From the NCBI RefSeq assembly GCF_014191985.1, contig NZ_JACHXI010000006.1, forward strand, positions 62,001-126,000: a stretch of 64,000 nt of DNA, in the 5' to 3' direction. This document shows, one piece after another, positions 1-64,000 of this stretch. A program made the position numbers and the translations under genes. Below the pieces are notes generated by a model that was given only the letters and a program-made list of their open reading frames with translations, did no database searches and was not told the origin of the DNA. This stretch comes from Azomonas macrocytogenes (GTDB lineage Bacteria > Pseudomonadota > Gammaproteobacteria > Pseudomonadales > Pseudomonadaceae). Position 1 is the first letter of the stretch, and every line of letters starts with the position of its first letter.

Positions 1-1
1 G

Positions 2-463
2 TCGATCGACGGCGACGTTCTCAAACCCTGGATTTCGGGTTACTTGTTGCTGATCGGCATTTATATTCTGTCGAAGCTGTGGGGCCAACTGCGCGTGCAG
101 ACCGAGCCACCGAAGTATGTGGCACCGCTGGCGCTCACTGGCGGCTTTGTCGATGCGGTGGGCGGTGGCGGTTGGGGGCCGGTCGTCACCACCTCGCTGC
201 TGGGCAGCGGGCACGATCCACGCACCACCATTGGCTCGGTCAATGCCGCGGAGTTCTTCCTGGCGATTACTGGTGGTGTCTCCTTTGCGGTGCTGGGCGG
301 CTTCACGCATTGGTCGGTGATCGCCGGTCTGATCTTCGGTGGCCTGTTCGCGGCGCCTTTCGCCGCCGTGCTGACCAAGTACGCGCCACCGAAGGTGCTG
401 CTGGCCATCGTTGGGGTACTGATCTCGAGCTTGAGTCTCTACAATCTCAGCAAGCTGTGGTGA
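2..463 (+). CDS. TauE/SafE (TSUP) family permease, C-terminal part
   Basis: The reading frame is open from the first bases of the window, so the gene begins to the left and only about 153 C-terminal residues are seen. They carry the glycine-rich motif of the second TSUP repeat (GFVDAVGGGGWGP) followed by hydrophobic helices. TSUP proteins are inner-membrane permeases for anions such as sulfite, sulfoacetate or other organosulfur compounds; the substrate cannot be told from this fragment. A second, unrelated-in-position TSUP gene lies at 30.6 kb. The 5' end is outside the window. Confidence 0.85.
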   Translation, partial: SIDGDVLKPWISGYLLLIGIYILSKLWGQLRVQTEPPKYVAPLALTGGFVDAVGGGGWGPVVTTSLLGSGHDPRTTIGSVNAAEFFLAITGGVSFAVLGGFTHWSVIAGLIFGGLFAAPFAAVLTKYAPPKVLLAIVGVLISSLSLYNLSKLW

Positions 464-758
464 GTCACTGCCCGGTCTGACGTTTCCTCATCATCATGCT
501 CCGGTTGCCCGGGCAGAATTGCCCGGCACCGCGCCTGCACTCCCTCCCTCCCGATACCCTGCCGTTGTTCCGCTAGCGGATCTTCAATCCTTTGTCCTGG
601 TTTCGCCTGGCCAGCGGGCGCTGCTCAGGCGGAGCCGAACCTGAGGGCCGGATTGTTCGTGCCGGTTGAATACTGCTGTCCACTTGGATGGATTGATCGC
701 AGGGATGATTTACAAGGATGATTTCACTGGGGCAATGGATGAAGGACAGTAGTACCGG

Positions 759-1970
759 ATGGATATTCATAATAGGTTGATAGCAACGCTGTGCCGCTGT
801 GCAGTTTTGGGGGGTGCCCTGATGGCTGCCGTACCTTCGCAGGCCGCTGGCATGCCATTGGGGCAGCTGCGGTTCGAGGATTATCAGTACGATACCTTGC
901 AGTGGCTGGAGCGCCATCGGGTATTCCAGACCCAGAATCGCTCGGCCGAACTGAGCTGGAATGCACCGCAGCAATGGCGTCCGCAGGGCAAGCCCCGGCG
1001 GGGTATCCTGCTGATTCATGGGCTGGGCGATTCGCCCTGGTCGTTCCACGATGTCGGTGCTCGCCTGGCGGAGCAGGGATTTCTGGCCAGATCGATACTG
1101 TTGCCCGGCCATGGCACGCAGCCGGCCGATCTGCTGGAAACCAGCCTGGAAGACTGGCGGCGCGTCGTTGCCGAGCAGGTCGCGATCCTGCAGCGGGAGG
1201 TGGGGCAGGTCTATCTGGGCGGATTTTCCACAGGGGCGAATCTGGCCCTCGAATATGCCTATGCGCATCCGGAAATTGCCGGCCTGCTGCTGTTTTCGCC
1301 AGCGTTCAAATCCGACAGCCTTTACGACTGGCTGACGCCATGGATCAGCTGGATCCGGCCATGGGTGCTCGGCTCGAATAGCGAGCGGCCCATGCAGAAT
1401 GCCGTGCGCTACCTGACGGTCCCGACCAACGGCTTCGCCCAGTTTTATCGCAGCAGCCGCGTCGCCCGCCGGGAGCTGCAGCAGCGCTCCTACGACAAGC
1501 CCGTCTTCATGGTGGTGGTCCGCCACGATTCGGTGCTGGATACGGCTTATCTCATGGAAAGTTTCCAGACGCGCTTCACCCATCCGGCCAGCCGGCTGGT
1601 CTGGTATGGCGAGCCGCCAGTGGCAGCGGCTGCCGACGATCCACGGGTGCTGGTGCGCTCGGATGCCCTGCCCGAGCGGCGAATTAGCCAGTTCTCGCAC
1701 ATGGGGCTACTGTTTTCGCCCGAGAATCCACTCTATGGCCAGGATGGTAGTCTGCGCATTTGCTGGAACGGTCAGGATGAAGCCGCGACCGCAGCCTGCG
1801 AGCGGGGCGCACCGGTCTGGTTCTCGGATTGGGGCTATCGGGAAGACGGCAAGGTCCACGCACGCCTGACCTACAATCCCTATTTCGACTGGCAGACACA
1901 GGTGATGGCCGAAGTGCTGGAGCAGGGCGCGACACCCGTCCGGATGATCCAGGCGACCAAGGCACCCTGA
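759..1970 (+). CDS. Exported alpha/beta hydrolase (lysophospholipase/esterase-like)
   Basis: A 403-residue protein with a signal peptide ending near residue 30 (AAVPSQAAG) and a serine-hydrolase fold: the oxyanion segment LIHGLGDSPW at about 84-94, the nucleophile elbow GFSTG with Ser157, an acid in the HDSVLD segment (about 257-261) and His314 in SHMG. It therefore probably hydrolyses ester bonds in the periplasm or envelope. The length exceeds the typical 300-residue hydrolase because of a C-terminal extension after the histidine. It stands alone between a TSUP gene and an SDR gene transcribed towards it. The substrate is unknown. Confidence 0.85.
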   Translation: MDIHNRLIATLCRCAVLGGALMAAVPSQAAGMPLGQLRFEDYQYDTLQWLERHRVFQTQNRSAELSWNAPQQWRPQGKPRRGILLIHGLGDSPWSFHDVGARLAEQGFLARSILLPGHGTQPADLLETSLEDWRRVVAEQVAILQREVGQVYLGGFSTGANLALEYAYAHPEIAGLLLFSPAFKSDSLYDWLTPWISWIRPWVLGSNSERPMQNAVRYLTVPTNGFAQFYRSSRVARRELQQRSYDKPVFMVVVRHDSVLDTAYLMESFQTRFTHPASRLVWYGEPPVAAAADDPRVLVRSDALPERRISQFSHMGLLFSPENPLYGQDGSLRICWNGQDEAATAACERGAPVWFSDWGYREDGKVHARLTYNPYFDWQTQVMAEVLEQGATPVRMIQATKAP

Positions 1971-1986
1971 GCATGGCTTCGAAGGC

Positions 1987-2724
1987 TCAGGCGAAGCCGC
2001 CATTGGCGCGCAGCACCTGGGAATTCACCCAGGCGCCGTCCGAGCCTGCCAGAAACGCCACCACGCTGGCGATATCGTCGGGCTGACCAATCCGTTCGAG
2101 CGGTGCCTGCTTGACGATCTGAGCGATCTGTTCCTCGCTCTTGCCTTGGCGGAACAGTTCGGTCGCCACCGGACCGGGAGCCACTGCGTTGACCGTGATG
2201 CCGCGTCCGCGCAGTTCGTTGGCGAACACATGGACGAGACCCTCGACGCCCGCCTTGGAAGCGATGTACGGCCCGTAACCCGGGAAATTTTTGGCCAGCA
2301 CGCTGGAGGATAGTGCGATGAAGCGGCCACCTTCACCCAGGTGTCTGGCCGCATGGGCCATCATCAGAAAGGTGCCGTGCAGATTGGTAGCGACCGCCTG
2401 GTAGAGCTCGGGCAGGCTTTCGAGCGCAATAGGCGCGACAGGCATGACTCCGGCATTGTTGACCACGACATCGATACGGCTGAAGGCCTCTTGGGCACTC
2501 TCGTACAGCGCGGCTACCTGTTCGGGATCGCTGATATCAGCCTGGGTAGCGATGGCCGTACCGCCCTGGGCGCGAATGGTCGATACGGTTTCTTGCGCCC
2601 TGGCTGCATTACCGGCATAGCCGACCACAACGGCGAAGCCGTCGGCGGCCAGACGTTTGGCGATAGCCTGACCGATGCCGCGAGAGCCTCCGGTGACAAT
2701 GGCAGTTTTGCTGGCAGTGTTCAT
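1987..2724 (-). CDS. SDR family NAD(P)-dependent oxidoreductase
   Basis: A 245-residue classical short-chain dehydrogenase/reductase. The nucleotide-binding motif TGGSRGIG lies at about residues 11-18, NNAG near 90, the catalytic serine in the SSS segment and the YxxxK pair in YIASKAG. It resembles 3-oxoacyl-ACP reductase/FabG-like enzymes of broad substrate range. The ATG at 2724 is preferred over an upstream in-frame ATG because an AGGAG ribosome site precedes it at proper spacing and the protein then starts right before the Rossmann strand. It is divergent from a LysR gene 131 bp away, which likely controls it. Confidence 0.9.
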   Translation of the reverse strand: MNTASKTAIVTGGSRGIGQAIAKRLAADGFAVVVGYAGNAARAQETVSTIRAQGGTAIATQADISDPEQVAALYESAQEAFSRIDVVVNNAGVMPVAPIALESLPELYQAVATNLHGTFLMMAHAARHLGEGGRFIALSSSVLAKNFPGYGPYIASKAGVEGLVHVFANELRGRGITVNAVAPGPVATELFRQGKSEEQIAQIVKQAPLERIGQPDDIASVVAFLAGSDGAWVNSQVLRANGGFA

Positions 2725-2855
2725 GCAATGCTCCTTCTGTGTCGTATGGCCAGAAGCGGCCGGACTTGCTGGATAGGCATTCTTCATGTTGTGCCATTCG
2801 GGATAAATCGCTATTAATTGGCAACACAATTCAAAATAAATAAACAATAGCCGAC
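2725..2855. promoter_or_regulatory. Divergent SDR/LysR intergenic region
   Basis: This 131-bp gap separates the starts of an SDR gene (minus) and a LysR gene (plus). Its LysR-proximal half is AT-rich (around 2815-2848) and would carry both promoters. Divergent LysR regulators usually bind such gaps; no exact T-N11-A operator was assigned. Confidence 0.5.
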
Positions 2856-3773
2856 ATGGACCGCTTCGACTCCCTGCAACTGTTCGCCCGTATTGTGGAA
2901 ATGGGCAGCTTCACCCGTGCTGCGGGTGCCCTGGATATTCCGCGCGCCACGGCGACCCACGCCATCAAGGAGCTGGAAGCGCGGCTGGGGGCCCGTTTGC
3001 TGGAACGGACCACACGGCAGGTACAACCCACGCTGGACGGACAGGCTTTCTATGAGCGCTGCGTTCGCATCCTCGGCGAGCTGGAGGATGCCGAATCATC
3101 GTTGCAGCACGTAGCCGCCAATCCGCGTGGCGTGCTGCGCCTGGATCTGCATGGCATCCATGCAACCCGGATCGTACTGCCGAGAATCGATGAATTTCGG
3201 GCTCGTTATCCGAGCATCGATCTGGTAGTCAGCGGCGGAGATCGCCTGGTGGACCTGATTCAGGAAGGCATCGATTGCGTCGTGCGCGCGGGCAATCCGC
3301 GCGATTCGTCGCTTGTGGCGCGCCGATTGGCAGTTATGCCGCAGGTCATCTGCGCCAGCCCTCTCTACCTGGAACGCTTCGGTGTTCCGCAGCACCCGGA
3401 CGATCTGCCTGCCCATCAGGCGGTAGGTTTCTTTTCCAGTACCCGGCACACCCACTATCCATTCGAATTGCTCATCGCTGGGCAGTTGCAGGCGTTTTCG
3501 CTGGGGGGCTGGATTTCGGTTAACGACGCCGAGAACTATGTCGTCTGCGCCTTGCGCGGTGGCGGCCTGATCCAGCTACCGCGCTTCCATGTGGAAGAAG
3601 AACTGCGCCAGGGCCGCCTGGTAGCGGTACTGGACGACTGGAAGAGCCCGGACTTGCCCGTCTCAGCCCTGTATCCCTACCACCGGCAATTGTCGCCACG
3701 GGTCCGGGTGTTCATCGATTGGGTCGGCAAGCTGTACGAAGAGCGTTTCGGTCCTGTCCCTGCATCGGTCTGA
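2856..3773 (+). CDS. LysR family transcriptional regulator
   Basis: A 305-residue LysR-type regulator. The winged helix-turn-helix spans about residues 1-60 (FDSLQLFARIVEMGSFTRAA onwards) and the effector-binding domain about 90-295. It belongs to the CrgA/AaeR-like subgroup often found divergent from oxidoreductases. The SDR gene to its left is the probable target. The effector is not predictable from sequence. Confidence 0.9.
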   Translation: MDRFDSLQLFARIVEMGSFTRAAGALDIPRATATHAIKELEARLGARLLERTTRQVQPTLDGQAFYERCVRILGELEDAESSLQHVAANPRGVLRLDLHGIHATRIVLPRIDEFRARYPSIDLVVSGGDRLVDLIQEGIDCVVRAGNPRDSSLVARRLAVMPQVICASPLYLERFGVPQHPDDLPAHQAVGFFSSTRHTHYPFELLIAGQLQAFSLGGWISVNDAENYVVCALRGGGLIQLPRFHVEEELRQGRLVAVLDDWKSPDLPVSALYPYHRQLSPRVRVFIDWVGKLYEERFGPVPASV

Positions 3774-3845
3774 GCATAAGCGTGCGAGGCAGTCGTTCCC
3801 GTCAAGGCCTCATTGAACATGCAATACGCCATACCGCGGCCTGTC

Positions 3846-4598
3846 TCAGTGCCGCGCAAAGTCCCGCAGGATATCGCTGCGCAGCTCGTGCAGGCGTGGA
3901 TGGTCGCGGTGGCGCGGGTGCGGCAGGTCCACCTCGACGATGCGCCCGATCTTGCCGGGGCGCGGTTGCATCACCACCACGCGATCACCCAGGAACACGG
4001 CTTCGTCCACATCGTGGGTGACCAGCACGGTGGTGATGCCCTCGGCCAGCCAGATCCGCGCCAGTTCTTCCTGCAACTGGGCGCGGGTCAGGGCATCGAG
4101 GGCGCCGAAGGGTTCGTCCAGCAGCAGGATCTTCGGTCGATTGACCAGCCCGCGGGCAATCGCCACCCGTTGGCTCATGCCGCCGGAGAGCTGCGCCGGC
4201 CAGGCTCTAGCGAAGGCTTCCAGGCCCACCAGGCGCAGATGTTCATGTACCCGCTGCAGGCGCTCGGCCTTGCTCAGTGGCGAGTTGAGCAGCGCCAGCA
4301 GAACGTTGTCCTCCACGGTCAGCCAGGGATACAGGCGGTGATCCTGGAAGACGATGCCGCGTTCGGGGTCCGTGCCTTCGATCGGTGCGCCATCCAGTTG
4401 CAGGCTGCCACCCGAAGCCTGCTCCAGGCCGACCAGCAGGCGCAGCAGGGTAGATTTGCCGCAACCGCTGCCGCCGACGATGCTGATGAATTCACCCTGG
4501 CGGATATTCAGGGAAATATCGTCGAGCACATGCAGTTCGCCATCTTCGACCGGAAAGCGCTTGTCGACCTGGCGCAGGCTGAGAAAGTCGCTTCGCAT
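3846..4598 (-). CDS. ABC transporter ATP-binding protein (SsuB/TauB-type)
   Basis: A 251-codon (250-residue) ABC ATPase with Walker A GGSGCGKST at 42-50, the signature LSGGMSQR and Walker B ILLLDEPFGALD. This pattern is typical of the nitrate/sulfonate/taurine group. The start at 4598 is chosen over a longer in-frame start because a GAGGAG site precedes it and the coding order then leaves an 11-bp gap to the upstream permease. It is the last gene of a four-gene minus-strand operon and would energise import through the two permeases. Confidence 0.9.
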   Translation of the reverse strand: MRSDFLSLRQVDKRFPVEDGELHVLDDISLNIRQGEFISIVGGSGCGKSTLLRLLVGLEQASGGSLQLDGAPIEGTDPERGIVFQDHRLYPWLTVEDNVLLALLNSPLSKAERLQRVHEHLRLVGLEAFARAWPAQLSGGMSQRVAIARGLVNRPKILLLDEPFGALDALTRAQLQEELARIWLAEGITTVLVTHDVDEAVFLGDRVVVMQPRPGKIGRIVEVDLPHPRHRDHPRLHELRSDILRDFARH

Positions 4599-4609
4599 GG
4601 CATAGCTCC

Positions 4610-5389
4610 TCAATGATGATGTGGCTCGCGCCAGGCCAGGGCGCGTTTTTCGATCCAACCAGCCAGATGGTTGAGCACGATGCCAACGCAACCGACCACC
4701 ACCAGGCCATAGATCACCTGATCCATCGCGAAATGTTCGCGTCCATCGATCATGGTGTTGCCGATGCCGGGCGCAGCAGAAAAGAAGTATTCGGCGCCCA
4801 GCGTCGTCAGCCAGGCGTAGATCAACCCCAGGTGCAGACCGGCGAAGATCGCCGGTGCGGCGGAAGGCAGGAGCAACTTGAACAGCCGCTGCGTCGAGGT
4901 CAGCCCGAGCACCTGTGCCACCTCATAGAGTTCGCGGCGCGTGGCGCGGATGCCTTCGAAGCTGTTCAGCGCCACCGGATAGAACACCGCAAGGCTGATG
5001 AACGCCACCTTGGCCGCTTCACCGAAGCCAAACCAGGCCGACAGCAGCGGAATCCAGGCGAACGGGGCGATCTGCTTGAGCGTGTGGAAGGTCGGTCCGA
5101 CCAGCCGTTCGGCCAGCCGCGACAACCCGAGCAGGCAACCGCAGGCCAGGCCCAGGGACGCGCCCAGTGCAAAACCGGTCAGGTTGCGTTGCAGGCTGGC
5201 CGCAAGGTTCTGCCACAACTCGCCGCTGATCGCTGCCTGCCAGGCCGCCTCGGCCACGGCAACCGGGCTGGCGACGAGGCGGGTATCCACCCATTCCGCT
5301 GCCGTAGCCAGCCACCAGAGCGCAAGCAGCCCGAGCGGAACCACCCAGCCGCGCAGGTCGAAACGTTTCTTCAAGTGCTGGGCGGGCAT
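4610..5389 (-). CDS. ABC transporter permease (SsuC/TauC-type)
   Basis: A 259-residue inner-membrane protein of the binding-protein-dependent permease fold. The cytoplasmic EAA-type loop is visible as EGIRATRRELYEVAQVLG, which contacts the ATPase. About six hydrophobic segments are present. It follows a paralogous permease by 13 bp, so the transporter probably uses a heterodimeric channel, which is less usual than the single SsuC of canonical sulfonate systems. Confidence 0.9.
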   Translation of the reverse strand: MPAQHLKKRFDLRGWVVPLGLLALWWLATAAEWVDTRLVASPVAVAEAAWQAAISGELWQNLAASLQRNLTGFALGASLGLACGCLLGLSRLAERLVGPTFHTLKQIAPFAWIPLLSAWFGFGEAAKVAFISLAVFYPVALNSFEGIRATRRELYEVAQVLGLTSTQRLFKLLLPSAAPAIFAGLHLGLIYAWLTTLGAEYFFSAAPGIGNTMIDGREHFAMDQVIYGLVVVGCVGIVLNHLAGWIEKRALAWREPHHH

Positions 5390-5402
5390 GCGCGAATCTC
5401 CT

Positions 5403-6230
5403 TCAGAACGCCTGGCGCTGCCAGCGCTGCAGGCGGGTTTCGAGCAGTGCCAGCCCCTTGTCCAGCACCAGGCCGACCAGCCCGACCATCAGCATGGCGA
5501 CGATCACCTGGTCGAGCTGGAACATTTGCCGGCCGTCGACCATCAGGTAGCCGAGGCCTTCGCTGGAGGCCAGCAGCTCGACCGTGACCAGTGCAATCCA
5601 GCCTTTGGTCAGGGCGAAGCGCAGGCCGGTGAAGAGGCTCGGCAGCGCCGCCGGCAGGATGACCCGGCGCAGCCGCTGAGCCAGGTTGAAGCGGTACACC
5701 TGGGCCACTTCCAGGTAACTCGGTGGAATCGCGCGGATGCCGGAAAAGGTATTGATGGTCAACGGCACCAGCACCGCATGGGCGATCACCAGGTATTTCA
5801 GGGTTTCATCGATACCGACCAGCATCATCAACAGCGGAATCCAGCCCAGCACCGGCACCTGGCTGATGGCCTGAAACAGCGGCAACAGATAGGCTTCGAC
5901 GCGCCGCGAAAGCCCCATCGACAGGCCGAGCAACAGACCCAGCACGCTACCCATGGCCGCGCCGATCAATACCCGCTGCAGGCTGATGGACAGCTCGAAC
6001 CACAGATCACCGCTGTGCCAGAGCGTAAGCAGGGTTTCCAGCACCAGCGACGGCGGCGGCAGAATCTGCGCCGAAACCCATTGCCGCACGACCGCCGTGT
6101 GCCAGAGCAGCAGCAGGGCCGCCGGTAGCAGCAGGGCACAGCTCTTGAGGGCGAGCCAGCGCAGTGGCGGTACGAGGTTTGGCCAGCGTCGGCCAGCAAA
6201 CAACGGCGAACGGACGAGCGTCGTGTTCAT
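5403..6230 (-). CDS. ABC transporter permease (SsuC/TauC-type), second copy
   Basis: A 275-residue permease related to the downstream one, with an EAA loop (SGIRAIPPSYLEVAQVYRFN) and about six membrane segments. Its start overlaps the stop of the binding-protein gene by four bases (ATGA), showing translational coupling. The paired permeases suggest gene duplication within the operon. The substrate is likely an anion such as a sulfonate, nitrate or related organic compound, by family only. Confidence 0.9.
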   Translation of the reverse strand: MNTTLVRSPLFAGRRWPNLVPPLRWLALKSCALLLPAALLLLWHTAVVRQWVSAQILPPPSLVLETLLTLWHSGDLWFELSISLQRVLIGAAMGSVLGLLLGLSMGLSRRVEAYLLPLFQAISQVPVLGWIPLLMMLVGIDETLKYLVIAHAVLVPLTINTFSGIRAIPPSYLEVAQVYRFNLAQRLRRVILPAALPSLFTGLRFALTKGWIALVTVELLASSEGLGYLMVDGRQMFQLDQVIVAMLMVGLVGLVLDKGLALLETRLQRWQRQAF

Positions 6231-7321
6231 CGGTCCGTGTCCCTGGCGGCGGATTCCTGCACATGCGGCCGGTTATCGGCGTCGTACACTGGCCACAACT
6301 GCTGCAGGCCGAGCTGGGCGATGGCGTTATCCACATACTTCGGCTCGACCCAGCTCGCTACGTCGACATCGCCGCGCAACAACCCCAACTCGCGGGATTC
6401 GGTCACCGTGGCGCGATAGCGGTCGATGAAGAAACCATCGATCCGTGGCGAATAGCGGCGCGCCAGCGATTGACCCTCCTGCACCGCGCGCAGCGCCGAG
6501 ACAGGTGTGCCGGAGTTGGCCCACAAGGCGATGGCAGCCTCGCGATTTTCCGCCGCCGAGGTCCAGGCGGCGGTCTTGACCAGGCCGTTGACCACTTTCT
6601 GCACGATCTCTGGATGCTGCTGCTCGAAATCACCATCCACCAGTACATGGGCCTGGCGGGTCAGGCGCGGGTCCTGCGCGCGGATGTCGTAGATGATCCG
6701 GCCGGTGCCATTGGCCTGGAGCAGAAAGGCTTCCGAACTGAACCAACCGGCATCGATATCCTTTGCTGCCAGCGCGGCGCCTATGGTGGCCAGGTCCATG
6801 TTGATGATGCGGAAATCCCGTTCGCGCAAACCCTGGGCCTTCAGCGCCCGAGCCACCGAAAGCTGCATGTTGGTGCCCTTGAACAGCCCTACGCGTTTGC
6901 CTTTGAGGTCCGCCAGGGTTTTTGCCGTGGATTCCGGCGGTACCACCAGATAAGTCGAAATAAGCAGCGAATCGGCGGTGATCAAGCGGGTGTTCAGGCC
7001 ACCGGCCTTGCCGATCACGGCCGGCAGATCGCCCTGCATGGAAAAATCCAGCTGCTTGTTGGCCAGCGCCTCGTTGACGGCGGGACCCGCGCCCTTGAAG
7101 TAGATCCACTCGACCTCGATGCCGTCGCCTTTCAGTTCCTCCTCGATGGCATGGCGTTGATGAGCCAGGCCAGACACGTTGTCGGACGCGTACGGAATGC
7201 CACCCTTGCCGACGGTCGCCATACCGAAGCGAATCACCTTCGGCGGATCGGCCGCTTCGGCCGGGATCGACCAGACTGCGGCGAATACCAGCGGCAGGGA
7301 AGACAACAGCGTGCGTTTCAT
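6227..7321 (-). CDS. ABC transporter substrate-binding protein (SsuA/NMT1-like)
   Basis: A 364-residue periplasmic binding protein with a signal peptide (MKRTLLSSLPLVFAAVWSIP, cleavage near AEA-A). It has the SsuA/THI5-like fold: an early RFGMATVGKGG strand and the LKGKRVGLFKGTNMQL segment of the second lobe. The start is set at the ATG at 7321, where the signal peptide begins and an AAGGAA site precedes; a much longer upstream reading frame is spurious. It heads the operon binding protein - permease - permease - ATPase. The ligand is likely an aliphatic sulfonate or similar compound, but this is a family inference. Confidence 0.9.
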   Translation of the reverse strand: MKRTLLSSLPLVFAAVWSIPAEAADPPKVIRFGMATVGKGGIPYASDNVSGLAHQRHAIEEELKGDGIEVEWIYFKGAGPAVNEALANKQLDFSMQGDLPAVIGKAGGLNTRLITADSLLISTYLVVPPESTAKTLADLKGKRVGLFKGTNMQLSVARALKAQGLRERDFRIINMDLATIGAALAAKDIDAGWFSSEAFLLQANGTGRIIYDIRAQDPRLTRQAHVLVDGDFEQQHPEIVQKVVNGLVKTAAWTSAAENREAAIALWANSGTPVSALRAVQEGQSLARRYSPRIDGFFIDRYRATVTESRELGLLRGDVDVASWVEPKYVDNAIAQLGLQQLWPVYDADNRPHVQESAARDTDR

Positions 7322-7404
7322 CGATCGAGGTTCCTTTTCCTGTTTTTGTCGGCGCCGGCCGGTTGTGCAAGGTCGGCCAGGAGCGAAAAGGAAGCGTGCA
7401 CGGC

Positions 7405-7446
7405 TTATGCCATAATTTTCATTTTTATAATATTGAAATGCCATAG
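7405..7446 (-). promoter_or_regulatory. AT-rich putative promoter of the ABC operon, with direct repeats
   Basis: A sharply AT-rich patch 84-125 bp upstream of the binding-protein start contains the heptamer ATGCCAT twice (7407-7413 and 7438-7444), 31 bp apart, about three helical turns. It flanks a TATTATAAAA stretch on the minus strand that could be a -10 element. Function is inferred only from position and spacing. Confidence 0.35.
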
Positions 7447-7689
7447 CGATATAGCACGCTGCGCCAGCGCCTTGCACCAGACGCCCGCGGCTTGCCTTGC
7501 CAAGGCCCGCTTGCCCCGCAGAATGCGGCGCAGCAAGCCGCCGCGCACCAGAGCCGCGCCGAGTAACTGTGGGAAATCCGGCAGATAGTGGCCCGTGCTG
7601 TTTGAAACGGCACAGGCCGGGCTCGGGAGCGAGTACCTTTCGGCGCGCTGATACAATCCCGCCGCCATCGCACACCATCGCCTGACGGT
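7447..7689. other. Non-coding gap before the decayed restriction island
   Basis: About 240 bp with no recognisable gene on either strand. Open frames here have no ribosome sites and no family likeness. A possible -10 element (GATACAAT at 7650-7657) points rightwards towards the hsdM scraps and may be the old promoter of that operon. Confidence 0.4.
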
Positions 7690-7897
7690 AAGCTGCGCTC
7701 CGACCTCGACGCTGCCGTAGAACAAACCCGGCAAGGACAAGCCCGAAGAAATGCGCTCGGTCGGCTGGCTGATCGACAACGCCATGGAAGCCGTCGAACG
7801 CGAGAATGCCCGTCTGAAAAACGTGCTCAACAAAGACTTCGCCCGTGTCCAGCTCGACTCCAGGAAACTGGCTGGGTTTGCCAGGAATGATGGGTAA
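7690..7897 (+). pseudogene. hsdM: Remnant of type I restriction-modification methylase HsdM
   Basis: Two short stretches resemble the N-terminal part of HsdM. KLRSDLDAAV at 7690-7719 matches the segment normally followed by YKH in the helical domain. From 7733 a second frame reads GWLIDNAMEAVERENARLK and then VLNKDFARVQLDSRKLAG, matching the later conserved HsdM stretch. The roughly 70 residues that should lie between are gone, the frame shifts, and a stop follows at 7895. The catalytic NPPF region is absent. This is a deletion relic, not a working methylase. Confidence 0.65.
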
Positions 7898-8072
7898 ACC
7901 GTCCTTGTTGAAGGTAGTAGAAGAACTCGGCGGCATTAAAAAACAACTATCCGAAATAACTTCCTGGGAACATTCAATAGTTGATCTGATTGACGCCACC
8001 AAGCCTGATCAGGCTATACGGGCATTGTTGCTTGCAAAGCATTTCCCTACAGATGTTAAAGGCGCTGAATAA
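7887..8072 (+). CDS. Small hypothetical protein upstream of fic
   Basis: A 61-codon frame starting at the first of two consecutive ATGs. The product is soluble, with a KVVEELGGIKKQLSEI helix-like segment, and has no signal peptide. It ends three bases before the fic start, so the two would be co-translated. No family is recognised. Its position immediately before a Fic gene would suit a small regulator or antitoxin, but the Fic protein itself carries an inhibitory helix, so this is only a possibility. It overlaps the end of the hsdM remnant. Confidence 0.45.
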   Translation: MMGKPSLLKVVEELGGIKKQLSEITSWEHSIVDLIDATKPDQAIRALLLAKHFPTDVKGAE

Positions 8073-8075
8073 TAC

Positions 8076-9026
8076 ATGACGACTTATCTGCCCCCCTACA
8101 CCCTCACCAGCGACATCGTTTCGCTGGTCGCCGCCATTGCGGAGCAGGTGGGGCGGTTGAGTGCCTTGCCGGAGCAGGGGCTGGGTTTACGTCTGCGCCG
8201 TATCAATCGCATTCGCACGGTAACCGGCTCGCTGGCGATCGAGGGCAATACCCTGTCGGAAGAGCAGATCACGGCATTGCTGGAGGGTAAAACCGTACTG
8301 GCTCCGCCGCGTGAGTTGCAGGAAGCCCGCAATGCACTGGCGGTTTATGAACAACTGCCGAACTGCAATGGACTGAAAGAAGCGGATTTATTGGCAGCGC
8401 ACCAGTTGCTGATGAAAGGTCTGCCGGATCATCCAGGGAATTACCGCAGTGGTGGTGTGGGCGTGATGGCAGGCAAGGAAATATTGCACATGGCACCGCC
8501 AGCCAACCGGGTACCTGAACTGATGCAGCAGTTGTTTGGCTGGTTGAAAAATACCCGTGAACATCCATTGATTGCCAGTTCGGTGTTTCATTAGGAGTTT
8601 GAATTTATCCATCCTTTTGCCGATGGCAATGGGCGCATGGGGCGATTATGGCAAACGCTGCTGCTTTCCCATTGGCAGCTAGCCTTTGCCTGGTTGCCGG
8701 TGGAGAGCCTGATTCATCGGCAACAGGCCGCCTATTATCAGGCGTTGAATGACAGTACGGCAGCAACGGATTGCGCGCCCTTTATCCGCTTCATGCTGGA
8801 GTGCAGTGATCGGACGTTGCAGACGACTACCCCGCAAGATTCCCCGCAAGTTGAATCCTTGCTGCGGGCGCTCACCGGCGAGATGGCGCGGCAGGAAATG
8901 CAGGCGGTGCTGGGGCTGGTCGAGATGACTCTGCCTGACAAACCCAACAGCAGAAACCAGCGTTATCGCCTGACTGGCCCCGGTTTACAAAAACGAGCGG
9001 CCTTGCAGGACGGCAGTTACAGGTAA
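8076..9026 (+). pseudogene. Fic family AMP-transferase gene interrupted by an in-frame TAG
   Basis: The frame encodes a class II Fic protein of about 316 codons. The N-terminus has the autoinhibitory helix motif (TGSLAIEGN at about 50-58), and the Fic motif HPFADGNGR is intact. An amber codon at 8592-8594 sits in SSVFH-stop-EFEFIHPF, a position usually occupied by tyrosine, and the downstream frame continues without any shift to 9026. Translation would stop at 172 residues, before the catalytic loop. A single TAT/TAC-to-TAG change explains it. The C-terminal winged-helix region remains. Family role: AMPylation of target proteins. Confidence 0.8.
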
Positions 9027-9045
9027 TACAGGGAGGTAATCGACA

Positions 9046-9915
9046 ATGAACAGACAACACATCCAGATTTTCACCAGTGCCGATGGCCAGGCGCAGCTTG
9101 ATGTGGCTCTGGATAAAGAAACCGTCTGGCTGACGCAGGAGCAGATGTGCGAACTGTTCGGGCGGGAGCGTTCGGTCATCACCAAGCACATTCTCAATGT
9201 GTTCAAGGAGGGGGAACTGGTGCGCGATTCAGTATGTGCAAAATTTGCACGTACTGCCGAGGATGGCAAAACCTACCAGACGCAGTTCTACAACCTCGAC
9301 GTCATCATCTCGGTTGGCTATCGGATCAAGTCCCCACGTGGCGTGCAGTTCCGCCAATGGGCCACCGGTGTGCTGCGCCAGCATCTGGTCGATGGCTATA
9401 CGCTGAACCAGCGCCGTTTGGCCGAGCGCGGCATCGAGTTCGAGCAGGCGGTGAGCCTGCTGTCGCGCACGTTGGCCAACCAGCAGCTTGTCTCGGATGA
9501 AGGTCGCGCCGTGTTGCAGGTGATTGGCGACTACGCCCGCAGTTGGAGCCTGCTGCAAGGCTGTGACGAGCAGAGTTTGCAAGAACAGAACGCCCGTCAG
9601 AACGGCATGCTGGCGCTGGACGATGCGCTGGCGGCCATTGCGCAATTGAAGGCGGAACTGATCGCCAAGGGCGAGGCCACGGAGTTGTTCGGCCAGTTGC
9701 GTGGCGAGGGGTTGGCTTCCGCCATTGCCACCATCGAGCAGGGTTTTGGCGATGAGCTGTTCTACCCTAACGTGGCCAGCCGGGCGGCGCATCTGCTGTA
9801 TTTCGTCATCAAGAACCACCCACTGGCCGATGGCAACAAGCGTACGGGTTCGTTTCTGTTCCTGTGGTATCTGCGCTTGAACCAGCAACTGCTGGCGCAG
9901 CCTGTGAGCGGTTGA
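9046..9915 (+). CDS. RhuM family protein with C-terminal Fic/Doc-like domain, truncated
   Basis: A 289-residue product with good ribosome site (GGGAGG). The N-terminal half is the RhuM/virulence-associated domain (VWLTQEQMCELFGRERSVI, a helix-turn-helix-like region, then GVQFRQWATGVLRQH). The C-terminal half carries HPLADGNKRTG, a Doc-type Fic motif. RhuM genes are commonly found inside type I restriction operons. The frame ends at a TGA at 9913-9915 created by a lost base; a compensating extra base a few nucleotides later restores the original frame, leaving the last roughly 40 residues detached. The truncated product may retain the RhuM part. Confidence 0.75.
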   Translation: MNRQHIQIFTSADGQAQLDVALDKETVWLTQEQMCELFGRERSVITKHILNVFKEGELVRDSVCAKFARTAEDGKTYQTQFYNLDVIISVGYRIKSPRGVQFRQWATGVLRQHLVDGYTLNQRRLAERGIEFEQAVSLLSRTLANQQLVSDEGRAVLQVIGDYARSWSLLQGCDEQSLQEQNARQNGMLALDDALAAIAQLKAELIAKGEATELFGQLRGEGLASAIATIEQGFGDELFYPNVASRAAHLLYFVIKNHPLADGNKRTGSFLFLWYLRLNQQLLAQPVSG

Positions 9916-9924
9916 TCAACGACC

Positions 9925-10047
9925 AATACCTTGGTGGCGCTGGCCCTGTTGGTGGCCGAAAGTCTGCCCGAGCAGAAGGAATTGATGGTTCGCCTGATCG
10001 AGCATTTCGTGCTGCTCAGGGCGGATACGGAAGGGGAACACCCGTGA
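9925..10047 (+). pseudogene. Detached C-terminus of the RhuM-Fic gene
   Basis: In the same frame as the gene ending at 9915, this stretch reads NTLVALALLVAESLPEQK and on to EHFVLLRADTEGEHP, then TGA at 10045. It is the expected C-terminal helix pair of the RhuM-Fic family. It is cut off by the local minus-one/plus-one indel pair between 9904 and 9924. Confidence 0.65.
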
Positions 10048-10120
10048 GCGAGACTGAATAACAACGCGAAGACCTTCTGCCCCATCACCCTCTGATCAAC
10101 CTTCGCGGAACGGACCTCCG

Positions 10121-10665
10121 ATGCACTCATTGCTTTGCCTGTTGCTGACCATGCTCGCGCCTTTCGCCTTCGCCCAGGCCATCCTCAACAGCAGCGCCGA
10201 GCTGGATACCCCCACCGGAACGCTGCACAGCAGCCTGATGCTGCCCAAGTCCGAGCAACGCCTGCCGGTCGCACTGCTGATTGCCGGCTCCGGCCCGACC
10301 GATCACAATGGCAACGATCCACAAATGCGCAACGACAGCCTTAAGCGCCTGGCCCAGGTGCTGGCCAGAAGCGGCATCGCCAGCCTGCGCTACGACAAGC
10401 GCGGTATTGCCGCCATCCAGGCCGCAGGGCCGGACGAGCGTGCTCTGAGCGTCGAGCGTTACGCCGAGGATGCCATCGCCTGGAACTGGCAATTGAAGGC
10501 CGATCCACGTTTCGGCCAGTTGATCTTGATCGGCCACAGCAAAGGCGCCCTGATCGCCAGCCTCGCCGTGCAGGAAGGACGCAGCTGCCACTGGCCAACG
10601 TGCTGGGTAACGGCGTCGTCGAGTTCATCAAGCGCACGCTTGCCTACCATGATCGCGAAAGCGGC
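10121..10665 (+). pseudogene. Broken alpha/beta hydrolase (N-terminal part)
   Basis: The first roughly 152 residues are a normal exported alpha/beta hydrolase: signal peptide (LLTMLAPFAFAQA), oxyanion segment LIAGSGPTDHNGN, SLRYDKRG, and nucleophile elbow GHSKG with Ser140. After AVQEG the frame loses likeness. A second frame at about 10580-10665 (PLANVLGNGVVEFIKRTLAY) could be the gene's own C-terminus, which implies an internal deletion plus a shift. The original frame continues straight into hsdR-derived sequence until TAG at 10745. The acid and histidine of the triad are missing. Confidence 0.65.
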
Positions 10666-10666
10666 T

Positions 10667-11140
10667 GATAAGAAGCTGGATATCGTCAAGTTCACCACGG
10701 TGGACCGCAAGCGTTCCGACGCGGACAGGAACAGTGCGCTCAAGTAGATCCTGGACAATGCCATCGTGGCAGTGGAGACGGCGCGGGTCATCGAGGAACT
10801 GATCCAGATGGCCAAGGACTTCCAGGCAGCACTGGAACGCGAAGCTGCGCTGGGGCTGAATCCGGACGAGATCGCCTTCTACGATGCACTGGCCAACAAT
10901 GAAAGCGCGGTACGGGAGCTGGGCGATGAAATCCTCAAGAAGATCGCCGTCGAGATCACCGAGAAGCTGCGGGGTAGCACCACGGTGGATTGGCAGGTGC
11001 GCGAGAGTGTGCGCGCCCGGCTGCGAATTCTGGTGCGGCGGACTTTGCAGAAGTGGAAGTACCCGCCCGACCAGCAACCCGATGCGGTTGAGTTGGTACT
11101 CAAGCAGGCGGAATCGTTATCGAACGAGTGGTCGAAATAA
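10667..11140 (+). pseudogene. hsdR: Remnant of type I restriction endonuclease HsdR, C-terminal end
   Basis: The 3' portion of a type I restriction subunit (DUF3387 region). RNSALK-stop-ILDNAIVA is interrupted by TAG at 10745-10747, where glutamine is expected. It then jumps to ARVIEELIQMAKDFQ, skipping some 70 residues usually present, and runs through LANNESAVRELGDEILKKIA and RESVRARLRILVRR to a natural end at 11140. The helicase and nuclease domains are absent. Together with the hsdM scraps at 7.7 kb this brackets a former hsd operon. Confidence 0.75.
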
Positions 11141-11218
11141 GTTGATGCAGGGCGAGGCGAGCCGAAACGGCATCTGCTATCGACGATGACTGAGCGTTGG
11201 AACTTCCGGAAGATACAA

Positions 11219-11248
11219 AACAGGCCCATGGCGTGGCATGGGCCTGTT
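11219..11248 (-). terminator. Rho-independent terminator of the Tim44-like gene
   Basis: A 12-bp perfect stem (AACAGGCCCATG at 11219-11230 with CATGGGCCTGTT at 11237-11248) with a six-base loop. On the minus strand it is followed by TTTTG, and it lies 40 bp after the stop of the gene ending at 11288. Confidence 0.85.
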
Positions 11249-11287
11249 TGCGGCAGGCGGCCCGGAGTCGGGCGCTGCCACGTGAGG

Positions 11288-12118
11288 TCAGGTGTTCTGG
11301 CGGACGCCGGCGACCAGCCAGGGCTGGTTTTCACCCTGGGTCCGTTCCATGCGCCAGCTTTCGCTGAACGGTTCGCCCTGGTCGAAGCGCGAGGTCTTGG
11401 CGGTACCGCTGAAGGTTACGGTAGCGACGGTTTTGTCGGCCAGGTCGTCGACGCCATCGAGCTGGACCTGCAGGTTGTCGATGTAGGTCGCTTGATAGCC
11501 GTCACCCAGTTCCTGGCGTTCTTTTTTGAGCAGTTGCAGCATCTGCGGCGTGACGAACTCGGCGATCTTGTCCATCTCGTTGGTATCCCAATGCTGCTGC
11601 AGGGCCATGAAGTGGGTGCGTGCGTTCTCGACGAAGCGCTGTTCGCTGAACCAGGCCGGGGCCTTGATCAGCGCCGCGCCGGGGGCACGCGACGTACCAC
11701 CAGGCACCTGCTGTTGCGGCATCTGCCGTTGCAGTGGCGCATGTCCGGCCATGGCCGGCTGATGCTGGCGACGCTTGCGCGCGATGATGAAGCGGAACAC
11801 CAGAAAGGCGACCAGTGCGATAAGGAGGATATCCAGGAGCTGGATGCCTTCGAAGCCGTCGCCCATGAACATCGAAGCGAGCAGGCCACCGGCGGCAATG
11901 CCGGCCAGCGGACCGAGCCAGCGCGAAGCACCGCTGGGCGCAGGTTGTTGCGGTGGCGCGGCAGGGTTGGCGTGAGGTTGCTGCTGCGGGGCCTGGCGAG
12001 TCTGGTGGCTGGGCGCCGAGCCCATGCTTTGGCCGCCGCCGAAGCGCTTGGCGGAAGCCTCCAGGCTCAGGGTCAGAGCGAGGCAGAAGACCATGAAGAT
12101 ACTGAGAAAACGTTGCAT
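11288..12118 (-). CDS. Tim44-like domain membrane protein
   Basis: A 276-residue protein with a signal peptide (MQRFLSIFMVFCLALTLSLE), a Gln/Pro/Ala-rich linker at about 30-65, two hydrophobic segments (about 67-87 and 92-112), and a C-terminal Tim44-like domain (about 150-276; WFSEQRFVENARTHFMALQQ). Such proteins are common in Pseudomonas and are thought to be membrane-associated. The mitochondrial Tim44 role in import does not transfer directly. It is followed by a strong terminator and lies downstream of the type II secretion operon with a 141-bp gap, so it is probably transcribed separately. Confidence 0.85.
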   Translation of the reverse strand: MQRFLSIFMVFCLALTLSLEASAKRFGGGQSMGSAPSHQTRQAPQQQPHANPAAPPQQPAPSGASRWLGPLAGIAAGGLLASMFMGDGFEGIQLLDILLIALVAFLVFRFIIARKRRQHQPAMAGHAPLQRQMPQQQVPGGTSRAPGAALIKAPAWFSEQRFVENARTHFMALQQHWDTNEMDKIAEFVTPQMLQLLKKERQELGDGYQATYIDNLQVQLDGVDDLADKTVATVTFSGTAKTSRFDQGEPFSESWRMERTQGENQPWLVAGVRQNT

Positions 12119-12259
12119 GGCAGTTTCCCGATTAATGAGTCACGCCGCCATGTTGCCCAGCATTACGAGGGAAAAGCCAAAGATAAATGTATCCGTCTTT
12201 TACCCTTGCGGTTCGCTTGGCGGGGGTGTACTCGCCTATTCGTATTCTGCCGGAATCCG

Positions 12260-12772
12260 CTATTGCGCCGCCCGCAGCGTCACGCCGGCATTCACCAACC
12301 CGTCACCCATGCGCTGCAGATTGCTTCGGTCCAGCTGTATGCCTTGCCTTTGCAGCTCCGCCAACCAGCTCAGCAGGGTCACGGCAGCAGCATTGGGTAG
12401 ATTGATGGTCAGGGTGCCATCGCCGCCATTGTCGAGGCTTTCCACGATCAGGCCGCGTTGCTGGGCCGTCTGGGTGACCAGCCCCTGCAGTTGCTCGGGC
12501 GCTACGGTGGGGTGCGGGATGCGGGACATTTGCCGGGCCAGGTCGGTGTTCTGCTCGATGTGGGCGTGCAGGTCGCGTTGTTGCTGGTAATAGCTGCGCG
12601 CCTCGATCAACGAGCGCTGTGCCGGCTGCCAGACGGCGAGATAGAGGACCAGCGCCAACAGCACGGCGCCGAGCAGGATGAGGGCCTGGCGGTCGCGGGT
12701 AGGCAGTTTCTGCCAGCGCTGCCAGAGCGGCGACTGCTCGAGCGCGGTGTTCAGCTGTTCCTGGAAGCGCAT
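12260..12772 (-). CDS. gspM: Type II secretion system protein M
   Basis: A 170-residue bitopic inner-membrane protein: a short cytoplasmic N-terminus, one membrane segment (ALILLGAVLLALVLYLAVW, about 30-48), a coiled-coil-like stretch and a periplasmic ferredoxin-like domain. GspM partners GspL in the inner-membrane platform. It is the last gene of the gsp operon and starts two bases after the gspL stop. Confidence 0.9.
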   Translation of the reverse strand: MRFQEQLNTALEQSPLWQRWQKLPTRDRQALILLGAVLLALVLYLAVWQPAQRSLIEARSYYQQQRDLHAHIEQNTDLARQMSRIPHPTVAPEQLQGLVTQTAQQRGLIVESLDNGGDGTLTINLPNAAAVTLLSWLAELQRQGIQLDRSNLQRMGDGLVNAGVTLRAAQ

Positions 12773-12774
12773 CG

Positions 12775-13911
12775 TTAACCTCCTATCGTGACGCGGGCGC
12801 TGACGAGATTGCCGTCGCGGTTGGCCGAGCCCAGTTGCACGGCCTGGCCGTTCTCGCCCAGCTGCTGGCGAAATTGCTCCAGCGTGGCGAAATCCGGGGC
12901 GCTGACCTGCAGCACCAGCCCGCCACCCTGCAGGTTGTAATCCAGTTGCTGGATGACCACCGGCGTGCCGGCGGCGATCACCATGGCGGTCTGTTCCAGC
13001 AGGCCCAGGAAGTTTGCCGAGGATTGGGTGGTCATGTTCAGGTGTTCGTCGAACTGCGTCCGCAGGTTGATGATTCGGTGATCCTCGGGGAATAGCTCAC
13101 GATACTGCGCCAGGCTGGCGTCGGCATAGCGATCGCCCTGGTGGCGCAGGTACCAGCTCTGGCCGAGGGTGAAGCCGAGCTGGATCAACAGGAGCAGGCC
13201 GAGCAGCGCCAGCACCGGTTTCCAGCGGTCGAGCCCTTGCCCGGTGCTGCGTGTGGCGAATTCGCCCTGGGCCAGGTTCACCGCTGCCGCGCGCCCGGCG
13301 GCGAGCCAGCGATAAGGCTCGTCCAGCAGGTGATATGTCTCGACCTGTTCCGGGGGTTCGGCTGTAGTGCCCTGGGCGTGGCGCGGCTGCGGACACTGCT
13401 CGGCGAGCAGCGGCCAGTTGGCCGTGGCGAATGCCAGGCGCACCTCCTGGCTGCCACCGAGCAGGCCGCGTGTGCCGAGAAACAGCAGTTGCGTAGCTTC
13501 GCGGGGTAGCAGGTCGGCATCTACATGGATGGTCGTCGCCTCCAGACCCAGTACGTTCAACTGGCCGAGCCAGTGCGCCAGCAGGCTGCGGCGAATGGCC
13601 ACGACTCGGTTGCGGCCGTCGGCCAGCAGCTCGCCACGCGCCAGATGCAGTTCGTCGACGTTCTCTGCCAGCAACTCCTCGACGGCGTAGGCCGTTGCCT
13701 GCTCGACCCAGCGTGCCTTGCGGGTCGGCAGTTGCACGGCGAAGAAGCTGCAGCTTTCCACCGGAATCACCAGCGCCAGCGGGCCACGTGCGGCGGCGGC
13801 GCATTCGGTCAGGTTCAGCGTCGCGCCGGGACCGTCGTCGGGCAACCAGTACACAGGGGTTTCGGCCGTGAGCCTGGTGCCCGCGTCGGCGGGTAGGAAC
13901 AGCATGTCCAT
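12775..13911 (-). CDS. gspL: Type II secretion system protein L
   Basis: A 378-residue protein with a cytoplasmic actin-like domain (about 1-230), one membrane helix (PVLALLGLLLLIQLGFTLGQ) and a periplasmic domain. GspL docks the ATPase GspE to the inner-membrane platform. The ATG at 13911 is used, because the frame upstream of it lies inside gspK and lacks family likeness; the gap from the gspK stop is then seven bases. Confidence 0.9.
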   Translation of the reverse strand: MDMLFLPADAGTRLTAETPVYWLPDDGPGATLNLTECAAAARGPLALVIPVESCSFFAVQLPTRKARWVEQATAYAVEELLAENVDELHLARGELLADGRNRVVAIRRSLLAHWLGQLNVLGLEATTIHVDADLLPREATQLLFLGTRGLLGGSQEVRLAFATANWPLLAEQCPQPRHAQGTTAEPPEQVETYHLLDEPYRWLAAGRAAAVNLAQGEFATRSTGQGLDRWKPVLALLGLLLLIQLGFTLGQSWYLRHQGDRYADASLAQYRELFPEDHRIINLRTQFDEHLNMTTQSSANFLGLLEQTAMVIAAGTPVVIQQLDYNLQGGGLVLQVSAPDFATLEQFRQQLGENGQAVQLGSANRDGNLVSARVTIGG

Positions 13912-13918
13912 GGACGGG

Positions 13919-14890
13919 TCAGTCTCCTTCGTTGAGCAGGCGCGGCGGTTGCCCGAAATTACGCTGTAGTACGCGAATGCTGCCGTCGTCCTCGCGCTTG
14001 AGCAGGCTGGCCAGCACCAGCCGCCGTCCACCCAGGCGCACCTCGCTGGTGACCTGGAAGTATTGACTCTTCACCGCCAGTTGCGTGCCTTTCAGTTCGG
14101 TGCCACTCAAGGCTGGTTGGGCGAGAAAGCTGGCGATATCGCGAAAGCCTTTGGCCGGGCGTTCCTGCAGGGCGGCGGCGATGGTATCCAGTGACAGCTT
14201 ATCGTCAAGGCTGGCGATCACCGGGGCGCTGGCGGTATTGATATTGATCGCTGCATCCTCTGGCAAGGCGCTGACGAGGGGCGCCAGGCGCTGGTAGTCC
14301 GCGTCACGCATGTCCAGCAGCAGGCGCAGTTCGGAAACGTCGTACAACCGGCGGTCGGCCGTGCGGTAGGGCGGGTCGAGGCGCTGGTATTCGAGATCCT
14401 CGGCGCCGTAGAGCTGGCCCGGGCTCTGGTCACGGTCCTGCCAGTCGACCAGTCGCTCAGCATAGGGCGCCTCAATGCCCAGTTGCAGCAACAGGCGGCG
14501 GAACTGGGCGATGGCGGCGGTATTGGGTTGCTGGTTCTGTACCAGACTATTGAGATTGAAGCGCCCGGCCAGATCCTCGATACGCACGTTGATCGCGCCG
14601 GCCTCGATGGGCAAGGCCGGCAGCGGTCGCGCCCAGGCTTCGCCGAGGTGATCGATGGAGCCATTGGTCTTGTCCGCTTGTGTATCACGGCGCAGGATCG
14701 CCTTGGCCAGCACCTCGCCGCCCAGCGCATAGTGCCAGGCCTGGCGGGCCAGTACCTGGTTGGCCGTGGTGCGGATCGCCAGATGCTGGCGGGCGATCAT
14801 GCTGGCGCAGACCACGGTGACGATGACCACGATCAGCAGCACGGTAATCAGGGCGACGCCGCGTTGTTTTCTCACTGGCGCCCAGCCCAT
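13919..14890 (-). CDS. gspK: Type II secretion system minor pseudopilin K
   Basis: A 323-residue minor pseudopilin. The N-terminal segment RGVALITVLLIVVIVTVV is the prepilin-type helix, cleaved after the glycine, and a large alpha-helical domain follows (two SAM-like folds). GspK caps the pseudopilus tip with GspI and GspJ. The ATG at 14890 overlaps gspJ by 19 bases; a GTG at 14875 that forms a GTGA overlap with the gspJ stop is an equally plausible start. Confidence 0.9.
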   Translation of the reverse strand: MGWAPVRKQRGVALITVLLIVVIVTVVCASMIARQHLAIRTTANQVLARQAWHYALGGEVLAKAILRRDTQADKTNGSIDHLGEAWARPLPALPIEAGAINVRIEDLAGRFNLNSLVQNQQPNTAAIAQFRRLLLQLGIEAPYAERLVDWQDRDQSPGQLYGAEDLEYQRLDPPYRTADRRLYDVSELRLLLDMRDADYQRLAPLVSALPEDAAININTASAPVIASLDDKLSLDTIAAALQERPAKGFRDIASFLAQPALSGTELKGTQLAVKSQYFQVTSEVRLGGRRLVLASLLKREDDGSIRVLQRNFGQPPRLLNEGD

Positions 14891-15576
14891 GGCGGTAGGC
14901 CGTCGTGGGTATTGGCCGTCTCGCGGCGCGGCAGCGGGTCGGGCAGGCGCAACAGGCGGGTAATGCTGCCGTAGCGCGCGTGCTGGAAGGTTATTTCGAG
15001 TGCACGCGGCAGGCGCTCGGCAGCCACGGTGGGGTCGACGACCCTGGCGCGATCATAAGGTGGCCATTCCTGATGCCAGGTGGCATTTTCGTCCTGGTAG
15101 CGCAGCTGCATGTCGAGTACGCCGTCGAGCAGGCGTTGAATACGCGGCTGGCTATCCACTTCCCGGTCGAGCACGACCCAATAGAGACGCTCAAGATGCT
15201 GGTCGCTCAGGCGCCAGCGCACCCGCTGCAGTTCCGCCCGTGGCAGACCGGTCGGGTTGCGCCAGCCGCTGCGGGTGAATTCCAGCACCATGCCGCCTTC
15301 CTTGCTGTCGTGCTGAGCGATGAAGGCAACGCGCTCGTCGCCGAAGTTGTCGCGGATCGCCCGTGGTGTAATTTGCTGTATGTCGCGCTCGAAGGCCCAG
15401 ACGGCACGGCTCAGTTCGCGCAGGTACTGTTCCTGGGTCAGCGTGGCCGCATCGCTGCGCAGCACGGCTTCGAGCATGCGGTAGGTGCCGAGCCCGAGCA
15501 GGGCGAACAGGGCGATGGCAATCAGCACTTCCAGCAGCGTGAAGCCGGCCTGGTGTTCAGTGCGCGGTAGCGGCAT
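14872..15576 (-). CDS. gspJ: Type II secretion system minor pseudopilin J
   Basis: A 234-residue minor pseudopilin with the class III leader QAGFTLLEVLIAIALFALLG: cleavage before Phe and Glu at mature position five. The globular domain follows. It forms the pseudopilus tip with GspI and GspK. It overlaps gspI by 20 bases and gspK by 19, so the tip subunits are translationally coupled. Confidence 0.9.
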   Translation of the reverse strand: MPLPRTEHQAGFTLLEVLIAIALFALLGLGTYRMLEAVLRSDAATLTQEQYLRELSRAVWAFERDIQQITPRAIRDNFGDERVAFIAQHDSKEGGMVLEFTRSGWRNPTGLPRAELQRVRWRLSDQHLERLYWVVLDREVDSQPRIQRLLDGVLDMQLRYQDENATWHQEWPPYDRARVVDPTVAAERLPRALEITFQHARYGSITRLLRLPDPLPRRETANTHDGLPPWAGRQ

Positions 15577-16003
15577 CGGGCGCCTCCTGCTCTTGCTGCT
15601 CTTGCTGCTCTTGGTCCTGCTCGGTTACCTCAAGAAAGCCGGTCAGGCTGGTGAGCGCATGCGCGCTGGGCGAGCTTCTGGAGCGGCTGGGTATGGCAAC
15701 CCAGACAGTCGCCCGCAGCAGGCTCGGATCGCTGGTGGCCTCGATCAGGCTTTCCGTTGCCCAGCGGCGGTCGGCGTAATCCAGCTCGTGTTTTTCCCGC
15801 CCGGTGCCGGGTACGGGTTTGGCCAGTTGCAGTTCGGTGAGGCGGTTATCGGCGACCCAGCCGGCCAGGGTCAGGTCGGTGAGCCGGGCGGAGTTGGTCA
15901 GCGCCCGACTGGTGGCGGTGAGCACTGCGGCGGCGACGATGGCAAAGATGGCCAGGGCGACCATCACTTCGAGCAGGGTGAAACCGCCTGATCGGCGTGT
16001 CAT
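15557..16003 (-). CDS. gspI: Type II secretion system minor pseudopilin I
   Basis: A 148-residue minor pseudopilin with leader SGGFTLLEVMVALAIFAIVA. The fold ends near residue 122, and the protein then has an unusual low-complexity Glu/Gln tail (EQDQEQQEQQEQE) encoded by repeated 9-bp units at about 15587-15619. Typical GspI proteins are near 120-130 residues and lack this tail. It begins by overlapping gspH by four bases. Confidence 0.9.
   Translation of the reverse strand: MTRRSGGFTLLEVMVALAIFAIVAAAVLTATSRALTNSARLTDLTLAGWVADNRLTELQLAKPVPGTGREKHELDYADRRWATESLIEATSDPSLLRATVWVAIPSRSRSSPSAHALTSLTGFLEVTEQDQEQQEQQEQEAPDAATAH
15587..15619. repeat. Short tandem repeat inside the gspI 3' end
   Basis: The 9-mer CTCTTGCTG occurs twice in tandem (15590-15607), followed by a third, imperfect copy and preceded by a degenerate one. 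It encodes the Glu/Gln-rich tail of GspI in reverse. Copy-number change would add or remove three residues without a frameshift. Confidence 0.7.
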
Positions 16004-16599
16004 CGGCGTTTTTCCAGCCGTTGCGCCTGGGGCAGACGGAAACCGTCGCTGGCCAGCTGCCAGGTGTTGCCGCCGCTGCGGCGTTCAGAGAGTTGCAGGG
16101 TGAACGGCGAAAGCTCACCACTGGAGAGAATCAGCAGTTGCGGCTGCGGTCCCTTGGCTTGCCGCCGGCGCTCGGGCGGGCGAGTGAAATCCGTGTCCGT
16201 TGGCAGCGGCGCGGCCAGTTGCAGCGGAGTGCCGTCGAGTTGCAGGTCGAGCCGGGCCCAGCCCGGCAACTGGTGCAACGCGCCTTGCTCGGTGTCGAGC
16301 CAGCCGGCTCTGGCATCGTCGTAGCGCAGCACGCGGTAGCTCTGGTTATCCATCAGCAGGCCATATTCGCGGTTGTCCAGCACCGCTTCGTCGACCAGTA
16401 CACCGATCAGGCCGGCAAGCTGGCGGGCTTCGTCGCCCAGCTCGCGGGAGGTGCTGCCGCCGCTGCCGGCCAGTACCGCCAGGCTGACCAGGATGCCGAG
16501 AATGACCAGCACCACCATCAGCTCGATCAGGGTGAAGCCGCGTTCCTGGCCGCCACGTATAGGGCGACGGCGCAGGGCCGGCTGCCGGTACACGGTCAC
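16000..16599 (-). CDS. gspH: Type II secretion system minor pseudopilin H
   Basis: A 199-residue minor pseudopilin with leader ERGFTLIELMVVLVILGILV, including the conserved glycine before the cleavage site and Glu5. GspH links the tip complex to the GspG shaft. It overlaps gspG and gspI by four bases on each side. Confidence 0.9.
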   Translation of the reverse strand: MTVYRQPALRRRPIRGGQERGFTLIELMVVLVILGILVSLAVLAGSGGSTSRELGDEARQLAGLIGVLVDEAVLDNREYGLLMDNQSYRVLRYDDARAGWLDTEQGALHQLPGWARLDLQLDGTPLQLAAPLPTDTDFTRPPERRRQAKGPQPQLLILSSGELSPFTLQLSERRSGGNTWQLASDGFRLPQAQRLEKRR

Positions 16600-17033
16600 T
16601 GATCCCAGTTGCCGATGTCGGCGTTCAGGTCGGCGCCGCCGTCCCGGCCGTCGGCGCCCAGCGAGTAAAGATCGAAAGTGGTGCCATGGGTACCTGGCGA
16701 GAGGTACTGGTAATCATTGCCCCAGGGATCTTTCGGCAGGCGCTTGAGGTAACCGTCCGGGTTCCAGTTCTTGGGTGACGGGCTGCCGGCCGGTTTCTTC
16801 ACCAGGGCATCCAGGCCCTGCTGTGTGCTGGGGTAGCTGAAGTTGTCCAGCTTGTACATGTCCAGCGCCGCCGCGACCGCCTTGATATCGCCCTTGGCCA
16901 CGGTGACCTTGGCCTGGTCCGGGCGGCTCATCACCTGGGGTACGACCAGGGCCGCGAGAATGCCCAGGATCACCACGACCACCATGATTTCGATGAGGGT
17001 GAAGCCACCCTGTTTGCGCACACGCATTGTCAT
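16596..17033 (-). CDS. gspG: Type II secretion system major pseudopilin G
   Basis: A 145-residue major pseudopilin, leader QGGFTLIEIMVVVVILGILA. The conserved C-terminal calcium-binding region is visible in WGNDYQYLSPG and LGADGRDGG with acidic residues. It polymerises into the pseudopilus shaft that pushes exoproteins through the secretin. Size and motifs are typical. Confidence 0.95.
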   Translation of the reverse strand: MTMRVRKQGGFTLIEIMVVVVILGILAALVVPQVMSRPDQAKVTVAKGDIKAVAAALDMYKLDNFSYPSTQQGLDALVKKPAGSPSPKNWNPDGYLKRLPKDPWGNDYQYLSPGTHGTTFDLYSLGADGRDGGADLNADIGNWDQ

Positions 17034-18244
17034 TACCCTACGAGTTGGTTGAGAGAAAGAATAGGCATCAGGATCGCCAGCACGATGACCAGCACCACCG
17101 CTCCCATGAAGACCAGCATGAAGGGTTCGAACAGGCCGACCAGCAGGGCGATCTGCGCGGCCAGGTCGTTTTCCTGGTTGCGTGCGGTGCGCGCCAGCAT
17201 CTGTTCCAGCTCGCCGGATTTCTCGCCGCTGGCGATCATGTGCAGCATCATCGGCGGGAACTCGCCGGTGCCTTCCAGGGCGCGGGTCAGACTGCGGCCT
17301 TCGCGCACCTTCTGCGCCGCCTCGACCACCTTGTCGCGGATACGCAGGTTGCCGATCACCGCCGCCGCGATGGCCAGCGCCTCCACCAGCGGCACGCCGC
17401 TGCGGGTGAGAATCGCCAGCGTCGAGGCGAAACGGGCAGTGTTGGTCGCCCGGCTGAGCCGGCCGATCAGCGGCAGACGCAAGATGAAACCGTGCCAGCG
17501 CCGCTGGCGAGCGGGATCGCGCAGCAACTGGCGCATGCCCAGCAGCACACCGGCGGTCGTCAGCACCAACAGCCAGCCCCAGGCCTTGACCAGATCGCTG
17601 ACGGCAATCAGCCCGCTGGTCAGCGCCGGCAGTGCCTGGCCGCTGTCGATGAACACCCGTACCACGTCCGGCACCACATAGCCGAGCAAAAAGCCAACGA
17701 TGGTCAGCGAGGCGACCATCAGGATGATCGGATAGAGCAGCGCCAACTGGATCTTCTGCCGCGATTGCTGGCGCTGGTCGGTGTAGTCGGCCAACTGATC
17801 GAGCACCGGTCCGAGATGCCCGGCATGCTCGCCGGCCGAGACCGTGGCGCGGTACAGCTCGGGGAAGGCCGAGGGATAGGCGGCCAGGCTCGCCGCCAGG
17901 GTATGGCCCTCGGTCACTCGCGCGCGCACGGCCAGCAGCATGGATTTGATCTTCTGCGACGTGGCTTGCGCGGCGGCGGCGCGCAGGGCTTCCTCGATGG
18001 GCAGCGCCGCCTGGACCAGGGTCGACAGCTGGCGGGTCACCAGCGCCAGATCGCGCGCCGATAGCCCCTTGCCGAAGCTGCCGGAGGGGCCCCGTTCTTC
18101 CCTGGCGCGGGCCGGTTTCACGTCGAGTGGTGCCAACTGGCGTTCGCGCAATAGCTGGCGCGCCTGGCGGCCGCTGTCCGCCTCGATCACACCTTTTTGC
18201 TCGTGCCCGCGTGGGTCGAGTGCCTTGTATTCGAAAGCGGCCAT
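17033..18244 (-). CDS. gspF: Type II secretion system inner-membrane protein F
   Basis: A 403-residue polytopic platform protein with the two repeated GspF cytoplasmic domains (about 70-190 and 270-390) and three membrane helices. The N-terminal motif [18 protein letters not shown] is classic. It starts within a TAATG overlap with the gspE stop and ends one base into gspG. Confidence 0.95.
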   Translation of the reverse strand: MAAFEYKALDPRGHEQKGVIEADSGRQARQLLRERQLAPLDVKPARAREERGPSGSFGKGLSARDLALVTRQLSTLVQAALPIEEALRAAAAQATSQKIKSMLLAVRARVTEGHTLAASLAAYPSAFPELYRATVSAGEHAGHLGPVLDQLADYTDQRQQSRQKIQLALLYPIILMVASLTIVGFLLGYVVPDVVRVFIDSGQALPALTSGLIAVSDLVKAWGWLLVLTTAGVLLGMRQLLRDPARQRRWHGFILRLPLIGRLSRATNTARFASTLAILTRSGVPLVEALAIAAAVIGNLRIRDKVVEAAQKVREGRSLTRALEGTGEFPPMMLHMIASGEKSGELEQMLARTARNQENDLAAQIALLVGLFEPFMLVFMGAVVLVIVLAILMPILSLNQLVG

Positions 18245-19791
18245 TATTCTTCTCGCGTTACCCGCAGGACTTCTTCAAGCGTTGTCGCGCCTTCGCGCAC
18301 CTTGCGCATGCCGTCGGCGCGAATGCTGGGGCCGAGCAGCCGCGCATGGCGGATCATCTCCTGCTCGGACAGGCGGGTATGGATCATGCTGCGCAGGGTA
18401 TCGTCGATCAACACCAGCTCGTAGATGCCGGTCCGGCCGCGATAACCGAGCTGGCGGCAGGCGTCGCACCCTTCGGCGTGGTAGAGCGTCGGTGCCGCTA
18501 CGGGATCGACGCCCAGCAACGCGCATTCGGCAGCGTCGGCGACATAGGGGCGCTTGCAGTCATTGCACAGTACCCGCACCAGCCGCTGGGCCAATACAGC
18601 CAGCAGTGAGGACGAAATCAGGAAGGGCTCGACGCCCATGTCCACCAGCCGCGTGACCGCACCGATGGCGCTGTTGGTGTGCAGGGTGGAGAGCACCAGG
18701 TGGCCGGTGAGCGAGGCCTGTACGGCCATGTCGGCGGTTTCCTGGTCGCGGATCTCGCCGACCATCACCACGTCCGGGTCCTGGCGCAGGATGGCGCGCA
18801 GGCCGCGGGCGAAAGTCATATCCACCTTGGGGTTGACCTGGGTCTGGCCGATGCCTTCGAGGTGATATTCGATGGGGTCCTCGACGGTAAGGATGTTGCG
18901 CGACCGGTCGTTCAACGTGGTCAGGCTGGCGTACAGCGTGGTGGTCTTGCCTGAGCCGGTGGGGCCGGTGACCAGGATGATACCGTGCGGCTTGACCACC
19001 GCTTCCTGCAGACGCGAGCGGTCCGTATCGCTCATTCCCAGGTGGCCGAGGGTCAGGCGCCCGGCCTGCTTGTCCAAAAGACGCAGCACCACTCGCTCGC
19101 CGTTGGCCGAGGGCAGGGTGGAGACGCGGATATCCACTTCGCGCCCGCCGACCCGCAGGGAAATGCGCCCGTCCTGCGGCACACGCTTCTCGGCGATGTC
19201 CAGGCGCGCCATGACCTTGATCCGCGAGACCAGCAAGGCCGCCAGCTCGCGCTTGGGCTGCACGATCTCGCGCAGGATGCCGTCGATCCGAAAGCGCACG
19301 ACCAGGCGTTTCTCGAAGGTTTCGATATGGATGTCCGAAGCATTCTCGTTGATCGCTTCGCCGAGGATGGCGTTAATCAGGCGGATGATCGGCGCGTCGT
19401 CTTCCTGCTCCAGCAGGTCTTCGGTCTTGGGCATGTGCTCGGCCAGGCTGGCCAGATCCAGGTCGCTGCCCAGATCCTCGGCCATCATCGCCGCCGCCGA
19501 CCCTTCGTGCTGGTAGGTCGCGCCGAGGGCTTGATCGTATTCGGTCTCCGTAAGCCAGCTTACCGGTAATGCGGCGCCCGCCAGCCGCTGGGCTTCCTGC
19601 AGGGCGGTCAGCGGGGCGCCCTGGCGCGCATAAATACACGGACCTTGCAGGTCGTCCTCATGCGGGCCACCCGGATGCGGGCTACCCTGTTCCAGCAGCA
19701 GGACGCCATGGCGCCGGGCAAAGGCGAAAGGCAGGCGTCGGGATACCGGGATGTGCGGGGCCTGCGGTGCGATCAGATCCGGATCGGGCAT
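18244..19791 (-). CDS. gspE: Type II secretion system ATPase E
   Basis: A 515-residue secretion ATPase. It has an N-terminal GspL-binding domain, Walker [10 protein letters not shown], an Asp box, Walker B-like GEIRDQET and the zinc-binding tetracysteine (CNDC ... CDAC) of GspE proteins. The ATG at 19791 is chosen because upstream in-frame sequence has no family likeness. It is the first gene of the operon E-F-G-H-I-J-K-L-M. The secretin and GspC genes are not found here, so these components must be encoded elsewhere. Confidence 0.92.
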
Positions 19792-20136
19792 GGGGTAGTT
19801 ACCTGTTCGGGCGAGCGCCGGTGTTACGGGGCTGCGAGCCGATCTGGCCGAGTACGAAGCGTCGGACACGCAGCCTGCGATGCGACCATTCATTGAAGCC
19901 GAACTTCATTGCAAAAACATTGACGCTTGTTTGTTTTACTGACTGCTGCCACGTCAATTTATCGATTCCTGTTATCCGCCATTCACTTCGAATCGGGGTG
20001 GACCGTGAAAAAGTTGACGTTTCCAGCCTGTTTCAATCAGGGTAAACGGGAGTTACAGTGCATCGAGCAAACTCTGTACCGTTACCCGATTTCAGCGGAT
20101 GAATGGTTCGACGCGATAACCCAGGGAGATTTCCTC
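19792..20136. other. Divergent intergenic region between gspE and the DUF2388 cluster
   Basis: About 345 bp with no convincing gene. It must carry the gspE promoter (minus) and that of the DUF2388 genes (plus). The part at 19905-19960 is AT-rich. An in-frame extension of the first DUF2388 gene back to 19927 lacks a signal-peptide-like start and was not used. Confidence 0.5.
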
Positions 20137-20457
20137 ATGTCTCGATATTTATATTTATTGGCCATCCTCTGCTCCGCCACTTTATTCCAGGCCGGAACGG
20201 CTTCGGCTTCCAGTTTTACCGCGATGACCGACTGGACATCCGCGCGTATCACCGATTCGACCAATGGTACCACCGAATCCTTCGAGGACGACAAGATCGT
20301 GCAGGAGGCCCACGACGATGCTGCCCGTTTCGTAGCCAGCAACGGCGAGCAGCGCGGCGTCCGCCTGGAAGCCGCCCTTGCGCACATCCGCACGAAAGCA
20401 CCGCACCTGGCAGAAGCCAGTGATCTGCAACTCGCCCAGGCCATCATGACCCTCTGA
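20137..20457 (+). CDS. DUF2388 secreted protein, copy 1
   Basis: A 106-residue protein with a cleavable signal peptide (LLAILCSATLFQAGTASA). The mature part has the DUF2388 pattern ending in DDAARFVASNGEQRGVRLE and a final AQAIMTL helix. The ATG at 20137 has a GGGAG site. Function of the family is unknown; it is largely confined to Pseudomonas and relatives. It is the first of three tandem paralogues. Confidence 0.85.
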   Translation: MSRYLYLLAILCSATLFQAGTASASSFTAMTDWTSARITDSTNGTTESFEDDKIVQEAHDDAARFVASNGEQRGVRLEAALAHIRTKAPHLAEASDLQLAQAIMTL

Positions 20458-20533
20458 ACTGTGCCGCCATGACGCTGGATCATGGCGCTGCGTTTGATTA
20501 GCCTTGCAGGGTTTTTTTTGCCCCGAACCTATC

Positions 20534-20851
20534 ATGCGAACGTTACCTTTCGTTTTTGCCGTGGCCGGCAGCTTCTGCGCTACGGTCCAGGCCTTCGATG
20601 CCACCACCGATGCCACCGTGCGTACCGTTTACGTCACCAGCAAGATCAGCAGCTCGCCCTTCGACAACAAGCTGATCCTGGAGGCCCGCGACGATGCGGC
20701 GAGCTTCGTCGCCAGCGGTGGCGCGCTGCGTGGCGCGCGACTGGAAGCAGCGCTGCACCGCCTGCGCGAAAAATGGTCCAAACAGGACAGTGATATGGAA
20801 CTGGCTGAAGCCATTCTTTTCTCGTCCCTGCCCATTGACGCCAAGGAGTAA
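20534..20851 (+). CDS. DUF2388 secreted protein, copy 2
   Basis: A 105-residue paralogue of its two neighbours, with signal peptide MRTLPFVFAVAGSFCATVQA and the conserved block DDAASFVASGGALRGARLE. The ATG at 20534 lacks a clear ribosome site. A short hairpin (CGCCATGA/TCATGGCG, 20466-20488) and a run of eight T lie in the gap after copy 1, so expression may be partly separated from it. Function unknown. Confidence 0.85.
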   Translation: MRTLPFVFAVAGSFCATVQAFDATTDATVRTVYVTSKISSSPFDNKLILEARDDAASFVASGGALRGARLEAALHRLREKWSKQDSDMELAEAILFSSLPIDAKE

Positions 20852-20856
20852 CCATC

Positions 20857-21177
20857 TTGCGCAAGCTCGTGATTTCCACCGCTACGCTGCTGACGGTGCT
20901 GGCCGGCACTGTCGAGGCCCACAGTCTGGAGCGGCTGTTCAACATTTCCACCCGCTCCACCGATCGCACCCTCGACTTCACTTCCGATACCACCACTTCG
21001 GTCCGCGATATGAAGGTGGTAGTCCAGGCGCGGGCGGAGGCGGCCAGCTTCGTCGCCACTAACGGCGATATTCGTGGCGCGCAGCTCGAAGCCGCGCTCA
21101 AGGCCCTGCGCGAGCGCTTCCCGCAGGCTCGTGAAGCCAGCGATCTGACCCTGGCCGAAACCATCCTGGCCTTGTGA
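20857..21177 (+). CDS. DUF2388 secreted protein, copy 3
   Basis: A 106-residue paralogue starting at TTG (20857) with an AAGGAG site. Signal peptide ends near GTVEA; the conserved block is EAASFVATNGDIRGAQLE. It begins five bases after copy 2 and its stop overlaps the next gene's GTG start, so copies 2 and 3 and the DUF4105 gene form one translationally coupled unit. Function unknown. Confidence 0.85.
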   Translation: MRKLVISTATLLTVLAGTVEAHSLERLFNISTRSTDRTLDFTSDTTTSVRDMKVVVQARAEAASFVATNGDIRGAQLEAALKALRERFPQAREASDLTLAETILAL

Positions 21178-23129
21178 GTCGACGCCGGACCTGGTTGTTG
21201 GCCGGCTGTCTGACGCTGGCGGCAGGCGGCACCCAGGCCGAGCTGCGGCTGGTTCTGCAGACTACCGATCTGGACCCGGCCCAGCGCCAGGCCAGCCAGA
21301 CCCTGCTGGACGAGGCCCTGGCGGCATTACCGCCGGTTTTTGTCGAACGCCTCGACCGCCAGGTGCAGGTCCGGTGGCGCGCCGACCTGCCCGGCAACGT
21401 CTACGGCCGTGCCGGCGGCAATACACTCGAACTGGATCGCCGCCTCTTGCCAGCCTTGGCCGACGGTTCCGCCGCTCGCCAGAGCACCGGCCGCATCCAC
21501 GGCACACTGCGCCGCGAACTGCTGGCCACCGTGCTGCACGAATTGACCCACCTGTATGACCGCGCCCGACTCTGGCAGGCGCAGACCGCGCCAGTTCTGG
21601 CGCGTTGCCGGCAGGCGGCGGACAGCCTCGGCCAGATCGGGCAGGCGCAAGCCTGCCTTGGCCAGGACCAGCGCCGTTTCAGCCTGAGCGACGATCCGCG
21701 CCTGCTCGATCTCGCCGGCTGGCAGCGGCGGATTGGCTGGCGCGGCGAGCGCGAGCATGAGAACGGCCTGGTGGCACGCAACCCGGATGCCTACGAGCTG
21801 AGCAATCCGCGCGAGTTCGTCGCCGTCAACATGGAGTATTTCCTGCTCGACCCCGACTATGCCTGCCGCCGGCCTTCGCTGTACCGCTACTTCAGCGAGC
21901 ATTTCGCCTGGCAGCCATACCGGAAAACCTGCGCCGCGGATTTCCCGATCCTCAACGCCGGCCGCGACTTCGCCCATACCCCGCTGCTGCGCCTCGACCC
22001 GGAGCGAATCCTCGAAGTGGACTATCTGTTCGCCGAAGCCAACCAGGACTGGGCCAGCCGCTGGGGCCACAGCATGCTGCGATTGATCATCTGCGCGCCG
22101 GGCCGCCCGCGCGGGCCGGATTGCCGGCTGGACCTGAATCAGCATCTGGTGCTGTCCTTTCGCGCCTTTGTCGACGATGTGCAGCTCTCCAGCTGGCGCG
22201 GCCTGACCGGGGAATACCCCTCGCGTCTGTTCGTGCTGCCGCTGGATCAGGTGATCGACGAGTACACCAAGATGGAACTGCGCGGCCTGACCTCGGTGCC
22301 GCTGCGTCTGTCCCGGGCGGAAATCCGCGCCTTCGTCGAGCGGAGCGCCGAACTGCACTGGAGCTATGACGGCAACTACTACTTCCTTTCCAACAACTGC
22401 GCGGTGGAAACCTTGTCGCTACTGCGTGGCGGCGTCGACCGCCAGGAACTGTCGCGATTGGAAACCATCATGCCCAACGGCCTGCTGGAACTTTTGCTGG
22501 CCCATGGCCTGGCCGACGCCGACAAACTGAAAGACCCGCGCGAAGCCTTGCGCCTGGGCTATCGCTTCGACTCCTACCGCGAGCGCTATCAAGCCATGTT
22601 CGAGGTGATCAAAAGCCGGCTCGGTGTCCCCGAGGACAGCGTCGAACAATGGCTGGACACCAAGGCCAGCGACCGCCGCCGCTGGTTCGTGCGCGCCGAC
22701 CTGCGTACCGCCGCCGCCTTGCTGCTGGTGGAACAGGCTGCTCAGTTTCGCCAATTGCTTTTGAGCCGCGACGAGCTCAAGCGCCGTTACCTGAGCAATC
22801 GCGAGCAACCCGGCGACGGCATGGCCAGGGCCGACGCCATGCTTAAGGAAATTCTCGCCAGTAGCAGCTACCTGAGCCGTCCGGCCGAACTGCTCGACGA
22901 CGAAGGTTACGGCCTGCCCCAGGCCAGCGAATGGCAGCGCCTGGAAAAGGCCAGCGGCGAACGCCAGGCTCGCATGAACCGTCTCGCCGATATGCTCGAC
23001 AAGGAAGTGCGCTTGCTGGTGAACGCCGATAGGCGTGCCGAGTTGGAGAATATCGAGGGCAATCTGGCCGAGCTGGGCAAGCATCTGCGCCAGTTGCACA
23101 AGGCCGGAGGCGGGCTGGTGTTGCCGTAA
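21174..23129 (+). CDS. DUF4105 envelope protein with metalloprotease-like motif
   Basis: A 651-residue exported protein (GTG start; signal peptide LLAGCLTLAAGGTQA). The N-terminal third carries LATVLHELTHLYD, an HExxH-type zinc motif, and NPREFVAVNMEYFL. The middle is the DUF4105 region (WASRWGHSMLRL ... SNNCAVETL, a conserved His and Cys pattern). The C-terminal 150 residues are helical and possibly coiled coil. It may act on envelope or lipid substrates, but no activity is established. It closes the DUF2388 cluster. Confidence 0.85.
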   Translation: MSRRRTWLLAGCLTLAAGGTQAELRLVLQTTDLDPAQRQASQTLLDEALAALPPVFVERLDRQVQVRWRADLPGNVYGRAGGNTLELDRRLLPALADGSAARQSTGRIHGTLRRELLATVLHELTHLYDRARLWQAQTAPVLARCRQAADSLGQIGQAQACLGQDQRRFSLSDDPRLLDLAGWQRRIGWRGEREHENGLVARNPDAYELSNPREFVAVNMEYFLLDPDYACRRPSLYRYFSEHFAWQPYRKTCAADFPILNAGRDFAHTPLLRLDPERILEVDYLFAEANQDWASRWGHSMLRLIICAPGRPRGPDCRLDLNQHLVLSFRAFVDDVQLSSWRGLTGEYPSRLFVLPLDQVIDEYTKMELRGLTSVPLRLSRAEIRAFVERSAELHWSYDGNYYFLSNNCAVETLSLLRGGVDRQELSRLETIMPNGLLELLLAHGLADADKLKDPREALRLGYRFDSYRERYQAMFEVIKSRLGVPEDSVEQWLDTKASDRRRWFVRADLRTAAALLLVEQAAQFRQLLLSRDELKRRYLSNREQPGDGMARADAMLKEILASSSYLSRPAELLDDEGYGLPQASEWQRLEKASGERQARMNRLADMLDKEVRLLVNADRRAELENIEGNLAELGKHLRQLHKAGGGLVLP

Positions 23130-23218
23130 TGCAGAACATCTGCGGCCACGGTTCGGGATGGCCGTGTCGTGGACGTTTGGGCGCTAGCGAGGATATTCGT
23201 TGGGCTGGCTCCAGCCCA

Positions 23219-24106
23219 TCAGGTTTTGAAAAGCTCCGTGCCCATGAAGTCGATGAACACTCGCAGCTTCGGTGCCAGATGCTTGCTGGATGGCCAGAGC
23301 ATACGGAAGGTGCCCTGGTGCTGGTTGAAGTCGTCCAGCACCGTGACCAGTTCGCCCGCCACGATGGCATCGCGGACCATGAAGTCCGGCAGGCAGGCAA
23401 TCCCCAACCCGTCGCGGGCGACGTGAATCAGTGCTTCGGTGGTGTTGCTCACCATCGAGACCGGAAGGATGGGTTCTGCAGTTCCCGCCGGCATCCGCAA
23501 TGGCCACGGCTCGAGCTTGCCGGTACTCGGGAATTTGTGTTGCAGGCAGGCATGCTGCGCCAGGTCGGCGGGCACGCGGGGAATGCCATGCCTGGAGAAG
23601 TACCGGGGCGAGCCAACCAACAGCAATTTGAACGTTCCCAACTGGCGGGACATCAGCCGGGAGTCCGCCAGCTCACCGGTACGGATGACCGCATCGAAGC
23701 CTTCTTCGATCACATCCACCATCCGGTCCGAGAAATCCACATCCAGTTCGATGGCCGGGTAGCGATGCATGAATGCCGTCAGCGCTGGCATGACCAGCCC
23801 GCTGACCAGCGGCAGGCTCACGCGCAGCTTGCCTTGCGGGGCCAGCCGGGTTTCCGACAGTTCCAATTCCGCCGCCTCGACCTCGCAGAGAATGCGCCGG
23901 CAGCGCTCAAGAAACAGCGCGCCCTCGGCGGTCAGGGTGATGCTGCGCGTGCTGCGATGAAACAGGCGTACGCCCAGCCGTTCCTCCAGTCGCGCCACGC
24001 TCTTGCCCACGGCGGAAGACGAGATGCCAAGCACGCGCCCGGCCTCCGAAAAGCTGCGGGTTTCCGCCGCCTGCACGAAGAACGCGATGCCGTTGAGTGA
24101 TTCCAT
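23219..24106 (-). CDS. LysR family transcriptional regulator
   Basis: A 295-residue LysR regulator with the N-terminal helix-turn-helix (NGIAFFVQAAETRSFSEAGR) and effector domain. It is divergent from an MFS transporter whose start is 152 bp away, a usual arrangement for a regulator controlling an efflux gene. A similar LysR/MFS pair occurs at 32-34 kb. Confidence 0.9.
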   Translation of the reverse strand: MESLNGIAFFVQAAETRSFSEAGRVLGISSSAVGKSVARLEERLGVRLFHRSTRSITLTAEGALFLERCRRILCEVEAAELELSETRLAPQGKLRVSLPLVSGLVMPALTAFMHRYPAIELDVDFSDRMVDVIEEGFDAVIRTGELADSRLMSRQLGTFKLLLVGSPRYFSRHGIPRVPADLAQHACLQHKFPSTGKLEPWPLRMPAGTAEPILPVSMVSNTTEALIHVARDGLGIACLPDFMVRDAIVAGELVTVLDDFNQHQGTFRMLWPSSKHLAPKLRVFIDFMGTELFKT

Positions 24107-24258
24107 CGTTGCGCCTATTCAAGAATATTTGTCCGATATGTTGTGAGCATTAGCATTATTGTCTTGCTTGGCCCCTCCACCCAAGATGATCGCCTGTTCT
24201 CACTGTGTGATGGGCTGCGCCGTTTGGCGTGTCATCAGCACTCCAAACAGGCGAAACC

Positions 24259-25473
24259 ATGACAACTTCAACAGGAACAAGCACCCTCAACGAGAGCGGC
24301 GGCGCGGATCAAACATCGGCGCGGCTACCCATCGCATCGCTACTGGCACTGGCTCTGGCAGGGTTCGTCACGATCTTGACCGAAGCCCTGCCGGCCGGTT
24401 TGCTGCCGCAGATCAGTGCCAGGCTGATGATTTCCGAGGCGCTGGCTGGCCAACTCGTCACGATCTATGCCATCGGCTCGCTGGTCGCGGCCATTCCGTT
24501 GACTGCCGCCACGCAGGGAGCACGGCGCAGGCCGTTGCTGCTGGCCGCTATCGCCGGTTTTGCCGTCGCCAACACGGTTACGACGCTCTCCACCATCTAT
24601 GCTCTGACGATGGTGGCCCGATTTCTGGCGGGCGTCTCGGCGGGACTGCTTTGGGCGCTGCTGGCGGGCTATGCCGCCCGCATGGTGCCCGAGCACCAAA
24701 AGGGGCGAGCCATCGCCGTTGCGATGGTCGGTACGCCACTGGCACTGTCCCTTGGCGTGCCGGCCGGCACCTTTCTCGGTAATCTGGTGGGCTGGCGCAT
24801 GTGCTTCGGCATCATGAGCTTGCTGGCGCTGATGCTGATGGCTTGGGTACGCATCAAGGTGCCTGATTTCGCCGGGCAGGCCACGGGCAAGCGGCTGTCG
24901 CTGGGGTATGTGTTCACCTTGCCGGGCATTCGCCCGGTGTTGTTCGTGGTGTTGGCCTTCGTCCTCGCGCACAACATCCTCTATACCTACATCGCTCCGT
25001 TTCTGGCGACGGCCGGCATGGCGGAACGGACGGATCTGGTACTGCTGGTGTTTGGCGTCACATCGTTGCTGGGTATCTGGATCATTGGCGTGCTGATCGA
25101 CCGCCATTTGCGGGCGTTGACCCTCGCCAGCACGGCCTTGTTCGGAATATCGGCACTGGCGCTGGGGCTGACGGGCAACGAGCCTGCCGCCGTTTATACG
25201 GCGGTCGGTGCCTGGGGCCTTGCCTTCGGTGGTGCTGCGACCCTGTTTCAGACAGCGCTCGCCAAGACGGCCGGGGAAGCGGCGGATGTTGCGCAGTCCA
25301 TGTTGGTGACGGCCTGGAACATAGCTATTGCGGGCGGCGGCATCGTCGGCGGCGTATTGCTGGATCACTTCGGCGTCGGTGCGTTTTCTCCTGCACTACT
25401 GGTGCTGCTGCTGGCAACGTTGGTCGTGGCGTGGTCTGCCAAGCATCGCGGTTTCCCGGCGCTGGGGAAATGA
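24259..25473 (+). CDS. MFS transporter (AraJ/YdhP-like)
   Basis: A 404-residue 12-helix major facilitator, subgroup of sugar/arabinose and drug efflux carriers. The N-terminal half contains the A-loop-like region GARRRPLL and motif GTPLALSLGVPAGTFLG. The ATG at 24259 is used rather than an upstream GTG, leaving a 40-residue hydrophilic tail. The likely role is efflux under the divergent LysR. Substrate unknown. Confidence 0.9.
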   Translation: MTTSTGTSTLNESGGADQTSARLPIASLLALALAGFVTILTEALPAGLLPQISARLMISEALAGQLVTIYAIGSLVAAIPLTAATQGARRRPLLLAAIAGFAVANTVTTLSTIYALTMVARFLAGVSAGLLWALLAGYAARMVPEHQKGRAIAVAMVGTPLALSLGVPAGTFLGNLVGWRMCFGIMSLLALMLMAWVRIKVPDFAGQATGKRLSLGYVFTLPGIRPVLFVVLAFVLAHNILYTYIAPFLATAGMAERTDLVLLVFGVTSLLGIWIIGVLIDRHLRALTLASTALFGISALALGLTGNEPAAVYTAVGAWGLAFGGAATLFQTALAKTAGEAADVAQSMLVTAWNIAIAGGGIVGGVLLDHFGVGAFSPALLVLLLATLVVAWSAKHRGFPALGK

Positions 25474-25497
25474 AGCCAGATAAGCAAGCCCGCTAGT

Positions 25498-25563
25498 CTA
25501 GAGCGTGGCAAGGGCCCAGTCTTCATCGGAAATGTCGGTCGGATACAGGAGGCGTTGGGTCAT
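25498..25563 (-). pseudogene. IS5-family transposase N-terminal fragment
   Basis: A 21-codon frame reading MTQRLLYPTDISDEDWALAT and then leucine and stop. This matches the first residues of IS5/IS1031-group transposases (RLLYPTDISDEEW). Nothing downstream continues it, so only the extreme 5' end of the transposase survives. It marks past insertion at the left border of the fructan segment. Confidence 0.6.
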
Positions 25564-25781
25564 CCGCACCCACTGGTTACTGTGAATCAAAGTTCATAAT
25601 ACGTTCTAAATCACTGACTTGACCTGCATTCGAAGGCCGGCCTATACTTTTGATAACGTTAAAAGTTAAGTGTGACGGCGGCTTACCTTCTCTGACCCCG
25701 TTCCAGGCCATGCGTCGAACGTGTCGGAAAGTGGCCTCTTTACTTGAATAAAGTGCTTCTTTCATATGAATGGGAGTGCCA
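25564..25781. other. AT-richer gap beside the transposase relic
   Basis: About 220 bp of lower GC than its surroundings, especially 25575-25680. A 62-codon minus frame (25577-25765) has no ribosome site and no family likeness, so it is not called a gene. It may include the old upstream end of the IS5-type element. Confidence 0.4.
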
Positions 25782-25956
25782 AGAGCCTGTTCACGATCTC
25801 GCGAGCGAGAGCTAAACGGCGGCGAAAACGGCTGAGGAAGCGGACCGGGCTCGCGTGCGAGTTTACGGGTGGTAAATGAGCATTTCGACCGGGCTGGCGA
25901 TCCAGGCTGGTTTCAACGCCGTTTGGCCGACGCGCAGCAGATCGTCAACAGGTTCT
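25782..25956 (-). mobile_element. MITE-like 175-bp element, copy 1
   Basis: Bounded by imperfect inverted ends: AGAGCCTGTTCACGATCT at the left and AGATCGTCAACAGGTTCT at the right. It is a nearly identical, inverted copy of the element at 54501-54675, differing by a handful of bases. It has no transposase. It sits just left of the fructan genes. No clear target duplication is seen. Orientation is given relative to copy 2 as plus. Confidence 0.8.
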
Positions 25957-26270
25957 AAGACACCCCCTACTGTTTCCACGATGCGGCACGGATTCAATTT
26001 CAGGCAACGGGTGTCTCGAAGCGCGAGAACCTCCCGCGAGAGTCCGCGGATTCGCATCAGCTCGCAGGTGATCGCGCGCTCAGCGGAATCCGATCCACTG
26101 AGAGCGGAGCCTCTCATTTTGCAAATCGATTTGGAGTTGGCCAGCGTAGCCGAGGATTCCTCGAGTGACGCATCTGCTCCCCAAGTTCTGTTGCGAAGAC
26201 GCATCGAGGGTTTCGATGAACGCTTCGGCAGCAAGCTCTGATAGGTGCTCGACACCCAACACGGAGAATC
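25957..26270. other. Unassigned stretch between MITE and GH32 gene
   Basis: About 310 bp. Open frames on both strands cross it but none has a recognisable domain, and their ends lie inside the MITE. The last 20 bp contain the GH32 ribosome site (ACGGAGAATC). It probably came in with the GH32 gene and holds its promoter. Confidence 0.45.
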
Positions 26271-27902
26271 ATGAACTGCAATCTCATCTCGAAGCGCGCA
26301 TCGGTCTGCGCGCTTGCCGCGCTGCTCATCACCGTGACCGTGGCGATGCTCGTGTTCGCGTCCGGTCCGGCGACCCCGCCGCCAACCGAGTCATCCAGGT
26401 TCACGCGGCCGGCCGACTGGTCGCTCCACCGGCCCGCTGTACACCTTACCCCCGCCAAGCACTGGATAAACGATCCTCAGCGCCCGATCCTGATCGACGG
26501 CGTCTGGCACTTCTACTACCTCTACAACGCTGATTACCCCAAGGGAAACGGCACTGAGTGGTACCACGCGACCTCGACCGACCTGGTGCACTGGCAGGAT
26601 CATGGCGTCGCGATCGACAAGTACAAGAACGGCCTCGGCGACATCGAAACCGGCAGCGCCGTGATCGACACCAAGAACACCGCGGGCTTTGGCGCCGGCG
26701 CGGTGATCGCCATCATGACCCAGCAGCACGAGGGCGTGCAGCGGCAGTCGCTCTTCGTCTCGACCGACGGCGGCTACCGCTTCAAGGCGTACGACGGCAA
26801 TCCCGTCATGGACAATCCGGGCGTCGACGACTGGCGTGACCCGAAGATCATCTGGGACGATGCCCGCAACGAATGGCTCATGGCGCTCGCCGAGGGCCAC
26901 AAGATCGGCTTCTATACTTCGCCCGACCTAAAGCGCTGGACGTACCGATCGGACTTCAAGCGCGACGACCTCGGACTCCTTGAGTGCCCCGACCTGTTCC
27001 GCATGTCGGTCGACGGTGATCCGGCGAACACGCGATGGGTGCTCGTGACAGGCGCGAACGGTGCCGACATGGGCATGACCACGGGAACCGTGTACTGGAC
27101 CGGCAACTGGGACGGCGAGCGTTTCACCGCGGATCGCGACAAACCGCGATGGCTCGACTCGGGCGCCGATTTCTACGCTACCGTGACGTGGGATGACCCG
27201 CGACAGGGCGCCGCCGAACGCCTTGCTTCCCGCTACGCCATCGGCTGGCTCAACAACTGGGCCTACGCCACCAAGTTGCCGACCGACGACTGGCACGGCG
27301 GCGCCGACTCGATCGTGCGACGCATCAAGCTGCGATCGGTCGACGGCGAGCCGATGCTCGTCTCGCAGCCCATCGACGCGCTCGACAAGCTCGAGGGTGG
27401 CGCCGAGGTGCGTTCCAAGGTACGCGTGACAAAAGCCTCGGGGGCGAAGCTCCCCCAGCCGAAATCCGATGCCTACCGACTCCGGGTCCAGCTCGACGCG
27501 GCCTCGAGCGCCGACGAGGTGCGCTTTCGCATCAAAGAGGGTGGCGGGCACTTCACGACCGTCGGGTACGACTTTGTGCACGGCATCGCCTTCGTCGCGC
27601 GCGACGCGGATGCGGCGGCCGGCCGGATGCCCGAGGTCTACCGCAAGGTTCGTACAGTGCCGGCGCCGGCCCGCAACGGTGTCGTCACCCTTGATGTCAT
27701 CGTCGATGCGGCCTCGGTCGAGGTCTTCGTGAACGACGGCGAGGCCGTGCTCTCGAATCTCGCGTTCGGGGCCCCCGGCGCGAACGGGCTCTCGGTTGAG
27801 TCGCTCGGCGGCGACACCGAACTGCGTTCCTTCCGACTCGCGCCGCTCGCGATCGCGCCGATCGAGCGGCATGATGGAGCAGGCACTCCAAGGCGACGGT
27901 GA
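26271..27902 (+). CDS. Exported GH32 fructosidase (levanase/exo-inulinase-like)
   Basis: A 543-residue glycoside hydrolase family 32 enzyme with an N-terminal signal or anchor (ALAALLITVTVAMLVFASG). The catalytic nucleophile is Asp68 in WINDPQ, the stabiliser lies in WRDPK and the acid/base Glu in LLECPDLF. A C-terminal beta-sandwich starts near 380. The enzyme should release fructose from levan, inulin or sucrose outside the cell. Leucine is often CTC and glycine/arginine usage differs from neighbouring genes, and the sequence resembles actinobacterial GH32 proteins. It is convergent with the levansucrase and presumably degrades its product. Confidence 0.9.
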   Translation: MNCNLISKRASVCALAALLITVTVAMLVFASGPATPPPTESSRFTRPADWSLHRPAVHLTPAKHWINDPQRPILIDGVWHFYYLYNADYPKGNGTEWYHATSTDLVHWQDHGVAIDKYKNGLGDIETGSAVIDTKNTAGFGAGAVIAIMTQQHEGVQRQSLFVSTDGGYRFKAYDGNPVMDNPGVDDWRDPKIIWDDARNEWLMALAEGHKIGFYTSPDLKRWTYRSDFKRDDLGLLECPDLFRMSVDGDPANTRWVLVTGANGADMGMTTGTVYWTGNWDGERFTADRDKPRWLDSGADFYATVTWDDPRQGAAERLASRYAIGWLNNWAYATKLPTDDWHGGADSIVRRIKLRSVDGEPMLVSQPIDALDKLEGGAEVRSKVRVTKASGAKLPQPKSDAYRLRVQLDAASSADEVRFRIKEGGGHFTTVGYDFVHGIAFVARDADAAAGRMPEVYRKVRTVPAPARNGVVTLDVIVDAASVEVFVNDGEAVLSNLAFGAPGANGLSVESLGGDTELRSFRLAPLAIAPIERHDGAGTPRRR

Positions 27903-28137
27903 GTCACTTGGTGAGCCAGTGGTGCCTGTAGGCTGAGTGCAGAGCCGGTGCCACGTCGCTCCCTTCCCTGCTGAAGGCCGCATCTCCGTTCCGTCAACCT
28001 GCCAGCAACGTGACAGTACCTCCTCGGCCGCCGCCTGAAGTCGCGTTCTAGTTCTACATTAGGCACCGAGTAGGACCAGGCGGGATGCGACAGCTGTTGA
28101 CGCCGCATCCTACCCTTCTCAAGTCCAGGCACACACA

Positions 28138-28175
28138 AAGAGACGCCCGGTTGGAAATCCAGCCGGGCGTCTCTT
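28138..28175 (-). terminator. Terminator between GH32 and levansucrase
   Basis: A 17-bp stem with one G-T wobble (AAGAGACGCCCGGTTGG against CCAGCCGGGCGTCTCTT) and a four-base loop, 11 bp past the levansucrase stop. On the minus strand it is followed by TTTGTGTGTG. The long GC stem is of the kind seen in high-GC Gram-positive genomes, fitting the inferred origin. It could stop both convergent genes. Confidence 0.85.
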
Positions 28176-28186
28176 CGTGAGATCCG

Positions 28187-29812
28187 TTAATGCAGTCGCT
28201 TGATCAGCTGCTCGAGCAGCAGTTTGATCTGCTGCTTGATCTGCTCGACCGGATTCACATTGCGGTTCGCCGGGATGTCGGCCCAGCCACCCAGTCCGTT
28301 GCCGTTGGAACCGTAGGAGTGGTCAACCGCCGACGACGCCCCTTCGATATCGATCTTCACGGTCGGTGCGAGGGTGCCGCCGCGCCGGAAGTTACCCTCG
28401 GTGCCGATCGTATCGATGAACGACTGCACCAGGCCGCCCGGCATTACGTAGTGCGAGTACGCCTGGAAGTGGCCTAAGGGCTGGTTATAGTCGGGAGCGT
28501 ACGGGAACCCGGCGTTGAAGTTGAGGTTCGTCGGGTTGCCGAGCACCAGCCCGGATCCCTGGTTCATCGGCTGGTAATCGCTGCGGATCCCGTTGCCCAC
28601 GAAGCCGTACACGCCCTCGGGGCCATCAAGGCCGGCTGCGTAGGTGCCGCGGTGGCTGATGGTGAAGAGGTAGTACTTGCCGTCCTTCATGTAGATCTGC
28701 GGCCGTTCGGTCTGGTCGGTCACGCAGTTCGCCGAGAGGATCGGCGGCAGGAATTCCCACTTGGTGAGGTCTTTGTTCTTCGCCCTCGCCAAACCGATGT
28801 TGCCGATCTGGTAGGTCGCACCCGACGCGTTCACCTGCTCGACGGTCTCGGCGTAGGGGTCACCTGCCTGGTAGCCGAGGTCTTTTGCGGTGCACACGGC
28901 AGACTCTCGCGGCATGGCCGAGTTGCCCTCGAAAACCATGAAGGTCTCGCCCGGGTGGGCCGGGTCCTCGAAGGTGAACGGGTCACGGAAGTTGAAGTAC
29001 GGGTTCTGCTCACCGGTCTGGTAGTACGTGCCATCGGCCGACAGGAGCGGAATAACATTCTTGAAGCCGGTGAACCACACGCCTTTCTTCTTGTTGGCGT
29101 GCACCATGCCGACGCTGAGCGCGATCTGCGGGTCGTACGGCTTGATGTCCTTGCCCTCAGCGTCACGATAGAACGCGACATCCGTAAAGAACAGCTTGAT
29201 CTCGCCACCTGGGAAGATGCGCGCCGAGCCCGACCACTGCGTCTGATGGCTGTACGACTGATCCTTGAAGATCTTGCCGGTAACGCCCTCGTCGAAGACG
29301 AGACCGCCGTAGGTCCAGCCGCCGTTGGTTGGCCGTAGGTTGGCGGGAATGCCGGCCGGGCGATAGAAGTAGCCGATCTTCGCGAACACGTGGCGATCAT
29401 CGAAGCCGAGGTTCCGGTCGGCGACGAGCGAGAAGATGATCTCCTGCCCATTAACGCTGTACTGGTTCGCGTTGGCGTCGGTCAGGGGCCAGGTATCCCA
29501 CACCCAGACCTGCTCGTTCGACATGTCGGGGAAGTCCTGCGGGACGTTGGGCATGGTGTATTCCGCAGGCATCGAGCTCTGACGCGAGCCGGCCCCCGGG
29601 TCCGACATCCGCTTGATCTGACGTGCATCGGCACGAGTCCACTTCGCTGTGAAGGTGTCCTGGGGCGCGAATGCTTTCTGCGTGTGCACCGCAGGTTCAG
29701 GGCCGGGTTGCAGGTAGGGAACCGCAACGGCTGCTGTGGCGCTGCTGAACAGCGTCGTCGCAGCGATTCCGCTGACGAAAGATCGCCGAATACGTTGATT
29801 GATGATTAACAT
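28187..29812 (-). CDS. Exported GH68 levansucrase
   Basis: A 541-residue glycoside hydrolase family 68 enzyme. Catalytic residues are present: nucleophile Asp106 in VWDTWPL, stabiliser Asp277 in the FRDPF motif, and acid/base Glu369 in TERPQIY. The signal peptide has a twin arginine (IRRSFVSGIAATTLF). The C-terminus ends in a basic amphipathic helix (QIKLLLEQLIKRL). It converts sucrose to levan and glucose. The ATG at 29812 has an AAGGAAA site; a TTG one codon earlier is possible. It differs from the signal-less Lsc enzymes known in plant-associated Pseudomonas and looks actinobacterial. Leucine codons are CTC-rich. Confidence 0.9.
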   Translation of the reverse strand: MLIINQRIRRSFVSGIAATTLFSSATAAVAVPYLQPGPEPAVHTQKAFAPQDTFTAKWTRADARQIKRMSDPGAGSRQSSMPAEYTMPNVPQDFPDMSNEQVWVWDTWPLTDANANQYSVNGQEIIFSLVADRNLGFDDRHVFAKIGYFYRPAGIPANLRPTNGGWTYGGLVFDEGVTGKIFKDQSYSHQTQWSGSARIFPGGEIKLFFTDVAFYRDAEGKDIKPYDPQIALSVGMVHANKKKGVWFTGFKNVIPLLSADGTYYQTGEQNPYFNFRDPFTFEDPAHPGETFMVFEGNSAMPRESAVCTAKDLGYQAGDPYAETVEQVNASGATYQIGNIGLARAKNKDLTKWEFLPPILSANCVTDQTERPQIYMKDGKYYLFTISHRGTYAAGLDGPEGVYGFVGNGIRSDYQPMNQGSGLVLGNPTNLNFNAGFPYAPDYNQPLGHFQAYSHYVMPGGLVQSFIDTIGTEGNFRRGGTLAPTVKIDIEGASSAVDHSYGSNGNGLGGWADIPANRNVNPVEQIKQQIKLLLEQLIKRLH

Positions 29813-30130
29813 CAAATATTTCCTTTTTTTAAAAGCGGACGAGATGATGGCACGTACTATTTTCTTATTTTTTTTGAAAACGGACTCGATGCTAAAAACG
29901 TAAAAAGTGTTATGAACTTTAATCTGCGGCAGCTAGTGGATACGGATGACACAGCGCCGCCTGTATCCGCTGATGAGAGATCGCCGAATAGGTTGATCGA
30001 TGATTAACATCAGAATATTTCCCTTTTTTGAAAGCGGACGCGATGCTAGCAATTAGAACGTGTTATGAACTTTGATCTGTGGCAGCTAATGTGTGCGGAT
30101 GACACAGCGCCGCCCGTATTCGACCGACAT
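29775..30130. repeat. Nested direct duplications at the levansucrase 5' end
   Basis: The first codons and upstream region of the levansucrase gene are present twice. GATCGCCGAA followed by GATTAACATCA occurs at 29781 and again at 29979 (offset 198). The block GTGTTATGAACTTT ... CGGATGACACAGCGCCGCC occurs near 29907 and 30060 (offset 153). Inside copy 1 the motif of a T-run plus GAAAACGGACTCGATG occurs two times (about 29824-29846 and 29869-29892), and a third time at about 30024-30045. The copies differ by scattered substitutions. Confidence 0.75.
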
Positions 30131-30319
30131 TTTGAAGACTGGGCCTTTGCTGCGCTGTACCTAATGTTGATAGACCAGCAGGCTGCTTAGCGCAAGTACG
30201 AGCTGCGCTCGAAAGGAGCAACCAAGGTTCTGATCGCGTTCGATACCCATCGAATTACCCGTTATTGCTGCTCGACACGCCGCAATGCGTTTTCGTTTCC
30301 GGTGGTTTTCACGCAGGTT

Positions 30320-30480
30320 TCCTAAAAACGCCCACCAGCGCGGCAGCACCCGCACCAGTTCGCCCGACTCCAGCCACGGCAGCGCATCGGGTACTGCGAG
30401 CAAGGCAACACTCAGGCCCAGCCTGGCCGACTCCCGCAGCGCGGCCACGATGGCCTCGCGCATCACGGCGGCAGACTCCT
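30320..30480 (-). pseudogene. LysR regulator effector-domain fragment
   Basis: A minus-strand frame contains AIVAALRESARLGLSVALLA and then LESGELVRVLPRWWAF, which is the typical C-terminal part of a LysR substrate-binding domain (the 'GLGIALLP ... GRLVRVLP' region). No DNA-binding domain or remaining effector domain is present nearby, and the frame loses likeness after RWWAF. It is a relic at the right border of the accessory fructan segment. Confidence 0.6.
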
Positions 30481-30647
30481 CGCCTTGTACGTTGCAACAG
30501 CCGCTGCCCACGCTCAATCTGGGATTCATTCGCCAAGGCCCGCGCCGCCGTGGATGCCTGTTGGAAGGCTTTGGGTCGCATGCGCCGCGAAAGCGGCCTG
30601 ATCAACGGACAGAGAAAATCGTGTAAATCCGGCCCGGACTGCCAGCC

Positions 30648-31415
30648 TCAGACGGCGTTGAAGGCGTCCAGGCCGGTCTTGATGATCAGGGCGGTCACCA
30701 CCAGGATAAACACACCGCGCACAAAGCCGGCGCCGTGCTTGAGCGCCAGTCGGGTGCCGAGCAGGCTGCCGGCGATGTTGGCCACTGCCATCACCACCAC
30801 GAAGTGCCACCACACATGGCCCTTGAGTGTGAACAGCAGCAGCGCGGCCAGGTTGGTAGCGGTATTGAGCACCTTGGCCGAAGCCGATGCGTGCAGGAAG
30901 TCGTAGCCCAGCAGACGCACGAACAGGAAGACAAAAAAGCTGCCGGTGCCAGGACCAAAGAAACCATCGTAGAAACCGATCAGCAGGCCGATGCCCGAAG
31001 CCACCAGGGTTTCGGCACGGCCTTCGAGGCGCGGTGCATGGTTGCGGCCCAGGTCCTTGCGCGCCACGGTGTAGGCCAGCACGGCGATCAGCACGCAAGG
31101 CAGCAGTTTGCGCAGGAAGTCGGGGCTGATCAGTGTGACCGTCCAGGCGCCGAGAAAAGCGCCCGCCAGCCCGGCCAGCGTGGCCGGCCAGAGACTGGCC
31201 CAGCGCATCTGTACACGCCGGCTGAACTGGGCTGCCGCCACGGCGGTGCCGGCGATACCGGTGCCCTTGTTGATGCCCAGCAGCGTGGCCGGATGCACAC
31301 CGGGCAAGCCGGCAAACAGCGCGGGCACCAGAATCAGGCCGCCGCCACCCACGATGGCATCGACGAAACCGGCGAACAGGGCCGCACCCGACAGGAAAAT
31401 CAGTTCGAAGGACAT
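30648..31415 (-). CDS. TauE/SafE (TSUP) family permease
   Basis: A 255-residue inner-membrane protein with about eight helices and the two glycine-rich TSUP motifs (GFVDAIVGGGGLI near residue 15 and GFYDGFFGPGTG near 140). TSUP permeases move anions such as sulfite or organosulfonates. The ATG at 31415 places the first helix at the N-terminus. No partner gene adjoins, so the substrate is open. Confidence 0.9.
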   Translation of the reverse strand: MSFELIFLSGAALFAGFVDAIVGGGGLILVPALFAGLPGVHPATLLGINKGTGIAGTAVAAAQFSRRVQMRWASLWPATLAGLAGAFLGAWTVTLISPDFLRKLLPCVLIAVLAYTVARKDLGRNHAPRLEGRAETLVASGIGLLIGFYDGFFGPGTGSFFVFLFVRLLGYDFLHASASAKVLNTATNLAALLLFTLKGHVWWHFVVVMAVANIAGSLLGTRLALKHGAGFVRGVFILVVTALIIKTGLDAFNAV

Positions 31416-31943
31416 GGGCCTGGATTGTAAGTACGCGGTCACCCCTGTGCCAGGGCCGAGCGTGTGATGGCCGGCTGTGGACCGATGGCGCCGATCGAGG
31501 TGGTCGAATCGATGGCGGGGCCAATCCCGAGCGACTCAAGGAGCTGCGCCAGCAGTGCGGAATGAGTTCGCTTGCCTTGAGCCGTCTTTTGCGAATGAGA
31601 GGTTCACGGAATATTGGACGGTCGTGCACTCCGACTGCTCTGGTTCCGGCACAACCGTGGATGGCGGTAAATCCCTGTCTGTCGCCATCCTATCCGCGCA
31701 GATGGTGGCAATCGCCAGCTCCACCGAGCCGTCGCTCAAGGCTTCGACGATGCCGCCTTCGCCGATCACCAGGGACGCATCAGCGAGGGGCCAGATCTGG
31801 AATCTGGCGTTCTGGGACGGCAGCACGGAGGCACGGTCTTTCCTGGAACTGCTGCACCGGGCCTACCAGGCCGAACCACCCATTTCACTGGCACCGCCTC
31901 CCGGCTTGTGCCCATGACGGCTGATGCGGTAGCGATGCGCTTG
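31416..31943. other. Gap with no recognisable gene
   Basis: About 530 bp. Frames of 80-146 codons exist on both strands (for example 31477-31917 plus and 31536-31826 minus) but none shows a known motif, a good ribosome site or consistent third-position bias. It may hold worn-out gene remains. Confidence 0.4.
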
Positions 31944-32864
31944 TCAGGCCGCATCCCACGGTGCATCCCGCCAGCGTTCCAGCAGGAAATCGCTGAACAC
32001 CATCAACCGGCGCGGCACGGGTTCCCGCCGTGCCCGCACGAGGCTGATCTTCGAGGGCGTGGCTTCCCATTCCGGCAGCACGCGCACCAGCCGTCCGTCG
32101 CGCAGTTCCTCATGGATGTCCCAGGTCTCGCGCAGCGAGATGCCCAGTCCGGCCAGGCACCACGCGTGCAGCACGTCGCCGTTGTCGCTGCATAGCGTGC
32201 CACCGACCGCGACGGGCTTTTCCCGGCGGCCCTTGCGCAGCGGCCAGATGTTCTGCAACAGGCCCGGATAGGCGAACACCAGGCAGTTGTGTCGTGCCAG
32301 ATCTTCCGGCTGCGCGGGGCTGCCCTGTGCTTTCAGGTAAGCGGGGGAGGCCGCCAATATCCGCCGATTGTCGGCCACGCGCCGCGCGACCAACCGTGAG
32401 TCGGCCATCTCGCCCATGCGAATCGCTAGATCCAGGTCGCCGCTGTAGAGGTCCTGCACCTGGTCGGACAAGCGCAGGTCGAAGCCAACCCCGGGATGCA
32501 GGCGGCAGAAGTCGTGGATCGCCGAGGCCACGTACTTGCGCCCGAAAGGTGTGGGCGCGGTCAGGCGGATGCTGCCGCGCAGATCGCGGCTGCCGCCGGT
32601 CGCCAGTTCCTGCACTTCTTCCAGTACGCCCAGCGCGACTCGTGCCCGTTCGGCGATGGCGCGACCCTCGTCGGTGATTCGCAGGTTGCGGGTGTTGCGC
32701 TCGAACAGGGTGGTGCCCAGCGCCTGTTCCAGCCGGGCAATCTGCTTGCTCACCGTCTTGGGGGCGAGGTGCAGGTCGCGGGCGGCAGCGGAAAAGCTAT
32801 GGCGCTCCACCACCTGCACGAACACCGCTAGGTCATCCAGGTTGCGCAAGGCCATTTGGGTCAT
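31944..32864 (-). CDS. LysR family transcriptional regulator
   Basis: A 306-residue LysR regulator (N-terminal helix-turn-helix DLAVFVQVVERHSFSAAARD, effector domain after 90). A start three codons later (MALRN) is also possible. It is divergent from an MFS gene with a 125-bp gap to the leader ORF, and probably regulates it. It is the second LysR/MFS divergent pair in the window. Confidence 0.9.
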   Translation of the reverse strand: MTQMALRNLDDLAVFVQVVERHSFSAAARDLHLAPKTVSKQIARLEQALGTTLFERNTRNLRITDEGRAIAERARVALGVLEEVQELATGGSRDLRGSIRLTAPTPFGRKYVASAIHDFCRLHPGVGFDLRLSDQVQDLYSGDLDLAIRMGEMADSRLVARRVADNRRILAASPAYLKAQGSPAQPEDLARHNCLVFAYPGLLQNIWPLRKGRREKPVAVGGTLCSDNGDVLHAWCLAGLGISLRETWDIHEELRDGRLVRVLPEWEATPSKISLVRARREPVPRRLMVFSDFLLERWRDAPWDAA

Positions 32865-32989
32865 TCCAGAGAAAGTATTTGTTTATTTTGGTCAGTTCCA
32901 AGAGTAACCCCCTCTCTCCAGAATGACGATCCAGGCCCAGCATGCCGTCGCTATTGGCGGCGTGTTCCATTTGATTTTAGGAGTTCGTT

Positions 32990-33031
32990 ATGTCCCTGCA
33001 CCTTCTTCTTGCGATGGACATTGAGTCATGA
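32990..33031 (+). CDS. 13-codon leader ORF coupled to the MFS gene
   Basis: ATG at 32990 follows a perfect TTAGGAG ribosome site with seven-base spacing and encodes MSLHLLLAMDIES. Its TGA overlaps the ATG of the MFS gene (ATGA). The MFS gene has no other ribosome site just upstream, so its translation likely depends on ribosomes ending this ORF. It could be a simple coupling device or a regulatory leader peptide with a run of three leucines. Confidence 0.5.
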   Translation: MSLHLLLAMDIES

Positions 33032-34230
33032 CCCTGCGCATGCCCTTCGTCATCTACGTCTTCGCGCTTTGCGCGTTCGCCCTGGGCTTCACCGAGTTCG
33101 TCACCATTGGGCTGGTTTCGACCATCTCTGCCGACCTGCATGCCAGTGTCAGCCAGGTGGGCACAGCGGTTACGGCCTATGCGCTGGGTGCGGTGATCGG
33201 CGCGCCGGGCCTCACGGCGCTCGCCACACACTGGCCGCGCAAGCGCCTGTTGCTGGTGGCGATGGCGCTGTTCACGCTGGGCAATGCGGTGGTCAGCCTG
33301 TCCGCTGCGCTGACGCCGATGCTGGTGGCGCGCTTTGCCTCAGGCCTCGGGCATGGCGTGTTCCTGGCCGTGGCCTCCAGCGTCGCCACGCAGTTGGCCG
33401 GGCGGCATCGGGCCGGGGCGGCAGTGGCCGTGGTGTTCGGCGGCTTGACGCTGGCCCTGGCGCTGGGGGTGCCGCTCGGCACTTGGCTGGGCAGTGTGCT
33501 GAGCTGGCAAGTCATCTTTATGGCCGTGGCCGCGAGTGGCGCCATCGGCTTCCTGGGCCTGTTGGTCCTGATGCCAACGGACCGAAACGCTACCTCAATG
33601 CAGGCCAAGGCGCTGGACGGCCTGAAAGCGCTGTTCAACCCGCCCCTGCTGGCCGGGGCGGGTATCACGGTGTTGGCCTATGCCGGCTCGTTCACCCTCT
33701 ACACTTATATCTCGCCGATCTTGTTGCAGGTGACGAAGATCAGCGAAGGCTCGGCCAGCCTGTTGATGCTGGGCTATGGCGTGATGGCGGCCATCGGCAA
33801 CGTCTGGGGCGGCCGCCTGACCGATCGCAAGGGGGCGGAGCACGCAGTGATGACGGTGCTGGTCGGCCTGACGGCGGTGTTGCTGGCGATCTGGCTGTCG
33901 GCGGCGTCGCTAGTGCTGATGGTGCTGCTGACGGGATTGCTGGGTGCGCTGACCTACGCCGCAGTGCCGGCCTTGCAGGCGCGGGTGATCGGGCTGTCGC
34001 ATATCCATGCGCCGCAGGCGCCGGCGGTGGCCGCCGGGCTGAACATCGCCGGTTTCAATGGCGGTATCGCGCTGGGTTCGCTGCTGGGCGGGGCCACCCT
34101 GGAGGCGCTGGGCCTGACCAGCAACGCCTGGGTCGGCGCGGCAGTCGTGGGTCTGGGCATCGTCTGGATGCGTTGGCAGATGCGGCGGGACGAAGCGCTG
34201 AGGGCCCAGGCTAATAGTGAATCCGCTTAA
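33028..34230 (+). CDS. MFS transporter (AraJ-like)
   Basis: A 400-residue 12-helix major facilitator of the sugar-efflux/AraJ type. Motifs include GFTEFVTIGLV in helix 1 and GLTLALALGVPLGTWLG in helix 5. It is related to the MFS gene at 24.3 kb and, like it, divergent from a LysR gene. Likely an exporter; substrate unknown. Confidence 0.9.
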   Translation: MTLRMPFVIYVFALCAFALGFTEFVTIGLVSTISADLHASVSQVGTAVTAYALGAVIGAPGLTALATHWPRKRLLLVAMALFTLGNAVVSLSAALTPMLVARFASGLGHGVFLAVASSVATQLAGRHRAGAAVAVVFGGLTLALALGVPLGTWLGSVLSWQVIFMAVAASGAIGFLGLLVLMPTDRNATSMQAKALDGLKALFNPPLLAGAGITVLAYAGSFTLYTYISPILLQVTKISEGSASLLMLGYGVMAAIGNVWGGRLTDRKGAEHAVMTVLVGLTAVLLAIWLSAASLVLMVLLTGLLGALTYAAVPALQARVIGLSHIHAPQAPAVAAGLNIAGFNGGIALGSLLGGATLEALGLTSNAWVGAAVVGLGIVWMRWQMRRDEALRAQANSESA

Positions 34231-34305
34231 TCTCTCGGAAAACTCGCGGTGATGGGCCTGGCGCAGACCAGCCACGTTCAATGCTGGAGTCCGCATGCAA
34301 TAAAA

Positions 34306-34341
34306 AACCTCGAACTTCAGTGGGGATAGAAGTTCGAGGTT
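34306..34341 (-). terminator. Terminator of polA
   Basis: A 13-bp perfect stem (AACCTCGAACTTC at 34306-34318 with GAAGTTCGAGGTT at 34329-34341) and a ten-base loop. On the minus strand it is followed by TTTTTTA, about 145 bp past the polA stop. It could also stop readthrough from the MFS gene. Confidence 0.8.
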
Positions 34342-34485
34342 CAAGTCCGGACCGCTAGGGTTTGGGCCCGGAATCTGCCAGCACTTAACACAATTAAAGA
34401 GCATCGAGAGGCTTTTACAAGCCGCTCCCTGTGTTTGACTTGATAGTTCGGGGATTGGTTCAGCCGGGAGCCGCGCGGGTCGTTA

Positions 34486-37218
34486 TCAGTGCGCCTCGTC
34501 CCAATTGTTGCCGATGCCTGTCTCGACCAGCAGCGGTACGGCCAGGTCGGCGGCCTGACTCATCAGCGGGGCGAGTTTTTCCCGCACTTCCTCCACATGC
34601 TGCTCGTGTACTTCCAGCACCAGCTCATCGTGGACCTGCAGGATGATCCGGGCATCCAGGCCGCTGTCCTGCAGCCAGTGATCCACCGCGACCATGGCGC
34701 GCTTGATGATGTCCGCTGCAGTGCCCTGCATGGGTGCGTTGATGGCGGTGCGCTCGGCGGCCTTGCGCAGGTTGCCGTTCTTCGACTGGATTTCCGGCAG
34801 GTACAGGCGCCGGCCGAACAGCGTCTCGACGTAACCCTGCTCGGCGGCCTGCGCGCGAGTGCGTTCCATGTAGGCGAGCACGCCGGGGTAGCGGGCGAAG
34901 TAGCGGTCGATATAGGCCTGGGCTTCCGGCCGGCCGACGCCGATCTGTTTGGCCAGACCGAAGGCGCTCATGCCGTAGATCAGGCCGAAGTTGATGGCCT
35001 TGGCGCGGCGGCGCTGTTCATTGCTGACTTCTTCCAGCGGCACGCCCATGATTTCGGCGGCGGTGGCGCGATGGATGTCCAGGTCGTTCTGGAAGGCATG
35101 CAGCAGGCTTTCGTCGCGGGCCAGGTGCGCCATGATGCGTAGTTCGATCTGCGAATAGTCCGCCGCCAGCAACCGGTAGCCTTCGGGGGCAATGAAGGCC
35201 TGGCGGATACGCCGGCCTTCGGCGGTACGGATCGGGATGTTCTGCAGGTTCGGGTCGCTCGAGGACAGCCGTCCGGTGGCGGTGACCGCCTGGTGATAGC
35301 TGGTGTGGATGCGCCCGGTGCGCGGGTTGATCTGCTGCGGCAGTTTGTCGGTGTAGGTGCCCTTGAGCTTGCTCAGGGTGCGATGCTGCATGATCACCTT
35401 GGGGAGCGGGTAATCCTGCTCGGCCAGGTCGGCCAGTACGCTTTCGGCGGTGGAAGGCTGGCCACCGGCGGTCTTGGACAGTACCGGGCAGCCGAGTTTT
35501 TCATAGAGGATGGCGCCGAGCTGCTTGGGCGAACCCAGGTTGAATTCCTGCCCGGCGATGGCATGGGCCTCTTTCTCCAGCTCGATCAGCTTCTCGCCCA
35601 GCTCGCGGCTTTGCACGCCGAGCAGCTCAGCATCGACCAGCGCGCCGTTGCGCTCGATGCGCGCCAGTACCGGTACCAGCGGCATTTCGATGTCGGTCAG
35701 CACCTTGGCCAGCGACGGTATGGCTTCGAGTCTTTCCCACAGCGTCCGGTGCAGGCGCAGGGTGATATCGGCATCCTCGGCGGCGTAGGGCCCCGCCTGC
35801 TCGATGGCGATCTGATCGAAAGTCAGCTGCTTGGCACCCTTGCCGGCGATGTCTTCGAAGCGGATGGTACCGCGGCCAAGGTACTTCAGCGCCAGGCTAT
35901 CCATGTCGTGGCGGGTCGCGGTGGCGTCCAGCACATAGGATTCGAGCATGGTGTCGTAGGCCTGTCCGCGCAGTTCGATGCCGTAACGGATCAGTACGTT
36001 CATGTCGTACTTGCCGTGCTGGCAGATTTTCGTTTTTTGCGGGTCTTCCAGCAGCGGCTTGAGCGCGGCGAGCACTGTATCCAGGTCGAGTTGCTCCGGC
36101 GCGCCCATATAGCGGTGCGTCAGCGGTACATAGGCCGCTTCGTTCTCAGTGACGGCGAACGACACGCCGACCAGCTCGGCGCGCTGGGCATCGATGCTGG
36201 TGGTTTCGGTATCAACCGCAAACAGCGTGGCGGCTTTGAGTTTTTCCAGCCAGGCGGCGAAATCGACCGGTTCGAGGATGGTGGTGTACTGCGCCTGGGC
36301 CTGGATCGATTCACCGTCCGAGTCGTCCTGGCTGGCAGCTGCCTCGCGCAGCAGTTCATCCAGCCAGGCCTTGAACTCCAGCTCCCGGTAGAGCGCAATC
36401 AGCGCCTCGCGGTGCGGCGCCTCGGGCAGCAGGGCATCGATCTCGATATCCAGTGGTACGTCGAGCTTGATGGTCGCCAGTTCATAAGAGAGAAAGGCGG
36501 CGTCGCGGTGTTCTTCCAGCTTGGCGGCCAGCGACTTGGCGCCGCGAATCGACAGGCCGGCTACCTGGTCGAGGTTGGCGTAGATGCCTTGCAAGCCGCC
36601 ATTGATCCCGGTGAGCAGGCCGCAGGCGGTTTTTTCGCCCACGCCCGGCACGCCGGGAATGTTGTCCACTTTGTCGCCCATCAGCGCGAGAAAATCGATG
36701 ATCAGCTCCGGGCCGACGCCGAACCTGGTCTTTACGCCCTCGATGTCGTAGACGCTGCCGGTCATGGTGTTGACCAGGGTGACGTGCGGACAGACCAACT
36801 GGGCCATGTCCTTGTCGCCGGTGGAGATCACCACGTCGCGCCCGGCGCCGGCGCATTGCCGGGCCAGGGTGCCGATCACGTCATCGGCTTCCACGCCATC
36901 GACGCACAACAGCGGCAGGCCCAGGGCGCGGATGCTGGCATGCAGTGGCTCTACCTGAGCGCGCAGATCATCCGGCATCGGCGGACGGTGGGATTTATAG
37001 TGGGCGAAGAGTTCATCACGAAAGGTCTTGCCTTTGGCGTCGAAGACCACTGCGAAGGGGCTTTGCGGATACTGGCGGCGCAGGCTGAGCAACATGTTCA
37101 GCACACCTTTCACCGCACCGGTCGGCTTGCCGGTGGAGGTGGTCAGCGGGGGTAGGGCATGGAAGGCGCGATACAGGTAGGACGAACCGTCCACCAGAAC
37201 GAGAGGCGCTTGGTTCAT
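34486..37218 (-). CDS. polA: DNA polymerase I
   Basis: A 910-residue family A polymerase. The 5'-3' nuclease domain covers about 1-290 ([16 protein letters not shown]), the proofreading domain about 310-490 (the DxE motif in [11 protein letters not shown] is intact), and the polymerase domain follows with motif [15 protein letters not shown], motif [19 protein letters not shown] and motif [10 protein letters not shown]. The ATG at 37218 fits the standard N-terminus; a longer frame is spurious. It acts in Okazaki fragment maturation and excision repair. It is divergent from a DUF2782 gene, the usual Pseudomonas order. Confidence 0.97.
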
Positions 37219-37290
37219 GGGTAGAATCAACCTTTTCGGCGGGTCCGGCGCTAAAATGGAAGGACCACTCAGTAAAGGAGCAAGGTTAGC

Positions 37291-37602
37291 ATGCGCGCTC
37301 TCAAACACTTGATGCTGGTTGCTGTGCTGGCAAGCGTGCAACTGCCGGCCATTGCCCAGCAAGAGCAATTACCCTCCATGGCCCCGGACCCGCAGTCACC
37401 AGGCGATCCGGACGTGACCATCCGTACGGAAGGCGACCGCACCATCGAGGAATATCGTCTCAATGGCATCCTCTATGCCGTGAAAGTCACACCCACGTAT
37501 GGCAAGCCCTATTTCCTGGTGCGTGCCGACGGTGACAATAATTTCGTCAATTCCGAAAAGCCGGGCATGTTGATTCCTGCCTGGAAAATCTTCAGTTGGT
37601 AA
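37291..37602 (+). CDS. DUF2782 domain secreted protein
   Basis: A 103-residue protein with a signal peptide ([16 protein letters not shown]) and the DUF2782 core ([19 protein letters not shown], then [14 protein letters not shown]). An AAGGAG site precedes the ATG. The family is conserved between polA and thrB in Pseudomonas; its role is unknown. It lies 13 bp before thrB and is likely cotranscribed. Confidence 0.9.
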
Positions 37603-37615
37603 GCAGAAAACCCTT

Positions 37616-38566
37616 ATGTCCGTATTTACGCCGCTGGAACGCCACGAACTCGATGTTTTTCTCGCCCCTTACCGGCTTGGCCGGCTGCGCGATTTCCAGG
37701 GGATCGCCGAAGGCAGCGAGAACAGCAATTTCTTCGTCAGCCTGGAGCAGGGCGAATTCGTCCTGACCCTGGTGGAGCGCGGTCCGGTCGACGATCTGCC
37801 GTTTTTCATCGAGCTGCTTGAAGTCTTGCACCAGGCCGGGTTGCCGGTGCCCTACGCCTTGCCCGACGAAAACGGCAATACCTTGCGTTCGCTGGCGGAA
37901 AAACCGGCGCTGCTGCAACCGCGCCTGCCCGGCAAGCACATTGCCGAGCCGAACGCCCATCACTGTGCCGAAGTCGGCCGGTTGCTGGCGCGGCTGCATC
38001 TGGCTACCCGCGACCATATTCTCGAACGGCGCAGCGACCGGGGCCTGGTGTGGATGCTGCGGGAAGGTCCGCTGCTCGCCATGAGCCTGCCGGACACGCA
38101 GTTGCCGGCCCTGCGCGAGGCGCTGGTGGAGGCCGAAACCCTGCAGAAACGCGTGCAGGAACTGCCACGTGCCAACCTGCACGCCGACCTATTTCTCGAC
38201 AATGTGCTGTTCGACGGCCCGCATCTTTCCGGCGTGATCGATTTTTACAACGCCTGCTCGGGGCCGATGCTCTATGACCTGGCGATCACCTTGAACGACT
38301 GGTGCTCGAACCCCGACGGCTCGCTCGATCTGCCGCGTGCCCAGGCGTTGCTGGCAGCCTATTCGAGCCTGCGCCGCTTTACGCCGGTCGAGGCCGAGCT
38401 ATGGCCATCGATGCTGCGCATCGCCTGCCTGCGCTTCTGGCTGTCGCGCCTGATCGCCGTCCAGGAACATGCCGGCCGCGAGGTGCTGATCAAGAATCCG
38501 GACGAGTTCTATCATCGTCTGCTGGCGCGGCGGGATGAGGAAGTCAGGCTGCCGTTCGCACTTTGA
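37616..38566 (+). CDS. thrB: Homoserine kinase (type II, aminoglycoside-phosphotransferase fold)
   Basis: A 316-residue kinase that phosphorylates L-homoserine to O-phosphohomoserine in threonine synthesis. It belongs to the APH-like ThrB found in pseudomonads rather than the GHMP type of enterics. The catalytic loop NLHADLFLDNVLF carries the HxD motif and is followed by GVIDFYNAC. The N-terminus MSVFTPLERHELDVFLAPY is characteristic. Position after polA and DUF2782 agrees with Pseudomonas. Confidence 0.95.
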   Translation: MSVFTPLERHELDVFLAPYRLGRLRDFQGIAEGSENSNFFVSLEQGEFVLTLVERGPVDDLPFFIELLEVLHQAGLPVPYALPDENGNTLRSLAEKPALLQPRLPGKHIAEPNAHHCAEVGRLLARLHLATRDHILERRSDRGLVWMLREGPLLAMSLPDTQLPALREALVEAETLQKRVQELPRANLHADLFLDNVLFDGPHLSGVIDFYNACSGPMLYDLAITLNDWCSNPDGSLDLPRAQALLAAYSSLRRFTPVEAELWPSMLRIACLRFWLSRLIAVQEHAGREVLIKNPDEFYHRLLARRDEEVRLPFAL

Positions 38567-38600
38567 AAGGCTTCAATTCCAGGTTTTCAGGACCGGGATC

Positions 38601-38629
38601 GTGCCGCTGGAGCCTCTGGCCAGCGGTAC
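38601..38629. terminator. Hairpin between convergent thrB and LysR genes
   Basis: A ten-pair stem with one G-T wobble (GTGCCGCTGG at 38601-38610 against CCAGCGGTAC at 38620-38629), nine-base loop, in the 67-bp gap of two convergent genes. No strong T-run follows, so it is a possible, weak or factor-assisted terminator. Confidence 0.35.
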
Positions 38630-38633
38630 GTAA

Positions 38634-39524
38634 TCAGGCCGCCGTACCCAGGTGCGCCGCCAGGTAGTCGAGGAACGCGCGTACGCGCAGCGTAAGGTGG
38701 CGCCTGTGCGGGTAGATGGCATGCAGCGGGGCGGCGGGAATCGGATAGTCGGCCAGAACCTGTACCAGACGACCGACGCGCAGATCCTCGGCCACATCCC
38801 AGATGGACTTGCGCGCAATGCCATGCCCGGCCAGCGCCCATTGGTGTACGGCGTCGCCGTCGTTGGCCACCAGCGTGGCCGCGATCTTCACCGTCACGGG
38901 TTCGTCGCCCTCGAAACGCCACTCCGTCTGCGTCTGATGTCCGATCTGCAGGCACTGGTGGTGGACCAGTTCCGTTGGATGACGCGGTTCGCCATGGTGC
39001 TGTAGATAGTCCGGCGAAGCGCACAGTATCCGGTGGTTGGGCGCCAATGGCTGGGAGATGTAGGACGAATCGTCCAGAGCGCCGTAACGTACGGCTAGAT
39101 CCACGCCGGACTCGACCAGATCGAGCACCGTGTCGGTGAGTTCGAGCTGCACGTGCAATTGCGGATGCAAGGCGCGGAACTCTGCCAGCAGCGGAGTGAT
39201 GCGCCGACGTCCCAGGGCTACCGGGGCGGTCACCCGCAAGTGCCCCGATACCGTTGCGCTGTGCCGGGACAACTGCTGCTCGACCTGCTCCAGATCGGCC
39301 AGTATCTGCACGGCACGCTGATAGAAAAGCCTGCCCTCGGCGGTAAGCGATTGGCGTCGCGTAGTCCGCTGCAGCAGGCGTGCGCCCAGATTATTTTCCA
39401 ACAGGCGAAGCCGCCGACTGACCACCGGCAGCGAGATGTTCAATTTGCGCGCCGTCGCCGACAGTGTTCCTGCTTCCACCACCTGCACGAACAGGCGCAA
39501 CAAGGACAGGTCATTGATGGCCAT
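38634..39524 (-). CDS. LysR family transcriptional regulator
   Basis: A 296-residue LysR regulator of the CrgA-like type, with helix-turn-helix DLSLLRLFVQVVEAGTLSAT and effector domain after 90. The ATG at 39524 is chosen over a longer frame because the DNA-binding domain starts right there. It is divergent from the Tat-exported aldo/keto reductase (112 bp gap) and is the probable regulator of that gene and perhaps of the next three. Confidence 0.9.
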   Translation of the reverse strand: MAINDLSLLRLFVQVVEAGTLSATARKLNISLPVVSRRLRLLENNLGARLLQRTTRRQSLTAEGRLFYQRAVQILADLEQVEQQLSRHSATVSGHLRVTAPVALGRRRITPLLAEFRALHPQLHVQLELTDTVLDLVESGVDLAVRYGALDDSSYISQPLAPNHRILCASPDYLQHHGEPRHPTELVHHQCLQIGHQTQTEWRFEGDEPVTVKIAATLVANDGDAVHQWALAGHGIARKSIWDVAEDLRVGRLVQVLADYPIPAAPLHAIYPHRRHLTLRVRAFLDYLAAHLGTAA

Positions 39525-39636
39525 CGATTGTTTCTTCCTGCGGCAATAGTTCATTAGGTTTCCTGTCAATCATTAGCACAGAAAACCTATCTACACTCGA
39601 TTTACATACCGTGCGTATTGTTTAAGGAATGCTCCG

Positions 39637-40563
39637 ATGCTATCCCGACGTCGTTTCGTTTCCGGCTGTGCGTTGGCCTCGGCGGGCCTTGCCGTCGCTG
39701 GCTCTACGCGTTTCGCCCTTGGCGCTGTGCCCGCTACCCAGGCGTTGCAGATGCGCGCCATTCCTTCTACCGGCGAACGCCTGCCGGTGATTGGCATGGG
39801 GAGCTCCGGCAGTTTCGATGTCGGTAACAGTGCCGCCGAGCTCGATCCGCTGCGTGAAGTGCTGCGGCGTTTCTTCGCTGCCGGCGCAACGCTGATCGAC
39901 ACGGCCCCTGGCTACGGCAATGCCGAGGCGGTCCTTGGCCGGCTGCTGGCGGAACTTGAGCTGCGCTCCAGGGCATTTCTGGCCACCAAGATCGGCGCCA
40001 CCGGCCGCGCAGCCGGACTGGCGCAGTTCCAGCGCTCCTTGCAGTTGCTGCAGACCGATAAGGTCGAACTGCTGCAGGTGCACAGCCTGCAAGACTGGAA
40101 GACGCAGATCGAGGTGATCAACGAACTCAAGGCCCAGGGCAAGACCCGCTACACCGGTGTCACCCACTGGCTGGACAGCGGGCACGACGAACTGGCCGAG
40201 GTGGTCCGAGCGGTCAAGCCGGACTTTTTGCAAGTCAACTACTCGGTCATTTCGCGCAGTGCCGAAACCAGGATATTCCCGATAGCCAAGGAGCTGGGCG
40301 TAGCCGTACTGGTCAATCGTGCCTTCGACGATGGCCGGTTGTTCGCCAGAGTCAAGGGCAAGGCGTTGCCGGCCTGGGCCGCCGAGGCCGGCATCACTTC
40401 CTGGGCACAGGCGTTTCTCCAGTTCGCCCTCAGTGATCCGGCGGTCACCGCAGTGATCCCGGCCACCGGCAAGCCGGACCGGCAGACTGACAATCTCAAG
40501 GCTGGCAGCGAAGCGGTGCTGACGGCTGCGCAGCGACAGTCACTGATCGATCTGGTCGGTTGA
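39637..40563 (+). CDS. Tat-exported aldo/keto reductase
   Basis: A 308-residue aldo/keto reductase with a twin-arginine signal peptide (LSRRRFVSGCALASAGLAVA). The catalytic tetrad of the fold is visible: Asp and Tyr in IDTAPGYG, Lys in FLATKIG and His in LQVHSL. Tat export implies a folded, cofactor-bearing enzyme delivered to the periplasm. The substrate is unknown. It leads a run of four plus-strand genes; the next begins 10 bp later. Confidence 0.9.
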   Translation: MLSRRRFVSGCALASAGLAVAGSTRFALGAVPATQALQMRAIPSTGERLPVIGMGSSGSFDVGNSAAELDPLREVLRRFFAAGATLIDTAPGYGNAEAVLGRLLAELELRSRAFLATKIGATGRAAGLAQFQRSLQLLQTDKVELLQVHSLQDWKTQIEVINELKAQGKTRYTGVTHWLDSGHDELAEVVRAVKPDFLQVNYSVISRSAETRIFPIAKELGVAVLVNRAFDDGRLFARVKGKALPAWAAEAGITSWAQAFLQFALSDPAVTAVIPATGKPDRQTDNLKAGSEAVLTAAQRQSLIDLVG

Positions 40564-40573
40564 GGGCTACCTG

Positions 40574-41911
40574 ATGAACACACCTTCGGCACCGCTTCGC
40601 CGCCTGACCAAACTGCTCAATCTGGAACCCCGCGAAGCGCCTGCCGTGCTGGCGGGACTGTTGATGTTTTTCCTGCTGTTCACCGGCTATTTCATGCTGC
40701 GACCGGTTCGCGAGACGATGGGCGTGGCCGGCGGGGTGGAGAATCTGCAATGGCTGTTTACCGGCACCTTCGTCGCCACACTGGTGGCGCTGCCGTTGTT
40801 CGGCTGGCTGGCCTCCAAGGTGTCGCGCCGGCGCATCGTGCCTTGGGTGTACGGTTTCTTCGTGCTCAATCTGCTGGGTTTTGCCGTGGCCCTGGCGAGC
40901 CGTCCGGATGATCCCTGGATCGCGCGCGCGTTCTATATCTGGTTGTCGGTGTTCAACATGCTGACGATCTCGCTGGCCTGGAGCGTGATGGCCGATATAT
41001 TCGTCACCGGCGAGGCGAAACGCCTGTTCGCATTGATCGCAGGCGGTGCCAGCCTCGGCGGCCTGACTGGCCCGATCCTGGGGACACTGCTGGTCGCGCC
41101 GCTCGGTCATGCCGGCCTGCTCGTGCTATCTGCAGTACTTTTGGCCAGCAGTGCGCTGGCGGCGGTGTGGCTGCATCGCTGGCGCGATCACCATCCGGTC
41201 GAGGCAGGCGCGAGTACGGATGAGCCGGTGCGGCGCAAGCCCCTGGGCGGCAATCCGTTTGCCGGTGCCACGGCGGTATTTCACTCACGCTATCTGCTGG
41301 GCATCGCGGTCTTCGTGGTGCTGCTGGCCAGTGTCACCACCTTCCTGTACTTCGAGCAGGCGCGGATGGTCGCCGAATACTTTCCCGACCGCGTTCGCCA
41401 GACCCAGGTATTCGGGCTGATCGATACCGTGGTGCAAACGCTGGCCATCCTGACTCAGGTGTTTTTGACCGGGCGCATTGCGCAGAAACTGGGTGTGGGG
41501 GTATTGCTGGTGGCCGTGCCGCTAGTGATGGCCGCCGGTTTCCTGTGGCTGGCACTGGCCCCCGTGTTCGCCGTATTCGTGGTGGTGATGGTGGTGCGCC
41601 GCGCCGGCGAATACGCACTGGTGCGGCCGGGCCGGGAGATGCTTTACACCGTGGTGCCGGCCGAACAGAAGTACAAGGCCAAGAACTTCATCGACACCGT
41701 GGTCTACCGCGGCGGCGATGCCGCCAGCGGGTGGGTCAAGCGCGGTCTCGATTTGATCGGCGAGCATCCGGCGCTGGCGATGATCATCGGTGCGGCGCTG
41801 GCACTGGTATGGGCGCTGACGGGCGTCGGCCTCGGGCGTGCACAGCAGCGCCGCGAGGCTGGCGAGACGGCCCGGTCTTCTGCATCGCCGCCGGTTGAAG
41901 GTTCTGCATGA
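40574..41911 (+). CDS. MFS / Npt1-Npt2-like carrier
   Basis: A 445-residue inner-membrane protein with about 12 helices. It resembles the group of MFS proteins related to ATP/ADP translocases (LLMFFLLFTGYFMLRPVRETMG at the first helix, GRIAQKLGVG and RPGREMLYTVVPAEQKYKAKN near the C-terminal third). These are widespread in proteobacteria but mostly uncharacterised. It follows the aldo/keto reductase closely, so it may move that enzyme's substrate or product. Confidence 0.85.
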   Translation: MNTPSAPLRRLTKLLNLEPREAPAVLAGLLMFFLLFTGYFMLRPVRETMGVAGGVENLQWLFTGTFVATLVALPLFGWLASKVSRRRIVPWVYGFFVLNLLGFAVALASRPDDPWIARAFYIWLSVFNMLTISLAWSVMADIFVTGEAKRLFALIAGGASLGGLTGPILGTLLVAPLGHAGLLVLSAVLLASSALAAVWLHRWRDHHPVEAGASTDEPVRRKPLGGNPFAGATAVFHSRYLLGIAVFVVLLASVTTFLYFEQARMVAEYFPDRVRQTQVFGLIDTVVQTLAILTQVFLTGRIAQKLGVGVLLVAVPLVMAAGFLWLALAPVFAVFVVVMVVRRAGEYALVRPGREMLYTVVPAEQKYKAKNFIDTVVYRGGDAASGWVKRGLDLIGEHPALAMIIGAALALVWALTGVGLGRAQQRREAGETARSSASPPVEGSA

Positions 41912-42009
41912 ACCTTGTCGCGGGCCTGACGCGATTGCCTGATTCATTCACCGTGGCTTGCCTTGCAAGCCCATGTGGCGGCGATCCGCCAAGACCAGGA
42001 GGTAAATAC

Positions 42010-42855
42010 ATGCGCATTCCCGCTCTGCCAACGGCCTTTTTTGTCCTGCTCTGCTATTGGGGGCTGGCCTTTGTCCAGCCTGCAGCCGCGGCCCCGCCGG
42101 AAGCACGGACGGTGCTGATCACCGGTGCCACATCCGGCATCGGAGCGACCACGGCGCGCCGTTTCGCGGCCGAAGGCTGGAAGGTGGTCGCTACCGGCCG
42201 CCGCGCAGAGCGCCTGCAACCGCTGGTCGAGGAATTCGGGGCTGACCGTGTGTATCCGGCGGTTTTCGATATGCGCGATGCGCCAGCCATGGACAAGGCT
42301 CTGGATGCTTTGCCCAAAGACTTCCGCGAGATCGACCTGCTGATCAACAACGCCGGCCTTTCGCTCGGCACCGGGCCGGCACAGCAGGCCAATCTGGAGG
42401 ATTGGCGCACGATGATCGATACCAATATCACCGCTCTGGTCACGCTGACTCACCACCTGCTGCCAAAACTGATCGAACGCCATGGTCAGATCATCAACAT
42501 CGGCTCGGTCGCCGGCAACTACCCCTATCCCGGCAGTAACGTCTATGGCGGTACCAAGGCGTTCGTCGATCAGTTCTCGATGGGGCTGCGCAGCGATTTG
42601 CGCGGGACTGGCGTGCGTGTGACCGTGGTCCAGCCCGGAATGGTCGAAACGGAATTCACCCAGGTCCGCACCAAGGGCGACGCAGAGGCTTCCAAGCGTA
42701 CCTATCAGGACGCCAACCCGATGACCCCGCAAGACATCGCCGAAAGCCTGTTCTGGCTGGCCTCACTACCACCGCGTATGAACGTGAACCGACTTGAAGT
42801 GGTCGCGACGTCGCAGTCATTTGCGCGTCTGGAGGTGACTCGCGATGCTCCCTGA
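42010..42855 (+). CDS. SDR family oxidoreductase with N-terminal signal peptide
   Basis: A 281-residue short-chain dehydrogenase similar to YdfG-type serine/3-hydroxy acid dehydrogenases: TGATSGIG, NNAGLSLG, catalytic Ser in NIGSVAGN and YGGTK. Unusually it carries a hydrophobic, signal-like N-terminus (FFVLLCYWGLAFVQPAAAA) before the Rossmann fold. The ATG at 42010 has a perfect AGGAGG site, which decides the start against a longer frame. It is therefore exported or membrane-anchored, odd for an NAD(P)-dependent enzyme. Confidence 0.88.
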   Translation: MRIPALPTAFFVLLCYWGLAFVQPAAAAPPEARTVLITGATSGIGATTARRFAAEGWKVVATGRRAERLQPLVEEFGADRVYPAVFDMRDAPAMDKALDALPKDFREIDLLINNAGLSLGTGPAQQANLEDWRTMIDTNITALVTLTHHLLPKLIERHGQIINIGSVAGNYPYPGSNVYGGTKAFVDQFSMGLRSDLRGTGVRVTVVQPGMVETEFTQVRTKGDAEASKRTYQDANPMTPQDIAESLFWLASLPPRMNVNRLEVVATSQSFARLEVTRDAP

Positions 42856-42969
42856 ATCGACAGCGTCGACCCCACGGTTCCGGTGGCAGAAACAGACATC
42901 GTGAAGGCTGCGTGATCGACTGTGCGCAACTGTGCGATCGATTCCCGATTGGCGCAGCAAACGGAGACC

Positions 42970-44004
42970 ATGAGCCGGATGAAACGGCGCAAGCTATTGG
43001 CCCTGGCTGGTTCGACGTTGGCAATGACGGCCTTCGGTCGGCCCGCATTCGCGGTGCAAGGGGGGGATATCCTGGTCCTCGTCGAAAAGGACATGCCTGC
43101 CGTGAGCTTCTATGCACTGCCACAAGGCCGGCGGCTGAGTAGTATCCCGCTGCCGGCGCAACCGCATGAAATTGCCGTCGATGCGCAGGGCCGCTATGCC
43201 TACATTGCCCAGTACGGCGTGGCGCGTTGGCGTGGTCCGGGAGTTGGCGGTGATCGCGTGTTCGTGATCGACCTGGTTGGTCGCCGTTTGCACCGTACTA
43301 TCGACCTGTCGCCATTCCGGCGTTTGCACGGCATCCGTATGGATCAGGCTGGCCGGCTATACGTGCTGGCTGAGCTCGACTCGGTACTGATTCGCTTCGA
43401 CGACCCAGCAAACAGCGATGTGCCCGATCAGGCGGTGCCGCTGGGTGGACTGCGCAGCCATTACCTGGTGATCAGACGCGACGGTCGGCGCGCCTATGTA
43501 GCAGATACGCTCAGCGGCATGGTGATCCTGGCCGATCCCCACGATCCTTCCGTGGCGCCGGTCAAGCGTTTCAGCGGCAAGGGGCCGGAAGGCTGCTGTC
43601 TGAGCCCCGATGAAGCCACCTTCTACGTCATCAACCGCTACGGTAGCGACATCGTCGCCTACGACGCGCACGACATGCGCGAGCTGCGCCGGATGCCGAC
43701 GCGTGGCGAAGCCGTGCGCGTGGTTTCCCTACCCGATGGAAAACTGCTCGTATCCAACGAGGCCGACCGCAGCCTGTCGCTGCTGCGACCGGACACCCTG
43801 GCCGAGGAGCGCCGTTTGCCGCTGGGCGTGGCAGCACCAGGTCTGAACCTTGCTGCCGATGGCCGTTGGTTGTATGCCGCACTCGATGACGATCACGTGG
43901 CCGTGATCGATCTGCTTGCATGGAAAATCGAAACCCGTTTCGCGACATGGGCCGGCCCGGATGCCGCCATCATGCTGCCGGCTGGCGCGCAAATCCAACG
44001 GTAA
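42970..44004 (+). CDS. Exported YncE-like beta-propeller protein
   Basis: A 344-residue protein with a probable twin-arginine signal (MKRRKLLALAGSTLAMTAFG) and seven-bladed propeller repeats such as IAVDAQGRYAYIAQYG, LRSHYLVIRRDGRRAYVAD and LNLAADGRWLYAALDD. YncE-type proteins are periplasmic and often found with redox enzymes. It is the last gene of the run aldo/keto reductase - carrier - SDR - propeller. Function is not established. Confidence 0.88.
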   Translation: MSRMKRRKLLALAGSTLAMTAFGRPAFAVQGGDILVLVEKDMPAVSFYALPQGRRLSSIPLPAQPHEIAVDAQGRYAYIAQYGVARWRGPGVGGDRVFVIDLVGRRLHRTIDLSPFRRLHGIRMDQAGRLYVLAELDSVLIRFDDPANSDVPDQAVPLGGLRSHYLVIRRDGRRAYVADTLSGMVILADPHDPSVAPVKRFSGKGPEGCCLSPDEATFYVINRYGSDIVAYDAHDMRELRRMPTRGEAVRVVSLPDGKLLVSNEADRSLSLLRPDTLAEERRLPLGVAAPGLNLAADGRWLYAALDDDHVAVIDLLAWKIETRFATWAGPDAAIMLPAGAQIQR

Positions 44005-44123
44005 GCGGCAGACATGAAAAGTCTTTGCTCGCGGTGTGTCTTGAATGGCCATGGACCCGGGGGCTGTTGCAATAATCTGGCAACATGTAGAGATGGCACA
44101 TTCACCTGTTTACGAACGGGCGT

Positions 44124-45485
44124 TCACCCTTCCAACAGCACGCACTGGTTGCGACCGTTGCTCTTGGCTTGATAGAGCGCCTGGTCGGCGCGCTGCAGCA
44201 GTTGCTGGTAGTCGGGATGGCCGTCGTGGGGAGCGATCCCGACGCTGACGGTGATGTGCAACTCCCGGTCCTGTGGCAGTTTGAAGCGTTCGCTTTCGAT
44301 CAGCTGGCGCAGCTTTTCGGCGGCCAGCAGGGCTTTTTCCGGAATGATGTCCACTAGGATCACGAGAAACTCCTCGCCACCCATGCGGAAGGCGTAGTCG
44401 CCACCACGGGTATTGGACGAGAGGATTCCAGCGACTTGTTGCAGGACCAGATCGCCTGCTTCGTGGCCGTAGGTGTCGTTGATCGACTTGAAATGGTCCA
44501 CGTCCAGCATCAGTACGGCGAAGCTCTGCCCCGAGGTACGGCTGTAGTGCATTTCCTTGCCCATGACCACCGGCAGGAATTTACGGTTCAGCAGCCGGGT
44601 CAGCACATCGCGACCGGCTTCCAGTTCACCGGCCTGTTCGAACAGGCTGTCCAGCAGGTATTTGATCGAGCGGGTTCGTTCCCGGATCTGACGCAGGGTA
44701 TCGATCCCGCTGTTGGTATCGGCCAGTTTCGGCAGATAGTGGTCGATTTCGTGGATCAGTTGCAGGACGTTGTTGCTCTCGGGTGAACCCTGGAAGGCAT
44801 GGGAGGCCTTGTGCCGGAACCACAGACCGAATTCGGCTCCGGTGAGCGTTGACAGGGTTTCGGGTGTGTTGCCGGTAGCCAGGTCGAACATCAGCTGGTT
44901 TTCCCAGTCCAGCAGAGCGGCGCGCTGGCGTTCTTTCTCGACGCGGATGTTGTGCGAGATGGAAAACAGGCGGTAGGCCTCCTCGGCTCGAGAGCTGCGA
45001 TCGTGGGACTGGGAGAAGGCCAGGCACATGATTTCCAGCGCCAGATCGATGAGGCCATAGCACAGGCTGCTCGCCTCGCGGCGCCGGGTATCGTCCAGAT
45101 TGCGTTCTTCGAGCAGTTCGACCAGGTGGTTCTTCAGCAGGCGACCGCCGCGCAGGACCAGGCTGACGGGGATTTCCACGCGTGCATGCACCTGACCAAT
45201 GCTCTTTTGCTGTTCGATGTTGTGTTTCAGCTCCTCGGGCGTCGTGACCGAGAACAGCGCGATGATCCATTGCTGCAGCGAGTGACTCAGGTGGTTCTTG
45301 ACTTGTTCGTGGCTGAGAAAGCTGGCCGAGGCAGGGTCTTTGAGCATTTCCCGGTAGAACAACGCTGTCAGCTCGGCGGCATGCTGCCTGGCCAGCACCC
45401 GTACCTCGTCGCGGGCTTCGGCCGAAGTGCGGGCGATCAGGTTTCGCCATTCGGTGGTCAGCTGTTCGGTCTGGGGCTGCTGCAT
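44124..45485 (-). CDS. Globin-coupled diguanylate cyclase (DosC-like)
   Basis: A 453-residue cytoplasmic oxygen sensor. The N-terminal globin domain (about 1-160) has proximal His100 in VHARVEIP and Tyr44 in LFYRE, matching His98 and Tyr43 of E. coli DosC. A helical middle domain follows, and then a GGDEF domain with GGEEF at 369-373 and an RxxD inhibitory site at 360-363, so synthesis of c-di-GMP with product feedback is expected. The ATG at 45485 has an AAGGAAGG site. No matching phosphodiesterase adjoins. Confidence 0.92.
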   Translation of the reverse strand: MQQPQTEQLTTEWRNLIARTSAEARDEVRVLARQHAAELTALFYREMLKDPASASFLSHEQVKNHLSHSLQQWIIALFSVTTPEELKHNIEQQKSIGQVHARVEIPVSLVLRGGRLLKNHLVELLEERNLDDTRRREASSLCYGLIDLALEIMCLAFSQSHDRSSRAEEAYRLFSISHNIRVEKERQRAALLDWENQLMFDLATGNTPETLSTLTGAEFGLWFRHKASHAFQGSPESNNVLQLIHEIDHYLPKLADTNSGIDTLRQIRERTRSIKYLLDSLFEQAGELEAGRDVLTRLLNRKFLPVVMGKEMHYSRTSGQSFAVLMLDVDHFKSINDTYGHEAGDLVLQQVAGILSSNTRGGDYAFRMGGEEFLVILVDIIPEKALLAAEKLRQLIESERFKLPQDRELHITVSVGIAPHDGHPDYQQLLQRADQALYQAKSNGRNQCVLLEG

Positions 45486-45569
45486 GAGTACGCCTTCCTT
45501 AAAAGCGCAGGTCGAGGTTGCGCTTGTCGATATTGAGGGTACGGGCACCGGTCACGCCTGGTTGATCGA

Positions 45570-46310
45570 TCACACCTGGCTTTCCAGCTCCTTGACGGTT
45601 GCGTGAATCCATTGTTCTGCGCGCTGATTGAGTTCCGCGATGGCACGTGGGCCTTCACCTTCGGCCAGCAGCGGTGGGCCGATGACTACCTGGATGGTGC
45701 CCGGGCGCTTGCTCCAGCCGGTGCGCGGCCAGAAACTGCCGGCGTTGTGTGCTATCGGCAGGATCGGCAGTCCGGCATTCGCGGCAAGCGCTGCGCCACT
45801 ACGGGAAAACTTGCCCGGTTCGCCGACCGGTACGCGCGTGCCTTCGGGAAAGATCAGCACCCAGATGCCTTGTTGTAGGCGCTCATGGCCTTGGATTGCA
45901 ACCTGCTTGAGCGCCATCTTGGGGTTGTCGCGGTCGATGGCGATGGGCTTGATCAAGCGTATCGCCCAGCCGAAAAATGGAATGTCGAGCAGTTCGCGTT
46001 TGAGTACCTGGGTCAGCGGCGAGAAGAAGCTGCCGGTGAGAAAGAAGGTCTCCCAGGCGCTCTGGTGATTGGCGAGAATCACGCAAGGTCGCTCGGGAAT
46101 GTTCTCCTGACCAATGACCCGGTAGTCGATATCGACCAACACCTGTGTGGCACGGATCGCGTTGTGGCACCAACTATGGGCGACCAGGCGGTAGCGGCGA
46201 TAGGTCGAGAGGAAGGGCGCGCAGGTCACGCCGACCAGGCACCAGAGGCCGGCGGTCAGGCCAAAATAGGCATAGAGCAGGACGATGCGCAGCTTGTACG
46301 TGAGGGTCAT
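45570..46310 (-). CDS. plsC: 1-acyl-sn-glycerol-3-phosphate acyltransferase
   Basis: A 246-residue membrane acyltransferase of phospholipid synthesis. It has the catalytic motif NHQSAWE (HX4D/E-type, with Glu) and the substrate motif FPEGTR, and one N-terminal membrane segment. It starts inside the gmhB stop (four-base overlap) and ends the glyQ-glyS-gmhB-plsC operon, as in other pseudomonads near the origin. Confidence 0.93.
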   Translation of the reverse strand: MTLTYKLRIVLLYAYFGLTAGLWCLVGVTCAPFLSTYRRYRLVAHSWCHNAIRATQVLVDIDYRVIGQENIPERPCVILANHQSAWETFFLTGSFFSPLTQVLKRELLDIPFFGWAIRLIKPIAIDRDNPKMALKQVAIQGHERLQQGIWVLIFPEGTRVPVGEPGKFSRSGAALAANAGLPILPIAHNAGSFWPRTGWSKRPGTIQVVIGPPLLAEGEGPRAIAELNQRAEQWIHATVKELESQV

Positions 46311-46867
46311 CGGGAGGTTCCGAGTAGATGGTCGACGACTGCTGCGAGGTCCGCGAAGACCTGAGTACCGACCGGCAATTGCTGTTGCCGGGTGTGCTGG
46401 CCCTTGCCGGTTTCGACCAGGTAGGGCGTTCCCTGCAGCGCCAGTCCGGCCTGCAGATCACGCAGGCTATCGCCTATCACCGGTACGCCGGCCAGATCCT
46501 CTCGTTCGAAGTGTTCGGCAATCTGGCGATAGAGGCCGGGAAGCGGCTTGCGGCAGTCGCATCCCTCGTCCGGGCCGTGCGGGCAGTGCACGATCAGGTT
46601 GATGCAACCACCTGCTTCCATGGCCAGTTGCTGCATCTTGAAATGCATGCGCTCCAGTTCCGCGCGGGTGAACAGGCCACGGGCGACCCCTGACTGGTTG
46701 GTCGCGACGGCCACGGTCCAGCCGGCCTGGCACAGGCGGGCGATGGCTTCCAGCGAGCCGGGAATGGGTATCCAGGCTTCCGGTGACTTGATGTAGTCGT
46801 CGGAGTCTTCATTGATGACCCCGTCGCGATCGAGCACGATCAGTTTCGAGGCGTTCTGGTGTCTCAT
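46307..46867 (-). CDS. gmhB: D-glycero-beta-D-manno-heptose 1,7-bisphosphate 7-phosphatase
   Basis: A 186-residue HAD-superfamily phosphatase for LPS heptose synthesis. The nucleophile motif LIVLDRDGVIN opens the protein. Cysteines of the GmhB zinc site are in CPHGPDEGCDC, and IGDSLRDLQAG supplies motif IV. The ATG at 46867 fits the family N-terminus; a long upstream frame is a shadow of glyS. Confidence 0.93.
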   Translation of the reverse strand: MRHQNASKLIVLDRDGVINEDSDDYIKSPEAWIPIPGSLEAIARLCQAGWTVAVATNQSGVARGLFTRAELERMHFKMQQLAMEAGGCINLIVHCPHGPDEGCDCRKPLPGLYRQIAEHFEREDLAGVPVIGDSLRDLQAGLALQGTPYLVETGKGQHTRQQQLPVGTQVFADLAAVVDHLLGTSR

Positions 46868-46899
46868 CGGTCGTTCCTGGCAAAGATGATGCGTTCGGT

Positions 46900-46953
46900 C
46901 GGCTGGCTCCACGCCCGGGCAGCGTGGAGTCTTGGGCGAAAGCCCGTCAGCCG
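46900..46953 (-). other. Structured spacer between glyS and gmhB
   Basis: The spacer can fold as a three-arm structure: outer stem CGGCTG/CAGCCG (46900-46905 with 46948-46953, overlapping the glyS stop), an eight-pair hairpin CTCCACGC/GCGTGGAG (46907-46914 with 46922-46929), and a small hairpin GGGC-GAAA-GCCC (46934-46945). No T-run is present, so it may be a processing or stability element in the operon mRNA. Confidence 0.4.
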
Positions 46954-48997
46954 AGCGCAGAAATGTCGGCGACACCCAGGAACAGGCCGCGCAGCCTGGC
47001 CAGCAGGGCGTAGCGGTTGGCCCGCACGGCTTGGTCCTCGGCATTGACCAGCACCGCCTCGAAGAAGGCATCCACCGGCCCGCGCAGGCTGGCCAGGCGC
47101 TCCAGCGCTTCGCGGTAACGGCGCTCGGCAGCCAGCGGTGCCACGGTGTGGTCGGCCTGCTGGATCGCCGAGTACAGCGAGAACTCGGTGGCATTGTCGA
47201 AGAAGCGCGGATCGATACTGGTCGGCAGTTTGCCTTCGTATTTGTCCAGCAGGTTGGACACGCGCTTGTTGGCCGCCGCCAGGGCTTCGGCGCCCGGCAG
47301 CTTGCGGAAGGCCCGCACGGCCTGCACGCGCTGGTCGAAATCCAGTGCCGAGACCGGTTGCACGGCGCGTACCGCGAGATACACGGGCACTTGTACGCCT
47401 TCATCTTCATAACGGGCCCGCAGGCGGTCGAAGATGAATTCCACCACCTGCTCGCTCAGGCCCTGTGCCTTGATCCGGTCGCCGTACTGGGCGACCGCGA
47501 CGTCTACGGCCTTGCTCAGGTTCAGTTCCAGTTCTTTCTCGATCAGGATGCGCAGTACGCCCAGCGCGGCACGGCGCAGGGCGTAAGGGTCCTTGCTGCC
47601 GGTCGGCGGCATGCCGATACCGAAGATGCCAGCCAGCGTATCCAGTTTATCGGCCACCGCCACGGCGGCACCGGTCAGGGTCGTCGGCAGTTCGGCCCCG
47701 GCGCCGCGTGGCATGTACTGCTCGTTCAGGGCCAGGGCGATATCTTCCGCTTCGCCATCGTTGCGAGCATAGTAATAACCGGCAACGCCCTGCATTTCCG
47801 GGAACTCGCCGACCATCTCGCTGGCCAGATCGCACTTGGAGAGAAGGCCCGCCCGGGCGGCGTGCGTGGCGTCGCCGCCGATGCGCTCAGCGATCCAGGC
47901 GGCAAGTCTGGAGACTCGTTCGGCCTTCTCGTAAACTGTGCCCAACTGTGCCTGGAACACCACTTTCGACAGGCGCTGGTTGAAGCTTTCCAGCGACTGC
48001 TTCTGGTCCTGGTTGAAAAAGAATTCGGCGTCGGTCAGGCGCGGGCGCACGACCTTTTCGTTACCGGAAACGATCTGGCCTGGGTCGCGGCTTTCCAGGT
48101 TGGCAACGGTGATGAAGCGCGGCAACAGCTTGCCGGATTCGTCCAGCAGGCAGAAGTATTTCTGGTTGTCCTGCATGGTGGAGATCAACGCTTCCTGCGG
48201 TACGGCGAGGAAGCGTTCCTCGAAAGAGCAGGCCAGCGGCACTGGCCACTCGACCAGCGCGGTAACTTCATCGAGCAGCGCTGGCGGCACGATGGCCTTG
48301 CCCTTCTGTTCGCTGGCCAGTTGCTCGACGCCCTTGGCGATACGGTCGCGGCGCTCCTTGAAGTCGGCGATCACGTAGGCGGAGCGCAGGTCTTCGGCAT
48401 AGGTGGCTGGCGAGCTGATCCGCACTTCGCCCGGATGGTGGAAACGGTGTCCACGCGAGGTGCGGCCGGCGGTCTGGGCGAGGATTTCGCACTCGATCAC
48501 GTTATCGCCGAACAGCATCACCAGCCACTGGGTCGGCCGGACAAACTCATCCTTGCGCGCGGCCCAGCGCATGCGCTTGGGAATCGGCAGGGCAGCCAGG
48601 GCGGCCTCGACGATACCGGGCAGCAGGCTGCTGGCAGGCTGGCCGGGAATCTGGCGGTTGAATTTCAGTTTGGCGCCGCTGCGGTCGATTTCGGCCAGAT
48701 CGACGCCGCACTTGCGGGCAAAGCCGAGCGCGGCCTGGGTCGGCTGGCCTTCTTCGTCGAACGCGGCCTGGGTCGGTGGGCCGTCCAGGTTCACCGAGCG
48801 ATCCGGTTGCTGGATCGCCAGGCGCTTGACCAGCACAGCCAGGCGCCGGGGTGCGGCGTAGACCAGCGCGCCATGGTAGCTCAGCCCGGCGTCCTTGATG
48901 CCTTTTTCGACCCCGGCAAGGAAGGCGTCGCCCAGGTTTTTTAGGGCCTTGGGTGGCAGTTCCTCGGTACCCAGTTCGACCAGAAAGTCTTGCGTGT

Positions 48998-49001
<4 letters not shown>
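46947..49001 (-). CDS. glyS: Glycine--tRNA ligase beta subunit
   Basis: A 684-residue beta chain of the heterotetrameric bacterial glycyl-tRNA synthetase. The N-terminus [19 protein letters not shown], the GPPTQAAFD stretch and a C-terminal DALR/anticodon-binding region are typical. It recognises tRNA-Gly. Its start overlaps the glyQ stop by four bases. Confidence 0.97.
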
Positions 49002-49945
<944 letters not shown>

Positions 49946-50036
49946 GAGTTCACCTGTGCAGGGCTTCGACAGAAAGCCGGTAAGTATACGCGATTGCACC
50001 GTTTCGGGTGCTTCCCCATCTGTTGAGAACGCTAAT

Positions 50037-50588
50037 ATGCCTCGTTGTGCCTGGTGCGGCAGCGATCCGCTGTATATCGACTACCACGACCACGAGTGGG
50101 GCGTGCCGTTACGCGAGCCGCGCGCGCTGTTCGAGCTGTTGCTGCTGGAAGGCTTCCAGGCTGGTCTGGCCTGGATCACCGTGCTGAGAAAGCGCGAGCG
50201 CTACCGCCAAGTGTTGTTCGGCTTCGATCCGCAGCGCCTGGCGTGCATGAGCGATGCGCAGATCGAGACGCTGTTGCAGGACCCCGGCATCATCCGCCAC
50301 CGGCGCAAGCTGGAGGCTGCGCGCAGCAACGCCCGGGCCTGGTTGCGCCTGGATGATCCGGTCGCGTGGCTCTGGTCATTCGTCGGCGGTATGCCACGGA
50401 TCAATCGTTTTGCCTCGCTCGCCGAGGTGCCGGCTGTCACGCTGGAGGCCGAGGCGATGAGCAAAGCGTTGAAAAAGGCTGGCTTCACCTTTGTCGGGCC
50501 GACGATCTGCTACGCCTTCATGCAGGCGAGCGGGATGGTGATGGATCATATCCTCGACTGCGAGCGCCACGCCGAACTGGCGGGCTGA
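50037..50588 (+). CDS. tag: DNA-3-methyladenine glycosylase I
   Basis: A 183-residue base-excision repair glycosylase. Zinc ligands of Tag are present: Cys4 in PRCAWCG, His in YHDHEWG, and His/Cys in the C-terminal HILDCERH. The conserved [17 protein letters not shown] follows. The ATG at 50037 matches the family; an upstream in-frame ATG lies in the divergent glyQ leader. It removes 3-methyladenine from alkylated DNA. Confidence 0.95.
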
Positions 50589-50603
50589 TCCACCTCTATT
50601 ATG

Positions 50604-50631
50604 GGTGCCGAATTATACAAGGCCCGGCACC
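50604..50631. terminator. Possible hairpin between convergent tag and copB
   Basis: A seven-pair perfect stem (GGTGCCG at 50604-50610 with CGGCACC at 50625-50631) and a 14-base loop in the 52-bp convergent gap. No T-run, so termination is only suggested by position. Confidence 0.3.
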
Positions 50632-50640
50632 GTGCGGCTG

Positions 50641-51561
50641 TCAGAACCACAGGCGTATGCCGGCGACGAAGCGCCATTCTTCGACAGCTTCGCCTTCTTC
50701 ACGAAGCATGTTGGCCGTGCCGTCGTAGGAACGGCTCCAATTGACCCCGATATAGGGTGCGAACTGGCGGACGAATTCGTAGCGCAGGCGCAGGCCGGCT
50801 TCGATCTCGGACAGGCCGGCACCCACGCCACGGCTTTCGTCGTTGCGGCCGTAGACATTGATTTCCGTCGTGGGTTGCAGGATCAGGCGGTTGGTGAGCA
50901 GCAGGTCGTAGGTGGCTTCGAAACGGGCCGAGGTCTGGCCGTTTTCGCCATAGTAGCCGGTGGCTTCGATATCGATATTGTAGAAGGTGCCCTGGGCGCC
51001 CAGGGCAGCCCAGGTCTGGGCCGATTCCGGTTTGAAGTCGTGGCGTACTCCACCAACCAGATCCCAATTGTTGTTCAGGGCATGGCCCCACATGGCATGG
51101 ATTTCCGCCTGCTCGGTGAGGCCGTTGCTGCGCTCGCCTTGAGAGCGCAGCACCAGTCGGTCGACATCGCCGCCGATCCAGCCTTGCGCATCCCAGTTCA
51201 GGGCGCTGCCGTCGTCGGCATCCTGGTATTCCAGCTTTTCGAACAGAAAAAAACGGCGAATCGCACTGTCGTGCAAGGTATGGCCGGATACATGGGGAAA
51301 GGCGGCTCGGCGGTCCGCGGCGGTGATCGGTGCAATGGGCGTCCGGCTTTGGGCTGTGGCGGTGCCATCGTCATGCGTCATACCGTGGTGATCCATGGCG
51401 TGAGCGGCATTGCCCGTTCCTGCGTGCGTGCCCATGGATGATCTGCCGGAATGATGCTTGTGGTCGTCTTCGGCCAAGGCGACGGGGACCTGGGCGACCC
51501 CCAGCAGACCGAGGGCGAAAGCGCTGCCCAGTAGCGGCTTGTGGCTGAAAGATAGGTTCAT
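50641..51561 (-). CDS. copB: Copper resistance protein B
   Basis: A 306-residue outer-membrane protein: signal peptide ([21 protein letters not shown]), a His/Met-rich metal-binding region at about 33-65 ([13 protein letters not shown], then [12 protein letters not shown]), and a C-terminal CopB beta-barrel ending in aromatic RLWF. It binds or sequesters copper at the outer membrane. It starts eight bases after copA and is cotranscribed with it. CopC and CopD are not adjacent. Confidence 0.93.
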
Positions 51562-51568
51562 GGCGATC

Positions 51569-53269
51569 TCACTCGTCCACGATCACTTCGCGGAACATGC
51601 CCATTTCCATGTGGTACAGCATGTGGCAGTGATAAGCCCAGCGACCCAGCGCGTCGGCTGTCACGCGATAGCTGCGCTTGGTGCCGGGCGGCATGTCGAT
51701 GGTGTGTTTGCGCACCAGGAAATTGCCGTGCTCGTCTTCAAGGTCGCTCCACATGCCATGCAGGTGGATGGGGTGGGCCATCATGGTGTCGTTGACCAGA
51801 GTGATGCGCAGGCGCTCGCCGTATTTCAGGCGCAGTGGCTGGGCAGCGGAGAACTTGATGCCGTCGAAGGACCAGGCGAAGCGCTCCATGTTGCCGGTCA
51901 GGTGCAGTTCGAGGGTGCGGCCGGGCTCGCGGCCGTCCGGATCGGCGAAGCGGCTGCGCAGGTCCGCATAACGCAGCACGCGCCGGCCGTTGTCGCGCAG
52001 ACCGATGCCCGGATCGTCCAGCTTGGGCTGGGGATACAGGGTTTGCATGTCGACCAGTGGGTTGTGGGATTCCGAGGCGGGATGCTGTTGCATCTGGCCA
52101 CCCATACTGCCGTGGTCCATCCCACCGTGCCCGCTGTCAGCCATGTCGCTGTGGTGCATGCCCACATCGTTCATGGTGAGTACCGGGCGCGGGTCCATCT
52201 CGGGAACTGCCGCGCTCAAGCCTTCGCGAACGGCCAGGGTGCCGCGCGCATGGCCGGTGCGATCCATGGACTGGGCGAAGAGGGTGTAGGCCTCGGCCTG
52301 GGGTTCGACGATCACGTCGAAGGTTTCTGCGACCGCGATGCGCAACTCGTCGACCTCGACCGGTTCGACCGGTTGGCCGTCGGCTGCCACGACAGTCAGC
52401 TTCAGGCCCGGAATGCGTAGGTCGAAGTAGGTCATGGACGAACCATTGATGAATCGCAGGCGGATCTTCTCACCCGGTTGGAAGAGCGCGGTCCAGTTGT
52501 CGTCGGGTGCCCGGCCGTTGAGCAGATAGGTGTAGGTATAGCCGCTGACGTCGGAAATGTCGGTGGGGTTCATGGTCATCCTGGCCCAGCCCATGCGCTC
52601 GGAGAGGGTCGACAGCCAGCCGTGCTCGCTCACATCGTGGATGAAATCGAACACGGTGCGCTGCTGGTAGTTGTAGTAGTCGGACTGTTTCTTGAGTTTG
52701 GACAAGACCCGCTCCGGGTTCTCATCGGTCCAGTCGGTGAGCATCACCACGTAGTCGCGGTCGCAGTGCCAAGGCTCTGCCGTGCTGGGTTCGATCACCA
52801 GCGCGCCGTAGACGCCCGATTGCTCCTGCAGCGCCGAATGGCTGTGATACCAGTAGGTGCCGTGCTGGCGGACCTTGAAGTGGTATTCGTACAGGCCGCC
52901 CGGGGCTATGCCGTCGAAGCTCATGCCGGGCACGCCGTCCATGTTGGCTGGCAGGAGGATGCCGTGCCAATGGATCGAACCGGGTGCGTCCAGCCGGTTC
53001 CTGACCCGCAGCGTGACGGTATCGCCTTCGCGCCAGCGCAAGGTCGGGCCGGGCAGGGTGCCGTTGATGGTCATGGCACGGTGGCTGGCGCCGGCGAAAT
53101 CGACACTGGTTTGCGCCAGCAGCAGATCGAATTCGTTGCCTGTCAGTATGGCCGGGCGGTGCCGTCGGCCTGTTGCCTGCAGCGGTGCGTGCCACAGGCC
53201 GAGCTGCGCGAGCAGGCCGCCGGCGGCCAGGCTTTTGACGAAAGTCCGGCGCAAAATCTTGTCTTGCAT
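51569..53269 (-). CDS. copA: Copper resistance multicopper oxidase CopA
   Basis: A 566-residue periplasmic multicopper oxidase with a Tat signal ([19 protein letters not shown]). Copper ligands are seen in [29 protein letters not shown] and [14 protein letters not shown] Met/His-rich insert ([18 protein letters not shown]) near 395-425 likely binds Cu(I). The ATG at 53269 places the Tat motif at the N-terminus. With CopB it gives periplasmic copper tolerance. No copRS two-component genes are nearby. Confidence 0.95.
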
Positions 53270-53404
53270 AGGGTGATCCGGGCTGCAGGTTTCGTGGTTG
53301 GAACGAGCAAAGTCGTTATGGCAAGGCAGGGTTGGGCAGCGCAACGCCGTAATAGTGCGCAGCGCTGTATGGAATCGGCTGGTATCGCCGGCAAACAGCC
53401 GAGG

Positions 53405-54415
53405 TCAGGCCGAACGCAGCTGCGCCACGATCTCGAAGGCCCGGTGGCGATCGTTCGGCTCGTACATGTCGTTGGTGAAGATCAACTCATCGGCCCGAGT
53501 CTGCTCCAGCAACACCTCCAGGCGCGCGCGGACCTTGCGCGGGCCGCCGATCAGCGCCATGCCCAGGAAGTTGCCCACCGCATCCTGCTCGTGCGGCAGC
53601 CAGACGCCCTGCATGCTCTTGATCGGCGGACGCAGTACCCGGCTCTGGCTGCGCAGCAGCGCCAGTACTCGCTGAAAGGCCGTGGTGGCCAGGTATTCGG
53701 CGCGCTCGTCGCTGTCGGCGGCATACAGCGGTACGCCAAGCATCACATAGGGTTTGTCCAGGGCTTCGGATGGCTGGAACTGGTCGCGATAGAGCCTGAT
53801 CGCCTCATGCACATAAAGCGGTGCGAAATGCGAGGCGAAGGCATAAGGCAGCCCCATGGAGGCCGCCAACTGTGCGCTGAACAGGCTGGAACCGAGCAAC
53901 CAGAGGGGGACGCGGGTATTGGTTCCGGGAATGGCGAATACCCGCTGATTCGGTTGCGGCGGGCCGAGCAGTGCCCGGACCTGCGCGACATCGGCAGGGA
54001 ATTCGTCGTCGTCGTCGCTGCTCCGGTTTCGCCGCAGGGCCTGCATGGTGTAGCGATCGGTACCTGGCGCGCGCCCGAGCCCCAGGTCGATGCGTCCCGG
54101 ATAGAGGGTTTCCAGGGTGCCGAACTGTTCGGCGATCACCAGTGGTGAGTGGTTCGACAGCATCACGCCACCCGCGCCAACTCGGATGCGCGAGGTGCCG
54201 GCCGCCAGATAGCCGATCAGGACCGAGGTGGCCGAACTGGCGATGCCGTCCATGTTGTGATGCTCGGCGACCCAGAAACGCTCGAAACCCAGTCCTTCCA
54301 CATGACGGGCCAGGGCCAGGGAGTTATGCAGGGCCTGGGCCGGGCTACCATCGTCACGAATGGGCGCGAGGTCCAGGGTGGAAAAACGGATCTGATCGAG
54401 TCGTGGCATGGTCAA
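53405..54415 (-). CDS. LLM class flavin-dependent oxidoreductase
   Basis: A 336-residue luciferase-like monooxygenase, related to the YhbW/'MsnO8' single-component group: [40 protein letters not shown] and [10 protein letters not shown]. It probably uses FMNH2. The substrate is unknown; some members act on organosulfur compounds, which would fit the sulfur genes nearby, but this is speculation. The start is ATG at 54415; MPRLD two codons later is also possible. Confidence 0.88.
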
Positions 54416-54500
54416 GCTCGCGTTTTCCGCGATTCGCGGTACGGATGAAAGATGATCCGGCGCCGGGCCGGATCTGCTGCAGGATACGGCGGCGACACTT

Positions 54501-54675
54501 AGAACCTGTTCACGATCTGCTGCGCGTCGGCCAAACGGCGTTGAAACCAGCCTGGATCGCCAGCCCGGTCGAAATGCTCATTTACCATTCGTAAACTCGC
54601 ACGCGAGCCCGGTCCGCTTCCTCTGCCGTTTTCGCCACCGTTTGGCTCTAGCTCGCGAGATCGTGAACAGGTTCT
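54501..54675 (+). mobile_element. MITE-like 175-bp element, copy 2
   Basis: The termini are perfect 18-bp inverted repeats: AGAACCTGTTCACGATCT at 54501-54518 and AGATCGTGAACAGGTTCT at 54658-54675. The whole element is nearly identical to the inverted copy at 25782-25956. It carries no transposase and must have moved with help in trans. Its right end abuts, and supplies one base of, the stop codon of the neighbouring lipoprotein gene. No clear target-site duplication. Confidence 0.85.
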
Positions 54676-55115
54676 CACGGCCAGCAGTAGACCATTTCTG
54701 CCTCTGCCAGATCTTGATGCGCGGCATCTTGCAGGAAGGCATAAGGGTTGAATCCCAGCGAGTACGCTGCGATACGGTAACGCTGCCCGGCCTGGAATGC
54801 ATCGTAGTGGACCACCAGCTGGCAACTGCGACGATATTTGCCGGTATCCCGTCCACCCCCGCCTATGACTTCGAAGTCGTAACGCACTTCGAGTTCATGA
54901 GCACCAGGGGTTACCTGGAAATAACGCCCATCGTCGACCCGTGTTTCATCCAGCCGGTCGGCCATCAGATAGTCGCTCGGCGGCTTGCTCATGTCGACCC
55001 AGGCCTGTTTGAGGTCGGGCTCGGGCAATGGCCCGGCACAACCGGCCAGGGCCATCGGCAGTAGCGCGATAGCCAGTCTGGCCAGGTCGCCAGGCTTCAG
55101 GACGCGCCGCCGCAT
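54675..55115 (-). CDS. Predicted lipoprotein, paralogue 1
   Basis: A 146-residue lipoprotein (lipobox LAGC at about 22-25). The mature protein begins with a QAWVDM motif and contains GRYFQVTPGAHELEVRYDFE and RYRIAAYSLGFNP. It is clearly paralogous to the upstream gene, which it overlaps by 19 bases. Role unknown. Its stop codon lies at the edge of a MITE, so the original C-terminus may have been changed by that insertion. Confidence 0.8.
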   Translation of the reverse strand: MRRRVLKPGDLARLAIALLPMALAGCAGPLPEPDLKQAWVDMSKPPSDYLMADRLDETRVDDGRYFQVTPGAHELEVRYDFEVIGGGGRDTGKYRRSCQLVVHYDAFQAGQRYRIAAYSLGFNPYAFLQDAAHQDLAEAEMVYCWP

Positions 55116-55513
55116 CCCCGCTCCGTGGCACGGGCCAGCAGGTTATTGTTTGCATCGTAGAGCTTGGCCCACGGGCGGAAACCGAGGCCGCCGGCGACCA
55201 GGCGATAGCGGCTGCCGGCACTGAAATCGGCATATTCGAGGCTCAGCCGGCAGTCGCGCTGGAGCGGCTCGGTACCGCCCACATTGGCGGCATTGACGGT
55301 GAAGCGAGTGCGCATGTCCAGGCGGCGGCTACCAGGGTCGACCTGGAAATAACGGGTGTCACGCAGTTGCTCCTGATCCACCGCAAGGGCTTCGAGCTGA
55401 GTCTGGTTTTGCGGCTGCAAGTCGATCCACGCCTGGTCGGGGTTGGGGGTTGGTATCCACAGCGAACAACCGCCAAGGGAAAGCAATACCAGTCCGGGCA
55501 TCAAGCCGCGCAT
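55097..55513 (-). CDS. Predicted lipoprotein, paralogue 2
   Basis: A 138-residue lipoprotein with lipobox LGGC at residues 13-16. Shared blocks with the next gene are QAWIDL, TRYFQVDPGSRRLDMRTRF and SRYRLVAGGLGFRPWAKLYDA. The pair arose by tandem duplication and is translationally coupled. Function is unknown; size and pattern suggest a periplasmic-facing beta protein. Confidence 0.82.
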   Translation of the reverse strand: MRGLMPGLVLLSLGGCSLWIPTPNPDQAWIDLQPQNQTQLEALAVDQEQLRDTRYFQVDPGSRRLDMRTRFTVNAANVGGTEPLQRDCRLSLEYADFSAGSRYRLVAGGLGFRPWAKLYDANNNLLARATERGCGGAS

Positions 55514-55725
55514 GTCGAAACTCCTGAATCGTCACTGTCGATAAGGATGTCGCGTTCGATTACCAGGTACGCCAGGTTCCCTACGAAAACGGCCAGCACC
55601 GAGCGATACCGCATGAAAAGAGACTCGTGCGCACGGCGTTGCTCGTTTAACCTCGCTTACCTGCTGCCTGCCTCTATGGCCCGAACTGCGCTCGCCGATT
55701 TCGTATAGAACCTACTTTGGCCCGA

Positions 55726-56817
55726 ATGCGACATATTTTCGTTCTACTTTATCATTTGCTACTGCGCCGGATTTTCCTGCTGTCGGTTTTGTTGCTAAGT
55801 GGTTGTGCCAGCTACTATGGCCAGCTCGCCTCGGGGCAGCTTTCGCTGCTCCAGTCGCGCCAGTCCATCGACACGCTGATCGGCGACCCTGGGCAGGACG
55901 CCGAACTGCGCCAGCGCCTGGCCTTGCTGCTCAAGGCCCGCGCCTTCGCCAGCAGCAATCTCGGCCTGCCGGATAACGCCAGCTACCGGCAATACGCGGA
56001 CATCCAGCGTTCCTATGTCGTATGGAACGTCTTTGCCACTCCCGAGTTCTCGGTCGAGCCGCTGCAACACTGCTTCCCCATTGCCGGCTGCGTCGCCTAT
56101 CGCGGCTATTTCCACCAGAGCGCCGCGCGGGCAACAGCGGCCGAACTGAGCCTGACCGGCCTGGACACCCTGGTCGCCGGCGTGGATGCCTATTCCACCC
56201 TCGGCTGGTTCGCCGATCCGGTACTCAGCTCCATGCTGCGCCGCAACGATGAACAGCTCGCGGCCCTGGTTTTCCACGAACTTGCGCATCAGCGGCTGTA
56301 TCTGCCGGGCGATACCGCCTTCAACGAGTCCTATGCCAGCTTCGTCGAACAGGAAGGTTTGCGCGAATGGCAGGCGCTGCGCGGTCTGCCGCCGCCGCGT
56401 GCGGAACGGGAGCGCGCTTACCGGCAACTGGTGGAACTGGTGCTGGCAACCCGTGAACGGCTGCGCGTGCTCTATGCCTCCGGCCAGCCGGAAGCGATCA
56501 TGCGGACGAACAAACAGGCCGAATTCATGCGCCTGCGGCAAGCCTACCATCGGCTGCGCGAGCGGGACTGGAAAGGCCAGGGCTACTTCGATCACTGGAT
56601 CAACCAGCCGCTGAACAATGCCACACTGCTGCCGTTCGGCCTCTACGATGGCTGGACGCCCGCCTTCGCGCGCCTGTTCGAACAGAGTGGGCGCAACTGG
56701 CCCGAATTCCATGCCGCCGTCGAAAAGCTCGCCCAATTGACTGACAGCGAACGCAATCGCCAGCTACAGGCGCTGATGACAGAGCAGGGACAGCAGACGC
56801 AAACCGCTGGAACCTGA
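55726..56817 (+). CDS. Predicted zinc aminopeptidase lipoprotein (PF10023-type)
   Basis: A 363-residue lipoprotein (LLLSGC lipobox near residues 22-27) with the metalloprotease motif HELAHQ at about 184-189 and the downstream NESYASFVEQEG that supplies the third ligand region. The family is annotated as predicted aminopeptidase. The ATG at 55726 is preferred; a TTG three codons earlier is possible, and neither has a strong ribosome site. It probably acts at the inner face of the outer membrane. Confidence 0.88.
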   Translation: MRHIFVLLYHLLLRRIFLLSVLLLSGCASYYGQLASGQLSLLQSRQSIDTLIGDPGQDAELRQRLALLLKARAFASSNLGLPDNASYRQYADIQRSYVVWNVFATPEFSVEPLQHCFPIAGCVAYRGYFHQSAARATAAELSLTGLDTLVAGVDAYSTLGWFADPVLSSMLRRNDEQLAALVFHELAHQRLYLPGDTAFNESYASFVEQEGLREWQALRGLPPPRAERERAYRQLVELVLATRERLRVLYASGQPEAIMRTNKQAEFMRLRQAYHRLRERDWKGQGYFDHWINQPLNNATLLPFGLYDGWTPAFARLFEQSGRNWPEFHAAVEKLAQLTDSERNRQLQALMTEQGQQTQTAGT

Positions 56818-56847
56818 TTACGCAAGCCCGTTTCGCGCCCGGATGGC

Positions 56848-57015
56848 TCAGGCGGCACTCTCGTGACCATTGCGCAACGGCGGCGGCAGAAGCCGCGGTT
56901 CTGCATTCCTGAGTTGCCGCGCCAGTTTCAGCAGATCCTGTTTTTCCATATACGGCACGGATAGGGTGGGTTTCTGGAGACTGTCATGGATGTATTTCAC
57001 ATGGCTGGAAGACAT
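56848..57015 (-). CDS. Small SOS-box-linked protein, 55 residues
   Basis: A 55-codon minus-strand ORF beginning MSSSHVKYIHDSLQKPTLS and ending in RNGHESAA. It has an AGAGGA ribosome site seven bases before ATG, and a perfect LexA-type operator directly upstream (57030-57049). The product is basic, with a helical middle (MEKQDLLKLARQLRN) and a proline run (LLPPPL). No family recognised. The regulatory context makes it a likely real, damage-induced gene rather than a chance frame. Confidence 0.65.
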   Translation of the reverse strand: MSSSHVKYIHDSLQKPTLSVPYMEKQDLLKLARQLRNAEPRLLPPPLRNGHESAA

Positions 57016-57029
57016 GGCGATTTCCTCTT

Positions 57030-57049
57030 TACTGTATTTTTATACAGTA
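57030..57049 (-). promoter_or_regulatory. LexA (SOS) box
   Basis: A perfect 20-base palindrome-like operator TACTGTATTTTTATACAGTA, matching CTGT-N8-ACAG with an AT-only core. It lies 15 bases upstream of the small gene at 56848-57015, so LexA binding would block its promoter. It is also about 225 bp upstream of the plus-strand cas3 remnant. Confidence 0.85.
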
Positions 57050-57275
57050 TTGCTTCCAGGCGCAATCGGCAAGCCCGATCTGCTTCCCTGCCAGCAGGGC
57101 AGGGTGGAATGCCTGCCACGTTTGAGCGCTCTGTCCCGGTTAGGAAAAGCGCTTTGCTATCTAATTCGCTGCCATGAAGACGTTGCGAGACTTGCTCTAT
57201 GGCGAACTATTACGGTTTCTTCAAAAAAACGGGAGCTGGATTGTTCTTACTGAACTTTGTTGATTCGGAGTCGCG

Positions 57276-57542
57276 ATGAGTGTTCCACCTTCTTATACAG
57301 CTCACTATCGTAAATCTGACGATACGTGGCAGCCTCTTTCCGAGCATTTATTTGGTGCAGCCGCTTGGGCCAGAATTTTTGCCCGGAAACTGGGCATGGA
57401 GCACTTGGGTGAATTGCTGGGCTTGTTGCACGATCTCGGCAAATACAGTCAGGAATTTCCGGCTTATATCAAGTCAGCTATCGGCTTGCTGAAGTCGCGC
57501 CCCACGCGGGCGCGCGGATTGAAACGTCGTGCTCTCGAGTAG
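57276..57542 (+). pseudogene. cas3: Cas3 HD-nuclease N-terminal fragment (type I-C)
   Basis: An 88-codon frame. The first roughly 73 residues match the N-terminus of Cas3 HD domains: YTAHYRKSDDTWQPLSEHL (His24) and LLGLLHDLGKYSQEF (His52-Asp53, Lys56). After SAIGLLK the frame runs into a CRISPR repeat and stops at TAG 57540. The rest of cas3 (helicase) and all of cas5, cas8c, cas7, cas4, cas1 and cas2 are missing. The start ATG looks original. It is a deletion relic. Confidence 0.8.
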
Positions 57543-57595
57543 AGAGAGGACCATTGGCAGGTCGTGCCCCGCGCGGGCGTCGGTATTCTCGCAAC
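57494..57595 (+). CRISPR. Vestigial CRISPR array: one repeat, one spacer, one degenerate repeat
   Basis: A 32-base repeat at 57494-57525 begins GTCGCGCCCC and ends GCGGATTGAAAC, the form of type I-C repeats. A 35-base spacer follows (57526-57560). From 57561 a second copy starts GTCGTGCCCCGCGCGGGCG (17 of 19 bases as in the first repeat) and then degrades through about 57595, as leader-distal terminal repeats do. No leader is visible. The array directly abuts the Cas3 fragment. Confidence 0.75.
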
Positions 57596-57607
57596 CACCA
57601 GTCCATG

Positions 57608-58675
57608 CTATGGCCGCGGTGGGGAGGGTAGCAGGTCGTGGCGTTTCATCAGGGTGCGCAGGGTGTGCCGGCTGATGCCGAGGCGGTCGGCGCTGTGTAC
57701 CTGGTTGTAGCGGTGACGCCTGAGCGTGGTTTCCAGAAGCAGTGATTCCCAGCGTGCGAGAAGGCTGTCGTCGCCGCGTTCCAGCAGTTCGGCCAGTTGG
57801 CGCTGGATGTCTTGCCAGAGGGTATCGCTGGGTGTGATGCCGGTTCGTTCGATGGATGAAGGGCTGGCCGTCCGGCGCTGCAGTTGCAGGTGCCAGGTTT
57901 CGATCAGTGGCCCTTCGCTCTGTAGGGCAGCGCTCAGCAGCGTGTTTTCCAACTCGCGGATATTGCCCGGCCAGTCGTGTGCCAGTAGGCACTGCATGGC
58001 CTCCATCGAGAGCCAGGGTTCTTTACGGGTATGTTCGCGGGCGAACTGGCCGAGGAAGTGGCGGGCCAGCGGCAGGATGTCACCAGGGCGTTCGCGCAAG
58101 GGGGGAATGCGCAGGGTGACGATATTGAGGCGGTAGAAGAGGTCTTCGCGAAAGCGTCCGCTGGCGATGGCTGCTTGCAGGTCTACATGGGTGGCACTGA
58201 TCAGGCGGACGTCGATGGGGATCGGCTTGCGTCCGCCGACCCGTACGACTTCGCGTTCTTGCAGCACGCGTAGCAGTTTGACCTGCAGTATCAGCGGCAG
58301 GTCGCCGATTTCGTCGAGGAACAGGGTGCCGCCGTGGGCTGCTTCGAACCAACCTTCGCGCCGGCCGATGGCACCGGTGAAGGCGCCGGCTTCGTGGCCG
58401 AAGAATTCGCTTTCGGCCAGGCTTTCGGTGATGGCTGCGCCATTCACGGCAATGAATGGCCCTTTGCGTCCGCTGCATTTGTGAATATGGCGCGCCAGCA
58501 GTTCCTTGCCGGTACCGGTTTCACCCTGGATCAGTACGGCGACCGAGCTGTCGGCTACTCGCTCGGTCTGCGCCAGGAGTTGCTGCGAGCGCTCATCGGC
58601 AAATAGCAAGGCTTTGGCGCGGATTTCTTCACGACTGTTTTCATGGTCGGCCAGGGTCAGGATGGGGACGTTCAT
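57608..58675 (-). CDS. Sigma-54-dependent transcriptional activator (SfnR-like)
   Basis: A 355-residue enhancer-binding protein without a receiver domain. AAA+ motifs: Walker A GETGTGKE at 51-58, GAFTGA at 97-102 (sigma-54 contact), [10 protein letters not shown], and a C-terminal Fis-type helix-turn-helix ([20 protein letters not shown]). Size and lack of sensor domain recall SfnR, which activates sulfone/sulfonate use. It is divergent from an AtsK-type dioxygenase preceded by a -24/-12 promoter, its likely target. The ATG at 58675 is chosen for family length. Confidence 0.88.
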
Positions 58676-58732
58676 GAGGGCCTCGTGTTGAATGCTTTCA
58701 AGGCAATCTAGCGAGCTCTTCTTATGTTTAAA

Positions 58733-58757
58733 AATAATCAAATAAGCTTTGATTATT
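58733..58757. promoter_or_regulatory. AT-rich palindrome in the divergent activator/dioxygenase region
   Basis: A perfect ten-base inverted repeat (AATAATCAAA and TTTGATTATT around a five-base centre), followed by CTTTTTTTAC on the plus strand. Located 58 bp upstream of the activator start. It may be an operator, or a terminator isolating the two units. Confidence 0.4.
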
Positions 58758-58912
58758 CTTTTTTTACAAAAAATCGACTCCGCCTACTGCGGCGAACCCG
58801 GCAGATCGCGCCGATCGCTGCGTTGAATCCAACAGTGGGTGCAGGTTTCCCTGACTTGCAAAAAGCTCTGCAGGCCGCATGAATCCTGGCGTTGAGTGTA
58901 TGCTGCGAATGA

Positions 58913-58928
58913 CGGCACGCTTTCTGCT
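58913..58928 (+). promoter_or_regulatory. Sigma-54 (-24/-12) promoter of the dioxygenase gene
   Basis: CGGCACGCTTTCTGCT fits the TGGCACG-N4-TTGCW consensus except at the first base and one base of the -12 block; GG and GC are spaced by exactly ten bases. It lies 111 bp upstream of the AtsK-like start and in the right orientation. Confidence 0.65.
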
Positions 58929-59038
58929 TTGTCCCTTGTACCGCGAACTTGCCGATGGTCATCGCGGCTCGCCAGGGTCTTCCCCTCCCATGGCCAATAT
59001 TCCAATCACGACCCGGCAAATTCTGGAGGAGAACCGAT

Positions 59039-59953
59039 ATGAGCCTGAATATTCAGCCTGTAACCGCCCGTATTGGCGCCGTCGTTGAAGGCGTGCGCCT
59101 GACCGATCTGAGTGATGCGCAGTTTGCCGAACTGCAGCAGGCCGTACTCAAGTACAAGGCGTTGTTCTTCCGCGACCAGCATCTAAGCGACGCCGAGCAG
59201 GAAGCCTTCACCCAGCGTTTCGGTGAACTGGTGGTCCATCCTACCATTCCGACAGTGGAGCACACGCAGGGTATCTTCGATGTCGATTCCGAGCGTTCAC
59301 GCGCCAACTCGTGGCATAGCGATATCACTTTCGTGGTCGATTATCCGAAGATCAGTGTGCTGCGGGGCGAAGTGATCCCTGCGTTCGGCGGTGATACGGT
59401 GTTCGCCAATGCTGCCACCGCCTACCAGGATCTGCCGGAACCGCTGCGTAACCTCGCCGACAGCCTCTGGGCGCTGCATACCAACGATTATGACTATGCC
59501 GCGCCGAAGCAGATCGAGGCGGTAGCCACCAATCGCTTCCGGAACGAGTTCACTTCCACCGTCTATGAGACCGAGCATCCTTTGGTGCGCGTACATCCCG
59601 AGACCGGCGAGAAGGCTTTAGTGCTCGGGCATTTCGTCCAGCGGCTCGTCGGCCTCAGTAGCCATGATTCACAGCAACTGCTGAGGATTTTCCAGCAGCA
59701 TGTCGTCAGCCTGGAGAATACCGTGCGCTGGCGCTGGCGGCAGGGTGATGTGGCCATCTGGGACAATCGTGCCACCCAGCATGTTGCAGTCGATGATTAT
59801 GGCGATGCCCGCCGTATCGTGCGCCGTACCACTGTGGCCGGTGAGATTCCGGTATCGGTCAACGGTGAATCCAGCCGGGCGCTCAAACCTTCGCCGGAGA
59901 GCCGCATACCGCACAGCGAGCAAGCCAAGCTGGGGCTGAAAAAAGCCAGCTGA
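59039..59953 (+). CDS. atsK: Alkylsulfatase-type Fe(II)/2-oxoglutarate dioxygenase (AtsK/TauD family)
   Basis: A 304-residue TauD/TfdA-family dioxygenase closest in pattern to AtsK, which oxidatively cleaves alkyl sulfate esters to release sulfate. The iron site is His93 and Asp95 in NSWHSDITF and His248 in WDNRATQH; the 2-oxoglutarate arginine is in ARRIVRR. The ATG at 59039 has GGAGGAG upstream. A sigma-54 promoter and a divergent sigma-54 activator suggest induction in sulfate starvation. It may instead prefer sulfonates. Confidence 0.88.
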   Translation: MSLNIQPVTARIGAVVEGVRLTDLSDAQFAELQQAVLKYKALFFRDQHLSDAEQEAFTQRFGELVVHPTIPTVEHTQGIFDVDSERSRANSWHSDITFVVDYPKISVLRGEVIPAFGGDTVFANAATAYQDLPEPLRNLADSLWALHTNDYDYAAPKQIEAVATNRFRNEFTSTVYETEHPLVRVHPETGEKALVLGHFVQRLVGLSSHDSQQLLRIFQQHVVSLENTVRWRWRQGDVAIWDNRATQHVAVDDYGDARRIVRRTTVAGEIPVSVNGESSRALKPSPESRIPHSEQAKLGLKKAS

Positions 59954-59981
59954 TTTTCCTTGGTCCTTCGCAGGGGCTTCT

Positions 59982-60006
59982 GGGGCGATATTCGCCCCTT
60001 TTTTAT
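59982..60006 (+). terminator. Rho-independent terminator after the dioxygenase gene
   Basis: Seven-pair GC stem (GGGGCGA/TCGCCCC, 59982-59998) with a three-base loop, directly followed by TTTTTTAT, 28 bp after the stop codon. Confidence 0.9.
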
Positions 60007-60136
60007 TTCCTGAGTCTGGCTGCCGCAGGTACATTCGCCGGGCACTGTTTGTTCCTGCTACCGGTCATATCCGAAACACGGCCCGGCAGGGCCGGGATCT
60101 TGGTGCCGGTACGCGAAACGACAGGAGATTTCGCCC

Positions 60137-61036
60137 ATGCATGCCGAACTGATTTTCGATGCCCGCAACGAAGCAGGGGCAAGCCCGATCTGGAGCGTAG
60201 TCGAGCAGGCGCTCTACTGGGTCGATATTCCGGAACGGCGGCTGCATCGCTGGTCCGCTGTGGACAGCGCGCTGGACAGCTGGCAGGCCGAAGAGATGCT
60301 CGGTGGCATCGCCCGTTGCGCTGCGCGGGGAAATGGCTGGATCGCCGGCTTGCAGAGTGGGGTGTTCGAGCTGCGCCCCGTTGCGCACGGCAAACTTGCG
60401 ACGACTCGCCTGGCCGCTGTCGAGCATACCGCCGGGCACATGCGTTTCAATGAGGGCCGTTGCGACCGCCAGGGGCGCTTCTGGGCCAGCACCATGCATC
60501 TGGATACGGCGAATGCGCATCGGGTCGGCGCGCTTTACCGTTATTCGGTCGATATCCATGGCGCACGGCTGGTGCCCTACCTGCAAGGCTTTATCGTTCC
60601 CAACGGCCTGGCCTTCAGCCCGGACGGGAGAACCATGTACCTCTCCGATTCACATCCGATCGTGCGCTCGATCTGGACTTTCGACTACGACATCGACGCT
60701 GGCATCCCGCATAACCGGCGCCTGCTGGTGGATCTGAGTCATCATTCGGGCTGCCCGGATGGCGCAGCGGTGGATGAGGACGGGTGCTACTGGAGCTGCG
60801 GCCATGGTGCTGGCGTCGTTTATCGTTTCACGCCGGATGGCCGCCTCGACCGCACACTGGAGTTGCCGGTGAAGAACGTAACCATGTGCGCCTTCGGTGG
60901 CGCAAACCTGGATACGCTGTTCGTCACCTCGGCGCGCGCACTAGAAAAGGATTTGCACGATCAGCCCCTGGCTGGCGGGCTGTTCGCGGTGTATCCGGGC
61001 GTGAAAGGTCTGGAGGAGCCGGCGTTTCAGGGGTGA
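60137..61036 (+). CDS. SMP-30/gluconolactonase family protein
   Basis: A 299-residue six-bladed propeller lactonase. It has the metal-site segments: Glu in the N-terminal SPIWSVVEQALYWVDI, NEGRCDRQGRFWAST, FIVPNGLAFSPDGRTMYLSDSH, and Asp in GCPDGAAVDEDGCYW. It would hydrolyse sugar lactones, for example in pentose or hexonate oxidation. No sugar dehydrogenase or transporter is adjacent, so the substrate is open. Confidence 0.9.
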   Translation: MHAELIFDARNEAGASPIWSVVEQALYWVDIPERRLHRWSAVDSALDSWQAEEMLGGIARCAARGNGWIAGLQSGVFELRPVAHGKLATTRLAAVEHTAGHMRFNEGRCDRQGRFWASTMHLDTANAHRVGALYRYSVDIHGARLVPYLQGFIVPNGLAFSPDGRTMYLSDSHPIVRSIWTFDYDIDAGIPHNRRLLVDLSHHSGCPDGAAVDEDGCYWSCGHGAGVVYRFTPDGRLDRTLELPVKNVTMCAFGGANLDTLFVTSARALEKDLHDQPLAGGLFAVYPGVKGLEEPAFQG

Positions 61037-61096
61037 GGGCGGGTAGTGCAAGGTTGTTTCATTCATTGCCCTACGGTTTTGCGCCTTGCAGCGGTC

Positions 61097-61393
61097 CTAC
61101 TTGCCGATCAGCAGCAGTTTCCCCGTCTGCGGGTCGCGATAGACTTGGCCGACGCTTTCCAGCCCCTGGCCTGCGCTGCCTTCGAGCGAGTCAGGCAGGG
61201 TTGGCAATTCACGGCCACGTTCGACCGCTACCGGCTGGCGCTGGATCTTCAGCTGTTCCAGCAAATCGGTCTTGGCCACCAGGGCGGCGATCAGGCCACA
61301 GGCGAACACCAGGATCACATCGGCCAGGTTGGCCAGCGAGCCGAGTGGGTCGTCGTCGGCCTCAAAGCGTCTAGAGCGCCAGCGCTGGTTCAT
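61097..61393 (-). CDS. DUF2149 membrane protein (ExbD-like partner)
   Basis: A 98-residue protein with one membrane segment (NLADVILVFACGLIAALVA) after a basic N-terminus and a short periplasmic tail. DUF2149 proteins occur beside a MotA/TolQ/ExbB-like gene and a CobN-like gene, and the single N-terminal helix layout recalls ExbD/TolR. It overlaps the upstream ExbB-like gene by 23 bases and is the last gene of the operon. Confidence 0.85.
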   Translation of the reverse strand: MNQRWRSRRFEADDDPLGSLANLADVILVFACGLIAALVAKTDLLEQLKIQRQPVAVERGRELPTLPDSLEGSAGQGLESVGQVYRDPQTGKLLLIGK

Positions 61394-61847
61394 CGCGATG
61401 CTCCCTGGCCATGTCGGCCTCCAGTTGATCGAGCAGGTCGTCGTACCAGCGCCGCCGCAGACGGCTCAGGACGAAGCCGATGGCACCGGTGAAAAGGCCG
61501 AGTACGGTGGTATCGAAGGCCACGCGCATGGCCACGCTGAGAATTTGCACATCGCCTGCGCCGAGCGCCGACAGGCCTGGACCGAGTGGGATCAGCGTTC
61601 CCATCAGGCCGAGCATCGGGCCGATCCGGGCGACCACCTCGGCACGCCCCAGACGCTTGCGGGCACGCCGCTCGATGTCGTCCAATGGCAGGTTGCGCCA
61701 GCTTTTCAGCCCGCCGAAGCGTTCACCGAGGGCGATGCCGGTGTCGCAAAGCGCCAGCGCTACCAGGCCGAACAGGGCCCAGGTCACCGGTTCCAGCAAC
61801 CAGCCGACCAGCAGGTGCAGCCAGCTGAACAGTTGACTCTCGAACAT
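61371..61847 (-). CDS. MotA/TolQ/ExbB-family proton channel protein
   Basis: A 158-residue inner-membrane protein with three helices. The conserved channel region reads RIGPMLGLMGTLIPLGPGL and TTVLGLFTGAIGFVLSR, the TolQ/ExbB signature. It is shorter than standard ExbB (about 240). It starts two bases after the CobN-like gene and probably forms a dedicated energy-transducing pair with the DUF2149 protein. Confidence 0.88.
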   Translation of the reverse strand: MFESQLFSWLHLLVGWLLEPVTWALFGLVALALCDTGIALGERFGGLKSWRNLPLDDIERRARKRLGRAEVVARIGPMLGLMGTLIPLGPGLSALGAGDVQILSVAMRVAFDTTVLGLFTGAIGFVLSRLRRRWYDDLLDQLEADMAREHRDEPALAL

Positions 61848-61849
61848 TC

Positions 61850-64000
61850 CTATTTATCTCCTGATACTTGTTGTCCGCGGCCGCGCCAGAAGCCCATGCC
61901 GACCAGCGCCAGCAACAGCAGCAGGGCCAGCCAGATTTTCGGGTCCAACTGCTGGTCTTGACCGGTGTCGCCAGCGGCCTGTTGGGCCTGTTCGTTCGCG
62001 CTCTGCTCGGCCTGGATCTCGCTGATGCTGCTCGGTGCCGCAGCAGTTTCTGCGCTTGGCCGCAGTGCTGCCTGCAAGCGTGCATCGAGCGCGCTGCGCA
62101 ACGCTTGCGGCAACTGCGGCAACAGCCACTGGAACATGGGGTGATCCGGCCGGGTATGGCCGCTGCCGGGCAGACCGTGGGCGGCGACCAGGCGGGCGAA
62201 CTGCTTGCCGAGTTCCTGCACGGTGGCCGCATCAGCCTGCCAGAAGCCTTTGTGGATCGCCACCAGCATGATTGCCAGCATGTTGCTCTTCACATGGACG
62301 TTGGCGCCCTGTTCGAGGAACTGGTCGAGCTTCAATTGGTAGCGATCATCGAGGTAGACCGCCTTGACCTCTGCCCAGGCGCTATCCTTGATGATCTCCG
62401 GGTTGGTGACCTGCCAGCCCCAGAGGTATTCGAGGAATTCGCTGCCCATGGTCCGCGCGCCGGCGTAGTCATGCTGCATCAGCGCCTTGATCCAGACCGG
62501 GTTGAGGAAACGTCCGCGCAACTCGGCGAGCAGTGCCTGTTGCAAGGGTTCCAGGCGCACCTGTTGCGGGTCGTTGTGCCAGCTGACGTAATTTTCCGGT
62601 GTCTGCCCGGCCAACTGTTCCACGGCCATGCTCAGGCCGCCGAGATAGTCGAAGGCATCATTGTTGTCCATCAGTCCGTAGAGGTTGCTGGAGCGTCCGA
62701 GATAGGTGCGCTTGACGTGCTTGAGATTGTCCGCGAATACCGCCTGAACCGGCTCGCCCTGATGGCCCAGGCCATAGGCATGACCCATGCGGTTGACGTA
62801 GTAGCCCGCCAGCTCACTGCGATTCTGCCAACTGCCGGAGCGCTCGACCAGATTGTTGATGCCTGCGCCGTAGGCACCTGGGGCCACCCCGAACAGCCGC
62901 AGCGATGCCAGCGTACCAGCCTGTTGCGCGGAGAGCCCGGTATCCAGCCGGCGCGCGGCATCCTTCACCCAGTTGGCGGCGACCCGGTTGATGGCGAGGT
63001 TTTCGCTGCCGCCCAGGGCCTCTGGACCGAGCGGTTCCAGCGCGGCGTCGAGGGCGGCGCGCAGAGCCGGATAATCGCGGCGGATAGTCTCACTGGCGCC
63101 GTCCAGGGCCAGCAGCACGCCACGTTCGAGCAGCGCCAACTGATCGGCGTAGAGGTCGCGGAACAGGCCGGACGTCGTGAACAGCAGATCGCGCCGCTCG
63201 CGGCCATTTTCCAGCGGCAGGCGCCGAATGCCTTGGACGATGCCGCGGCTGTTCCAGGTGGGTTCGAGGCCGAGCAGGTCGAGGCCGAAAGCGATCATCG
63301 CGCCTTCGTCACGTACCGTGTCCGAGGCCCAGAGGATCACTGCTTCGCGACCATCCTCGGCCAGCGGCCGCTGGCGGGCCTTTTCCGCTAAATCATGGCC
63401 GACACCCCAGCCGATGCGACTCGGCAGCAGGCTGCTGTCCAGCGCATGGAAGTTGCGTCCGGTAGGCAAGGCTTCGGGGGTGCGGATCGGGTCATTGCCC
63501 TTGCCCGGCATAACGAAATGGCCGTTCAGCGCATTGATCAGTGCCTGCATCTCGGCCGCTGGCGAGTCGATCAAGGCCTGGCGCGCCTGTTCGCTGCCCA
63601 TGGATTTGAGCAAGGTATCCACTGCCTCGGGCGCCCAGGGTTTGCCGAAGACATGCAGGCCCATGGGCATGAAACGCTCCTGGATGGCGGTCAGGTAATG
63701 GCCGACCTCGTGTACCAGCAGTTCGTCGTCCACGTCCTTGAAACCGATACCACGCGCCGCCAGCGGTTCGGCCATGGATTGGCGCAGCTCCGGTTCCAGC
63801 CCGGAACTGCCCAGAATGCGCTTGATCTCGGCGATGGTCGCCTGGCGTGCCGGCCCGTTCACTTGACCACTGCCGGTTTCGAAGCTTTCGATCAACTGGC
63901 GCAGTTTGAGCAGGTCGTCATACAGCGGCGTGGCCACCAGTGGCGGCGTGAGGTGATCGATCATCACTGCCAGACCGCGGCGCTTGGCCTGGATGCCTTC
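61850..64000 (-). CDS. CobN-like chelatase subunit with C-terminal membrane anchor, 3' part
   Basis: The frame is open to the window's right edge, so about 716 C-terminal residues of a CobN/magnesium-chelatase large-subunit-like protein are seen. Family motifs include GYYVNRMGHAYG, RTYLGRSSNLYGLMDNNDAFDYLGG and WGWQVTNPE. The C-terminus ends in a membrane helix (PKIWLALLLLLALVGMGFW) after a Gln/Ala linker, unlike the soluble cobaltochelatase of cobalamin synthesis. Linkage to ExbB-like and DUF2149 genes suggests a role in TonB-type uptake or release of a metal or tetrapyrrole, not in corrin synthesis. Confidence 0.85.
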   Translation of the reverse strand, partial: EGIQAKRRGLAVMIDHLTPPLVATPLYDDLLKLRQLIESFETGSGQVNGPARQATIAEIKRILGSSGLEPELRQSMAEPLAARGIGFKDVDDELLVHEVGHYLTAIQERFMPMGLHVFGKPWAPEAVDTLLKSMGSEQARQALIDSPAAEMQALINALNGHFVMPGKGNDPIRTPEALPTGRNFHALDSSLLPSRIGWGVGHDLAEKARQRPLAEDGREAVILWASDTVRDEGAMIAFGLDLLGLEPTWNSRGIVQGIRRLPLENGRERRDLLFTTSGLFRDLYADQLALLERGVLLALDGASETIRRDYPALRAALDAALEPLGPEALGGSENLAINRVAANWVKDAARRLDTGLSAQQAGTLASLRLFGVAPGAYGAGINNLVERSGSWQNRSELAGYYVNRMGHAYGLGHQGEPVQAVFADNLKHVKRTYLGRSSNLYGLMDNNDAFDYLGGLSMAVEQLAGQTPENYVSWHNDPQQVRLEPLQQALLAELRGRFLNPVWIKALMQHDYAGARTMGSEFLEYLWGWQVTNPEIIKDSAWAEVKAVYLDDRYQLKLDQFLEQGANVHVKSNMLAIMLVAIHKGFWQADAATVQELGKQFARLVAAHGLPGSGHTRPDHPMFQWLLPQLPQALRSALDARLQAALRPSAETAAAPSSISEIQAEQSANEQAQQAAGDTGQDQQLDPKIWLALLLLLALVGMGFWRGRGQQVSGDK

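Follow-up and report, generated by a model that had tools for sequence, protein, structure and literature searches.

A probable deletion remnant of a type I-C CRISPR-Cas locus in Azomonas macrocytogenes

Type I-C CRISPR-Cas operons are arranged in the order cas3-cas5c-cas8c-cas7c-cas4-cas1-cas2-leader-array, an order seen in part in the relatives compared here. Degraded CRISPR/cas loci have been described in Escherichia and Salmonella, where the cas cluster is deleted totally or partially and the terminal repeat is degenerate at its 3′ end almost always (PMC2886076). In Pseudomonas aeruginosa PAO1, a short orphan array without a full cas operon of its own has been read as a possible remnant (PMC11687729). 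The locus described here lies at positions 57276–57592 of a 64,000-nucleotide stretch of A. macrocytogenes DNA, which was analysed whole and is called the window below. It consists of a cas3 fragment, one repeat, one spacer and a decayed terminal repeat, and so shares both cas cluster loss and a 3′-degenerate last repeat with the Escherichia and Salmonella loci. Those loci, however, belong to other subtypes, and their losses were seen by strain comparison (PMC2886076). Unlike the PAO1 array (PMC11687729), the array here has a cas3 fragment joined to it directly, and fragment and repeat together name the subtype. Judged by titles and the beginnings of abstracts, none of the papers listed in our literature searches deals with a lone I-C spacer attached to a stub of cas3. 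We think it quite probable that the locus is a dead, degenerate type I-C system that was left by one internal deletion and is now inert.

The 5′ fragment of the I-C cas3 gene occupies 57276–57493 on the plus strand: some 72 codons and two further bases, or roughly the first tenth of the gene. It contains the HD motif HDLGK, and its translation matches the NCBIfam cas3_HD model TIGR01596 over residues 21–70 with 43.7 bits (E 2.9e-11), just exceeding the cut-off of 43.45. The Pfam HD model scored 22.6 bits against a cut-off of 22, whereas Pfam Cas3_HD, at 19.1 bits, fell short of its cut-off (23.1). The full Cas3 of a type I-C system, an HD nuclease with a helicase, is not present here; of the metal ligands of the HD site, presumably just the first ones fit within the approximately 72 residues that are left. 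The open reading frame that contains the fragment (57276–57542, plus strand) reads through the repeat and reaches its stop codon within the spacer, giving 88 residues of which the last 15 or so are not Cas3. Searched by tblastn in the named genomes, the stub has relatives encoded by 55 loci among 165 pattern-matching stretches, at no more than 63–65% identity; the best of them, 58–65% identical, include Burkholderiales MAGs, Methylibium, Roseateles and Sideroxydans. Its own genome gave one match to the stub query, and tblastn with the stub found no relatives in plasmids (E up to 1e-4) or phages (E up to 1e-3).

Homology to Cas3 ends with CTGAA at 57493, and the repeat starts at 57494, so that the two abut without a spare base. 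At this place the ten best relatives aligned encode Asn (AAC or AAT); in the window the codon is cut off after AA, and the next base is already the initial G of the repeat. The 32-nt repeat (57494–57525, plus strand) ends in GGATTGAAAC, as the repeats of I-C loci do, and is followed after its GAAAC end by a 35-nt spacer (57526–57560). The second repeat, at 57561–57592, agrees with the first in 17 of its first 19 bases and in 5 of its last 13. The first-pass annotation had described an HD N-terminus running directly into a repeat, a spacer and a decayed repeat, and both the TIGR01596 match and the repeat alignment bear this out. Because the downstream repeat is of the terminal, decayed type, the spacer is leader-distal, as had also been claimed, and it would then be the oldest of the array.

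The subtype given to both pieces also held. The nearest repeats found in the proposed comparison are in I-C loci of the same family: the window repeat has 1 mismatch to the array repeat of genome G021 and 2 to those of G003, which is of the same genus, and G005, all three being genomes that carry Cas8c. The Cas3 piece groups in the tree with the Cas3 of confirmed I-C loci L056 and L060. Rfam, searched over 57200–57650 at E up to 1, gave a sole match, to CRISPR-DR9 at 57494–57525 (E 0.0058), whose 23.6 bits are below the gathering score of 45. The distance of 67 nt from repeat to repeat agrees with I-C arrays that have 32-nt repeats, whose period is about 64–70 nt, and the orientation matches them as well. 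Over the 64-kb window, on both strands, one other 19-mer agrees at 16 of 19 bases (36835) and none other at 17 of 19. The first repeat folds at −15.4 kcal/mol, only a slight gain over shuffled sequences (z −1.63; 14 of the 200 did as well), and the second no better than shuffles (z 0.59). The repeat pattern and a 338-base query each have one match in the genome itself; the 338-base query matches 5 of the 57 genomes searched, this one included, and in the other four (G003, G005, G021, G027) the matches are array repeats nearly throughout.

The reading of the spacer as a fossil of past infection fared less well. It is a generic statement, and no credible target was found in phages, plasmids, IMG/VR or the 148 genomes of the family. 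Blastn of the spacer gave no match in phages; in plasmids it gave one 24-nt Rhizobium stretch at E 1, which was rejected as chance. Exact spacer seeds of 18–21 nt had no match in IMG/VR. A 16-nt seed led to 22 IMG/VR contigs, which were likewise rejected: the whole spacer agreed at only 18–22 of 35 positions in all 22, and none had an adjoining TTC, which we take to be the I-C PAM. The spacer has no second match at up to 3 mismatches in its own genome.

The order and orientation of the two remnants are those of I-C loci, as the first-pass annotation had it. Among 78 loci surveyed, 45 had an array readable in a scan of the cas3 strand only, and in 44 of these the array starts 7.7–10.0 kb downstream of the cas3 match and on its strand; in the one exception, L092, it lies upstream (two of the 78, L069 and L161, are apparently the same record). 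The remnant shares the Cas3 HD N-terminus with G003 and G021, in which Cas8c, Cas3 and an array were seen, and with L056 and L060. These last two loci encode near relatives of the stub; Cas8c and Cas1c were confirmed in both, and Cas5c in L056. What sets the remnant apart from all of them is that everything from about codon 72 of cas3 to the last full repeat is missing, which would make it a non-working member of the group. Several loci with stub-like Cas3 (L056, L057, L059, L060, L062, L077, L221, L222) have repeats of 37–38 nt, not the usual 32 nt, with a period of about 70–75 nt where shown; family scans identify L056 and L060 as I-C. Repeat lengths come from a rough majority-rule script and leave loci without a readable array uncounted.

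The loss of the cas genes, also proposed from the first reading, is borne out for those searched for across the genome, namely cas8c, cas5c, cas1 and cas3. Cas8c (TIGR01863, Csd1), the signature protein of the subtype, is absent from it and was found in 6 of the 148 family genomes. Cas5c (TIGR01876), the subunit that processes crRNA, has no match in the genome even at E 10. Cas1 (PF01867) matches at two places only, in separate I-E and I-F loci. One is the Cas1 of a type I-E locus in which Cas3, Cse1, Cse4 and Cse3 were confirmed; the other adjoins I-F Csy3, Csy4 and Cas3f and is assigned to I-F by these neighbours. Among 16 cas3_core matches in the genome, only that of the I-E Cas3 is over the cut-off; two of the others are in the I-F Cas3, and the remaining 13 are weaker. 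The I-E locus is at G000:C1 84500–104000 (L126), where 38 copies of an 18-base segment of its repeat were counted, and the I-F locus at G000:C4 100500–120000 (L125), with 12 copies of such a segment. With no Cas5c in the genome to cut crRNA, and no Cas8c as the signature subunit of Cascade, the remnant should not work and is expected to be inert.

Our preferred model is a simple one. An I-C operon would once have stood between the aminopeptidase and sigma-54 activator genes, and a deletion would have begun after about codon 72 of cas3 and ended where the last full repeat starts, or a few bases short of it. Lost with it would have been the remainder of cas3, another six genes, the leader and every spacer but the last, roughly 8–10 kb if other I-C loci are a guide. 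One deletion of the size of the usual cas3-to-array distance would explain the order, the orientation and the abrupt joint together. The remainder would have neither effector nor processing enzyme, and it probably gives rise to no product. The first-pass annotation had arrived at the same collapse by a single deletion; its deletion is supported by the remnants, their order and the gene loss, while its claim of one single event goes further than these observations do.

Several observations count against this model: a joint exactly at the repeat edge, the upstream array of L092, the draft state of the assembly, the 13 weaker cas3_core matches, the lack of an intact or empty version of the site in the relatives, and a Cas3 lineage other than that of the family's six I-C loci joined to a repeat that is nearest to theirs. 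By simple arithmetic, a random breakpoint in a 67-bp unit has about 1 chance in 67 of falling exactly on the repeat edge, and about 4 in 67 when as many as three shared bases are allowed. No readable leader ends in GAA (that of L101 is masked), which would be the microhomology between cas3 and leader. The 5′ edge of the repeat is where spacer integration normally begins, and joining there by Cas1-Cas2 is its normal first step. It is conceivable, though we consider it very unlikely, that the deletion was the work of the system's own adaptation machinery, which in a misfired half-site integration joined a broken 3′ end inside cas3 to the 5′ edge of a repeat. In a weaker form of this idea, fragments of two I-C lineages may have been fused at the repeat edge.

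The mismatch between the Cas3 and repeat lineages raises another explanation, in which the cas3 fragment and the repeat-spacer-repeat came from two I-C loci, or operon and array were exchanged before decay. In a tree of Cas3 N-termini with 75 rows, the stub falls within a starred set of 27 rows (98/93), to which none of the six I-C Cas3 proteins found in the family (G003, G005, G021, G027, G076, G163) belongs. Of the 78 loci, four were left out of the tree: L069, taken to duplicate L161; L112, which lacks Cas3; L107, which is too short; and L110, with E above 1e-5. A YIKSA-G-like stretch is common to the stub and most of its set and is missing from the five family Cas3 proteins aligned. The window repeat (loop CACGC), in contrast, has 1–4 mismatches to the family I-C repeats and 4–9 to the seven 32-nt repeats compared from the stub's own set. 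Ten loci have a Cas3 at least 57% identical to the stub; the six of these with a readable array all have 37–38-nt repeats, and the other four have no readable array. These repeat lengths were the reason a composite was favoured at first. It was demoted because the stub's Cas3 lineage also occurs with 32-nt repeats, in L160–L166. L224, of that same lineage, has a repeat 3 mismatches away, counted by eye, and beyond the family, G710 and G527 have repeats that differ at 2 positions (the pattern is present in 3 of 369 genomes of the class, this one included). Several unrelated repeats are also 4 mismatches away, which makes repeat likeness a weak marker, and the tree rests on 74 columns, with a bootstrap that had not settled. 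A composite origin is thus possible and unneeded, and we regard it as unlikely. Since the six I-C loci found in the family carry Cas3 of another lineage than the stub, the comparison suggests that the ancestral locus was probably acquired separately and not inherited with them.

Two further explanations concern the assembly and the present use of the locus. Short reads cope poorly with CRISPR arrays, and the genome is a draft of 70 contigs, so a short-read assembler might have collapsed the array and dropped the operon. The site, however, is inside a 222-kb contig, the I-E and I-F arrays of the same genome were assembled with many copies, and Cas8c and Cas5c are found nowhere in a genome whose completeness is given as 99.99%. 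An artefact of this kind is therefore highly improbable. It is harder still to believe that the remnant has been domesticated, with the one-spacer array or the 88-residue HD peptide retained in another role, for instance as a regulatory crRNA. The open reading frame is indeed still open and the first repeat still folds, but its z score is modest, the C-terminal end of the peptide is translated repeat and spacer, and the genome offers neither Cas5c nor Cas8c. The lack of another match to the spacer in its own genome also speaks against such a role. Decay by one internal deletion remains our preferred reading of the locus.

The site itself was followed through 57 genomes, this one included, and neither an intact nor an empty version of it was found among them. 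In the three relatives where the aminopeptidase occurs together with an unambiguous orthologue of the sigma-54 activator (G034, G012, G001), the two genes are on different contigs, and in G003 the aminopeptidase is at a contig end. At 57608–59953 the sigma-54 activator is divergent from the gene of a TauD-family dioxygenase, and the pair is also divergent, about 0.4–1.7 kb apart, in G034, G027 and G012. On the other side, two tandem paralogous small genes on the minus strand (54675–55115 and 55097–55513; 38–39% identical, lipoprotein-like by eye) adjoin the aminopeptidase. Of nine loci of relatives examined, eight have both genes next to it as well (L032 and L034–L040, not L033). The intergenic stretch 56801–57275 has no homology to the compared loci at E 0.01. 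It contains a minus-strand open reading frame of 55 residues (56848–57015) without a Pfam match at E 1. The palindrome TACTGTAT-TTTT-ATACAGTA (57030–57049) lies 14 bases upstream of the start of this frame; we take it to resemble a LexA (SOS) box, and the window holds no further copy at up to 2 mismatches.

Decay of this kind is ordinary and common, and only the instance is new; the remnant on its own alters no view. The exact joint at the repeat edge can be tested for across genomes. Finally, the locus is a clean example of one CRISPR-Cas system dying in a genome that keeps two others, and since its subtype and one old spacer are preserved, it can usefully be counted in studies of CRISPR turnover.
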